Positions 1-45,822 of a DNA stretch of 45,822 bases are shown here, piece by piece. This DNA comes from Eubacterium sp. (GTDB lineage Bacteria; Bacillota; Clostridia; Oscillospirales; Acutalibacteraceae), in contig JAFLRZ010000016.1 in assembly GCA_022511225.1 (NCBI GenBank), positions 1 to 45,822 of the forward strand, written 5' to 3'. Below the pieces are notes generated by a model that ran no database searches, had not been told where the DNA came from, and saw only the letters and a list, made by a program, of their open reading frames with translations. The position numbers were made by a program, and so were the translations under genes. The first letter of the stretch is position 1. The number at the start of each line of letters is the position of its first letter.

Positions 1-15
1 AACTCTCTTAAATCT
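1..15 (-). rRNA. rrs: 16S rRNA gene, extreme 5' end (partial, runs off the left edge)
   Basis: Read on the minus strand, the window ends in ATTTAAGAGAGTT. This resembles the first bases of bacterial 16S rRNA, where AGAGTT precedes TGATCCTGGCTCAG just outside the window. It sits downstream of a very strong promoter and a typical Firmicutes rRNA leader. Only about 13-15 bases are present, so the call rests mainly on that context. The exact mature 5' end is not defined. Confidence 0.65.
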
Positions 16-31
16 TATCGGGTTCCTCTAT

Positions 32-100
32 CGTTGTTTAATTTTCAAGGTCCTTTACGCTAAGTCATATTTTGTTTTAGCGTGTCGCTCTCGTTGCGAC
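32..100 (-). promoter_or_regulatory. rRNA operon leader with two hairpins and a processing-type motif
   Basis: On the minus strand the transcript passes a hairpin with arms GTCGC/GCGAC (96-100 and 84-88). A second perfect 7-bp hairpin follows, ACGCTAA/TTAGCGT in plus-strand terms (57-63 and 77-83). Then comes a purine-rich stretch containing CCTTGAAAATTAAAC (about 32-56). A 'CTTTGAAAA'-like motif just upstream of 16S or 23S genes is typical of Firmicutes rRNA leaders, where it relates to antitermination and processing. Confidence 0.6.
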
Positions 101-106
101 TTGTAC

Positions 107-135
107 ATAATATCAAATTAACACTAATTTGTCAA
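107..135 (-). promoter_or_regulatory. Strong sigma-A promoter of the rRNA operon
   Basis: The minus strand carries TTGACA (130-135), a 17-base spacer and TATTAT (107-112), within one base of consensus. It drives transcription leftward into the leader and 16S gene. A long A/T-rich stretch lies upstream of the -35, as expected for an UP element of an rRNA promoter. Confidence 0.8.
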
Positions 136-299
136 CAACTTTTTCTAAAAAATTTCAACTTTTTTAATTATTCTCATTTCATACAGAAATTATGATAAAA
201 AATGTGATTTTTGATACAATTTGTCGGTTTGTTTTTCAATCGGACACGTTATATATATAATGTATATAATTAATATTAAGCAACTATTTATTTCTTGTG

Positions 300-328
300 T
301 TGAAATTTTAATTCATATTTGTTATAAT
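300..328 (+). promoter_or_regulatory. metA promoter
   Basis: TTGAAA (300-305), a 17-base spacer and TATAAT (323-328). The predicted transcript start is near 335, leaving a leader of only about 27 bases before the metA ATG. That leaves no room for a SAM or T-box riboswitch. Confidence 0.75.
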
Positions 329-361
329 ACATTGGCAACGATAAAGAAAGGAGCTGATATT

Positions 362-1276
362 ATGCCTATCAGAATTGATGATGCGTTACCTGCAAAACAA
401 AATCTGGAAATGGAAAATATATTCGTAATGAGTAACAAGCGTGCTGATATGCAGGATATCAGACCGCTCAAGATTGTAATACTTAATCTGATGCCCACAA
501 AGCTTGAAACAGAAACTCAGCTTTTAAGACTTCTCAGTAACTCCCCTTTGCAGATTGACATAGACTTTTTACAGGTTGTAAGTCACGAAGCAAAGAACGT
601 ATCAAAAAGCCATATGGACAAGTTTTATAAGGTATTTGATGAAATTAAGAACAACCGTTACGACGGAATGATTATAACGGGTGCGCCGGTTGAGCACCTT
701 GAATTTGAAGAGGTTGACTACTGGCAGGAGCTTTGTAAAATTATGGAATGGAGCAAGAAAAACGTTTATTCAACCTTCCATATTTGCTGGGGTGCACAGG
801 CAGGACTTTATTATCACTACGGTATCAAAAAGCATAAGCTTGACAAAAAGATGTTCGGAGTTTTTCCACACTATTCTCTTGATATTACCCATCCGCTTAT
901 GAGAGGATTTGATGACGAATATTATGTTCCTCATTCAAGGCACACAGAAATAAACCGTCACGATATTGCACTTGTAAAACAGCTTCAGATTATCTCCTAC
1001 AGTGATATTGCCGGAGTGCACATTATATCTGATATGGATGCAAGGCAGTTTTTTGTTACGGGTCACAGTGAATATGACAGAGATACGCTTGCTAAGGAAT
1101 ATTTCAGGGACAAGGACAAGGGGCTTGTTATTGAAAAGCCGTACAATTATTTCCCCGATGATGACGAAAAGCTTGTACCTGTTATGAACTGGAAGAGCAG
1201 TGCGAGCCTCTTATTCTCAAACTGGCTTAACTATTTCGTATATCAGAAAACACCTTATGATTTAAGCACATTATAA
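362..1276 (+). CDS. metA: Homoserine O-acetyltransferase (MetA family)
   Basis: This enzyme acylates L-homoserine, the first committed step of methionine biosynthesis, in the cytoplasm. The product is 304 residues, close to the 309 of E. coli MetA. Family landmarks fall at the expected numbers: Cys142 nucleophile in FHICWGAQAG, His235 and Glu237 in TGHSEYD, Arg249, and a Lys in LMPTK. Residue 111 is Glu in ITGAPVE. Glu there marks acetyl-CoA-using MetA (as in Bacillus cereus), while Gly marks succinyl-CoA users (as in E. coli), so acetyl-CoA is predicted. The start is ATG 362, preceded by AAAGGAG at 347-353; an upstream in-frame extension from 221 has no such site and shows no MetA homology. 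It is transcribed alone, divergently from the rRNA operon. Confidence 0.95.
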   Translation: MPIRIDDALPAKQNLEMENIFVMSNKRADMQDIRPLKIVILNLMPTKLETETQLLRLLSNSPLQIDIDFLQVVSHEAKNVSKSHMDKFYKVFDEIKNNRYDGMIITGAPVEHLEFEEVDYWQELCKIMEWSKKNVYSTFHICWGAQAGLYYHYGIKKHKLDKKMFGVFPHYSLDITHPLMRGFDDEYYVPHSRHTEINRHDIALVKQLQIISYSDIAGVHIISDMDARQFFVTGHSEYDRDTLAKEYFRDKDKGLVIEKPYNYFPDDDEKLVPVMNWKSSASLLFSNWLNYFVYQKTPYDLSTL

Positions 1277-1294
1277 TAATTATGAAAAGAAAAA

Positions 1295-1330
1295 CCCTGT
1301 GAGTAGTAAATCTATCCACAGGGATTTTTT
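1295..1330. terminator. Bidirectional intrinsic terminator between metA and the SCP2/transketolase operon
   Basis: Arms CCCTGTG (1295-1301) and CACAGGG (1317-1323) are followed on plus by ATTTTTT (1324-1330). On minus the stem is followed by TTTTTCTTTT. It can therefore end both metA and the convergent five-gene operon. Confidence 0.8.
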
Positions 1331-1338
1331 ATGTTTTA

Positions 1339-2136
1339 TTATTTTGCGAGTTCGCCGACAAGCATCATATAGTCGCCTATCTGCACACCAAATTCAGGTG
1401 CACCCTCCATAATGAGCTGCTTATCAGCAGTCATCTGGAACATATCGCCTGTGCCGAGAAGAATTTTAAGTGCTGAGGTTGCACAGTCAAATTTCATACA
1501 GAAGAATGGCTTTGCTCTCTTATACTCTCCCCTGCCTGCTCTTGATTTTCCTGCTTTAACTCTCATATACGCAGTACACTCAGGATGTCCCTCGACAGCC
1601 CACTGATAGCAACGGTCAGGACTTTTAAGTGCCCACTCGTGAACAGCAGGGTGACCCATTTTATTAAGTTGAGAAATACCTGATGAAAGCAGATAGAAGT
1701 AGAGCTTACAAAGCAGGAGTGAAAGCTCCTCATCGTCCTCAGGCGGTGTAGGGATATTAAGAAGTGATGACATCTTAAGAAGCACCATCATAAACTTCAA
1801 AAACTTGCCAAACGATTTAATCTTCATTTTAGGAAGCTTTGACATATCGCCTTTCATAAAGGCATTCATCTTTTCCATTGACGAAAAAGCAAGCTCACCG
1901 TCAATCTTTTTCTGTCCTAAATATTCGCCGAGTTTAACAGACCATTCACCGTTTTCAACTATGAAGTGAACCGCCTCCTTATCCTCAGCATTAACCTTTG
2001 CAGATACCTGATATATAGCGTCTACGCCCTCAAATTTTTTCTTGAGCTCAGGCACGTCGGTTGCAATAGTTTTAAGCAATGGCAATGCCCCTGCCATAAA
2101 GACTTTATTAGTGTAACGCGTTTCGTCACTTGCCAT
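1339..2136 (-). CDS. SCP2-like (sterol/lipid-binding fold) protein, last gene of a five-gene operon
   Basis: This is a 265-residue soluble protein with no signal peptide or clear membrane helix. The N-terminal half (about 20-105) has the pattern of an SCP2 domain: alternating strands, a 'VENGEWSVKLGE' hairpin, then 'FSSMEKMNAFMKGD' and a hydrophobic FGKFLKFMMVLLKM stretch. The C-terminal part (about 190-265) looks like a second degenerate copy. SCP2 folds bind hydrophobic ligands such as fatty acyl chains or sterols. It appears paralogous to the first gene of the operon (5401-6165). The ATG has AAAGGAG nine bases upstream and lies 44 bases after the transketolase C half. The fold assignment is by pattern only and the function is unknown. 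Confidence 0.6.
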   Translation of the reverse strand: MASDETRYTNKVFMAGALPLLKTIATDVPELKKKFEGVDAIYQVSAKVNAEDKEAVHFIVENGEWSVKLGEYLGQKKIDGELAFSSMEKMNAFMKGDMSKLPKMKIKSFGKFLKFMMVLLKMSSLLNIPTPPEDDEELSLLLCKLYFYLLSSGISQLNKMGHPAVHEWALKSPDRCYQWAVEGHPECTAYMRVKAGKSRAGRGEYKRAKPFFCMKFDCATSALKILLGTGDMFQMTADKQLIMEGAPEFGVQIGDYMMLVGELAK

Positions 2137-2180
2137 AAAAATACACTCCTTTCAGATACTTTAGATATTTAATCCTGTTA

Positions 2181-3191
2181 TTAGAATTCATCATCCCAAG
2201 CATCATCAGCTTCAAAATCAGCGTGCATCATTTCAGCAATAGCTTCGTTTATACCGTTAGCATCGATCTTAGCCAAAGCAAGCAAATCCTCTTGCAAGCC
2301 GATTGTTGAAAATGCATCCTGATGGCCAAGCATCTTAAACGCACAAGCTTTACCGCTCTGAGCAACTACCTCTGCAACGGCAGAGCCAAGACCACCCATA
2401 ACCTCGTGGTCTTCAACTGTAATAATTCTGCGTGTATCTGAGATAGCCTGCATTATAGCATCTTTATCAACAGGCTTAATTGTATGCATATTAAGCACAC
2501 GAACTTTGAGTCCTGCATCAGCTTCTGCCATACGGGCAGCCTGCATTGCCTCAAACACGCAAGAGCCGCACGCGATAACTGTAATATCCGTACCCTCATT
2601 CATAACAGCTGCTTTATCCCACTGGAAGTTGCACTCATCCGGGCTCTTATAGATAACCTGATCAAAGCCGCGGTTAATTCTGATATAAACAGGGCCCTCA
2701 ATATCATAAGCAGCCTTAACCGCGTTATATGTTTCAGAGCCGTCGCAAGGGCAGATAACAGTCATATTTGGAAGTGCTCTCATACAAGCCATATCAATAA
2801 GTGAATGGTGAGTAGAGCCTGCCTGACCGAAGGAAGTACCTGCGTGGGTAGCAATAATCTTAACGGGAACGTTCTGATAGCAGATATCAGTATGAATCTG
2901 GTCAAGTGAACGAGCAGCAGTAAAGATAGCAAACGTAGAGGCAAAAGGAACGAGTCCGTTCTTTGCCAAACCTGCGGCAACACCGAAAAGGTTTTGTTCT
3001 GCAATACCTACGTTGAAAAATCTATCAGGAAAATGCTCGCCGAACATTCCGATTTTTGTTGACTTAGCAAGATCGGCTGTAAGTGCTACAACATCCTTGT
3101 GCTCCTCGCCAAGCTCGCAAAGTGCTATACCGTAGCATTCTGCTGTTGACAGTTTTGTTGTATCTGTCATTGTATATGTCATACCACCCAT
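2181..3191 (-). CDS. Transketolase, C-terminal half (pyrimidine-binding and C-terminal domains)
   Basis: This 336-residue protein matches the second half of a transketolase. It has the catalytic Glu65 in the motif FFNVGIAEQN, which activates thiamine diphosphate. The pyrimidine-binding core is followed by a C-terminal domain (about 195-320, with ITVIACGSCVFEA and ITVEDHEVMGGLGSAV). It starts two bases after the stop of the N-terminal half, with AAGGAGG seven bases before ATG 3191. Together the two proteins should form one heterotetrameric transketolase transferring a two-carbon ketol unit. Split transketolases occur in primary pentose metabolism and in special pathways. The position beside an aminotransferase and lipid-binding-like proteins suggests a dedicated substrate, but that is inference. 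Confidence 0.9.
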   Translation of the reverse strand: MGGMTYTMTDTTKLSTAECYGIALCELGEEHKDVVALTADLAKSTKIGMFGEHFPDRFFNVGIAEQNLFGVAAGLAKNGLVPFASTFAIFTAARSLDQIHTDICYQNVPVKIIATHAGTSFGQAGSTHHSLIDMACMRALPNMTVICPCDGSETYNAVKAAYDIEGPVYIRINRGFDQVIYKSPDECNFQWDKAAVMNEGTDITVIACGSCVFEAMQAARMAEADAGLKVRVLNMHTIKPVDKDAIMQAISDTRRIITVEDHEVMGGLGSAVAEVVAQSGKACAFKMLGHQDAFSTIGLQEDLLALAKIDANGINEAIAEMMHADFEADDAWDDEF

Positions 3192-3193
3192 AC

Positions 3194-4087
3194 TTAAGCC
3201 TCCTTTTCTGCTCGTTCTACACGAGCTGCATAATATTTGTCAAGTGAACTGTATGCGGCTGCCTGCTTCTCTTCATCAAGTGAGCCATAGTGCCAGAGGT
3301 AATTGTCCTCCATAAAGTCAACACCTGCACCCTTGTACGTATCCATAATGATAGCAGTTGGCTTGTCGCCACCGTCCTGATGATTTTTGATGGCAGCTTC
3401 AATTGCATCGTTGAGCTCTTTCATATTATGGCCGTCAACACGAATTACATTGAATCCAAATGATTCGAATTTCTTATCAAGCGGCTCAATTCTCATTTCG
3501 TCATCAACTCTGCCGTCAATCATACACTTGTTATTATCGGCAAGAACTACAACGTTTGAAAGCTTGAACTGAGCAGCACTCATTGCAGCCTCCCAGTTTG
3601 AGCCCTCGTTAAGCTCACCGTCACCTGTAAGAACGTAGTTCATATAGTCAATACCTTTAACTCTGCCTGCAAGTGCAAAGCCGACAGCAAGTGAAAGTCC
3701 GTGACCGAGAGAGCCCGTTGAGCAGTCAGTGCCGTTAACCTTATTGCAATCAAGGTGCATACCAACCTTTGCTCCTGTTAGGTTGAATATCTTAAGCTCG
3801 TCAACAGGGAAATAGCCTAAATCGCAGAGAATAGGCGCATAACCTACGGCACAGTGGCCTTTTGAAAGAACAAATCTGTCTCTGTCCTCTAACTGAGAGT
3901 TTGACGGATCAATTTTCATAAATCTATAGTAGAGAGCTACCATAGCATCCATTGCACTGAGTGAGCCGCCTAAGTGACCTGAACCGCCCCAGACTGATGT
4001 CTGAATACAGAAGCGTCTCATCTCATCTGCTTTTTTCTCCAGACGAAGCCATTCAGCCTTGTCAAAGGGTTTGAAATTAGCGGGCAT
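3194..4087 (-). CDS. Transketolase, N-terminal half (thiamine-pyrophosphate-binding domain)
   Basis: The 297-residue protein holds the diphosphate-binding domain of transketolase. It has GHLGGSLS (His38), SKGHCAVGYAPI (His78), GHGLSLAVGFA and the ThDP/metal motif GDGELNEG (155-162), with Asn185-Asn186 completing it. It pairs with the C-terminal half immediately downstream (two-base gap). AGGAGG precedes the ATG by eight bases, and the gene lies 27 bases after the class III aminotransferase. The enzyme needs both halves for activity. Its donor and acceptor sugars cannot be read from the sequence. Confidence 0.9.
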   Translation of the reverse strand: MPANFKPFDKAEWLRLEKKADEMRRFCIQTSVWGGSGHLGGSLSAMDAMVALYYRFMKIDPSNSQLEDRDRFVLSKGHCAVGYAPILCDLGYFPVDELKIFNLTGAKVGMHLDCNKVNGTDCSTGSLGHGLSLAVGFALAGRVKGIDYMNYVLTGDGELNEGSNWEAAMSAAQFKLSNVVVLADNNKCMIDGRVDDEMRIEPLDKKFESFGFNVIRVDGHNMKELNDAIEAAIKNHQDGGDKPTAIIMDTYKGAGVDFMEDNYLWHYGSLDEEKQAAAYSSLDKYYAARVERAEKEA

Positions 4088-4114
4088 AATAAAACCTCCT
4101 AAATTGTTTGTTGT

Positions 4115-5386
4115 TTATTTAAGATAAAGCTCAGGGTGATTTGCAGCTACGACACCAAAGGCATCCTCTGCAATATCAATAGCAAGTGCAATATCTTCGT
4201 CTGTGACTGCTGCGTTAATAAAGTGATTGTGGTGAGATGCAAGGAAAAGTCCCCTTGAAACACACTCTGCAATCCATTCCTGATGAAGCATAAGGCTGTC
4301 ATCATTTGCTATTCTCAAATAGAATAGTGCAGGCTCACCCGAAACAACGAGGTCAAAGCCGTGCTCCTTAGCTGCCGCTTTAAAGCCATCGGTAAGCTTA
4401 ATACCCTTTTCTCTGAACATTGTAGGGATATCAAGCTTTTTCATTTTTGGTATACAAGCAAGACAAGCGGCAAACGGCTCTGCACTCATCCAATAAGAGC
4501 CTGTATATACGACCGATGAAGCAGTAGCTTTCATATGCTCCTGTCCGCATACAGCAGACATATTATAACCGTTAGCAAGTGCTTTACAGAAGCAAATCAA
4601 GTCTGCCTTAAAGCCGTAGTAATGGTCTGAGCCCTGTAAATCAAGACGGAAGCCTGTACGAACGTCATCGATTATAAGCACCATACCGTGATCATCACAG
4701 AATTTACGAACCTTTGCCCACTGCTCTTTAGTAGCACATTCGTTATCCTTGAAATTGCCGTGGTCATAAGGCTGAGCAATAAGACCTGCAACATCGCCGC
4801 CGCAAGCATCATATGCTGCCTGCATAGCATCCATATCAAACCACGGAATAACTATATTGTTTTCAACTTCTTCAGGGAGAATACCGGGATAGTCAATTTT
4901 CTGTGCCCACTGAAAGTCACCGTGATAATAACCCTTGAAGAACATCATCTTTTTCTTGCCGGTATGTGCTCTTGCGCACATTACGCTAAAGGTAGTAGCA
5001 TCTGAGCCGTTTTTCATAAAGAAAGCCCAGTCAGCCATTGCGACGGTATCCTTAAGCATTTCTGCACATTCAACCATTTTATAAGACGGAGAGGTTGTGC
5101 AGTTGCCGATTTTGAGCTGTTCCATAGCTGCGGCATCTACGTCATCATCGCAGTAGCCAAGAACGTTTGGTCCGTAGGCACACATAAAATCGAGATATTT
5201 ATTTCCGTCAACGTCCCAAAAATACGTACCCTTAGCTTTTTGACCCATAAGAGGCCATTTTGTTATGGGGAGGAAAAGTCCCTCAGATGGTCCGAGGTGG
5301 CCGTATACACCTGACGGAATTGCGTTAAGTGCCCTTGAAAACCACTCAGCACTCTTTTCGTGTTTATATTCAGGATATTTACTCAT
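4115..5386 (-). CDS. Class III PLP-dependent aminotransferase (glutamate-1-semialdehyde aminomutase-like)
   Basis: This 423-residue enzyme has the class III layout: DVDGNKYLDF near the N-terminus, a NGSDATTFSVMCARAHTG phosphate-binding region (126-143), and GYYHGDF with His155. Asp240 in LIIDDVRTGFR is the residue that pairs with the PLP pyridine nitrogen, and Lys268 in FCKALANGYN is the expected Schiff-base lysine. The motif is DDV rather than the commoner DEV. Heme-pathway HemL is unlikely because no other tetrapyrrole genes are nearby; transfer of an amino group to a keto or aldehyde product of the adjacent transketolase fits better. The SD TAAGGAGG overlaps the stop of the preceding gene (14-base gap), so translation is coupled. 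The substrate is unknown. Confidence 0.85.
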   Translation of the reverse strand: MSKYPEYKHEKSAEWFSRALNAIPSGVYGHLGPSEGLFLPITKWPLMGQKAKGTYFWDVDGNKYLDFMCAYGPNVLGYCDDDVDAAAMEQLKIGNCTTSPSYKMVECAEMLKDTVAMADWAFFMKNGSDATTFSVMCARAHTGKKKMMFFKGYYHGDFQWAQKIDYPGILPEEVENNIVIPWFDMDAMQAAYDACGGDVAGLIAQPYDHGNFKDNECATKEQWAKVRKFCDDHGMVLIIDDVRTGFRLDLQGSDHYYGFKADLICFCKALANGYNMSAVCGQEHMKATASSVVYTGSYWMSAEPFAACLACIPKMKKLDIPTMFREKGIKLTDGFKAAAKEHGFDLVVSGEPALFYLRIANDDSLMLHQEWIAECVSRGLFLASHHNHFINAAVTDEDIALAIDIAEDAFGVVAANHPELYLK

Positions 5387-5400
5387 TAGCTCTTTCCTCC

Positions 5401-6165
5401 TTATCCCAGATATGCAGCAACTCTGTCAAGAATTCTGTTCATATTATCAACCATAGAAATCATACCTGCCATATAAATGTTACCTGCGCAAAGCTCAGCC
5501 ATAGTTGAGGCAGTGCCTGTAAAGAGTCCGTAAGCAAGGTCGATAGTCTTAAACTCCATAATTGCTCGCGGTGTATCAGGCTTTTCTTTAATCGTTTCAA
5601 AGTGATGATCTCTGACTCTGATTGTAGCGTAGCAGACGTCTGTAATACCCATCTGCACATCACCGTCTACAGTATAAAGTGCAGACTGCTTTGAAATTGA
5701 GTCTGAATTTGCAAGAGCAGAAATAGCACCTGCAATTGTATAGAACGTCAGATAAGTTGATTCCTCGAAAAATGCTCTGTTCTTCAAGTCCTCTTCACTC
5801 GGCATAAGAAGCTTTGTGAGCCTGTCGGTAAGCTTAGTGAAAGGACCAAGCAGGAATGAGAGAACCTGCGGTATATTCTTAACCGGCATTCCCGGCTTTG
5901 AATCGTCAATAAGCGCATTGAATTTTTCCGGTGATGAAAAATTCATCTTACAGGTACAGCCGTAGCTGCCCTCGCTCATTGAGCATCCGTCTTTGCTGAA
6001 ATGAAAAGTACAGCACGGACCGTCATTTACGTCAAAGCAGAGTGAAACCGGCTTTTTAAGTGCCGCACATATCTGCTTCGCCTCATCGTCAACCTCACAG
6101 AGATTTTCGAGAGTAGCAAGCACGCCATACATATTCACATAAGCCATTGCTTTTGCTTCCTTCAA
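5401..6165 (-). CDS. SCP2-like protein, first gene of the five-gene operon
   Basis: The protein is about 254 residues and soluble, and resembles the product of the operon's last gene. The N-terminal SCP2-like part (about 15-100) includes VSLCFDVNDGPCC, a Cys-rich hairpin and FSSPEKFNALID. The C-terminal part (about 195-254) repeats the pattern (IMEFKTIDLAYGLFTG, then AELCAGNIYMAG). Cysteines are frequent (CC, and several in the 55-75 region). Two starts are possible: TTG at 6165 with GGGGGAG five bases upstream, or ATG at 6147 with AAGGA about ten bases upstream. TTG has the better-placed site, ATG the better codon. A ligand-binding or product-shielding role is inferred only from the fold. 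Confidence 0.6.
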   Translation of the reverse strand: MKEAKAMAYVNMYGVLATLENLCEVDDEAKQICAALKKPVSLCFDVNDGPCCTFHFSKDGCSMSEGSYGCTCKMNFSSPEKFNALIDDSKPGMPVKNIPQVLSFLLGPFTKLTDRLTKLLMPSEEDLKNRAFFEESTYLTFYTIAGAISALANSDSISKQSALYTVDGDVQMGITDVCYATIRVRDHHFETIKEKPDTPRAIMEFKTIDLAYGLFTGTASTMAELCAGNIYMAGMISMVDNMNRILDRVAAYLG

Positions 6166-6242
6166 AATAACTCCCCCTTAAAAATAACATATTGATAAAT
6201 CAAATACATATATATATTGCTATGAAAACAATTAGCAGATTT

Positions 6243-6271
6243 ATTATAGCACATACCAAAAATATTGGCAA
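6243..6271 (-). promoter_or_regulatory. Promoter of the SCP2/aminotransferase/transketolase operon
   Basis: The minus strand has TTGCCA (6266-6271), a 17-base spacer and TATAAT (6243-6248). The predicted start near 6236 gives a leader of about 70 bases before the first gene. I see no riboswitch fold in the leader. Confidence 0.7.
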
Positions 6272-6325
6272 CATTTAATAAAAAAATAATACAAATATTA
6301 TTATAATATGGATAAATAGATAAAA

Positions 6326-6358
6326 AATCAGGAACACTCGGTTCCTGATTTTTTATTT
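6326..6358. terminator. Intrinsic terminator downstream of the Fn3/transglutaminase-like gene
   Basis: Perfect arms ATCAGGAAC and GTTCCTGAT with a five-base loop are flanked by A-rich and T-rich tracts on either side. On minus the stem runs into TTTTTTAT. It closes the gene ending at 6438 and insulates the next operon's promoter. Confidence 0.8.
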
Positions 6359-6379
6359 GCTTTATATGAAATTTTATTC

Positions 6380-6402
6380 GGGAGAATAACATCCTCTCTC
6401 CC
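6380..6402. repeat. Imperfect palindromic element related to 16123-16141
   Basis: GGGAGA (380-385) and TCTCCC (397-402) flank an ATAACATCCTC centre. The core GGGAG(A)ATAA(C)ATCCTC matches the palindrome at 16123-16141 at 15 of 17 positions. This suggests a small dispersed element rather than a gene-specific terminator; no U-tract follows. Confidence 0.4.
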
Positions 6403-6437
6403 TTGCAATATTATAGGATAGTAATACTAATTAAAAA

Positions 6438-7970
6438 TTATTTAACTTTAATTTTTTGAACTGTGCTGTAGCTGCCATAGATTTTAGACTTACCGTACTG
6501 CTTATATGCTCTGATTTTAACGTAATAAGTTTTGCCGGATTTAAGCCCATTTATTGTCTTGGATGCAGTTTTTATGCCGTCAACATTTACAGCAGTCTTA
6601 TTAGTAAATTTACTATTAGTGCTATAGACAATCTGATAGCCTTTACCTGATTTTACAGGATTCCACGTTAATTTAAAGTTTTCTTTGGTAGATGATATCT
6701 TTTTAACAGTGACTTTTGAAGGCTTAGCCTCGGACTGAATTATATAATACGAATATTTTGTTTCTTCCTTGGAAAAATCCCAATGCATCATCCATCCGTC
6801 GAAAAGGTACATTTTGCCTTTTTTAGAGGAGCGCGGTATACCGAAATAGTCTGTGCCTGTTTTATTACCTGTATAGCCCTGAAGCCTTGGGTCAAATATA
6901 TAAGGAGTTCCGGCAATATAGATAACAGGCCACTTATGCTCAGTCTTGGAGCCATTAGCATTTTTTACATAACCTGCTGCAAGATGAATATATTCATCAT
7001 ACGTTTTATTGCTATTCCAGAAAAGGTATGCAATACAAGTATTGAAGTTCATATTACAACCCATACAACTCCAGCCGTTGTCGGTATTGTGCTTAGAGTG
7101 CCAATTATATATTGCCTTGAATCTTTCGTATGTGGTTTTATACTTAGAAATATCTACACCGTTATTTGTGTATTCAAGAATCTTTTTTCTGCCGCTTGTA
7201 TCAGTCTTAATGGCGTTGAGCATTGACTTCATAGAAACGCCTTTTGTGATTTTAACTGATTTTACCGATGAATAGTAGCTGCAATATTTGTATGAATTAT
7301 TTAACTTATACGCGCAGACTTTAACGTAGTACTTTTTCTTTGCAAGACCGGAAATTGTTTTTGAAGTATTATTTGCACCGGATACAACAAGTGTGCAGGT
7401 TGTGGAATTATTGCTGATAGAAGATGAAGTTGAATACTTAATAATATATCCGCTTGCATCTGCAACCTTCTTCCACTTAATTTTCATTTTGCCTGCAGAA
7501 ACGTACTTTACGCTTGTTATTGAGGTTGCAGACGGTGCAGTGCTTGCAGAAACATAGATGCTCTTGGCGTAATACTTCTTGCCGTTTCTGAGCTTATATG
7601 GTCTGATAGCAAATTTATATGACGTACTTTTCTTAAGGTCGCAAACCCTGTAGGTTTTAGCAGAAATAGAAAGAAATTTAATACTCTCATACTTTTTGGT
7701 GTCGGTATTATATTTCAAAATCTGTATTCCGTCCACACCGTAATAGTGATAGCTATACGAAGCTTCCCAAGCCAGCTTAATAAATGTTGTGCCGACAAGT
7801 GATACTGAGCCCTTCATAAACGGTTCGGGATAATCTTCCATCTGCTCGCAGCCATCCTCATCAACATAAGTAAAAAAATCATCATCTGCTGCATAAGAAG
7901 TAAAATCAGCTCCGCCTATGCAGCCAACAATCATTACCAATGATAAAAAAATACTTAAAACCCTTTTCAT
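6438..7970 (-). CDS. Secreted Fn3-repeat protein with a transglutaminase-like cysteine peptidase domain
   Basis: The product is 510 residues. It has a signal peptide (residues 1-28, MKRVLSIFLSLVMIVG.., cut near SYAADDD). Two fibronectin type III-like repeats follow (about 50-145 and 150-240, each with the 'I.GL..GK.YYVKIRAYK' C-terminal pattern). A transglutaminase-like domain spans about 255-410, and a third Fn3-like repeat about 415-510. In the catalytic-like domain a Cys cluster (SCMGCNMNFNTCIAY), a His (TEHKWPVIYI) and an Asp (IFDPRLQGY) are in the usual Cys-His-Asp order. A role at the cell surface, such as cutting or crosslinking wall peptides, is plausible but unproven. There is no LPXTG anchor. 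A promoter of its own lies just upstream, inside the trpS stop region. The SD is AGGTG. Confidence 0.75.
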   Translation of the reverse strand: MKRVLSIFLSLVMIVGCIGGADFTSYAADDDFFTYVDEDGCEQMEDYPEPFMKGSVSLVGTTFIKLAWEASYSYHYYGVDGIQILKYNTDTKKYESIKFLSISAKTYRVCDLKKSTSYKFAIRPYKLRNGKKYYAKSIYVSASTAPSATSITSVKYVSAGKMKIKWKKVADASGYIIKYSTSSSISNNSTTCTLVVSGANNTSKTISGLAKKKYYVKVCAYKLNNSYKYCSYYSSVKSVKITKGVSMKSMLNAIKTDTSGRKKILEYTNNGVDISKYKTTYERFKAIYNWHSKHNTDNGWSCMGCNMNFNTCIAYLFWNSNKTYDEYIHLAAGYVKNANGSKTEHKWPVIYIAGTPYIFDPRLQGYTGNKTGTDYFGIPRSSKKGKMYLFDGWMMHWDFSKEETKYSYYIIQSEAKPSKVTVKKISSTKENFKLTWNPVKSGKGYQIVYSTNSKFTNKTAVNVDGIKTASKTINGLKSGKTYYVKIRAYKQYGKSKIYGSYSTVQKIKVK

Positions 7971-7991
7971 AACTATACACCTAAATTTGAA

Positions 7992-8019
7992 ATTATAATT
8001 TATTTTGCTAAAAATCCAA
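7992..8019 (-). promoter_or_regulatory. Promoter of the Fn3/transglutaminase-like gene
   Basis: The minus strand carries TTGGAT (8014-8019), a 16-base spacer and TATAAT (7992-7997). It overlaps the last codons of trpS and leaves a very short leader. The gene may also receive read-through from trpS. Confidence 0.5.
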
Positions 8020-9013
8020 TCTTTTTCATTGCCTTATCAAGTGTGCGCTGAGATACTCTCTGTGCGAGATCTGCACCCTTTGTCCACATATCCTGAAGAT
8101 ATGCTTTGTCGTTCATAAGCTCTTTGAATTTCTTTTGAACAGGCTCAAGCTCTGCGATAACCGCCTCGCCGACTTCTTTCTTGAAATCGCCGTAGCCCTT
8201 ACCTGCAAATTCAGACTCGATAGTGTCAAAGCTCTTTTGAGTAACAGCAGAATAAATTGTCATAAGATTATTTATTCCGTCTTTACCTTCTGCATAACGT
8301 ACAGACATTTCGCTGTCCGTAACAGCGCTTTTAAACTTTTTCATAATCACGTTAGGCTCGTCGGTAAGATAAATCGTACCCTTTGGGTTAGGGTCGGATT
8401 TGCTCATCTTCCTCGTGGGATCCTGAAGCGACATTACTCTTGCACCTGATTTCGGGAAATACGGCTCAGGAACTGTAAACACATTTCCGTAAACTCCATT
8501 AAATCGTTCCGCAATATCCCTTGCAATTTCAAGATGCTGCTTCTGGTCAGCACCGACAGGAACTATATCAGCCTGATATAGAAGAATGTCGGCAGCCATA
8601 AGGCAAGGATACGTAAAAAGTCCTGCATTTACGTTATCGGAATGCTGTTGTGATTTATCCTTAAACTGCGTCATTCTGTTTAGCTCGCCAAACTGAGTGT
8701 AGCAGTTAAGCAACCAGCCGAGCTGAGAATGCTGAGGAACGTGGGATTGTATAAATAATATACTCTTTTCAGGGTCGAGCCCTACGGCAATAAGCTGTGC
8801 GTAAAGCTCCATCGTCTGCTTTCTTAAGCTCTGCGGATCTTGTCTTACTGTAATTGAATGAAGGTCTGCAACACCGTATACGGTATCAAAATCCTCCTGA
8901 AACTGCGGCCATCCCTTCATTGCACCGAGGTAATTGCCAAGTGTCGGTACAGACGTAGGCTGGATAAGCGACAGACTTCTTTTCTTTCTTTGTGGTTTAT
9001 TTTCTTCGGACAT
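8000..9013 (-). CDS. trpS: Tryptophanyl-tRNA synthetase
   Basis: This is a class I aminoacyl-tRNA synthetase that charges tRNA-Trp. The 337-residue length fits bacterial TrpRS. The HIGH-equivalent motif is PTSVPTLGNYLGA and the KMSKS loop is RKMSKSDPN. The tryptophan pocket region GELNRMTQFKDK and the DILLYQAD segment are present. A basic lead-in (MSEENKPQRKKR) precedes the fold. The start at 9013 is chosen because TAGGAG lies eight bases upstream; a further in-frame ATG at 9034 overlaps the upstream gene. Only four bases separate it from the aminotransferase stop, so the two are co-translated. No T-box leader is present. Confidence 0.95.
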   Translation of the reverse strand: MSEENKPQRKKRSLSLIQPTSVPTLGNYLGAMKGWPQFQEDFDTVYGVADLHSITVRQDPQSLRKQTMELYAQLIAVGLDPEKSILFIQSHVPQHSQLGWLLNCYTQFGELNRMTQFKDKSQQHSDNVNAGLFTYPCLMAADILLYQADIVPVGADQKQHLEIARDIAERFNGVYGNVFTVPEPYFPKSGARVMSLQDPTRKMSKSDPNPKGTIYLTDEPNVIMKKFKSAVTDSEMSVRYAEGKDGINNLMTIYSAVTQKSFDTIESEFAGKGYGDFKKEVGEAVIAELEPVQKKFKELMNDKAYLQDMWTKGADLAQRVSQRTLDKAMKKIGFLAK

Positions 9014-9017
9014 AATG

Positions 9018-10208
9018 CTAACTCCTATATTCATTCGCTACCTCGCCGAGAGCCTTAATACCGTTAATAATGCCCTCTTTTGATGGTGTTGAAAAATTAA
9101 GTCTGATATATTGTGTTTTATCTGTATCGTTCATAAGGAAAGCGTTTCCGGGAACAACTGCTACCTTTTTATCAACAGCTTTCTTAACGAATTCGAGCAT
9201 ATCAACGTGCTCAGGAAGCTTGCACCAGATGAAGAGTCCGCCCTCAGGCTTGACATACTCTACAAAATCGCCGAGCTCCTTGTCGATACAACTGCACATA
9301 AGCTCAAGTCTTTCTTTGTAAATTCCTTGAATTTTCCTGATATGAGCATCAACGTCATAGTTTTTGAACCATTCATCAACAATCATCTGAGTAAGGCAGG
9401 AAGTGTGAACGTCGGAAGCCTGCTTGCCAACTGTCATTTTTGACGTAAGGCTCTTAGGGGCAACACAGTATGCAACACGGATACCGGGTGCCAGAATCTT
9501 TGAAAAAGAACCTGCGTATACAACGATTCCATCCTTATCAATAGACTTGATTGTAGGCAGCTTCTCTCCTGAAACTCTCAGGTCGCCGTACGGGTTATCC
9601 TCTAAAATAATGAGCCCGTGCTTTTTGGCAATAGAATACAGCTTCTCCCTCTTTTCAAGCGACATCGTTGCACCTGACGGATTTTGGAAGTTCGGAATCG
9701 TGTAGATGAATTTTGCATTTTCGGTTGACTCTATGATTTCTTCAAGAGCATCAACGTTCATACCGTCTGCTTCAACAGGAACACCCTTAAGCTTACAACC
9801 GTATGAGCGGAAGCAATTGAGGGAACCGATAAACGAAGGCTCCTCACATATGACTGTATCGCCCTCGTTACAAAGAACTTTTGTAACGAGATCCATTACC
9901 TGCGTTGCACCCGAAACAATTATTACGTCATCAAAATCCTGACCGATATTCTCACGCTCTTTCATCCACTGAGAAACAGTATCTCTCAGCGGAGCGTAAC
10001 CCTCGGACACGCCGTACTGAAGTGCATCAATCGGTCTGCTTTCGAGTATATTCTTAGCAATTGCACGCACCTCGTCAACTGGAAAAGCCTCAGGTGCAGG
10101 ATTACCTGCTGCAAGAGGGATAATTGAGGGATCTGCCGTAGCCTTAAGAATTTCTCTTATAGCACTTGGCTGAAGTGATGCGATTTTGTTTGAAAATTTG
10201 TATTCCAT
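9018..10208 (-). CDS. PLP-dependent aminotransferase, class I/II (MocR/2-aminoadipate transaminase-like)
   Basis: This 396-residue fold-type I aminotransferase has AAGNPAPEAFP at the substrate-binding N-terminus, LQYGVSEGYAPLRD, and VSGATQVMDLV for the phosphate. It also has YTIPNFQNPSG, EDNPYGDLR, the PLP lysine in GSFSKILAPGIR and the C-terminal Arg in YIRLNFSTP. The YxxPxxQNPSG signature is typical of aminotransferases related to LysN/Aro8 and the catalytic part of MocR regulators. There is no N-terminal wHTH, so it is an enzyme, not a regulator. Its position directly before trpS hints at aromatic amino acid transamination, but family members have broad specificity. Confidence 0.85.
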   Translation of the reverse strand: MEYKFSNKIASLQPSAIREILKATADPSIIPLAAGNPAPEAFPVDEVRAIAKNILESRPIDALQYGVSEGYAPLRDTVSQWMKERENIGQDFDDVIIVSGATQVMDLVTKVLCNEGDTVICEEPSFIGSLNCFRSYGCKLKGVPVEADGMNVDALEEIIESTENAKFIYTIPNFQNPSGATMSLEKREKLYSIAKKHGLIILEDNPYGDLRVSGEKLPTIKSIDKDGIVVYAGSFSKILAPGIRVAYCVAPKSLTSKMTVGKQASDVHTSCLTQMIVDEWFKNYDVDAHIRKIQGIYKERLELMCSCIDKELGDFVEYVKPEGGLFIWCKLPEHVDMLEFVKKAVDKKVAVVPGNAFLMNDTDKTQYIRLNFSTPSKEGIINGIKALGEVANEYRS

Positions 10209-10245
10209 TATTTTGTACCTGATTTCTTTAGTGCTGATTAATATA

Positions 10246-13200
10246 TTATATTATTTCATCTTGCTTAAGACATTCAACAAGTCTTTCGGTATTTCTGCCA
10301 TCGTAAAACTGAACAATCTCTCTGTATTTTTGAATAAACTCTTCACTCTGAGGATTGTCGTAGCTTCTTTGAATTGCCTCGGCAAGCCCGTCTGTATTGT
10401 AGAAGAATTCACCGTAAACACTTTCTTCATTAAGCATAAGTTTTGTCATTGGTCCGTACTGAGCAATACATTCATCTTTTTCTTCCCAGTAGAAGATTAC
10501 GCGGCTGCCACGGTAAAAAGCATCATAGGCAATCGAGGAATAGTCTGTAATAAGTATTCTTGCCTGCTTTAATATATCGTCATACTTAGCATCAACAACA
10601 ACCTTGCTTGCAAGTGAATCGGGAAGGCTTTTAAGCTCATTGAGAATAAGCGGATGCGGAAGAATTACAGCCTTGTCCTTAAGAGTTTCGGGAATGCTGT
10701 CATATATACGCATCATCATTTTGAAGTATGCTGTACCTGTAAAATTTTCTCTCGCAGAATTTATTTCCCACGGACGCCAAGTCGGCATAATGACAATCTT
10801 ATCTGCCGAATCAAGCATAATACTTCTGTCAAATTTAGGAAGTCCCGTAATATACAAATCCTCCGGAAGATGCCTTCCAAGCTTAGTAAAATGATCTGCC
10901 TCTGCTTGGGAGGAAACGACTACTCTGTACTTTCCGTTAAGCTTTTTTCTGGAGAACATATTTCTCGATTCGCTGTCGAGAGATACCATATACATTACAC
11001 CATGCTGAAGAAATACATAATTAATATTTCTGTCTGCAATTTTCTTAAGTGCAAACAGGTTAAAAAGCTTAAGGTCGATTGCATGAACCATAGCCTCGGT
11101 ACCTATAAAGGTCTTTGACTTAAAGAAGTAGAGGTAATGCTTAAAGGAATTTTTATAAAGAATATTTGAGCGATACTTTTTTGGAATAGTATCAAAATAT
11201 TCATAATTTTTGTCACATATAAAGTAAGCGTTATTATAACCCTCGTCAATGAGCTTTTCGAAAAGAACGCTTGCGCTTTCCTCATATTTTGAGGAATTCT
11301 TTTCAAAGAGAAGTACAAGCTTTTTTGCCTTTTTGCCCATCCAGAAATGCGAAATAACATATGCAAAAATCTGCTTTATTCTTTCTATAAGCTTATCAGA
11401 AGTTATAAACGATCTGACGTAAATATTAAGATTATTATTTGTTGATTGCCTGAATATTGCAACGGTGCTTGTTTTCTTGTCATGAAGCATAGTGCTTCGA
11501 AGACCAAGAAATCTGTTTCTCAAAATAGAAAGATAGTATATGTGACACTGCACAAGCTTTCCAAATTTATTCTTATAGCAAAGCATTGCCTTGTTGCTTG
11601 ACGGTAAGGAAAGTATCCTGTCAAGCGGCATACTGAAGGAATAAATGCCGAAATGATGCCTTGATTTTCTTTTCTTACTGCAAAGCATCTTAAATTCGCA
11701 GTTTTCCTCCCCTACCACAAGGAAGGTATCCTTCATTGCAATTTTGACAGGAGATGAAAACGAGAACAAGCTTACGCATTTAAGCCTTTTTGAAGAGGAC
11801 AAGTAAAGCGGAAGAATATTCTTCATTCTTGAATTTTTTCTATAGCTTGCATCTGCAAATTCAGTATCGAGGGCATAATTTGAATAATTATCATTTTCTT
11901 TTTGATAATTATCAACCTCTGCAAAGCCTGATGCTTTTTCAAAACGGTTTATATATTTTTCCCTCTCGTTAAAGCGCTTTGACGAAACGTAGAAATCACC
12001 GTGCTTTATGTACTCTTTTTCGCCGCTAAGACTTGAAAGGACACCCGCCATAGCAAAATCTCCGCAGGAGAAATCAATAACCTTTGCGGGATGAAGCTTA
12101 TAAAATCTGCTGTAAGCTTCGTGCTCAAAAAACTCACTCAGTGTTTTGGAGATTTTTGTTGAATGAAGTGTTCTGTGTTTGGCAATTTCTAACGCCTGCA
12201 TTGCACTGAACTGATATGCATTGAGCCCTCCAAGAAAGCCTGCAGTTCCTGAAAGAGATGAAATGAATTCAAGCTTTTCACTGCTGAGATTTTTCCTGAA
12301 ATTAACTACGCACTTGTATTTATCACTATGCTCTTCTATGAGTGCGCGCAGATTTTCAAACTGTTTCGGGTGCATATCGCCTGCATAAATAATGCAGATA
12401 TTATCAGGCTGATGATGCTTAGTAAGCTCAAATTTATCGGTAGTGCCGTTTACCATCATTTCAAAAATGTCACAGCACTGATTTACAGAGCCGTTCGGGC
12501 AATACTCACTCAAAAATTCTTCGCCCACATCAGCGGCATCCTTATTCATTTCAGCTACAACTTCTTCAACGCTTTCAACAATCGGGAAAGGAAGCTCCTC
12601 AAAAGGAATATATACTCCCCTCTTATCAAGATAATCCTTTTTGTCGTAAGCAAAAAGAATTATCTTCTTACCGGTTACTGAAAAATCGAAGAATACGCTT
12701 GAATAGTCTGTAATAAGACCGTCACAGGCATTAAGTATTTCGTAAGTGTCATAATCTTCGGAAAAGCTTTCGATATGCCTGTAATCACTGCAGTCAATAT
12801 CTGATGCTAAAAGAAAATGAAGATTTACAAGAAGAACGGTGTCATCATCAAGCAGTCTGTCAAAGCTGTCAAGAATTTGCTTCATTTTATCAAGCTGATG
12901 GCAAGTATCGGCAGTTCTGCCCGTACCCCTCCATGTCGGCATATAAGCAAAAAGCTTTTTTCCGCTGTAGCCGAGCTTTCTCTTCATATCAGCTGACTGC
13001 TCTTTATCGTATAAAATATAGTTTCTCGGATAATTTGCGACAAGCGACCTTCCGTTAAAAACATACTCAAGGTCATAATCCTTAAAAAATACGTTCTTTG
13101 TAAATTCATTTGGGAAGAGTGCATAGTCGCACATCATATAATTTTTTTGGATATTGGCAGGCGAGCCCGTATTTGACTTATCGGATTTTCCGAGAGTTTT

Positions 13201-13608
13201 AAGCGGGGTGCCGTGCCACGTGTTAAGAAATACCTGCTCCTTTCTTTTGCAGAAATAAGGCGGAAAAGAATTATCTGTCATAAGATACTTCGCCGTTGCA
13301 AGAAGCTTGCAGTATTCTCTTGAATTTCTTACGGCGAGTATCACACCCTCAAAGCCGTAAAAAGCCATTCTTGATTTAGCCTTTTCGAGAGTATTTTCTG
13401 TTACTACGTAAACAGTTTTATATTCACTCCAGCGTTTGTTCGTATTAAGTTCATTTAGCATAGAGAACATATTGCCGTTGATGTTAGTGCCCTGACCGCC
13501 CTCGAGCAGTACGAGCTTTTCATCAATCGGCAATTTAGAAAAAGCCAAATAATCGGGCTTTATTGCATCTTTTGCCTTTTTGATGCTTCTTTTTAGCCTT
13601 TTGAACAT
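10246..13608 (-). CDS. Large two-domain CDP-glycerol glycerophosphotransferase-family protein (TagF-like)
   Basis: At 1120 residues this is about twice the usual length for the family. The first transferase domain (about 40-390) has LNTWHGTPLKTLG (His132), DYALFPNEF, YMPTWRGTGR (about 222-231) and GLITDYSSVFFDF (about 297-309). A middle region (about 400-740) contains no clear motif. A second transferase domain (about 770-1110) has VFLQHGVMYM, IMPTWRPW and ILITDYSSIAYDAFYRGSRVIFYW. TagF-type enzymes polymerise glycerol phosphate from CDP-glycerol for teichoic acids or related polymers at the inner membrane face. The start is ATG 13608 with AAAGAGG upstream. Having two complete domains, each with catalytic motifs, suggests a bifunctional polymerase or two different linkages. 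The acceptor is unknown. Confidence 0.85.
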   Translation of the reverse strand: MFKRLKRSIKKAKDAIKPDYLAFSKLPIDEKLVLLEGGQGTNINGNMFSMLNELNTNKRWSEYKTVYVVTENTLEKAKSRMAFYGFEGVILAVRNSREYCKLLATAKYLMTDNSFPPYFCKRKEQVFLNTWHGTPLKTLGKSDKSNTGSPANIQKNYMMCDYALFPNEFTKNVFFKDYDLEYVFNGRSLVANYPRNYILYDKEQSADMKRKLGYSGKKLFAYMPTWRGTGRTADTCHQLDKMKQILDSFDRLLDDDTVLLVNLHFLLASDIDCSDYRHIESFSEDYDTYEILNACDGLITDYSSVFFDFSVTGKKIILFAYDKKDYLDKRGVYIPFEELPFPIVESVEEVVAEMNKDAADVGEEFLSEYCPNGSVNQCCDIFEMMVNGTTDKFELTKHHQPDNICIIYAGDMHPKQFENLRALIEEHSDKYKCVVNFRKNLSSEKLEFISSLSGTAGFLGGLNAYQFSAMQALEIAKHRTLHSTKISKTLSEFFEHEAYSRFYKLHPAKVIDFSCGDFAMAGVLSSLSGEKEYIKHGDFYVSSKRFNEREKYINRFEKASGFAEVDNYQKENDNYSNYALDTEFADASYRKNSRMKNILPLYLSSSKRLKCVSLFSFSSPVKIAMKDTFLVVGEENCEFKMLCSKKRKSRHHFGIYSFSMPLDRILSLPSSNKAMLCYKNKFGKLVQCHIYYLSILRNRFLGLRSTMLHDKKTSTVAIFRQSTNNNLNIYVRSFITSDKLIERIKQIFAYVISHFWMGKKAKKLVLLFEKNSSKYEESASVLFEKLIDEGYNNAYFICDKNYEYFDTIPKKYRSNILYKNSFKHYLYFFKSKTFIGTEAMVHAIDLKLFNLFALKKIADRNINYVFLQHGVMYMVSLDSESRNMFSRKKLNGKYRVVVSSQAEADHFTKLGRHLPEDLYITGLPKFDRSIMLDSADKIVIMPTWRPWEINSARENFTGTAYFKMMMRIYDSIPETLKDKAVILPHPLILNELKSLPDSLASKVVVDAKYDDILKQARILITDYSSIAYDAFYRGSRVIFYWEEKDECIAQYGPMTKLMLNEESVYGEFFYNTDGLAEAIQRSYDNPQSEEFIQKYREIVQFYDGRNTERLVECLKQDEII

Positions 13609-13631
13609 CAATTTGCCTCTTTTCTGCAAAA

Positions 13632-14744
13632 TCACTTAAGTAAAATAGTTATGAATTTTGCAAGAATTTCTGTATTATTAGTGCTTGTATTTTCAACGTA
13701 TTTTGATTTGAATTTGTACAGTGTATCGAGATTATAGTTGCCGATTCGTATTGCACTGCAAAGATCATCTGCGGTATCAAAAACGGCATCGGGCATTTCA
13801 CTGTACAGGTCGATATTAATGCCTCTGTTCCTGCAGTATTTTTCATAATCAGGAACAAAGAAGTAAAGCGGTTTCATTAGAATCGCCGCTTCAAAAGCAC
13901 AGGCAGAATAATCCGTAATGATTATATCGGCAATTTTCATAAGCTCTATGGTTGAATAATCACCGTTTACGGAAAATTCGCTTACTCTTTTGATATTTGA
14001 AAAAAGAGGGTGCGCACCGACAATAAGCTTATATTCATCCATCCCCTGCTTAAACTCATCCCTAAGAAGTCGGAAGGCCGAAGCCTCTGAATCTCTAAAG
14101 GTTGGGAGATAGAGAACTATTTTTTTGTCGGCAAGGTCGGGATTGTCTTTATAGAAGCGCAAGTTGACTCCCGTATCGGTAAGAAGCTCGTCAACTCTCG
14201 GAAGCGAGCAGATTTTGATTACACTGCTGTCATATCCAAAGCCTTGCATATAAAACTTTGCAGTTGCCTTGCTCGGAGCAATAATGTAGTCGTAATTTTT
14301 ATGCATACACATAGCATTACTGATTTTTTCATCTCTGCCCTCTTTGGTGCCGATGCTTTGAAGTCCAAACTTTTTTGTTGCACCGAGAGCGTGCCATATC
14401 TGAACTACTTTAAGTTCTTCCTTATGCTTAAGGCAGGAAACTGCAATTGAATACGTATCAACTATAGCAACCTTTGACGTGGCAAGGTAATACAAATCGC
14501 CTATAATTCCAAAGCAATATCTAAGGTACGCTTTCAACGAATTTTCCATCATACGAAGTCTGAAAATCTGCTGTGTGTCAGGACTGAGTTTAGCTAACTC
14601 CTGCTCGAGCAGCTTCATATCAAGGCTCTTTGTATTACTCTGTCGGGAAAGATAAACTATTCTGTTTTTAGTTTTTAAAAGCTTAAACGGAGCATAGATA
14701 ATTCCAAGTCCGAATTTTAACACTTCTATCAAAAACGTTTTCAT
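13632..14744 (-). CDS. CDP-glycerol glycerophosphotransferase-family protein (TagB-like)
   Basis: This single-domain, 370-residue member of the TagB/TagF family has the motifs in order: VVQIWHALGATKKFG, YIIAPSKATAKFYMQGFGY, VLYLPTFRDS and IIITDYSACAFEAAIL. A hydrophobic N-terminal stretch (about 5-25) can associate with membrane. TagB-type enzymes add the first glycerol phosphate to the lipid-linked disaccharide that TagF-type enzymes then extend, which fits its place directly upstream of the large TagF-like gene. It begins six bases after the glyA stop with no strong SD, so it probably depends on translational coupling to glyA. Confidence 0.8.
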   Translation of the reverse strand: MKTFLIEVLKFGLGIIYAPFKLLKTKNRIVYLSRQSNTKSLDMKLLEQELAKLSPDTQQIFRLRMMENSLKAYLRYCFGIIGDLYYLATSKVAIVDTYSIAVSCLKHKEELKVVQIWHALGATKKFGLQSIGTKEGRDEKISNAMCMHKNYDYIIAPSKATAKFYMQGFGYDSSVIKICSLPRVDELLTDTGVNLRFYKDNPDLADKKIVLYLPTFRDSEASAFRLLRDEFKQGMDEYKLIVGAHPLFSNIKRVSEFSVNGDYSTIELMKIADIIITDYSACAFEAAILMKPLYFFVPDYEKYCRNRGINIDLYSEMPDAVFDTADDLCSAIRIGNYNLDTLYKFKSKYVENTSTNNTEILAKFITILLK

Positions 14745-14750
14745 AAATTA

Positions 14751-16004
14751 TTACTCATAAAGCGGATATTTTGCACAAATTTCTGCAACACCCTTGGTGA
14801 TTTCATCCTTCTTGTTGTCAAAATCTGTAACTGCAAGATAAATGTACTGAGCAATCTTATCCATATCCTCAGTGTTAAGTCCTCTTGTTGTAGCTGCAGG
14901 AGTACCGATACGAACACCTGATGTTACGAATGGTGAAAGAGGCTCGTTGGGAACAGTGTTCTTATTAAGAGTGATATGAACCTCGTCAAGTCTGTTTTCA
15001 AGCTCTTTACCGTTTACGCCTGTGCCTCTGAGGTCAAGAAGGCAAAGGTGATTATCAGTACCGCCTGAAACGAGATTAAGTCCTCTGTCTGTAAGTCCTT
15101 TTGCGAGAGCTTTTGCATTATCAATGACTCTCTGCTGATATTCCTTAAATTCAGGCTTAAGAGCCTCACCGAAGCATACAGCCTTACCTGCGATAACGTG
15201 CATAAGAGGTCCGCCCTGTGTGCCCGGGAAAACTGCTGAATTAAGCTTTCTTGCAAGGTACTCGTTGTTGCAGAGGATAAGTCCGCCGCGAGGACCGCGA
15301 AGTGTTTTATGTGTTGTAGTTGTAACAACGTCTGCATATGGGATTGGGGACTGATGAAGTCCTGCTGCAACAAGACCTGCAATGTGTGCCATATCTACCA
15401 TAAACATAGCACCGTTAGCGTGAGCAATGTCAGCCATTGTCTTGAAATCAATCTCTCTCGGATAAGCAGATGCTCCTGCTACAACAAGCTTAGGCTTAAC
15501 CTTGTTAACCTGCTTTGCAAATTCCTTAAGGTCGATAAAACCGTTATCGTCAACGCCGTAAGGAATAAAGTTGAAATACTTACCGCTGATGTTTGCAGGA
15601 GAGCCGTGGGTAAGATGACCGCCGTTATCAAGACTCATACCCATTACGGTATCGCCGGGCTGAAGAAGCGCAAGATATACTGCAGTATTAGCCTGAGCAC
15701 CTGAATGAGGCTGAACGTTTGCATAGTTACATCCGAAAACCTCACAAGCTCTTTTGATGGCAATTTCTTCAACGACGTCAACAAACTGACATCCGCCGTA
15801 GTAACGCTTTGCAGGTAAGCCCTCTGCATATTTATTTGTAAGAACTGAGCCCATTGCTGCCATAACCTGTGGCGAAACAAGGTTTTCTGAAGCGATAAGC
15901 TCAATGTTTTCTCTCTGTCTGCCAAGCTCGAGAGCCATTGCATCTGCAACCTCTTTGTCTGTCTCAGCAACCTTTGCTATTGAATCATAATAGTCCTTAT
16001 ACAT
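14751..16004 (-). CDS. glyA: Serine hydroxymethyltransferase
   Basis: GlyA interconverts serine and glycine with tetrahydrofolate, feeding one-carbon metabolism. The 417-residue product has [14 protein letters not shown], the YYGGCQFVD segment, SGAQAN and [12 protein letters not shown]. It also has the PLP lysine in the signature [15 protein letters not shown]. Length and motifs match bacterial GlyA with nothing missing. ATG 16004 has CGGAGG nine bases upstream. It leads an apparent operon continuing into the TagB- and TagF-like genes, which is an unusual partner for glyA. Confidence 0.97.
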
Positions 16005-16039
16005 AGTAAAAATCCTCCGTATATAAAATTACACGCTAT

Positions 16040-16068
16040 ATATTACCATATTAGAACTCAAGTTACAA
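16040..16068 (-). promoter_or_regulatory. glyA operon promoter
   Basis: The minus strand has TTGTAA (16063-16068), a 17-base spacer and TAATAT (16040-16045). The predicted leader is about 30 bases, with no riboswitch. Confidence 0.65.
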
Positions 16069-16115
16069 TATTTTTACATATTTTTATTATATATTTTTAA
16101 TATTTATATTTATGA

Positions 16116-16148
16116 TAGTAATGGGAGGATAATATCCTCCCTACTATA
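16116..16148. repeat. Palindromic element between glyA and yebC
   Basis: GGGAGGAT (16123-16130) and ATCCTCCC (16134-16141) form a perfect stem with a three-base loop. It is extended by ATAGTA (from 16115) and TACTAT after a short bulge. No U-tract follows. A related, more degenerate copy lies at 6380-6402. Confidence 0.55.
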
Positions 16149-16208
16149 AATGCAAATGATTCAGCTCGTTTATACGCTTTTTCGGGAGTTTAATGATATA
16201 ATTAGGTC

Positions 16209-16237
16209 TTGAAAGTGCTGACGATATGTGATAAAAT
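16209..16237 (+). promoter_or_regulatory. yebC promoter
   Basis: TTGAAA (16209-16214), a 17-base spacer and TAAAAT (16232-16237). The predicted start is about 30 bases before the ATG at 16274, which has GGAG eight bases upstream. Confidence 0.7.
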
Positions 16238-16273
16238 CTTTTTTGTTAAATTTTTCATATTGGAGTGAGTTAA

Positions 16274-17017
16274 ATGAGCGGACATAACAAATGGAGCACC
16301 ATCAAGAGAAAAAAGGGTGCAAATGACGCAGCAAGAGCAAAAATATTTACAAAGATAGGCAGAGAGCTTGCAGTTGCAGTTAAAAACGGCGGTCCTGACC
16401 CTAACAACAATGCTAAGCTTCGTGACGTTATTGCTAAGGCAAAGCAGAACAACGTTCCTAATGACAATATAGACAGAATGTTAAAAAAGGCTGCCGGAGA
16501 TACCGACAGCGCAAACTTTGAAGAAATCGTATATGAGGGCTACGGTCCGTCAGGTGTTGCAGTAGTAGTTGAGGCACTTACCGACAACAGAAACAGAACT
16601 GCATCAGAGGTACGCCACTACTTTGACAAGGCAGGCGGAAATATGGGTACCCCCGGCTCCGTTACGTTTATGTTCGGCAGAGAGGGTGTTATCGTTATCG
16701 AAAAAGAAGACGTTGACGAGGAGCAGCTTATGGAGGATGCTCTTGAAGCAGGCGCAACAGACTTTCTTACAGATGATGAGGATATATTTGAAATCAGAAC
16801 AGAAGCAAACGACGTTGGTGCTATCCGTGACGATTTAGAGGCAAAGGGATACACGATTATTTCATCTGAGCCTGCATATATTCCTCAGACATACACAAGA
16901 TTAGAGTCTGCAGATGATATGAAGAATATGGCAAGAATGATTGATATGTTTGACGAGAATGAGGATGTACAGAACATCTGGCACAACTGGGAAAACGAGG
17001 ACGAATACGAAGGTTAA
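16274..17017 (+). CDS. yebC: YebC/PmpR-family protein
   Basis: This 247-residue cytoplasmic protein begins with the family hallmark MSGHNKWSTIKRKKGANDAARAK. It continues with the DPNNNAKLRDVIAKAKQNNVPNDNI stretch (about 37-61). Members have been described as transcriptional regulators (PmpR) and, for related proteins, as ribosome-associated factors that relieve stalling at proline-rich motifs. Which applies here cannot be read from the sequence. It is transcribed alone with its own promoter and terminator, and the length equals the family norm. Confidence 0.95.
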   Translation: MSGHNKWSTIKRKKGANDAARAKIFTKIGRELAVAVKNGGPDPNNNAKLRDVIAKAKQNNVPNDNIDRMLKKAAGDTDSANFEEIVYEGYGPSGVAVVVEALTDNRNRTASEVRHYFDKAGGNMGTPGSVTFMFGREGVIVIEKEDVDEEQLMEDALEAGATDFLTDDEDIFEIRTEANDVGAIRDDLEAKGYTIISSEPAYIPQTYTRLESADDMKNMARMIDMFDENEDVQNIWHNWENEDEYEG

Positions 17018-17024
17018 TAAGTAT

Positions 17025-17057
17025 AAAAAAGGGGCGAGCAATGATCGTCCCTTTTTT
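17025..17057 (+). terminator. yebC terminator
   Basis: GGGGCGA (17031-17037) pairs with TCGTCCC (17045-17051) through one G-U pair. It is preceded by an A-run and followed by TTTTTT (17052-17057), eight bases after the yebC stop. Confidence 0.8.
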
Positions 17058-17103
17058 AGATAATGGTGTAATAGTGAATAACAAAAAATCAGGAAGGGCA
17101 AGT

Positions 17104-17583
17104 ATGACAACAATTAAGATGAATAAATATATTTTTTCGGTAGATATTGAAAAAACAAAGGAATATTATAAAACTCATTCTCTTTGTAATTGCGTATGTT
17201 GCCGTAATTATTACGCTCAAATCAAAGAACAATTGCCAAAATTAGATGCTTTTCTACGTGAATTTGGTATTGATATTTCAAGACCGGATGAAATCGGAAG
17301 TATTGAAATGGAAGACTATATTGATTATTTAAGTGCAGATTATACCGCTTGCGGCAAGGTTGAAACATTTGACAAATATGAAATTGAAATACACGATAAT
17401 TTGTTATTAAGCATTATTGTAAATGACGGATTTTCCTCGCCTAACGAACAAACCGGCGATTACTTTACCATTTCTGTTACGGGAATCAGACTGCCTTGGG
17501 TTTTAGACGAGCCTTTTCCAAAACCGACAAAACCAAAATCTGTTAATAAATTAAAGCAATTTTTTATTCGCTATATGAAATAA
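17104..17583 (+). CDS. Hypothetical protein with an N-terminal CxCC motif
   Basis: I do not recognise this 159-residue soluble protein. Near the N-terminus (about 28-38) it has LCNCVCCRNYYAQ, whose closely spaced cysteines could bind a metal. The rest is acidic with predicted strands (YEIEIHDNLLLSIIVND, GDYFTISVTGIRLPW) and a basic C-terminus. GGAAGGG precedes ATG 17104 by six to seven bases. A longer reading from 17041 would start inside the yebC terminator and is less likely. It has its own downstream terminator; no clear promoter was found, so it may rely on leakage through the yebC terminator. Confidence 0.6.
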   Translation: MTTIKMNKYIFSVDIEKTKEYYKTHSLCNCVCCRNYYAQIKEQLPKLDAFLREFGIDISRPDEIGSIEMEDYIDYLSADYTACGKVETFDKYEIEIHDNLLLSIIVNDGFSSPNEQTGDYFTISVTGIRLPWVLDEPFPKPTKPKSVNKLKQFFIRYMK

Positions 17584-17602
17584 GATCGTAAAAGTGATAA
17601 AA

Positions 17603-17638
17603 ACTCCACCAATACTTACCGTATTAGTGGAGTTTTTT
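17603..17638. terminator. Bidirectional intrinsic terminator
   Basis: ACTCCACCAATAC (17603-17615) pairs with GTATTAGTGGAGT (17621-17633) with one mismatch and a five-base loop. TTTTTT follows on plus, and on minus TTTTTATC. It ends the hypothetical gene on plus and can end the nucleoside-transporter operon about 90 bases after its last stop. Confidence 0.85.
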
Positions 17639-17724
17639 ATTGCTTTAGACGGGCAAAAGCTGAAAGTCAAAACCTTTGCCTTGTTATGTAGGTCGTCCCA
17701 ACCATCCGTTTTATTTTTTGTATT

Positions 17725-18723
17725 TTATCTTTCTTCACGGAAATAGGAAAGTCCGAGGGATGCAGGTCCCTGATTCTCCTTCTTATCCATAACACTTACG
17801 AATATAAGTACAATTATTGTAACGACATACGGAAGCATTTTGATAAGCTCCTGCGTACGAAGTGCAAGTCCCGGGATGAAGAGGTAAATAATGTAAAGTC
17901 CGCCGAAAATTATAGAGCCGAATATACTGAGTCCCGGTCTCCATATAGCGAAAATAACAAGAGCGATTGCAAGCCATCCTCTGTCACCGAAGCCTTCGTT
18001 TGACCATACTCCGCAGGCATAGTCCATTACGTAGTAAAGTCCACCGAGTCCTGCAATAACACTTCCGATACAAGTTGCAAGATACTTTGATTTGCCTACG
18101 CTGATACCTGCTGCATCGGCTGTTGCAGGGTTTTCGCCAACGGCACGAAGATGAAGTCCGCCGCGTGTACGATTAAGGAATATACTGCAGGCAATTGCTA
18201 TGATAACAGCAGCATAGGCAAGAAAGCCGTATGAGAGAAAAATCTTTCCGAATGCTCCTGCAGAGTCTGCTATAGGAAGGCTTTTTCTAAAGAAATTGCT
18301 CGTAGTTGTAAGCGCGACTGACGGTACGTCAGCACCTGTAAGCTTGATAAGAGAGCCACCGAAGAAATTACCAAAGCCTACGCCGAAGGTAGTCATAGCA
18401 AGACCTGTAACGTTCTGATTTGCTCTTAACGAAACAGTAAGGAAGCAATAAAGCAGCCCCATAAGAGCTGAGCCGATAGCACTGCAAAGAAGCGGAATAA
18501 TTATAGCAAGAAATCCGTTTGCATCAGCAGGAGAAGCGAGAGAATTTTCATAGAAAAATGCACCGATAACACCACTGATGCCGCCTACGTACATAATGCC
18601 GGGGATACCGAGATTAAGATTGCCTGACTTCTCGGTTAAGATTTCACCTGTTGAGCCATAGAGAAGCGGTATTCCCTGCATAACGGCTCTTTGAAGCAAA
18701 GTAACAATAGTGTTTGAAATCAT
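17725..18723 (-). CDS. nupQ: ABC transporter permease, BMP/nucleoside type (NupQ-like)
   Basis: This 332-residue integral membrane protein has about eight to nine hydrophobic segments. The conserved cytoplasmic loop GGLHLRAVGENPATADAAGISV is the EAA-like coupling site of this permease family. It also has GGISGVIGAFF near the N-terminus and a GFGDRGWLAIALVIFAIW segment. It is the second permease of the importer, one base apart from the first. Together with the double-ATPase and BMP lipoprotein it forms a nucleoside-type importer of the NupNOPQ/YufNOPQ kind. The name is by analogy with Bacillus; the true substrate needs testing. Confidence 0.8.
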   Translation of the reverse strand: MISNTIVTLLQRAVMQGIPLLYGSTGEILTEKSGNLNLGIPGIMYVGGISGVIGAFFYENSLASPADANGFLAIIIPLLCSAIGSALMGLLYCFLTVSLRANQNVTGLAMTTFGVGFGNFFGGSLIKLTGADVPSVALTTTSNFFRKSLPIADSAGAFGKIFLSYGFLAYAAVIIAIACSIFLNRTRGGLHLRAVGENPATADAAGISVGKSKYLATCIGSVIAGLGGLYYVMDYACGVWSNEGFGDRGWLAIALVIFAIWRPGLSIFGSIIFGGLYIIYLFIPGLALRTQELIKMLPYVVTIIVLIFVSVMDKKENQGPASLGLSYFREER

Positions 18724-19836
18724 TTACTCTACCTCCTTATGTGCTTTATGATGCTTAATCTGATAATTTATAAAGAACTCACTTCCGATTATGAAGAACA
18801 AAACTATACCCGTAATAATATCTGCAAACGACTCATTAAGTCCGTATACTGTTGAAATTTCACCTGCTCCTTTTTCAAAGAAAACAATTATGAATGAGGT
18901 TAAAATCATAAGTATAGGATTAAACTTTGCAAGCCACGAAACCATAATAGCGGTAAATCCCCTGTTGTTTGAGATTGTAGTACTGATAGTGTGATTAGTG
19001 CTTCCGACAAGAAGCAGACCTGCTATACCGCAAACAGCACCTGAAAGAAGCATCGTTCTGATTATTACCTTTTTAACGTTTATTCCAACGTATCTTGCGG
19101 TGTTCTCACTTTCACCGACTACGGAAATCTCGTATCCGTGCTTGCTGTACTTAAGATAAATGTACATAGCAACTGTGATAACCGCAACAATAATGATATT
19201 AAGCAGATACTCATAGTCACCGATAATTGGGAACCAGCCTGCGTGGGTGCTTTGATTGATTATTCCGATTTTGCCTGAGCCCTTTGGGTTTTCCCAGAGC
19301 ATAACGAAATACGAAACAAGCTGAATACCGACATAGTTCATCATAAGGGTAAACAGTGTTTCGTTCGTATTGAATTTAGCCTTAAAAATAGCGGGAATAA
19401 CTGCCCAGATAGCACCTGCGACGATACTTGCAACTATCATAACAAGAATTAAAAGCGCATTCGGAATCTTGTTTCCGAGAAGTACCATACACGCCGCAGT
19501 TGCGAGTCCGCCGATAAGAACCTGACCCTCAGCACCAATATTCCAGAATTTCATTTTGAAGGCAGGGGTAACTGCAAGAGATATGCAAAGAAGGATTGCA
19601 ATACCCTGAAACAGATTCCATATTCTTCTCGGGGTGCCAAAAGAGCCCCTTATCATCGTTGCGTAAACGCTTATAGGATTCATTCCCGTCATAAGCATAG
19701 TGATTACTGCGCAGACGACAAGAGAAATAAGCACAGCACCTATTCTTATAAGCCATGCATTGAGCGGAGGAATGGTAGATCTTTTTACTACGTGAAATTT
19801 CGGTTCACGAGCAGTAGCTTTATTTTTCATCTGCAC
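18724..19836 (-). CDS. nupP: ABC transporter permease, BMP/nucleoside type (NupP-like)
   Basis: The 370-residue permease has a basic N-terminus and about nine membrane segments. The coupling loop HGYEISVVGESENTARYVGINVKKV corresponds to that of the partner permease. It overlaps the end of the ATPase gene by 17 bases and abuts the next permease, so all three are translated together. The fold and order (ATPase, long permease, short permease) match the Bacillus guanosine importer. Confidence 0.8.
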   Translation of the reverse strand: MQMKNKATAREPKFHVVKRSTIPPLNAWLIRIGAVLISLVVCAVITMLMTGMNPISVYATMIRGSFGTPRRIWNLFQGIAILLCISLAVTPAFKMKFWNIGAEGQVLIGGLATAACMVLLGNKIPNALLILVMIVASIVAGAIWAVIPAIFKAKFNTNETLFTLMMNYVGIQLVSYFVMLWENPKGSGKIGIINQSTHAGWFPIIGDYEYLLNIIIVAVITVAMYIYLKYSKHGYEISVVGESENTARYVGINVKKVIIRTMLLSGAVCGIAGLLLVGSTNHTISTTISNNRGFTAIMVSWLAKFNPILMILTSFIIVFFEKGAGEISTVYGLNESFADIITGIVLFFIIGSEFFINYQIKHHKAHKEVE

Positions 19837-21367
19837 TCTCCTCCTTTGCTGTACTCTTTGTCATAAGTAATCCGATTTCTTCTTTAACTGCCGTTTTGCC
19901 GTCAACAATTCCGGTGATTTCACCTGAGTTTATAACCATAATTCTGTCGCAAAGCTCAATGAGTACGTCAAGATCCTCGCCGACAAAAATAACGGCAGTG
20001 CCCTTTTCCTTCTGCTCTGTAAGCAGATTATATATAGTGTATGACGAATTAATATCAAGTCCTCTGACGGGATATGCTACCATAAGAAGCTTTGGTTGAG
20101 ATGATATTTCTCTTCCGACAAGTACTTTCTGTACGTTACCGCCTGAGAGCCTTCTGACGGGTGTCTGTGCGCTCGGTGTAACGACGTCAAGCTTATCTAT
20201 AACTTTTTCAGCAAGCGTTTTAGGGCCTTTTCTGTTAAGGAACATTGAAGAGCCATTCTTGTAGCTTCTGAGCATCATATTGTCAATAATGTCCATATTG
20301 CCGACAAGTCCCATACCGAGCCTGTCCTCAGGTACGAACGAAAGTGCAACACCAAGCTTGCGGATTGCTCTTGCTGATTTGCCCACAAGCTCCTCGGTTT
20401 TCTTGCCGTCGCGGTAATATAAAATTGATGAACCGTCAGCAGACTTCTGCAAGCCTGCAATTGATTCAAGCAATTCCTTCTGGCCGCAGCCTGAAATACC
20501 TGCAACACCGAGAATTTCTCCGCTGTAAGCAGTAAAGCTGACATCAGAAAGTGCATTTTTGCCGTTCTTGCCCTTTACTGTAAGATTAGAAACTACAAGA
20601 CGTTTTTTAGGGTCAACAGGGTCTTTTCTTTCAATATTAAGCTCAACCTTTGCACCGACCATCATTTCGGTAAGTGACTGCTCTGTAGCATCGGCAGTAT
20701 TAACAGTTCCGATGCACTCACCCTTACGAAGTGTTGTTACTCTGTCGGAGATATCAAGTACCTCGTGGAGCTTATGAGTGATTATAATAATTGATTTATT
20801 ATCCTTACGCATACGGCGAAGAACATCAAATAATTTTTCAGTTTCCTGAGGTGTCAATACAGCGGTCGGCTCATCGAGAATGAGCGTGTCTGCACCTCTG
20901 TAAAGCACCTTGATAATTTCAACAGTCTGCTTTTCGGAAACAGACATTTCGTAGATTTTTTTATTTAAGTCAACTGAGAAGCCGTATTTTTCTGTTATTT
21001 CCCTTGCTCTTTTTTCGGCTTCTTTAATATTAAATTTCTTTGAGTCATTGATACCAAGAATAATATTCTGGGTAGCAGAAAACACGTCCACAAGCTTAAA
21101 ATGCTGGTGAATCATACCTATTTTGTAATCAAAGGCATCCTTAGGAGATTTTATAACAACTTCCTTACCGTCAACAAAAATCTGCCCCTCATCAGGGTAA
21201 TAGATGCCTGATACCATATTCATAAGCGTAGTTTTGCCCGAGCCGTTTTCGCCGAGAATTGCAAGAATTTCTCCTCGTCTAACCTGCAAATCGACGTTGT
21301 TGTTTGCAACAACGCTTCCGAATTTTTTAGTAATGCCCTTTAGTTCAAGTGCCAAAGCCTCTGCCAT
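19820..21367 (-). CDS. nupO: ABC transporter ATP-binding protein with two ABC domains (NupO-like)
   Basis: In this 515-residue protein the first domain has an intact Walker A (GENGSGKTT) and Walker B (TLILDEPTAVL), but its signature is degenerate (MSVSEKQ). The second has a degenerate Walker A (GISGCGQKE), a canonical LSGGN signature and VAYPVRGLD. This asymmetric pairing is normal for sugar- and nucleoside-type double ATPases. The start at ATG 21367 has GGAGGT five to six bases upstream; a longer reading to 21412 lacks a site and runs into an intergenic hairpin. It powers the two permeases encoded just downstream. Confidence 0.88.
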   Translation of the reverse strand: MAEALALELKGITKKFGSVVANNNVDLQVRRGEILAILGENGSGKTTLMNMVSGIYYPDEGQIFVDGKEVVIKSPKDAFDYKIGMIHQHFKLVDVFSATQNIILGINDSKKFNIKEAEKRAREITEKYGFSVDLNKKIYEMSVSEKQTVEIIKVLYRGADTLILDEPTAVLTPQETEKLFDVLRRMRKDNKSIIIITHKLHEVLDISDRVTTLRKGECIGTVNTADATEQSLTEMMVGAKVELNIERKDPVDPKKRLVVSNLTVKGKNGKNALSDVSFTAYSGEILGVAGISGCGQKELLESIAGLQKSADGSSILYYRDGKKTEELVGKSARAIRKLGVALSFVPEDRLGMGLVGNMDIIDNMMLRSYKNGSSMFLNRKGPKTLAEKVIDKLDVVTPSAQTPVRRLSGGNVQKVLVGREISSQPKLLMVAYPVRGLDINSSYTIYNLLTEQKEKGTAVIFVGEDLDVLIELCDRIMVINSGEITGIVDGKTAVKEEIGLLMTKSTAKEESADEK

Positions 21368-21400
21368 TACGTACCTCCATCGGTGCCTTAATAAATACTT

Positions 21401-21439
21401 AAAAGGTGACAAGGCTCATAACGGGTCTTGCCACCTTTT
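21401..21439 (-). terminator. Hairpin between the BMP lipoprotein and ATPase genes (attenuator or RNA stabiliser)
   Basis: AAAAGGTG (21401-21408) pairs with CACCTTTT (21432-21439), extended by a CAAG/CTTG pair. On minus the stem ends in TTTT and then AAGTATTTATT, a weak U-tract. Such a hairpin after the binding-protein gene commonly makes the lipoprotein more abundant than the membrane components. Confidence 0.6.
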
Positions 21440-21471
21440 CGCCGCTGAAAAGATAACAGCTTTAATAATTT

Positions 21472-22743
21472 TTAACCGAAGTTTACATCAAGAAGGTCAA
21501 TACCGTCTATCTGAAGATCGAAATAAGGAGCTGAACGGAACTCAGACTCGCTGAATGCGCCGTCCTTTACAGCCTCTGTATCTGCTTCATAAGCTGCATC
21601 TGTGTCAACGTCTGCCATATAGCTTGTAAGATGACCGTCAGCATCGACTTTTGCATTTGCGTTCTTGCCGTCAGTAACAGTTACGGTAAAGGTTGATGTG
21701 TCGTATACCTTAAGAGTGCCAGCCTTTAACTCCTCAGTAGCCTTGTCAATAGCTTCCTGAGTGCCCTTAGCTGCTGCCTGTCCGTTTACTTCTGTAAGTA
21801 CAACAGAATTTGTTGACAACGTACCTGTCCAGTCAACATCGATTTTTTCGCCCTTTGCAGCCTGAGTAATAGCATACTCTAAGTATGGAGCCCAGTCAAT
21901 TCTTGAAGAAACGATGAATGTGTTAGGACAAGCTGAAACAGTGCTTCCGTTGTAAGAAACGTTAGGAACGCCTGCATTCTCACAAGCTGTAGGAGCACCC
22001 ATTGAGTCAGCGTGCTGGCTGATAAGCTTACAGCCTTTAGAAATAAGCTTTGTAGCAGCTTCCTTCTCAGCAGTTTCATCATACCATGAACCTGTGAAGG
22101 TTACTTCCATAGTAGCTGTTGGGCAAACTGACTTAGCACCGAGATAGAATGATGTATATCCTGAAATAACCTCAGCATAAGTAAAAGCACCTACGTAGCC
22201 GATCTTTGCATCTTCTGCCTTGAATTCGCCTGCTTCGATCATTTCGTTAAGCTTCATACCTGCAGCGATACCTGCAAGGAATCTGCCTTCATAGATTGAA
22301 GCAAATGCATTGTGGTAGTTAGGAAGATTCTCAGTGTGAGCCTTTGTACCTGTAGCGTGGCAGAACTGTACATTCGGATATTTCTGTGCAGCCTCAATGA
22401 GATAATCCTCATGACCAAAGCTGTCAGCAAAGATGAACGTACAACCCATATCTACGAGGTCCTTACAAGCATCAAGACATTCCTGACCCTCAGGAATATT
22501 CGTCTTCTTGATGATATTCTCTGCAGGGATACCGAGTGCTTTGCACGCAGCGTCAGCACCGTTGATGAAATTCTTGTCGTATGTAGAATTTTCATCGTGC
22601 AGGAATATGAAGCCTACCTTGATGTTTGTGCTTGCAGCTTCTCCGTTATCCTTTTCTGCTGTGCCGCCTGAGCATCCTGCGAAAGCAGCTACAACAAAAA
22701 GAACCGAAAGAAGAACTGCAATAAATTTCTTTGCGAGTTTCAT
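21472..22743 (-). CDS. BMP-family substrate-binding lipoprotein
   Basis: This 423-residue protein begins with a lipoprotein signal (MKLAKKFIAVLLSVLFVVAAFAGCSGG; lipobox FAGC, modified Cys at about residue 24). A BMP/PnrA-type periplasmic-binding fold follows: KVGFIFLHDENSTYDKNFINGA, a FADSFGHEDYLIEAA segment and GRFLAGIAAGMK. Family members bind purine nucleosides (PnrA, NupN). Together with xpt just upstream, this supports purine nucleoside uptake. Anchored outside the membrane, it feeds the permeases encoded downstream. Start ATG 22743 has GGAGG eight bases upstream. Confidence 0.88.
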   Translation of the reverse strand: MKLAKKFIAVLLSVLFVVAAFAGCSGGTAEKDNGEAASTNIKVGFIFLHDENSTYDKNFINGADAACKALGIPAENIIKKTNIPEGQECLDACKDLVDMGCTFIFADSFGHEDYLIEAAQKYPNVQFCHATGTKAHTENLPNYHNAFASIYEGRFLAGIAAGMKLNEMIEAGEFKAEDAKIGYVGAFTYAEVISGYTSFYLGAKSVCPTATMEVTFTGSWYDETAEKEAATKLISKGCKLISQHADSMGAPTACENAGVPNVSYNGSTVSACPNTFIVSSRIDWAPYLEYAITQAAKGEKIDVDWTGTLSTNSVVLTEVNGQAAAKGTQEAIDKATEELKAGTLKVYDTSTFTVTVTDGKNANAKVDADGHLTSYMADVDTDAAYEADTEAVKDGAFSESEFRSAPYFDLQIDGIDLLDVNFG

Positions 22744-22796
22744 TTGTTTTTCCTCCGTAAAATAATTATTATATGGCAAAAGCCTTATAACCAAAA

Positions 22797-23375
22797 CTAA
22801 TCTCTGAAAAAGACCTGTCCGGTGGTATGGTCCATACTCTCGACGATAGCAAGTGATTCAACCTTAACGCCCTGCTCTCTGAGCTTGTCCCCTCCGCGCT
22901 GGAAGCCTTTTTCTATAACAACACCGCATCCTGCAAGCTCGGCACCGCTCTCCCTGACTAAATCAATAAGACCGTTAAGAGCATTTCCGACTGCGAGGAA
23001 ATCGTCAACAATGAGCACTTTGTCGTTTTTATTAAGAAATCGTTTTGAAACGATGATGTCATAAGTAGTTCCGTGAGTGAAGGATTCAACCTTAGAGGTA
23101 TACACGTCACCTGCGATATTCTTAGTTTTCGTCTTTTTGGCAAAGACAAGCGGGCAGTCAAACTCCTGAGCTACCAAGGCACCGATTGCGATACCTGATG
23201 CTTCGATAGTAAGAATTTTATTTACGCCTTCATCCTTGAAAAGCCTGTAAAATTCCTTGCCAACCTCACGCATAAAGGGAACGTCAATTCTGTGGTTAAG
23301 GAAAGCGTCAACCTTGAGGATATTGCCCTCGTAGACCTCTCCCTCTTTTAAAATTTTCTCTTTAAGTAAATTCAT
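22797..23375 (-). CDS. xpt: Xanthine phosphoribosyltransferase
   Basis: This 192-residue type I phosphoribosyltransferase converts xanthine (and often guanine) plus PRPP to the nucleotide. The opening MNLLKEKILKEGEVYEGNILKVDAFLNHRID is typical of Xpt. The PRPP loop is KVLIVDDFLAVGNAL, and the base-side region includes SGIAIGALVAQEF. It is the first gene of the operon, 53 bases before the BMP lipoprotein, linking import to salvage. In Bacillus xpt is preceded by a guanine riboswitch; here the leader is only about 55 bases with no such fold. Confidence 0.92.
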   Translation of the reverse strand: MNLLKEKILKEGEVYEGNILKVDAFLNHRIDVPFMREVGKEFYRLFKDEGVNKILTIEASGIAIGALVAQEFDCPLVFAKKTKTKNIAGDVYTSKVESFTHGTTYDIIVSKRFLNKNDKVLIVDDFLAVGNALNGLIDLVRESGAELAGCGVVIEKGFQRGGDKLREQGVKVESLAIVESMDHTTGQVFFRD

Positions 23376-23436
23376 AATAGTATACCATCAGTTAATTTGT
23401 GTATATTGTATTATGAATTTCAAATTTTTGCAACAA

Positions 23437-23464
23437 ATTATAACATTTTGATACCAAATTGTAA
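23437..23464 (-). promoter_or_regulatory. Promoter of the xpt/nucleoside transporter operon
   Basis: The minus strand has TTACAA (23459-23464), a 16-base spacer and TATAAT (23437-23442). The predicted start near 23430 leaves a leader too short for a purine riboswitch. Confidence 0.6.
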
Positions 23465-23485
23465 GTATTTTAACAGTTGTAATAT

Positions 23486-23513
23486 TTGACATATTTTCAG
23501 CATTAAGTAGACT
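23486..23513 (+). promoter_or_regulatory. Possible promoter of the small membrane protein/DUF523 pair
   Basis: TTGACA (23486-23491), a 16-base spacer and TAGACT (23508-23513). The -35 is perfect and the -10 is weak. Confidence 0.45.
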
Positions 23514-23554
23514 AAAGGCAAATAATATGATATTATCTGTTTAGGGGGTGCGCT

Positions 23555-23743
23555 ATGAGTGGTAAGAAAAAGGCTGTTTACCTTATTTGTTTTATTATAG
23601 TGATGTTTGCCATAATCACGGCTATTGCAATTGCTGAGCATTTACCGATTGTAGGAAAGCCGATTGTGTTTATATCGGCAATAATATTAGTTGTTTTTGT
23701 AATAGTATTTTGCATAATAGCAGTCAGGAGGCAGAGCAAATGA
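23555..23743 (+). CDS. Small two-helix membrane protein
   Basis: The 62-residue product is almost entirely hydrophobic. It has a Lys-rich start (MSGKKK), helix one (about 8-27), a short loop with HLPIVGKP, helix two (about 37-56) and a basic tail (RRQSK). I recognise no family. A strong GGGGGTG site precedes ATG 23555. Its stop overlaps the DUF523 start (ATGA), so the two are translationally coupled. Confidence 0.6.
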   Translation: MSGKKKAVYLICFIIVMFAIITAIAIAEHLPIVGKPIVFISAIILVVFVIVFCIIAVRRQSK

Positions 23744-24189
23744 AAATAGCAGTAAGTGCATGCCTGCTTGGTGACAACTGCAAATATAACGGAGGTAACA
23801 ACAAAGACCCCAAGGTGCTTGAACTCAGCAAACGGCACACGATAATACCCATATGCCCTGAATGCTTTGCAGGGCTGCCTATTCCGAGAGTTCCGAGCGA
23901 AATAAAAGACGGAAAGGTATATTCCAAAACCGGAGAGGATTTGACAGAAGCATTCCTTGACGGAGCAGAAAAGGCACTGTACGTTGCAGAGGAAAAGGGC
24001 TGTCAGATAGCAATTCTTAAAGAGAGAAGTCCGAGCTGCGGATTTGGTAAAATTTACGACGGAAGCTTCACAGGTAAAATAATTGACGGAAACGGAATTA
24101 CGGCACAGATGTTTTACGAGCACGGTATAACCGTATTGGGTGAAAGCAAAGCAGATAAAATTGAAATTTATGAAAACGAAGGAGAGTAA
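23740..24189 (+). CDS. DUF523 family protein (YbbK-like)
   Basis: This 149-residue cytoplasmic protein has the DUF523 hallmarks. These are an N-terminal ACLLGDNCKYNGGNN, a Cys-containing PICPECFAGLPIPRVPSEI, and ILKERSPSCGFGKIYDGSF. The conserved cysteines (about 10, 16, 47, 50 and 104) suggest metal or cluster binding; the biochemical role is unknown. ATG 23740 has AGGAGG about nine bases upstream and overlaps the preceding stop. Its own stop lies inside a strong hairpin. Confidence 0.85.
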   Translation: MKIAVSACLLGDNCKYNGGNNKDPKVLELSKRHTIIPICPECFAGLPIPRVPSEIKDGKVYSKTGEDLTEAFLDGAEKALYVAEEKGCQIAILKERSPSCGFGKIYDGSFTGKIIDGNGITAQMFYEHGITVLGESKADKIEIYENEGE

Positions 24190-24208
24190 ACATAAAAGTT
24201 TACTCTCC
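24181..24208. terminator. Hairpin between convergent DUF523 and atpC genes
   Basis: GGAGAGTAAAC (24181-24191) and GTTTACTCTCC (24198-24208) form a perfect 11-bp stem with a six-base loop. It includes the DUF523 stop codon and lies seven bases past the atpC stop. T-tracts are poor on both sides, so it may act as a weak terminator or an mRNA 3' end stabiliser for both genes. Confidence 0.6.
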
Positions 24209-24215
24209 TTAAAAA

Positions 24216-24626
24216 TTACAAATATCTGCTCTTTACCTTCAGACGCTCCATCGCTCTTGCAAGGTTTGCCTGTGAATGATGATGTTCAAGGATAGAAAGC
24301 TTCTGGCGCATTTCTTCCTCAGCTCTTTCCTTCGCCTCCTGTGCTCTGCGGGCATCTATTTCATCGGGATGCTCGGCAGAAACGCAGACAAGAAGAATCG
24401 AATTATCAAAGCATTCCAAAAATCCGTTACCGACAAAAGCGTGTACGATTTCATCATCCTTGTCAATAATTTTCATTTCGCCTGCATCTATCGGAAGTAC
24501 GCAGTTTTCGTGATGTGCAAGAAAGCACATCTGTCCTCCGTCTGTATGAGGAACGACAAGTGAAGTTGCTTCGCCGTCAAAAAATATTCTGTTTGATGCA
24601 ATAATTTTAAGCTGAAAGGTGTTCAT
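24216..24626 (-). CDS. atpC: ATP synthase F1 epsilon subunit
   Basis: This 136-residue subunit of the rotor stalk couples c-ring rotation to catalysis and can inhibit ATP hydrolysis. The N-terminal beta-sandwich (about 1-85) has the usual FFDGEATSLVVPHTDG and FVGNGFLECFDNSILLV. The C-terminal helical hairpin is Glu/Arg-rich (RRAQEAKERAEEEMRQK). It is the last gene of the operon, starting 15 bases after atpD, and ends just before a hairpin. Confidence 0.93.
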   Translation of the reverse strand: MNTFQLKIIASNRIFFDGEATSLVVPHTDGGQMCFLAHHENCVLPIDAGEMKIIDKDDEIVHAFVGNGFLECFDNSILLVCVSAEHPDEIDARRAQEAKERAEEEMRQKLSILEHHHSQANLARAMERLKVKSRYL

Positions 24627-24641
24627 ATATTCTTACCATCA

Positions 24642-26914
<2,273 letters not shown>

Positions 26915-26922
<8 letters not shown>

Positions 26923-28927
26923 TATTTACCTTCTCAAATTTATCAGCAGCTTCAAGTATTCTGCTCTTAGTATCGTCATCAAGAATCTTATCTTGTTCGA
27001 TAAGATTCGGTATTTCGGAATAATTTGTGCTTATGAAATCAAGCAGATTCATCTGGTATTTCTTTATATCGTTTACAGGAACGTTTACAAACTTCTTGTT
27101 GGTTGCTGCGACGAGAGTTATTACCATATCCGAAAGTGATAACGGCTTACCGAGAGGCTGCTTAAGGAGTTCCATAAGACCTTTACCGTAAATGAGTCCT
27201 GCCTTAGTTTCTTCATCAAGATCAGAGGAAAACTGAGTGAAAACCTCCATTTCCCTGAACTGAGCAAGATCAATACGAAGTGAGCCTGCTGCCTTTTTCA
27301 TAGCCTTTGTCTGCGCTGCGCCGCCTACACGAGATACGGAAAGACCTACGTTTACCGCAGGACGCATACCGCTGAAGAACAAATCACTTTCGAGGAAAAT
27401 CTGTCCGTCTGTAATTGAAATAACGTTAGTAGGGATATACGCAGAAACGTCGCCTGCCTGTGTTTCGATAATAGGAAGTGCGGTAATTGAACCGCCGCCG
27501 AGTTCGTCGGAAAGCTTACTTGAACGCTCAAGTAAACGGGAATGAAGATAAAATACGTCACCCGGATAAGCTTCACGTCCCGGACTTCTTTCAAGCAGAA
27601 GTGAAAGCGCACGGTAAGCTACTGCGTGCTTGCTTAAATCGTCATATACAATAAGGCAGTCCTTGCCCTGATACATAAAGTGCTCTGCTAATGCAGTTGC
27701 AGAATAAGGTGCAATATACTGAAGAGATGCAGGGTCGGACGCTGTTGCACAAACAACTATCGTATAATCCATTGCCCCTGCTTTTTCAAGAGTATTTACA
27801 AGCTTTGCAACACTTGACGCCTTCTGACCTATTGCGTTATAGATGCAGATAACGTCCTTGCCCTTTTGATTAAGTATTGTATCAATGGCAATTGAGGTTT
27901 TACCTGTCTGCCTGTCGCCTATAATAAGCTCTCTCTGTCCTCTGCCTATAGGGAACATTGAGTCGATTGAGAGAATACCCGTTGCCATTGGAGTGTCAAC
28001 GCTTTTTCGATCAACAATTGAAGGAGCGCTATGCTCGATAGGTCTGTAATCCTCGGCATCAATATCTCCCTTGCCGTCAATTGCCTCACCGAGAGCATTA
28101 ACGATTCTGCCTATAAACGAAGCACCTACAGGAACGCCGGCACTTTTATGAGTACGCTTTACTCTCGTGCCCTGATGAATACCCATATCACTTCCGAAAA
28201 GGATAATACCGACAGAATTTCTCTTTATATCCTGCACCATACCCTTTATGCCGTTTTCAAACACAACGATTTCGCCGTACATAGCGTGGTCAAGACCGTG
28301 AACGGTAGCAATACTGTCACCTACTCTGACAACTGTGCCGATTTCTTCACTGTCACGGCAAAGCTCAAAGTCCCTGACATCCTGACGAAGCACCTGAATA
28401 ATCGTATCCTGCTCTGCTTCGCTTTCGCGTGCGGTTTTCATTACTTGATTTTTGATAGATTCAAGCTTGCTTTTAAGGCTGAAGTCGTACTCCTTACTGC
28501 CTACACTGATAATAAAACCGCCGATAAGGCTGTCATCTTTGACAATTTCAATCTTTGCATCTTCTGCCTTTTCTTCCTTGCAGACAAATTTCTTTATGCC
28601 GTCAAGCTGTTTATCGTCAGGCGGATTTACACAGTAGACTATTGCCTCGGCAATATTTGATTTTTTGTTAAGCTCGGATATATAGTTCTTAATAATATCT
28701 TGCAGGCTGCTGACATTACACTCCTGAGCAAGCTCTGCAATAAAGCTTTGAACTGACGGAGCAAACAACTCGTCAATAACCTTGCGCTTATCCTGATTTG
28801 AAACGTTTGGATTATCAAGTATCTGTGCAAGCTCATCACTTGATTTAACAAGCCTGAGTGCTTCCTCAAGACCTGAAACACTTGCCTGTGATGAAAGCAA
28901 TGCATCAATATATTTATCAAAATTCAT
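26915..28927 (-). CDS. atpHA: Fused ATP synthase F1 delta and alpha subunits (AtpH-AtpA), single ORF
   Basis: One continuous 670-codon ORF encodes both subunits. Residues 1 to about 160 are a whole delta subunit: an N-terminal helical domain (YIDALLSSQASVSGLEEALRL) and a C-terminal domain with DDSLIGGFIISVGSKEYDFSLKSKLESI. After a short linker (about 161-175), an essentially complete alpha subunit follows: N-terminal helix about 175-190, IGTVVRVGDSIATVHGL, Walker A GDRQTGKT (337-344), YDDLSKHAVAYR, and SVSRVGGAAQTKAMKK with the arginine finger. Normally the genes are separate because F1 contains three alpha but one delta. No stop occurs at the junction. The only Met there (residue 163, nucleotide 28441) has no ribosome binding site in front of it. 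Mycobacteria fuse b with delta; I do not know of a described delta-alpha fusion. The start at 28927 overlaps the atpF stop. Confidence 0.93.
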
Positions 28928-29409
28928 TATTCATCACTGCCTTCACTCAAAAATTCATCATAGAGCTTGCTGTCAATTTCGGCTGAGGAGTTAGCACCGA
29001 TAACCTTTTGTGCAGTCTCCATTGCAAGAGCCGCAATTTCCTCTTTAGCGGCGCGCTTAGCCTTTTCAACCTCAAGATTTGCTGCCTTTTTGGCATCACT
29101 TCTGATTCTATCAGCGTCATTATGCGCTCTGTCAACAATCTTGCTATACTCATTTTTTCCGCTCGTTCTTGCATCGTCAAGGATTTGTCTTCTCTCCTCC
29201 TCAACACCGTCAAGCTCAGTCTGGTGCTTAAGCATAAGCTCATCAGCAGTTTTCTTGGTGTTCTCTGCAATTTCAAGCTGGGTATCAATCATTTCCTGCC
29301 TTTTATCAAGCACCTTTTTAATCGGCTTAAAAAGGAAAACTCTGATTAATACGAAAAACAGAATAAGATTAATAATAGTCCATAAAAAATTAAAATCAAA
29401 CTTTAACAT
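28927..29409 (-). CDS. atpF: ATP synthase F0 b subunit
   Basis: This 160-residue stator subunit has one N-terminal membrane helix (NFLWTIINLILFFVLIRVFLF, about 8-28). A long charged coiled coil follows (about 35-145, rich in Glu, Lys and Ala) and extends up the side of F1 to delta. AAAGGA lies nine bases before ATG 29409. Its stop codon shares a base with the next gene's start, so b and delta-alpha are translationally linked. Confidence 0.93.
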   Translation of the reverse strand: MLKFDFNFLWTIINLILFFVLIRVFLFKPIKKVLDKRQEMIDTQLEIAENTKKTADELMLKHQTELDGVEEERRQILDDARTSGKNEYSKIVDRAHNDADRIRSDAKKAANLEVEKAKRAAKEEIAALAMETAQKVIGANSSAEIDSKLYDEFLSEGSDE

Positions 29410-29433
29410 TAGATGGGTTCCTTTCGTTAATCT

Positions 29434-29679
<246 letters not shown>

Positions 29680-29708
29680 CTAAAATTATGTTTTGTTTAT
29701 ATTTTTAA

Positions 29709-30506
29709 TTATGCAGCCTTAGCTGCTTTTTTGCTGTGTCTTTTAAGCTTTTTCTTTTGCTTTCGCTTTTTTGTTTCCTCTTCGGTTTCAACTGCCTCCT
29801 GAACATAAAGAGCAGTAAGGAACACGAATATATACGCCTGCAAAAGTCCGTCAAATATATCAAAGTACAGACTCAGCACTACAGGAACTACCATAGGCAC
29901 AACTGCTTTGATAAGTTCCATAATCGTAAAGGCGGCGATTACGTTACCGAAAAGTCGCATACAAAGTGAAAGCGGTTTTGTAAATACCTCTAAAATATTA
30001 ATCGGTGTGATAACCCATATAGGTTTTGTGAATGCCTTTATTCTGCCGAGAAAGCCTTTCTCCTTAAAAGCGCAGTACTCGACGAGCACGATACTCGTTA
30101 TTGCCATAGCGGCAGTAACCTGCATACTCTTTGTCGGCGGTTTCATACCAAACAGTCCGATTATATTTGACACGCCGATGAAAAGTGCCATACTCATAAG
30201 CCACGGTATATACTTATATACCTTCTCGCCCATAAGCCCTTTGAAGAACTCCTCACCTTTGGTATACGCAAGCTCGAGCAGAAGCTGACGCTTTGAGAGC
30301 TTGCCCGTGACCTTTAAATTTCTTGTCAGCAGAATAGAAATAATCGCGAGAGCTGCGATAATAATCCACGAAACTACTGTAGCCTCATCAAATCCGATTT
30401 TGACATTCCCTATCTTGAAGCTGAAAACCTCTGCAATATTCAGCTGCTCATTAAGCTCCTCAGCTAAGTTAAGTCTTATAAAATCCGAATTTAATATAGT
30501 AATCAC
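29709..30506 (-). CDS. atpB: ATP synthase F0 a subunit, first gene of the atp operon
   Basis: This 265-residue membrane subunit forms the ion half-channels. The essential arginine is Arg184 in PLSLCMRLFGN. The last helix ends in YIFVFLTALYVQEAVETEEETKK and is followed by an unusual basic tail of about 20 residues (K/R/H-rich, to AAKAA). The start is uncertain. The only canonical in-frame codon is GTG 30506, but a perfect GGAGGTGAT site overlaps it. An in-frame ATA at 30497 has ideal eight-base spacing from that site. No atpI gene precedes it. Confidence 0.9.
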   Translation of the reverse strand: MITILNSDFIRLNLAEELNEQLNIAEVFSFKIGNVKIGFDEATVVSWIIIAALAIISILLTRNLKVTGKLSKRQLLLELAYTKGEEFFKGLMGEKVYKYIPWLMSMALFIGVSNIIGLFGMKPPTKSMQVTAAMAITSIVLVEYCAFKEKGFLGRIKAFTKPIWVITPINILEVFTKPLSLCMRLFGNVIAAFTIMELIKAVVPMVVPVVLSLYFDIFDGLLQAYIFVFLTALYVQEAVETEEETKKRKQKKKLKRHSKKAAKAA

Positions 30507-30530
30507 CTCCGAATGAATGCATCTTTCCGT

Positions 30531-30559
30531 ATTATACTACTTTTGATTTTGAATTTCAA
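30531..30559 (-). promoter_or_regulatory. atp operon promoter
   Basis: The minus strand has TTGAAA (30554-30559), a 17-base spacer and a perfect TATAAT (30531-30536). The predicted start near 30524 leaves a leader under 25 bases, nearly all of it ribosome binding region. Confidence 0.75.
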
Positions 30560-30646
30560 ATACATTATATACAAATTTTAGGGTGTAAATTTGAATTTTT
30601 CTGTTAAGATTTTCGCTTGAAAAAATAAATTATTTTATTATATTTA

Positions 30647-30675
30647 TTTACATATTAATTTCTTTCGTATATAAT
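30647..30675 (+). promoter_or_regulatory. proS promoter
   Basis: TTTACA (30647-30652), a 17-base spacer and TATAAT (30670-30675). The leader to the ATG is about 35 bases, too short for a T-box. Confidence 0.7.
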
Positions 30676-30716
30676 ATATTTTTGAAAAACGGCAGAGAAA
30701 GGTTGTGAAAATCATT

Positions 30717-32159
30717 ATGGCAAAAAATCAGGAGAAAATGGTAGATGCTATCACCTCTATGGATGAGGATTTTGCAAAATGGTACACTGACGTATGTAAA
30801 AAAGCAGAGCTTGTTTCGTACACAAGCGTAAAGGGTTGTATGGTTATAAGACCGTACGGCTATGCTATATGGGAAAATATCCAGAGTATTCTTGACGGTA
30901 TGTTCAAGGAAACAGGACACGAAAACGTAAATATGCCGATGTTTATTCCCGAAAGTCTGCTTCAGAAGGAGGCTGACCACGTTGAAGGCTTTGCGCCTGA
31001 ATGTGCTTGGGTAACGTACGGCGGAAGCGAAAAGCTTGAGGAAAGGCTTTGTGTAAGACCTACGTCTGAAACTCTTTTCTGCGAGCATTTTAAGGATATC
31101 GTTCACTCTCACAGAGATTTGCCTAAGCTTTATAATCAGTGGGTATCTGTTGTAAGATGGGAAAAGACGACAAGACCATTCCTTCGTTCAAGAGAATTTT
31201 TATGGCAGGAAGGTCATACACTTCACGCAACTGCTGATGAAGCAATCGAAGAGACAGAGAGAATGCTTGGTGTTTATACAAAATTCTGTCAGGAATATCT
31301 TGCAATGCCTGTTGTTCAGGGTATGAAAACCGAGAGCGATAAGTTTGCAGGTGCAGAAAGAACGTACTGCATTGAGGCACTTATGCACGACGGAAAGGCG
31401 CTTCAGGCAGGCACAAGCCACTACTTCGGTGACGGCTTTGCAAAAGCATTTGATATTCAATATTCTAACAAGGAAAACAAGCTTACATATCCTCATCAGA
31501 CCTCTTGGGGTATGACTACAAGACTTATCGGCGCTATTATTATGACTCACGGAGATGACAACGGACTTGTTCTTCCTCCTGCAGTCGCTCCTATTCAGGT
31601 TATCGTGCTTCCTATCGCTCAGCACAAGGAGGGTGTACTCGACAGGGCAAACGCGCTTGTAGACGAACTTAAAAAGGTGTGCCGTGTTAAGATTGACGAT
31701 TCAAGCAATTCTCCGGGCTGGAAGTTTGCTGAATACGAGATGAAGGGCGTTCCTGTAAGAGTTGAGATCGGACCTAAGGATATTGAAAATAATCAGTGTG
31801 TAGTCGTTACACGTCATAACAGAGAAAAGACTGTTGTATCACTTGATGAGATTGCAACCGTTATTCCTCAGAAGCTTCAGGAGGTTCGTGACGGTCTTTA
31901 TGACAAGGCACTTAAAAACAGAGAAAACAGGACTTACAAATGCACCTCGTTAGATGAAATCACAAAGGCACTCGAAGATAACGGCGACGGCTTTGTTAAG
32001 GCAATGTGGTGCGGTGATGAGGAATGCGAGGATAAGGTTAAGGAAATTACCGGTGTAGGCTCACGCTGTATTCCGTTTGATCAGGAGGAAATCAGCGACG
32101 TATGCGTATGCTGCGGCAAGCCTGCAAAGAAAATGCTTTATTGGGGCAAGGCTTATTAA
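30717..32159 (+). CDS. proS: Prolyl-tRNA synthetase, short archaeal/eukaryote-like type
   Basis: This 480-residue class II synthetase charges tRNA-Pro. It lacks the insertion (editing) domain of the E. coli-type enzyme and follows the shorter form found in Clostridia. It has the N-terminal [41 protein letters not shown], motif 2 around [24 protein letters not shown], and motif 3 around [15 protein letters not shown]. The C-terminal zinc-type cysteines are CGDEECEDK and [10 protein letters not shown], ending in the family-typical ..WGKAY. ATG 30717 is preferred over GTG 30705, which lies only two bases after the GG of the purine-rich site. Confidence 0.95.
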
Positions 32160-32190
32160 TTAATATGAACAATGCAAAGGAGATAATGCT

Positions 32191-33207
32191 ATGTCAGTTT
32201 TAGTTACAGGCGGATTAGGTTACATTGGCTCTCACACTTGTGTTGAGCTTATGAACAGCGGTGTTGAGGTTGTAGTTGTTGACAATCTCTACAACTGCAA
32301 AAAAAGCTCTTATGACAGAATCAAGGCTCTTGTTGGCAAGGACTTCAAATTCTATGAGTGCGACATTCGAGATGCTGAGGGACTTAATGAGATTTTTGAT
32401 AAGGAAAATATCAGCTCGGTAATTCACTTTGCAGGCTTAAAGGCTGTAGGCGAAAGCGTTGCAAAGCCGCTTGAATATTTTGATAACAACGTAAACGGTA
32501 CTCTCGTGTTGCTTGACGTTATGAGAAAGCACGGTTGTAAGAAAATTGTTTTCTCCTCCTCGGCAACAGTATACGGAATGAACAACGTATCCCCTCTTAC
32601 TGAGGATATGGAGGTAGGCGGTGTTACCAACCCGTACGGCAGAACGAAGTATATGATAGAGTGCATACTTAAGGATTTATACACTTCCGACGATGAATGG
32701 TCAATCGTTCTTCTCCGCTATTTCAATCCTATCGGTGCTCACAAAAGCGGAACTATGGGCGAAGATCCTAACGGTATTCCGAACAACCTTATGCCTTATA
32801 TCACTCAGGTGGCAATCGGCAAGAGAGAGCATCTTAACGTATGGGGTGATGATTATGACACTCCTGACGGAACAGGTGTAAGAGATTATATTCACGTTGT
32901 TGACCTTGCGCTCGGTCACCTTAAGGCAGTTGAAAAGGCTGAAAAGGAAAACGGATTATTCATCTACAATCTCGGTACAGGTGTCGGCTACTCGGTTCTC
33001 GACGTTGTTAAGGCATTCGAAAAGGCATCAGGACAGGATATTCCGTATGTAATCGGACCTCGCCGTGCAGGAGATATTGCAACATGCTATTCAGACCCGA
33101 GCAAAGCATTAAACGAGCTTGGCTGGAAGGCTGAAAGAGGAATCGAGGAGATGTGCGAGGACAGCTGGAGATGGCAGAGCACAAATCCGAACGGCTATCC
33201 GGATTAA
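32191..33207 (+). CDS. galE: UDP-glucose 4-epimerase
   Basis: GalE interconverts UDP-glucose and UDP-galactose, supplying galactosyl units for surface polysaccharides or galactose use. The 338-residue short-chain dehydrogenase-type protein has the NAD motif TGGLGYIGSH, the catalytic Ser in FSSSATVYG and YGRTK (Tyr-x-x-x-Lys). The C-terminal signature NPNGYPD is also present. AAGGAG precedes ATG 32191, only 31 bases after proS, so the two are probably co-transcribed; no further Leloir genes are nearby. Alternative activities such as UDP-GlcNAc epimerase are possible in this family. Confidence 0.95.
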   Translation: MSVLVTGGLGYIGSHTCVELMNSGVEVVVVDNLYNCKKSSYDRIKALVGKDFKFYECDIRDAEGLNEIFDKENISSVIHFAGLKAVGESVAKPLEYFDNNVNGTLVLLDVMRKHGCKKIVFSSSATVYGMNNVSPLTEDMEVGGVTNPYGRTKYMIECILKDLYTSDDEWSIVLLRYFNPIGAHKSGTMGEDPNGIPNNLMPYITQVAIGKREHLNVWGDDYDTPDGTGVRDYIHVVDLALGHLKAVEKAEKENGLFIYNLGTGVGYSVLDVVKAFEKASGQDIPYVIGPRRAGDIATCYSDPSKALNELGWKAERGIEEMCEDSWRWQSTNPNGYPD

Positions 33208-33224
33208 TAGAATATAGTATAAGA

Positions 33225-33258
33225 AAAAGACTTGTTCGCAATGAACAAGTCTTTTTTT
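33225..33258 (+). terminator. proS-galE terminator
   Basis: AAAGACTTGTTC pairs with GAACAAGTCTTT around a six-base loop and is followed by a run of seven T. It begins about 20 bases after the galE stop. Confidence 0.85.
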
Positions 33259-33273
33259 ATATAGTGCTGCGCG

Positions 33274-33336
33274 CGTGGGGCGATGCGGTCGTCGTTCCCT
33301 GTGGGAATTCATTTCTATACAATTTCGGTGCAATTA
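33274..33336. repeat. Diverged intergenic repeat, copy A
   Basis: This 63-base stretch aligns without gaps to 44864-44926; by hand 43 of 63 positions are identical and 16 of the 20 differences are transitions. A short stem (GCGAT/GTCGT in RNA, with wobble pairs) is kept at the centre of the first half. The right end overlaps the 3' end of the VanZ-like gene and supplies its last codons and stop. Confidence 0.6.
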
Positions 33337-33779
33337 TGCTTTTTTATAAGTGCATAAATACCATAGCCTATAAGCAGTCCGAGAACATTCAGGATTATAT
33401 CATCAACGTCAAAGCATCCTACCATAAAAACGAGCTGAGTACTCTCTATAACAACAGGAATTATGATTGCTGACAGAATATATTTCCAAAACGAAGCAAG
33501 CTTTTTGAATACTAAAGGAATAAGTGCACCCAAAGGAATAAATACAGCCACATTCCCTACAAGATTAACAATAGCATAGTGAAAATTTTCTCCTGCCATA
33601 ATATTGCGAAAATAGCCGACTATATAATGAAACGGAATAAAATTTGTGTTACGCCTTACATAATCAGAAAAGGGCAAATTAAAATAATTCTGCCTGCCGT
33701 TAAAAAACAGTAAATATATCATAACGGCACAATATAATGCTAAAGCTACACGCAAATAGACCTGTTTTTTGTCTTTCAT
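33315..33779 (-). CDS. VanZ-like family membrane protein
   Basis: This 154-residue protein has about four to five membrane helices. It has the VanZ-family pattern: N-terminal helix YLRVALALYCAVMIYLLFF, RRNTNFIPFHYI, NLVGNVAVFIPLGALIPL and ESTQLVFMVGCFDVDDIILNVLGLLIGY. VanZ itself modestly raises teicoplanin resistance; most relatives have no defined role. Start ATG 33779 has AAGGG about 12 bases upstream. It lies last in an operon after the DUF4173/DUF4153-like gene. Its final residues (NCTEIV) fall within an intergenic repeat, so the C-terminus may have been altered by that element. Confidence 0.8.
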   Translation of the reverse strand: MKDKKQVYLRVALALYCAVMIYLLFFNGRQNYFNLPFSDYVRRNTNFIPFHYIVGYFRNIMAGENFHYAIVNLVGNVAVFIPLGALIPLVFKKLASFWKYILSAIIIPVVIESTQLVFMVGCFDVDDIILNVLGLLIGYGIYALIKKHNCTEIV

Positions 33780-33817
33780 AGTGTGATACCCTTTACTAAA
33801 ATTTGTGTTATACTGCA

Positions 33818-35539
33818 TTACACTTCATCTGAATAAGAATCCGAATACTCGTTATAATATTCATTTGAGTATTCATCTTCGTAGTATTTTTCATAATAAT
33901 CGTCACTGAGTTTTTCATCAAAGTACTTCTTTTCATCCGGTGATAAGCCGTCGTAATACTCTTTGCAAAGAGAAACTGCAGTATGAGCTGAGCAATTATA
34001 TTCTCTGAAATCGGAATTATCGTAATCGTAATACTCAAATCTGAGCTTTTCATAAATTTCATACTGTGCTTTTAAGGATATATCCTTATCATCACTTTTG
34101 ATAAGCTCAACAACGTAAGGTACTGACGAGTCGGAAAGATTTGCAAGATACTTTACGTCAAGAGTATCAATTTTACTGCTCTCATAAGCATTTATATTAT
34201 ACTCAGCAATTCTTGCATCTATGTTACTGAAGGCAAGAGCAATGAAAATTGCACTGCAAATTACGACAATGCTTTGCATATAGCTGATTTTCGGATTAAT
34301 AATATGAAGTATATAAAAGAGGATTGCAACAAGCATCATCAGCATAAAGGTGCATACCATAATTCTGTTTTTAGAAAGACCGAATATCTCTATATTAAGC
34401 TTCATTTTTGCCATTGAGGTTATGAGAAGAAGCACTGAAAACAGCATAATAAATGATGATATAGCTTTTATTGCGACAGGAGTTTTGCCTGTTCTTTTTG
34501 TAAAAATGCAGACAAGTGTAATGATTATCATATTTATCGCGCAAATTGCAAACATCTCAAAAAATCCTCTTCGTGCAAATTCGCTTGCAGTGAGCTCGTA
34601 GCCCTCAGGAAGTATTCCCGAAAACGCAGAGAAGAAATATGCAAGCTGTGAAAAAAGATACGTGAGATAGACGAGTGAAATTACACTGAGAAAGGTGATG
34701 CTTACGGTCTTGGGAACGAAGCCCTTGTATGGCTTTCTTGTATCCGTGCTGATGCCGAGTCTTTTTCTTTTTGCTATAAAGTAGAAAACTACGTAAAGAA
34801 AAACGAACACCGAAATAACAAGCTCAACAAGATATTTTCCTATGCTTTTAAGCACGATTGACATAAGACTGCCGAAAGCCTCATCACTGCTGATAAGGAG
34901 CGGAATAACTACGAGCAGAACAGGAAACGAAACAGCGATACCGATAAAAACATTTTTTATTCCGCCGTTTTTCTTATTAGCGTCTTTAAATCCGTTTCTG
35001 ATTTCGGGTGAATTTGAAAACGGTTTGACAAAAATACCTGAAAGCATATCAAAGCAGATTTTATAGCTGCCCTGCTTATTTGAAAAAGTACCGCTCAGTC
35101 CGCAGGTATAAACCGTAAACAGTCCGGCAATAATGAAAAACATTACTGCGTTGATGAAATAATCGTGGTAAACAGTAAAGGTAACCGAGCCTGCGAGCGA
35201 AAGAAATCCGCAAATATATGAAAAGGCAGAGGTTTTATTTTCTTTCTTAAAAAGATATGCGCTTACGACTGTAAAGAGTGCAAAAAACGAAATTGTAAAG
35301 CCGAGATTTAAGCCGTGGAGCAAAGTAAAATCAATCATCAAAAAGCTGAGTGCTGCAAAAATGGCTGTGAAAATCGTATCTTTTTTATCAAACTTAATTG
35401 ATTTTCTCTCTTTGACAGGCGGTATATAGTATATCGGTTGGTTATTGATAGGTGCTGAGTAATTAACTCCGTTAGGTGATGAATTGTTCTGCTGATTCTG
35501 ATTATTTTCTGTGTGAAAATATATTTCCTGATTTTCCAT
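33818..35539 (-). CDS. DUF4173/DUF4153-like multi-pass membrane protein
   Basis: The product is 573 residues. It has an Asn/Gln-rich cytoplasmic start (1-45), about 10-12 membrane helices (50-430), then a soluble C-terminal region (430-573). That region ends in an acidic, tyrosine-rich tail (YYEKYYEDEYSNEYYNEY). The motif YLFSQLAYFFSAFSGILPEGYELTASEFARRGFFEM is a recognisable block of the DUF4173/DUF4153 group. The function is unknown. Its start lies two bases after the stop of the Xre regulator. Together with DUF2975 this is a common Firmicutes arrangement of a small regulator with membrane proteins of unknown role. Confidence 0.7.
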   Translation of the reverse strand: MENQEIYFHTENNQNQQNNSSPNGVNYSAPINNQPIYYIPPVKERKSIKFDKKDTIFTAIFAALSFLMIDFTLLHGLNLGFTISFFALFTVVSAYLFKKENKTSAFSYICGFLSLAGSVTFTVYHDYFINAVMFFIIAGLFTVYTCGLSGTFSNKQGSYKICFDMLSGIFVKPFSNSPEIRNGFKDANKKNGGIKNVFIGIAVSFPVLLVVIPLLISSDEAFGSLMSIVLKSIGKYLVELVISVFVFLYVVFYFIAKRKRLGISTDTRKPYKGFVPKTVSITFLSVISLVYLTYLFSQLAYFFSAFSGILPEGYELTASEFARRGFFEMFAICAINMIIITLVCIFTKRTGKTPVAIKAISSFIMLFSVLLLITSMAKMKLNIEIFGLSKNRIMVCTFMLMMLVAILFYILHIINPKISYMQSIVVICSAIFIALAFSNIDARIAEYNINAYESSKIDTLDVKYLANLSDSSVPYVVELIKSDDKDISLKAQYEIYEKLRFEYYDYDNSDFREYNCSAHTAVSLCKEYYDGLSPDEKKYFDEKLSDDYYEKYYEDEYSNEYYNEYSDSYSDEV

Positions 35540-35541
35540 AA

Positions 35542-35748
35542 CTAATCTCCTGTATATTCAAGTATATCGGCAACCTGACAGTCAAGCTCTTTGCAGATTG
35601 CTTCAAGCGTTGAAAAGCGAATTGCTTTCGCCTTCCCTGTTTTTAATATAGACAGATTTGCAGGTGTGATGCCGATTCTGTCTGCGAGCTCGCCTGAGGA
35701 CATTTTGCGCTTTGCAAGCATTACGTCAAGATTTACTACAATTGCCAT
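35542..35748 (-). CDS. Small Xre-family helix-turn-helix regulator
   Basis: At 68 residues this is little more than a Cro/CI-type DNA-binding domain (VNLDVMLAKRKMSSGELADRIGITPANLSILKTGKAKAIRFSTLEAICKEL). The recognition helix lies at about 28-36. It is related to the short YozG-like regulators often found beside DUF2975 genes. It has a strong AAGGAGGGG site and sits between the DUF2975 and DUF4173/DUF4153-like genes with 9- and 2-base gaps. Autoregulation of the operon is the simplest guess. Confidence 0.88.
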   Translation of the reverse strand: MAIVVNLDVMLAKRKMSSGELADRIGITPANLSILKTGKAKAIRFSTLEAICKELDCQVADILEYTGD

Positions 35749-35757
35749 AACCCCTCC

Positions 35758-36231
35758 TTATATTGTAAGCTCGTTTTCTTCTTTGATTTTAATTGCCTTA
35801 TTTAAAACATCTCTTACCACTCTGACTACTATTGCCATAAAGGCTTCGCCTATAGCGAGAAGAATAACAGTTTCAATTGACTTATAAATTACCACAATTA
35901 CAACATAGGATATTACTCCAACTGCTGATGCATACAAACAGCAACGTGCAATGATGTTAAGAAGTTTTATATTTTTCTTGTCAAAAACAATATCGACCTT
36001 GATATTGCAAAGAATTTTATCAAGACAAATTAACGCTATATAGCCTGCCGGAACAACTAAATAAAACGGGAAAATCAAATACCTTCCGTGAACGGCAATC
36101 ATAACAAAGTAATACCAATCGCCGTCCTGCGCCTTCATTAAAATCGGAAAGGCAATGACCGATGCTGCCAGCAATACATAGCAGATTTTGATAGTTGAAA
36201 GGGTTAACATTACTGATTTATTTTGTTTCAT
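35758..36231 (-). CDS. DUF2975 family membrane protein
   Basis: The 157-residue protein has four predicted membrane helices (about 14-32, 47-68, 92-114, 118-138). A GRYLIFPFYLVVPAGYIAL segment and a cytoplasmic C-terminal IKEENELTI follow the DUF2975 pattern. The function is unknown. AGGAG lies nine bases before ATG 36231, and it starts 12 bases after the stop of the preceding hypothetical gene. The usual partner, a small Xre regulator, follows directly. Confidence 0.75.
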   Translation of the reverse strand: MKQNKSVMLTLSTIKICYVLLAASVIAFPILMKAQDGDWYYFVMIAVHGRYLIFPFYLVVPAGYIALICLDKILCNIKVDIVFDKKNIKLLNIIARCCLYASAVGVISYVVIVVIYKSIETVILLAIGEAFMAIVVRVVRDVLNKAIKIKEENELTI

Positions 36232-36243
36232 AATTTCGTTCTC

Positions 36244-36864
36244 CTATTTCTTGAAATTATATCTAAAATAATAATTAACAAATTCTTGCAAATCAGCTTC
36301 GTTATTATAGTCGCCAAAAACATCCATATCGCTGTCTATAAAAGTCAGATAAGCAATTTTATTGTCCTCATCATTAAATCCAATAATTCTGAAATCCTCG
36401 GGAATATAATAATCATAATTATCTTCTTTACCCTCTGCCGATTTCTTTAAAAGTTTGAAGTGCCACTTGTTAATGTCAAATTCAAAGGCGCATAGATTAT
36501 CAAGATCATATTTGAAAATATTTTTATCGTTCTTTGTTGCAAATTTGTAGTTAGCATAAATGAACTCTTTTTGCTCATTATATTTTTCTTCACTGTATTC
36601 TCCAACAAGAGTCAAACCGTATGAGGTAAACCATAACAAGTTTCTTATTCGCATATTTAATTTATATTTATCATAATCTCCGAGTTCTTTCAACAACTCT
36701 TCTTTATTGGACATAACGTCATCATCTGTTGGGTAAAGATAATAAAATTTCTTAATAGCTATATTTCCATAATAGGTAACGTCTATCACGGCAAAGTGAA
36801 AAATCACACCTGTGGCAAGCAGTATTGATAAAACTATTAAAACTCTTTTAATTCCTTTTTTCAT
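36244..36864 (-). CDS. Hypothetical membrane-anchored protein
   Basis: I do not recognise this 206-residue protein. It has a basic start and one N-terminal hydrophobic helix (about 6-28) that would anchor it with the rest outside. The remainder is rich in Asp, Tyr and Lys with alternating strand/helix predictions. Base composition is more AT-rich than the neighbouring core genes. Start ATG 36864 has GGAGAGAG close upstream; longer readings to 36945 cover the promoter and are unlikely. It is the first gene of a probable operon with DUF2975 and the Xre regulator. Confidence 0.65.
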   Translation of the reverse strand: MKKGIKRVLIVLSILLATGVIFHFAVIDVTYYGNIAIKKFYYLYPTDDDVMSNKEELLKELGDYDKYKLNMRIRNLLWFTSYGLTLVGEYSEEKYNEQKEFIYANYKFATKNDKNIFKYDLDNLCAFEFDINKWHFKLLKKSAEGKEDNYDYYIPEDFRIIGFNDEDNKIAYLTFIDSDMDVFGDYNNEADLQEFVNYYFRYNFKK

Positions 36865-36895
36865 ATTTCTCTCTCCAATGGCAATTTTCACCATA

Positions 36896-36924
36896 GTTAT
36901 AGCATCAATATTATCGTTTGTCAA
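36896..36924 (-). promoter_or_regulatory. Promoter of the hypothetical/DUF2975/Xre/DUF4173/VanZ operon
   Basis: The minus strand has TTGACA (36919-36924), a 17-base spacer and TATAAC (36896-36901). Confidence 0.7.
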
Positions 36925-36971
36925 TAATTTTTTATTATTTTTCATAAATTTTTTATCGTAATTTTAAAAAT

Positions 36972-37007
36972 AAATAAACCGAATGAAACTAATCATCCGG
37001 TTTATTT
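36972..37007 (-). terminator. Terminator of the mreB/ECF/PH-like gene series
   Basis: AAATAAACCGAATG (36972-36985) pairs with CATCCGGTTTATTT (36994-37007) with one mismatch. On minus the stem leads into TTTATTTATTTTTA. It lies about 50 bases past the stop at 37059. Confidence 0.7.
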
Positions 37008-37058
37008 AATCAATACATAAAGACTGTTGCCTAATTCATTATGCTAAATATTTTTGAC

Positions 37059-37589
37059 TTATCTGCTTACAGTGTTTTGAATTAGTGAATTAAGATTTTG
37101 ACAAAATTCCTCTTGATATTCTATACTGAAGAAATACTTTTTTCCGTTTTTTAATGTTAGTTCAACATTGCAAGTTTCATCTCCTAATGGTACAAGCAAC
37201 AAAAATCTTTTTATAAAATTCAATTTAATATAATTAACATTAACATGCTCTATTTCGTCATAACTAATGGTGATACGAAGTTTCCAGTTTAACGGTGTCA
37301 TAGTATATTTTGCGATTACAAGTCTATCATCATAAAGAAATGCACCTTTTTTGAGAACACAATAAGACGCTGCTGACAAAAATGAGCAAATAAGCACTAT
37401 TTTTCGCACTATTTCGAATACAGTTTCGTTGATAAAATAATTATCCGCTCCAATCAGAATAGCTAATTTTCCAAATAAAAAATACGCAATAAGAATAAGT
37501 ACTGTTGTTATAAAAAAATTCTGAACCGGGACAACAATTGCGGCAACTATTTTATAAATACTATTAGTGTATCTAAATTTATATTTCAT
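37059..37589 (-). CDS. Two-helix membrane protein with a possible PH-like domain (paralogue 2)
   Basis: The 176-residue product has two N-terminal membrane helices (about 12-38 and 52-78). A C-terminal strand-rich domain follows (about 85-170; LYDDRLVIAKYTMTPLNWKLRITISYDEIEHVNV, then VELTLKNGKKYFFSIEYQEEFCQNLN). The layout matches bacterial proteins with a membrane-linked PH-like domain. It resembles the upstream neighbour (37626-38177) in length, topology and ending, so the pair arose by tandem duplication. ATG 37589 has GGGAGAAT upstream. The function is unknown. Confidence 0.6.
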   Translation of the reverse strand: MKYKFRYTNSIYKIVAAIVVPVQNFFITTVLILIAYFLFGKLAILIGADNYFINETVFEIVRKIVLICSFLSAASYCVLKKGAFLYDDRLVIAKYTMTPLNWKLRITISYDEIEHVNVNYIKLNFIKRFLLLVPLGDETCNVELTLKNGKKYFFSIEYQEEFCQNLNSLIQNTVSR

Positions 37590-37625
37590 ATTATTCTCCC
37601 AATATTTACCGAGTTGAGAATTCAA

Positions 37626-38177
37626 CTAAGATAATAAATTATCATTAGTGTCTGTTTTTTTACAGGAATTAACTCTTTGAATCAATTCTTCAAAAAATTC
37701 CTCTTGATCTTCTACTGTAAAACAAAACTGTTTGCCGCCTCTAAGTGTTATCTCAACATAATTTGAATAATCACCTGCGATAAAAGATTTCCTTGCTTTT
37801 CTCCTGTCATATCTTATGTTATATGTACTGATAAAAGCACTTGCGATATCAGAATAATTAATTTTGTATTTAGGTCTGTTTTTTCCAAATCCGAGTGTCT
37901 GCGTTGTGATTTCTAAATAAGAATCATAAAGAACGACTCCTTTAAAGCAACAAATAAATCTTACAGCAAAGATAATTCCTAATAAAATTGAAAGCACTAA
38001 AAGTGCCATCATAATTTCAGGACTTAAATGTTTTGTAATTCCGCTTATTCCCATACCGATTGCAATTAAATAAAACGTAACTATCGGCATAGCGAGATTT
38101 GTGAAAAAAGAAAAAAATCCATTAGCAAATTTCTCACCAAAATTTGAATATTTAAAAGTATATATTTTTACTTTCAT
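37626..38177 (-). CDS. Two-helix membrane protein with a possible PH-like domain (paralogue 1)
   Basis: The 183-residue product has two N-terminal helices (about 20-45 and 57-80). The strand-rich domain (LYDSYLEITTQTLGFGKNRPKYKINYSDIASAFIS, then VEITLRGGKQFCFTVEDQEEFFEELI) parallels the downstream paralogue motif by motif. AAGGAGG precedes ATG 38177 by nine bases and overlaps the end of the preceding small gene. It is probably co-transcribed with the ECF transporter. Whether it has a role in transport is unknown. Confidence 0.6.
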   Translation of the reverse strand: MKVKIYTFKYSNFGEKFANGFFSFFTNLAMPIVTFYLIAIGMGISGITKHLSPEIMMALLVLSILLGIIFAVRFICCFKGVVLYDSYLEITTQTLGFGKNRPKYKINYSDIASAFISTYNIRYDRRKARKSFIAGDYSNYVEITLRGGKQFCFTVEDQEEFFEELIQRVNSCKKTDTNDNLLS

Positions 38178-38183
38178 AATTTT

Positions 38184-38435
38184 TTACCTCCTTAAAAATA
38201 TCCACATCAAAGCTATGTCCACTGCAAAGCAGACGATACCGACGGCTCCGAGAATGTAGGAATACTTGATTTTTTGCCGGCAGGCATCATCAAGCTGAAC
38301 GTTTTTAATTTTAAGCACAAGCCCTACTGCTATTCCCATCATAGAAAATGCAGGGCAGATACCTGCAGTGCACACGCTGATTACTGCACTTGCAAAAGCA
38401 AATTTGCAAAGCTTTGCTATGATTTTATTATCCAT
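38184..38435 (-). CDS. Small membrane protein beside the ECF transporter
   Basis: The 83-residue product has two or three hydrophobic segments (about 8-40 and 58-80) and a short charged loop (KNVQLDDACRQKIKYS). It has no recognisable family; the N-terminal FAFASAVISVCTAGICPAFSMMGIAVGLVLK resembles small DUF4190-like proteins. It starts one base after the stop of the S component, with GAGGTG just before the ATG, so it is translationally linked to the transporter. It could be an accessory subunit. Confidence 0.6.
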   Translation of the reverse strand: MDNKIIAKLCKFAFASAVISVCTAGICPAFSMMGIAVGLVLKIKNVQLDDACRQKIKYSYILGAVGIVCFAVDIALMWIFLRR

Positions 38436-38436
38436 A

Positions 38437-39120
38437 CTACACCTCTATTATATCATATTTAATAATAATTCGTCTGCATTTTTTTATAAAGCTTTCGCCG
38501 AACAGAGCAAGAAATATAGCCGTAGTAATTCCGAAAACGAGATTAAACGGAACACCTGCGAGATAAATTGGCAGGACTGACGAAAGTGAATATTCACCGC
38601 TCATTACAAGTACTGAACAGGTGTCAACAATTACGCCGTAAACGGCAAAGCAAAGAAGAAAGCCAACGATTGACAACCATAATCTGCTTGCTTTGATTTT
38701 GCTGAAAACGATACCTGAAACAAGTCCGACTAAGCCGAGTGCTGCCATTTGAAACGGAGTCCATATTCCCTGAACGAAAATGAAGTTTGATATAAATGCA
38801 GACATTGAGCCTATAAGATATCCTCTTTTACCGCCGAGCACTGCACCCGATACTACGACCACGGCACCTATCGGCTTCACCTGAGGTATAAGATAAAATG
38901 CTCCCCTGCTGACGACTGCTATAGCAACAAGGCTTGCAATTAACGTTAGCTCTGCCGCTGACGGCTTACTGCTTTCGAATGAGATAAAAAACGGCAAAAT
39001 TGATAGGATAAGAAGTATTACGCTTATGAGATAATAATTTATGCTGTCATCAAAAATCCGCCACAAAACAATGACTGCGATACCGAGAAGAAACGGAATA
39101 AAACTTACAAGCTTTTTCAT
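38437..39120 (-). CDS. ECF transporter S component (substrate-binding membrane protein)
   Basis: The 227-residue membrane protein has six to seven helices. It has blocks typical of ECF S components: RGAFYLIPQVKPIGAVVVVSGAVLGGKRGYLIGSMSAFISNFIFVQGIWTPFQMAALGLVGLVSGI. The IPQxKP and QGxWTPFQM elements recall the predicted cobalamin/precursor family (CblT/CbrT-like), but the substrate cannot be fixed by eye. Its ATG overlaps the stop of the double ATPase gene by four bases. No vitamin riboswitch is seen upstream. Confidence 0.8.
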   Translation of the reverse strand: MKKLVSFIPFLLGIAVIVLWRIFDDSINYYLISVILLILSILPFFISFESSKPSAAELTLIASLVAIAVVSRGAFYLIPQVKPIGAVVVVSGAVLGGKRGYLIGSMSAFISNFIFVQGIWTPFQMAALGLVGLVSGIVFSKIKASRLWLSIVGFLLCFAVYGVIVDTCSVLVMSGEYSLSSVLPIYLAGVPFNLVFGITTAIFLALFGESFIKKCRRIIIKYDIIEV

Positions 39121-40577
39121 AGCAAATCACCCTTTGAAACGGCGGTTTTAAGATGCCTGCTCGTAATCCTTCTGATAGTGCTTGTATAAAAATTGAGCGT
39201 TGAAAGAACAATTCTTCTGTCGCCTGTTATTGTTATGATTCCGTCTGAAAGAAATGAAACAGTATCGGATATTTCACTGACGAAATCCATATCGTGTGAT
39301 ACTATAACTACCGTCTTGCCCTGAGCAGTAATATCCTCAAGATATTCTTTCAGTTCATTCTTAGCGCAAAAATCAAGACCCTTTGCAGGCTCATCAAGAA
39401 GGAGTATATCATAGCTCTGCTCGCTCAGCATTGCAAGGGCAAGCATCTGCATCTGTCCGCCACTGAGATCATACGGGTGCTGAGCCAAAAGCTTATCAAG
39501 AGAAAACTTTAACGCAGTGTCACGGCTTATATGCTCGCCGACAGTGTCCTGAGTAAAAAGATATCTGACATCCTGAGGCATATAGGCGATTTTGCCGTAA
39601 GTTCTGACTTTTCCTGAGTAGCATTTTTTTATCCCTGCAAGAGCCTTAAGGAGCGTTGATTTTCCGCTTCCGTTTGCACCGATAATTGAGTGAATACTGC
39701 CTTTAGTAACAGAAAAATCAAGCTTATTCAGAATATCACTTTGCTTTTTGTTGTAAGCGAAGGAGATTTTTTTTGCCTGAAGGATAATCTCGTTCTTGCT
39801 TTGGGGCGTGCATTCCTTTTCAAGCAGTGAAGCTGAAAGCGGGATTGCAGATTTTACGCTCAAAGGTCTTTCATCAAAGAGTGATGTGTAGGTTGGGAAA
39901 AAGTCAAGAAGCTTATCGTTTTTTACTGCTTCAAGCGGTGAACAATTCTGAATAACACTGCCGTTATCGAGAACAATCATTCTGTCGCTGATATCGACAA
40001 GTTCTTCACAGCTATGGCACGCGATAATAACAGTGATGCCAAGCTCTTGATTAAGCCTTTTTATAAGGCTTATAAGCTCATTCGTTGCTTTTGGGTCAAG
40101 CTGAGAAAGCGGCTCATCCATAATCAGCACGTCGGCATTATCAATCATCGCAGCCGCAACGGACACGATTGCTTTTTCGCCGCCTGAAAGCTCACTAACG
40201 TTGCTGTCAAGAAGCTCGGTAATGTTGAAATATGCAGATATTTCTCCTATCTTAAGTGCAATTTCATCACTGCTAAGTCGCCTGTTTTCAAGGGCAAAGG
40301 CAAGCTCTCCCCTTACCTTATGCGCAACAAATGAAAGCTCGGGATTTTGAATGACTAAGGAGGTTTTCGATGCGTTATTTTCAATCGTACCGAAGCGTTC
40401 TCCTGCAGGCGCAAGCTCGCTTTTAAGTAGTCTTAAAAGTGTTGACTTACCACTTCCTGTTTTACCCATAAGAAGCACAAGCTCGCCTGATTCAATTTCA
40501 ATATTTATATTATTCAAAACGCTTTCGCCGCACTGAGGATAGCGAAAGCTTAAATTTTCTGTCTTAATAAGTGCCAT
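39117..40577 (-). CDS. ECF transporter ATPase, two fused ABC domains
   Basis: The 486-residue product has two full ABC domains. Domain one (about 1-225) has Walker A GKTGSGKST (38-46), signature LSGGEKA and Walker B VLIMDEPLSQLDP. Domain two (about 268-470) has GANGSGKST, LSGGQMQ and ILLLDEPAKGLD. This is EcfA1 and EcfA2 in one chain, as in the dedicated (group I) ECF transporters such as YkoD. Both domains look catalytically complete. It overlaps the end of the EcfT gene by 28 bases, with GGAG eight bases before the ATG. Confidence 0.9.
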   Translation of the reverse strand: MALIKTENLSFRYPQCGESVLNNINIEIESGELVLLMGKTGSGKSTLLRLLKSELAPAGERFGTIENNASKTSLVIQNPELSFVAHKVRGELAFALENRRLSSDEIALKIGEISAYFNITELLDSNVSELSGGEKAIVSVAAAMIDNADVLIMDEPLSQLDPKATNELISLIKRLNQELGITVIIACHSCEELVDISDRMIVLDNGSVIQNCSPLEAVKNDKLLDFFPTYTSLFDERPLSVKSAIPLSASLLEKECTPQSKNEIILQAKKISFAYNKKQSDILNKLDFSVTKGSIHSIIGANGSGKSTLLKALAGIKKCYSGKVRTYGKIAYMPQDVRYLFTQDTVGEHISRDTALKFSLDKLLAQHPYDLSGGQMQMLALAMLSEQSYDILLLDEPAKGLDFCAKNELKEYLEDITAQGKTVVIVSHDMDFVSEISDTVSFLSDGIITITGDRRIVLSTLNFYTSTIRRITSRHLKTAVSKGDLL

Positions 40578-41404
40578 CTGATATTCTCCAGAGCATCCAA
40601 AATTGATGGAATGAATGCCAATACTGCAAATGATATAACTCCGATTATGCTGACATTCGGCATAGTAATTATCGGCTCGTATATAAATAGTGCTTTGCCG
40701 AGCGCCTTTACTATAATGACTGACAAGAGCAAAATTATTTCCACGGCAATAAGTACACCGTCACTAAATGAAAAGCGATATTTTGAGTAGACGGTTCTTT
40801 TGTTGTTAAAGCCTCGTGCTTTCATTGACTCGGCTGTTTCAATACTTTCCTCCAAGGTCATTGTGATTAAAGCAGACAGGTTTTCTATTGCGCTTTTCAG
40901 CTTGCTCTGCTTTGTATCTACAAGGCTTCTTGCATCAATTATTTCGTTAAGATTTTTTCTGAGCCTTGGTATAAATGTTAAAGTCATAGAAAAAACGAGT
41001 GAAATATTCGGTGATATTCTACCGAAAACTGCCATAAAGCCCTCTGCACTCACGACGGTATTATAGCAGGAAAACCATATAATTACTGAATTAAAAAGAA
41101 CACCCTGACATATTCCGTAAAAAAGTGCTTCAAGAGTAAAGCTTCTGTCAAAAGCGGTAAAGAGCACCGTCGCTCCTTTGCTTACAAACAGCATATTAAA
41201 GAGTGCTATAAGTATAATGAATGGTAATGCAAATTTTAATGTATTTATCGTTTTAATTAATCCGTCTGACATCAGCTTATAGCAAAGAGATGATATCAGA
41301 CTGATTGACAGATAAATCGGATTAAATAAAATCAGTGTTGCCGTTATAATGCATACAAAATAAAGAAGGGTAGCCTTTGGATTATATTTTGAAAACTTAT
41401 CCAT
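40550..41404 (-). CDS. ecfT: ECF transporter T component (EcfT)
   Basis: The 284-residue transmembrane coupling protein has about six helices. The cytoplasmic part carries the two Ala-Arg coupling motifs, IDARSLVDT and ESMKARGFNN, which grip the two ATPase domains. GGAGG lies six bases before ATG 41404. It starts 22 bases after the MreB homologue and overlaps the ATPase gene, so T, ATPase and S are made together. Confidence 0.88.
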   Translation of the reverse strand: MDKFSKYNPKATLLYFVCIITATLILFNPIYLSISLISSLCYKLMSDGLIKTINTLKFALPFIILIALFNMLFVSKGATVLFTAFDRSFTLEALFYGICQGVLFNSVIIWFSCYNTVVSAEGFMAVFGRISPNISLVFSMTLTFIPRLRKNLNEIIDARSLVDTKQSKLKSAIENLSALITMTLEESIETAESMKARGFNNKRTVYSKYRFSFSDGVLIAVEIILLLSVIIVKALGKALFIYEPIITMPNVSIIGVISFAVLAFIPSILDALENIRWHLLRQKI

Positions 41405-41426
41405 AACTGCCCTCCTATTTATTTGC

Positions 41427-42455
41427 CTATCTTGTTCTGACCTCTTCCTTTGTCTTAAAGGAATAGCCGTAGGTATCTAAAATATGCATCTTTTTAAGTG
41501 CAACTTCGCATCCTCTTGAAACACAACTACCCGGATGCGGTGGTATCGTGACGTCGAGCTTGAGCGTACCGGCAAAAAACTTGTCCATACCGTAAAGCTG
41601 AGCCGAGCCGCCTGTAAGAATGAGACTTCCGTTAGTTACGTCGGCAATAAGCTGAGGTGACGTATGCTCAAGAGTTGTTCTTGCGGCATTGACAATTTTG
41701 TTAAGCTCAATTTGAATACACTCGCAAATTTCCTTACCTGTAACCTCGACAGTCTTTGGAAGTCCGTTGGCAGTACTTCTCCCCCTGACCTCCATAGAGA
41801 TATCGTTTAATCTTTCAACTGCGCTTCCAATATTTTTCTTAATTTCTTCAGCCGTTCTGATTCCGATATTAAGCATATATTCATCGCGCAAAAACTTAAT
41901 AATTGCTTCGTCAAAGGAATCACCTGCAGTTTTTATAGTTTCGAATCTGCTCATTGAGCCCTGACTTATAACGGCAATATCTGTAGTGCCTGCACCTATG
42001 TCAATAACAAACGCACCTGACGGATTCATAGGGTCAATACCTGCACCAAAGGCGGCGCAAATCGGTGATTCAACAAGGCAAACAGACCTTGCACCTGCAG
42101 AAATAATTGCAGAAATGAGAATACGCTTTTCAACGTCTGTGCTGACAGCCGGAATCGAAGCTACAACTCTCGGTCTGAAAATGCTTTTTTTGAGCACCTT
42201 ATTTATAAAATGCTTTACAAGCTGACAGGTAAGCGAGTAGTTGCCTACTGCGCCGTTGACTATCGGCTGTATAACCTTTATTCCGTTAGGCTCTCTGCCT
42301 TGAAGATAGTAGGCTCTTTTGCCTGCATAAATGATTTTTTCTTTCTCTTCATCGTACGCAACGTATGCAGGCTCGTCAAGGACTACCCCCTTACCGACTA
42401 CCGATATAACGATAGAACTTGTGCCTAAATCAATTCCTAAATCATATCCAAACAT
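41427..42455 (-). CDS. mreB: MreB-family rod-shape actin homologue
   Basis: The 342-residue actin-like protein has phosphate-1 motif GYDLGIDLGTSSIVI (about 3-17), phosphate-2 VIDIGAGTTDIAVIS and adenosine motif LILTGGSAQLYGMDKFF. MreB filaments guide lateral wall synthesis at the inner membrane face. No mreC or mreD follow, which is usual for MreB paralogues such as Mbl or MreBH; which type this is cannot be settled here. A promoter and a palindrome lie in the 66-base gap from recD2. It may be co-transcribed with the ECF genes. Confidence 0.92.
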   Translation of the reverse strand: MFGYDLGIDLGTSSIVISVVGKGVVLDEPAYVAYDEEKEKIIYAGKRAYYLQGREPNGIKVIQPIVNGAVGNYSLTCQLVKHFINKVLKKSIFRPRVVASIPAVSTDVEKRILISAIISAGARSVCLVESPICAAFGAGIDPMNPSGAFVIDIGAGTTDIAVISQGSMSRFETIKTAGDSFDEAIIKFLRDEYMLNIGIRTAEEIKKNIGSAVERLNDISMEVRGRSTANGLPKTVEVTGKEICECIQIELNKIVNAARTTLEHTSPQLIADVTNGSLILTGGSAQLYGMDKFFAGTLKLDVTIPPHPGSCVSRGCEVALKKMHILDTYGYSFKTKEEVRTR

Positions 42456-42485
42456 AGCTTTTCCTTAAAAAAATACTTTAAAAGT

Positions 42486-42514
42486 ATGTTACTTAAAAAT
42501 TCTTATATTGTCAA
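42486..42514 (-). promoter_or_regulatory. mreB promoter
   Basis: The minus strand has TTGACA (42509-42514), a 17-base spacer and TAACAT (42486-42491), just after the recD2 stop. The -35 box sits inside the palindrome at 42505-42522. Confidence 0.65.
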
Positions 42515-42522
42515 GACAATAT
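42505..42522. promoter_or_regulatory. Palindrome over the mreB -35 box, possible operator
   Basis: The 18 bases ATATTGTCAAGACAATAT form a perfect inverted repeat covering the -35 box. A regulator bound here would block the promoter. A second short AT-rich palindrome, ATACTTTAAAAGTAT, lies at about 42473-42487 near the expected transcript start. Confidence 0.4.
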
Positions 42523-44750
42523 TAATCACCAAAGACATTATCATCTGCCGATTTTTCAAGAAAATACGGCAGTGCACTGTAGCGTCGGGTCTTTTTATCG
42601 TTATCAACCATTGCCTTAACGGAGGCTGAATTGCCTACAATAATCAGCATATTCTTCGCTCTTGTAAGAGCTGTATAAAAAAGATTTCTGTATGAAAGCT
42701 TTTGTGGTGTACTTATAGTAGGAAGCACCACTGCCTCAAATTCACTTCCCTGACTTTTATGCACGGTCATAGCGTATGCAAGCTCAATTTCTTTGGCACT
42801 TTCAAGGCTGTACATTGCTTCCTTATCGTCAAATTTAACGTTTATAATATCGTTTGCCTTGTCAATTCGAGTAAGTATTCCGATGTCACCGTTAAATACA
42901 CCCGTACCGCTTTCATTATCCTTAAACCACGGAACGTCATAATTATTTTTTATCTGCATAACCTTGTCGCCCTCACGAAGAATAAAGCCGCGGTTACGAA
43001 GCTCGTTCTTTTCTGCTGACGGAGGGTTAAGCCTTTCCTGCAAAAGTGCATTAAGATTTTCAGTGCCGACCTCGCCCATTCTGCTTGGGCAAAGCACCTG
43101 AATATCATTTATGGGGTCATATCCGTAGGAAGCCGGCAGACGCTTTGTAACAAGGCTGATAATTTTTCGTGGGGCAAGATATTTTGAATCCTCGTGAAGC
43201 AGGAAAAAATCGGAATTTGCATCACTGTTATCAAACTCGGGCATCTCCCCTGCTACGACTCTATGAGCGTTTGAAACTATACGGCTTTCCATTGCCTGAC
43301 GGAAAATCCTCTCAAGGCTGACGACGCCAAAGAGCTTACTGTTAATCAAATCGGACAAAACGTTGCCTGCTCCAACAGGGGGAAGCTGATCCTTGTCGCC
43401 GACCATAATCAGCCTGCATTTAAGAGGTAAAGCGTCAAGTAGGGCTGAAAAAACGGTAACGTCGACCATAGAAAGCTCATCGACGATGACGGCATCACAC
43501 TCCAAAGGATTACGCAGATTATGGGTAAAGCTTGGCTCTGAGGCATTTTCCTTGTACTCAACCTCAAGAAGTCTGTGAATTGTCTTAGCTTCAAAACCTG
43601 TAAGCTCGGTCATTCGCTTTGCCGCTCTTCCTGTCGGCGCGGCAAGTGCCACGTCAAGACCACGGTTTTTCATAAGAGATATAATGCCCTTGACGGTAGT
43701 TGTTTTACCTGTACCGGGACCACCTGTAAGGATAAGCAGACCCTTATTGACTGCTATCTCGATAGCTTCTCTCTGCTTTTCGTCAAACTGAATATTATTT
43801 GCCTGCTCAAAGGTAGATATTTCTGATGAAAGTATCGGTGACGGCTCAGGCGGAAATTGAAGCATTATCTGTAATCTGTCGGCTATTGATGACTCGGCAG
43901 TATATATTTCAGGAAGGAAAAGAAAGTCCTTACCGTCAATTTCTTCCTGAACAAGCTGGTGCGCGTCAATCGCACTGTCGATAGCAATTTCAATATCATC
44001 CTCTCCGCAGTCAAGAAGCGACATTGCAGGCTTAATCATACTTGATCTTGGAATGCAGGTATGCCCGTTGCCAAGATTATGCCTTACAACGTAAACTACG
44101 CCTGCTTGACTTCTGTATTCTAATAGAGGAGGTTCATTCAGGCTCATTGCTATTTCCTCTGCTCTTTCAAAGGTTAGTCCAAAGCCCTGAAACACGAAGG
44201 CATAAGGATTCTCCTTAATAATGTCGAGAGCGTCGGATTTGTAGAGATTAAAGGCGTCGAATGCTTCCTTTTGAGTAAGTCCAAGCTCAGTAAGTCCGTT
44301 CATAACATCACGAGCAATAAACTGCATTTTGAAATTTTGACTTATTTTGTGCGCCTTGGACTTGTTAATTCCCTTGATTTCAGCAAGTCTGTCAGGCTCA
44401 TTTTCTATAACGTTAAACGTATCAGCACCGAAGGCTTCAACGATTTTAGCTGCAGTAGCCTCACGAACACCTTTAATGATTCCTGATGACAGAAAACGGA
44501 GCATTCCGGAAGCATCAGCAGGAAGAACTCTTTGCAGTCGGCTTGCCCGAAACTGTCTGCCAAAGGACTGATGCATAGTCCACTCGCCCTGAAACACGCA
44601 TTCCTCACCTATGACAACGTCGCCGAGAGTGCCAACAACGGTAACGTACTCATCCTCAGAGGCAACTTCAATAACAGCAAAGCCTGTTGACTCACTGCGA
44701 TAAGTAATATCTTCAATTGTACCTGTTAAATTCTCAAGCTCTTCTATCAT
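42522..44750 (-). CDS. recD2: RecD2-type DNA helicase (RecD/TraA family, SF1B)
   Basis: This 742-residue 5'-3' DNA helicase belongs to the RecD2 group found without RecBC. The N-terminal part (about 1-85) is an OB-like domain (LTGTIEDITYRSESTGFAVIEV), followed by helix-hairpin-helix segments around IKGVREATAAKIVEAFG and IKGINKSKAHKI. The helicase core has Walker A LTGGPGTGKTTTVKG, AAPTGRAAKRMTEL, VIVDELSMVD, MVGDKDQLPPVGAGNVL and the C-terminal AYAMTVHKSQGSEFEAVVLP and YTALTRAKNMLIIVG. The start at ATG 44750 is chosen for the GGTG site seven bases upstream; a farther in-frame ATG at 44762 lies on the predicted transcript start. Confidence 0.93.
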   Translation of the reverse strand: MIEELENLTGTIEDITYRSESTGFAVIEVASEDEYVTVVGTLGDVVIGEECVFQGEWTMHQSFGRQFRASRLQRVLPADASGMLRFLSSGIIKGVREATAAKIVEAFGADTFNVIENEPDRLAEIKGINKSKAHKISQNFKMQFIARDVMNGLTELGLTQKEAFDAFNLYKSDALDIIKENPYAFVFQGFGLTFERAEEIAMSLNEPPLLEYRSQAGVVYVVRHNLGNGHTCIPRSSMIKPAMSLLDCGEDDIEIAIDSAIDAHQLVQEEIDGKDFLFLPEIYTAESSIADRLQIMLQFPPEPSPILSSEISTFEQANNIQFDEKQREAIEIAVNKGLLILTGGPGTGKTTTVKGIISLMKNRGLDVALAAPTGRAAKRMTELTGFEAKTIHRLLEVEYKENASEPSFTHNLRNPLECDAVIVDELSMVDVTVFSALLDALPLKCRLIMVGDKDQLPPVGAGNVLSDLINSKLFGVVSLERIFRQAMESRIVSNAHRVVAGEMPEFDNSDANSDFFLLHEDSKYLAPRKIISLVTKRLPASYGYDPINDIQVLCPSRMGEVGTENLNALLQERLNPPSAEKNELRNRGFILREGDKVMQIKNNYDVPWFKDNESGTGVFNGDIGILTRIDKANDIINVKFDDKEAMYSLESAKEIELAYAMTVHKSQGSEFEAVVLPTISTPQKLSYRNLFYTALTRAKNMLIIVGNSASVKAMVDNDKKTRRYSALPYFLEKSADDNVFGD

Positions 44751-44766
44751 CGTTTTCACCATTGAA

Positions 44767-44775
44767 ATTATAACA
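44767..44775 (-). promoter_or_regulatory. Possible extended -10 promoter of recD2
   Basis: The minus strand reads TGTTATAAT, a TGn extended -10 with a perfect TATAAT. No convincing -35 is seen. The transcript would start about ten bases before the chosen ATG. Confidence 0.45.
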
Positions 44776-44824
44776 CATTCGTATGAAAAATAAAAGAGCA
44801 AAACCTAATGATAATGAAAACAGA

Positions 44825-44837
44825 CGAGCAAGGCTCG
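44825..44837. repeat. Short hairpin in the recD2-tuf intergenic region
   Basis: CGAGC and GCTCG form a five-bp stem with an AAG loop, next to a further CTCGCC-containing stretch. It adjoins repeat copy B. The rest of the roughly 250-base gap up to the tuf terminator holds no gene that I can see. Confidence 0.4.
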
Positions 44838-44863
44838 CCCCTGCAAGCAATACTCGCCTTGTA

Positions 44864-44926
44864 TACGGAGCGATATGGTCATCGCCCCCTACGGAAATTC
44901 TAATCTGTACAATTTCAGCACAATAA
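44864..44926. repeat. Diverged intergenic repeat, copy B
   Basis: This matches copy A at 33274-33336 along 63 bases without gaps. It contains the inverted repeat GCGAT/ATCGC (44870-44874 and 44881-44885 region) around ATGGTC, forming a small stem. It lies between recD2 and the tuf terminator. Confidence 0.6.
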
Positions 44927-45008
44927 TAACAGCCTTTTGAAAAAGATGCAGTTGTGCGTTTTTCAACAGCCTTGTGTGTTTCAGCAGTTTATCGACGCAT
45001 AAAAAAAA

Positions 45009-45031
45009 AGAGCAGGTCAAAGACCTGCTCT
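45009..45031 (-). terminator. tuf terminator
   Basis: Perfect arms AGAGCAGGTC and GACCTGCTCT with a three-base loop are followed on minus by a run of eight or nine T. It is about 18 bases past the tuf stop. Confidence 0.9.
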
Positions 45032-45048
45032 CAGTGTTTAATTATAGA

Positions 45049-45822
45049 TTACTCGTTGATAGCTGTAACAACGCCTGAACCTACTGTTCTACCACCCTCA
45101 CGGATAGCGAAACGAAGACCCTCTTCAATAGCGATTGGAGTGATGAGCTCAACGTTCATAACTACGTTATCGCCAGGCATACACATCTCTGTGCCTTCAG
45201 GAAGAGTGATAACACCTGTAACGTCTGTTGTTCTGAAATAGAACTGTGGACGATAGTTGTTGAAGAAAGGAGTATGACGGCCACCCTCGTCCTTAGAAAG
45301 AACGTAAACCTGACCTGAGAACTTTGTGTAAGGCTTGATTGAGCCAGGAGCTGCAAGAACCTGACCTCTCTCGATGTCTGATCTCTGAACACCACGAAGG
45401 AGACAACCGATGTTGTCACCAGCCTCAGCATAGTCAAGGATCTTACGGAACATCTCAATACCTGTACATACTGTTGAGCTTGTTTCCTCGTGAAGACCAA
45501 CCATCTCAACTGTATCGTTTGTGTTAAGCTTACCACGCTCTACTCTACCTGTAGCAACTGTACCACGGCCTGTAATTGTGAATACGTCCTCAACAGGCAT
45601 AAGGAAAGGAAGGTCAGCCTTACGGTCAGGAGTAGGAATGTAAGAATCTACAGCGTCCATAAGCTCCTGAATGCAAGCGCAAGCAGGATCATCATTTGAT
45701 GTAGCCTCAAGAGCCTTAAGAGCAGAACCCTTAACGATTGGACAATCCTCATCAAACTCATACTCAGCAAGAGTCTCACGGATTTCCATTTCTACAAGCT
45801 CAAGGAGCTCTTCGTCGTCAAC
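45049..45822 (-). CDS. tuf: Elongation factor Tu (partial, N-terminal part beyond the right edge)
   Basis: EF-Tu delivers aminoacyl-tRNA to the ribosome as a GTP complex. The window holds the last 257 codons. These are the end of the G domain ([35 protein letters not shown]), then domain 2 ([26 protein letters not shown]) and domain 3 ([12 protein letters not shown], ending ..[17 protein letters not shown]). The reading frame stays open to the right edge, so the gene is simply cut by the window. The Met at 45789 is internal, not the start. A strong terminator follows. Confidence 0.98.

Follow-up and report, generated by a model that had tools for sequence, protein, structure and literature searches.

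The F1 part of ATP synthase contains three alpha subunits and normally one delta subunit, so a gene that encodes both in a single chain raises the question of how such an enzyme could be assembled. A gene of this kind lies in the window, by which we mean the whole 45,822-nucleotide stretch of Eubacterium sp. DNA that was analysed (contig JAFLRZ010000016.1). The surrounding operon has the normal order (a, c, b, delta-alpha, gamma, beta, epsilon) and contains the following features:

29709..30506, minus strand: atpB, subunit a
29434..29661, minus strand: atpE, subunit c, 75 aa
28927..29409, minus strand: atpF, subunit b, 160 aa; its stop has one base in common with the ATG of the fusion
26915..28927, minus strand: fusion of delta and alpha in a single open frame of 670 aa
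28658..28927, minus strand: delta N-terminal domain (NTD), residues about 1-90, six predicted helices
28424..28657, minus strand: delta C-terminal domain (CTD), residues 91-168; the b2-binding part in an engineered enzyme, according to the available text on that enzyme
28439..28441, minus strand: ATG of Met163, not conserved and without a strong Shine-Dalgarno sequence
28412..28423, minus strand: junction break between helices in the fold model, four residues (169-172)
28373..28411, minus strand: alpha N-terminal helix, residues 173-185, kept in fused relatives
26918..28372, minus strand: alpha body, residues 186-670, matched by Pfam and TIGR00962
26038..26922, minus strand: atpG, gamma; its first 8 bases lie within the end of the fusion
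24642..26021, minus strand: atpD, beta; the listed frame reaches 26075, with an ATG at 26021
24216..24626, minus strand: atpC, epsilon, both domains present

The fused frame begins with an ATG at 28927 and has no internal stops, and since it overlaps both atpF and atpG, a separate alpha or delta gene would not fit there. Residues 19-161 match the OSCP family (PF00213) with 90.8 bits against a gathering cut-off of 22.3, covering profile positions 25-171 of 172 with the initial 24 unmatched; by this score and the fold model, the delta part belongs to the family with both its NTD and its CTD. The alpha part carries the three Pfam domains ab_N (PF02874, residues 193-259), ab (PF00006, 317-532) and ab_C (PF00306, 539-664), and scores 752 bits with TIGR00962 (atpA, cut-off 484), residues 173-666 corresponding to profile positions 4-499 of 503, as an F-type alpha. 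The initial annotation had delta running into alpha without a stop, and one 670-aa frame with OSCP and all three alpha domains bears this out. An alpha of the alternate F1F0 or N-ATPase type was rejected, its model (TIGR03324) giving 605.5 bits, below the cut-off of 750.5, while canonical atpA scored higher. A fusion of the mycobacterial b-delta type was likewise ruled out, as b has its own gene here.

In the genome of origin (completeness 98.65%), the single OSCP match and the single atpA match over cut-off both fall on the fusion gene, and no second delta or F-type alpha was found over cut-off. The remaining ring ATPases found are beta and two V/A-like frames on contig C19. These adjoining frames (C19:439-2546, L156) resemble V/A-type B and A subunits by eye, from which the organism probably has a V-type ATPase as well.

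OSCP matches were found in 114 of the 398 genomes of the family. Among the matches listed, all seven genomes of the same genus (own included) carry stop-free frames of 670-678 aa. The literal fusion, and with it the problem of three deltas that the annotation had raised, thus stands: a single gene serves for both subunits and is common to the listed same-genus genomes. Full fusions also occur in named strains outside metagenomes, namely Lachnospiraceae bacterium GAM79 (complete genome, L088), Pseudobutyrivibrio xylanivorans DSM 14809, Agathobacter ruminis JK623 and Oribacterium parvum ACB1. The best 80 of at least 595 candidate loci in named genomes comprise 26 full fusions, 33 CTD-alpha fusions and 21 two-gene loci, proportions that are skewed towards fusions because the loci were ranked by likeness to the fusion.

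Codon comparison of the window gene with L037 gave dN/dS values of 0.26 for the NTD, 0.09 for the CTD and 0.05 for alpha (rough, as dS is over 1). Across seven pairs, all three parts are under purifying selection where dS was computable (mostly >1), and the 14-codon linker gave 0.28-0.40 in the three of these seven pairs that were unsaturated. Split genes in some near relatives, such as the identical locus L052/L107 within the 15-row clade of the window, might suggest that the gene is decaying or that sequencing or assembly went wrong. However, the junction sequences differ among the seven same-genus genomes, the same architecture recurs in strains, and the gene is under purifying selection. 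For the group of fused genes error or decay is excluded, and for the window gene it is hardly credible.

Translation could also begin inside the gene, at the junction, and yield plain alpha, leaving only part of the chains fused, a way out that the annotation had offered. ATG, GTG and TTG codons from -25 to +15 codons around the alpha start were scored by duplex energy to the 16S tail. A site at or below -8 kcal/mol was present in 52/52 split loci, all labelled as having a full delta; one of these, L055, is on reading a CTD-only mini-delta, although it is counted as split with full delta here, in the tree labels and in the conservation comparison below. The positive controls reached the same threshold at the fusion's own start (66/80) and at beta (65/75), b (65/71), c (63/82) and gamma (48/78). 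At the junction of the fused genes it was reached in 9/37 full fusions, compared to 34/296 control windows inside alpha (11.5%), in 6/43 CTD-alpha fusions (controls 52/344) and in 0/6 triple fusions (controls 6/48). Where a separate mini-delta precedes alpha, the alpha start lies at or below -8 in 6/11 loci and at or below -6 in 11/11, so not every split form shows the strong-start signal.

The best start-like site at the junction of the window gene is a GTG 13 codons into alpha (-6.1 kcal/mol), and not Met163. The latter (28441) is the sole ATG between residues 1 and 216; at its position two of the seven same-genus proteins have M, and the other five have L, I (twice), V or T. The annotation was right that the Met at 28441 has no ribosome binding site, the best junction site being another codon. 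Among the seven same-genus loci, only L036 has a site at or below -8 (a TTG 14 codons into alpha). Candidate starts near the junction occur in a few fused relatives, L032, L034 (ATG), L131 and L140 (GTG), in which an internal start is possible by sequence, and the full fusions as a set are somewhat above their control. Against this, the window gene offers a weak GTG inside alpha and a Met163 that is replaced in five of the seven same-genus proteins, while the split genes have a strong site throughout. Judging from the weak junction site and the variable Met163, no conserved internal start gives rise to alpha here, and we consider internal initiation very unlikely for this gene.

Cleavage of the chain at the junction after translation would yield ordinary alpha and surplus delta. 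The linker is polar and variable, as well as of low confidence in the fold model, which would be compatible with a cut; yet no conserved linker motif was seen in 80 aligned fused loci, delta would be left in threefold excess, and 43 CTD-alpha fusions share the same joint without an NTD. We regard cleavage as unlikely. Given the single copy, the same-genus fusions, the variable Met163 and the lack of a strong internal start, the chain is probably used whole. With good confidence, then, the gene encodes the working alpha of the sole F-type ATP synthase, and every F1 head would carry three deltas; the frame, its single copy and its conservation are observations, and the uncut chain is the step that we infer.

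The annotation knew of no described delta-alpha fusion, which has to be corrected. In the available text of Ueno et al. (2025, PMC12229609), a natural delta-alpha fusion with the NTD missing is named in Acidaminococcus fermentans, and two UniProt entries (G4Q3K6 and A0A1I2C5T3) are given as having 'similar features', their function untested. As a kind, the delta-alpha fusion has been known since 2025. The same text reports an engineered Bacillus PS3 FoF1 (delta-DeltaN-alpha) that has about two stalks on average and three at most. Its H+/ATP ratio is 5.8 vs 3.0 and its equilibrium proton-motive force (pmf) 68 vs 133 mV, so that it makes ATP at about half the usual pmf; cryo-EM showed very few particles with three stalks, and the enzyme pumped protons less well. 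In the authors' argument, the presence of the NTD restricts the enzyme to a single stalk; they also state that multi-stalk ATP synthases may exist naturally, leaving this to experiment.

The window gene resembles the A. fermentans gene and the two UniProt entries, as described there, in being a natural delta-alpha gene fusion, but it has the NTD that the A. fermentans gene lacks by description. With the engineered chain (PDB 9jc1) it shares a short linker between the C-terminus of delta and the N-terminus of alpha, and three delta CTDs per F1, which in the window case are predicted. According to the available text, delta residues 2-104 were removed from the engineered chain and the C-terminal domain from its epsilon; in contrast, the window gene is natural, keeps its NTD (residues 1-90) and lies in an operon with a full epsilon. 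The window gene thus has the CTD-linker-alpha layout of delta-DeltaN-alpha and lacks its NTD deletion. The available text of Ueno et al. describes no full-length delta-alpha form.

A monomer fold model built from 45 fused sequences was of moderate quality (pLDDT 76.2, pTM 0.63). The NTD was modelled as six helices (3-12 to 72-89; block pLDDT 74-88) and the CTD (about residues 91-168) with a block pLDDT of 82 that drops to 63 in the final helix; the alpha N-helix reached 52-55, and the nucleotide domain was partly below 50. The top Foldseek match of the whole model was PDB 9jc1_I (E 1.7e-51, TMq 0.62, rmsd 8.6), which aligns to window residues 91-662 as a single stretch. The NTD boundary was set by this alignment, residue 2 of the 9jc1 chain pairing with window residue 91. 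The entry was absent among the 50 VIA-align entries shown, whose rows cover mostly residue 172 onward.

The b-delta fusion of Mycobacterium and Gordonia (PMC5709465) also joins delta to another ATP synthase subunit, but as far as the available text goes, its partner b needs no tripling of delta, whereas alpha is present three times. In its available text, the 2017 survey of ATP synthase operons (PMC5709465) reports this b-delta fusion and no delta-alpha fusion. Our literature search returned no other paper recognisably on delta-alpha fusion. As far as the literature was searched, the full-length form, its recurrence and its standing as the sole source of F-type alpha and delta found in a genome are new, as is the range of related arrangements, a triple fusion among them.

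The arrangements in relatives were read from open-frame lengths and profile columns among the matches listed. Full delta-alpha fusions (arrangement A) occupy 11 places among these matches, 11/11 inspected. CTD-alpha fusions without the NTD (B) are represented by 17 frames of 575-641 aa among the matches listed, of which 10 were inspected and one scores under the family cut-off; in the named set, 32/33 have a start site at or below -6.2 kcal/mol preceding the CTD (best of the first 45 codons). A separate, CTD-only mini-delta (C) was found as 15 short frames among the matches listed (12 inspected). Operons with a mini-delta and an ordinary alpha were seen at L053-L063 and L067, the mini-delta being, for example, 73 aa long in L056 and 78 aa in L063.

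The triple fusions (D) comprise 11 frames of 738-754 aa among the matches listed, six of them inspected, with a b-like hydrophobic N-terminal stretch followed by the delta CTD and alpha, and with a second b gene adjoining. Frames of this type lie at L048:4409-6628(-) and in L043, L046, L049, L050 and L051, with a short separate b gene, and a 96-aa frame after beta in this operon resembles a short epsilon by eye. In L048, the only D frame scanned with Pfam, ATP-synt_B reaches 25.7 bits at residues 8-52, short of the cut-off of 28, and OSCP profile positions 96-172 match residues 156-234. Such a chain, if used whole, could hardly fail to give each F1 three membrane-anchored arms. Genome G251 carries a triple-fusion operon (L051) plus a canonical operon (L003).

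Two full genes for delta and alpha make up arrangement E. Split atpH/atpA Clostridia such as L107 and L108 resemble the window in having delta followed by alpha (best segment 71 and 73% identical), but there the two are separate genes, and alpha has its own strong ribosome site. By frame lengths, a fused alpha and a split canonical operon occur together in G884, G776, G946, G1051, G1118, G926, G966 and G1085; genomes with both operon types offer a natural within-cell comparison. The NTD is duplicated in the 785-aa fusion frame L040:5527-7881(+), which reads NTD-NTD-CTD-alpha and was excluded from the NTD/CTD conservation comparison.

An alpha tree was built from 128 sequences, leaving out 21 canonical split rows plus L004 and L071 (no alpha frame), L071 having entered by a weak OSCP match (6e-4); L041 was reassigned by hand from CTD-only to full fusion. 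The triple fusions form a single branch, while arrangements A, B and E are intermixed, with 18 changes over the five labels. Fused genes as one clade were rejected (p-AU 2e-5; 73-row subset with 49 fused and 24 split), a value that is indicative because the rows were thinned by hand and the tested group was named after the first tree was viewed. By sequence, delta-alpha fusion appears recurrent in Clostridia, and each change on the tree could be a fusion or a splitting. If the NTD was never regained, as the count assumes, fused lineages lost it on four or more occasions (branches with SH-aLRT >=95), and on seven in the tree as drawn. Delta and alpha are in frame in 7/52 split pairs, so simple loss of a stop is no general explanation of fusion, and in-phase genes as a preadaptation were ruled out in general. 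The fused gene L077:5953-7992(+) of Candidatus Onthocola stands alone in a well-supported clade of split Mediterraneibacter genes; it represents either a fusion that arose separately and recently, or a fault in a single metagenome bin.

The explanation that we favour overall, with moderate confidence, is that the whole fused chain is used, giving three deltas per F1 and room for one to three stalks. In each chain, the delta CTD would rest on the N-terminal helix of the adjoining alpha and could dock a b2 dimer. The central dimple atop alpha3beta3 would be filled by a single NTD, the two others being displaced. A b2 docking site that is present three times makes one to three peripheral stalks possible, and by analogy with the engineered enzyme each would assemble with its own a subunit. 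Following the same analogy, more protons would pass per ATP, and a fermenting anaerobe could make ATP at a low pmf. Of the ways out of the three-deltas problem that the annotation had listed, the internal start is unsupported for this gene; a fourth way out, extra peripheral stalks, for which the available text of PMC12229609 provides an engineered precedent, had been overlooked.

Conservation of the delta domains was compared at matched alpha identity, with pairs that are non-independent and a split set that includes distant canonical enzymes. At alpha identities >=0.75, full fusions have a better conserved CTD than split genes (0.62 vs 0.44 in the 0.80-0.85 bin), and their NTD is conserved equally or more (0.46 vs 0.43); at 0.65-0.75, the NTD is somewhat less conserved in fusions (0.22-0.26 vs 0.29-0.30). 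Relaxed selection on the NTD of fusions was looked for in this comparison, with a mixed result and no consistent sign. The ribosome-site energy of atpF, taken as a proxy for extra b subunits and thus stalks, went against them, being weaker in fused loci (medians -10.3 and -10.4) than in split ones (-13.2, p 3e-4).

In a single-stalk enzyme, one NTD would be central, one b2 docked and two delta parts idle. This would agree with the NTD being kept without consistent decay, with its role in enforcing one stalk as argued in the available text of Ueno et al. (PMC12229609), and with the lack of any sign of stronger b translation. However, two b2 docks per enzyme would be left free, idle copies alone do not explain the CTD being more conserved in fusions at alpha identities >=0.75, and fused lineages have lost the NTD repeatedly, which implies that they can do without a one-stalk lock. 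We consider a single-stalk enzyme plausible, though on balance rather improbable. Several stalks are favoured by the engineered precedent, the stronger CTD conservation in fusions and the repeated NTD loss, with the lack of consistent NTD decay, the weaker atpF sites, and the scarcity of three-stalk particles and reduced proton pumping of the engineered enzyme counted against them; by analogy, the chance that a real fraction of the complexes has two or more stalks seems only a little short of even. With RnfC encoded in the genome of origin, an ion gradient has a source, and the physiology fits one or several stalks.

With delta and alpha in one chain, the motor would carry three deltas and maybe more than one side stalk, and may work at low energy. 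We tentatively propose, with some doubt, that gut Clostridia can make ATP at low pmf thanks to a higher H+/ATP ratio, and that recurrent fusion was the first step, followed by NTD loss, a free CTD-only delta and b-delta-alpha chains that anchor every alpha in the membrane. The relatives provide a graded natural series, in which delta is split, fused with its NTD or fused without it, and which includes cultured gut and rumen strains. Comparison along this series would test whether the NTD sets the stalk number, and whether H+/ATP can evolve by added a subunits rather than a bigger c-ring. If the multi-stalk reading is true, ATP-yield estimates for fermenting Clostridia with such genes would change.
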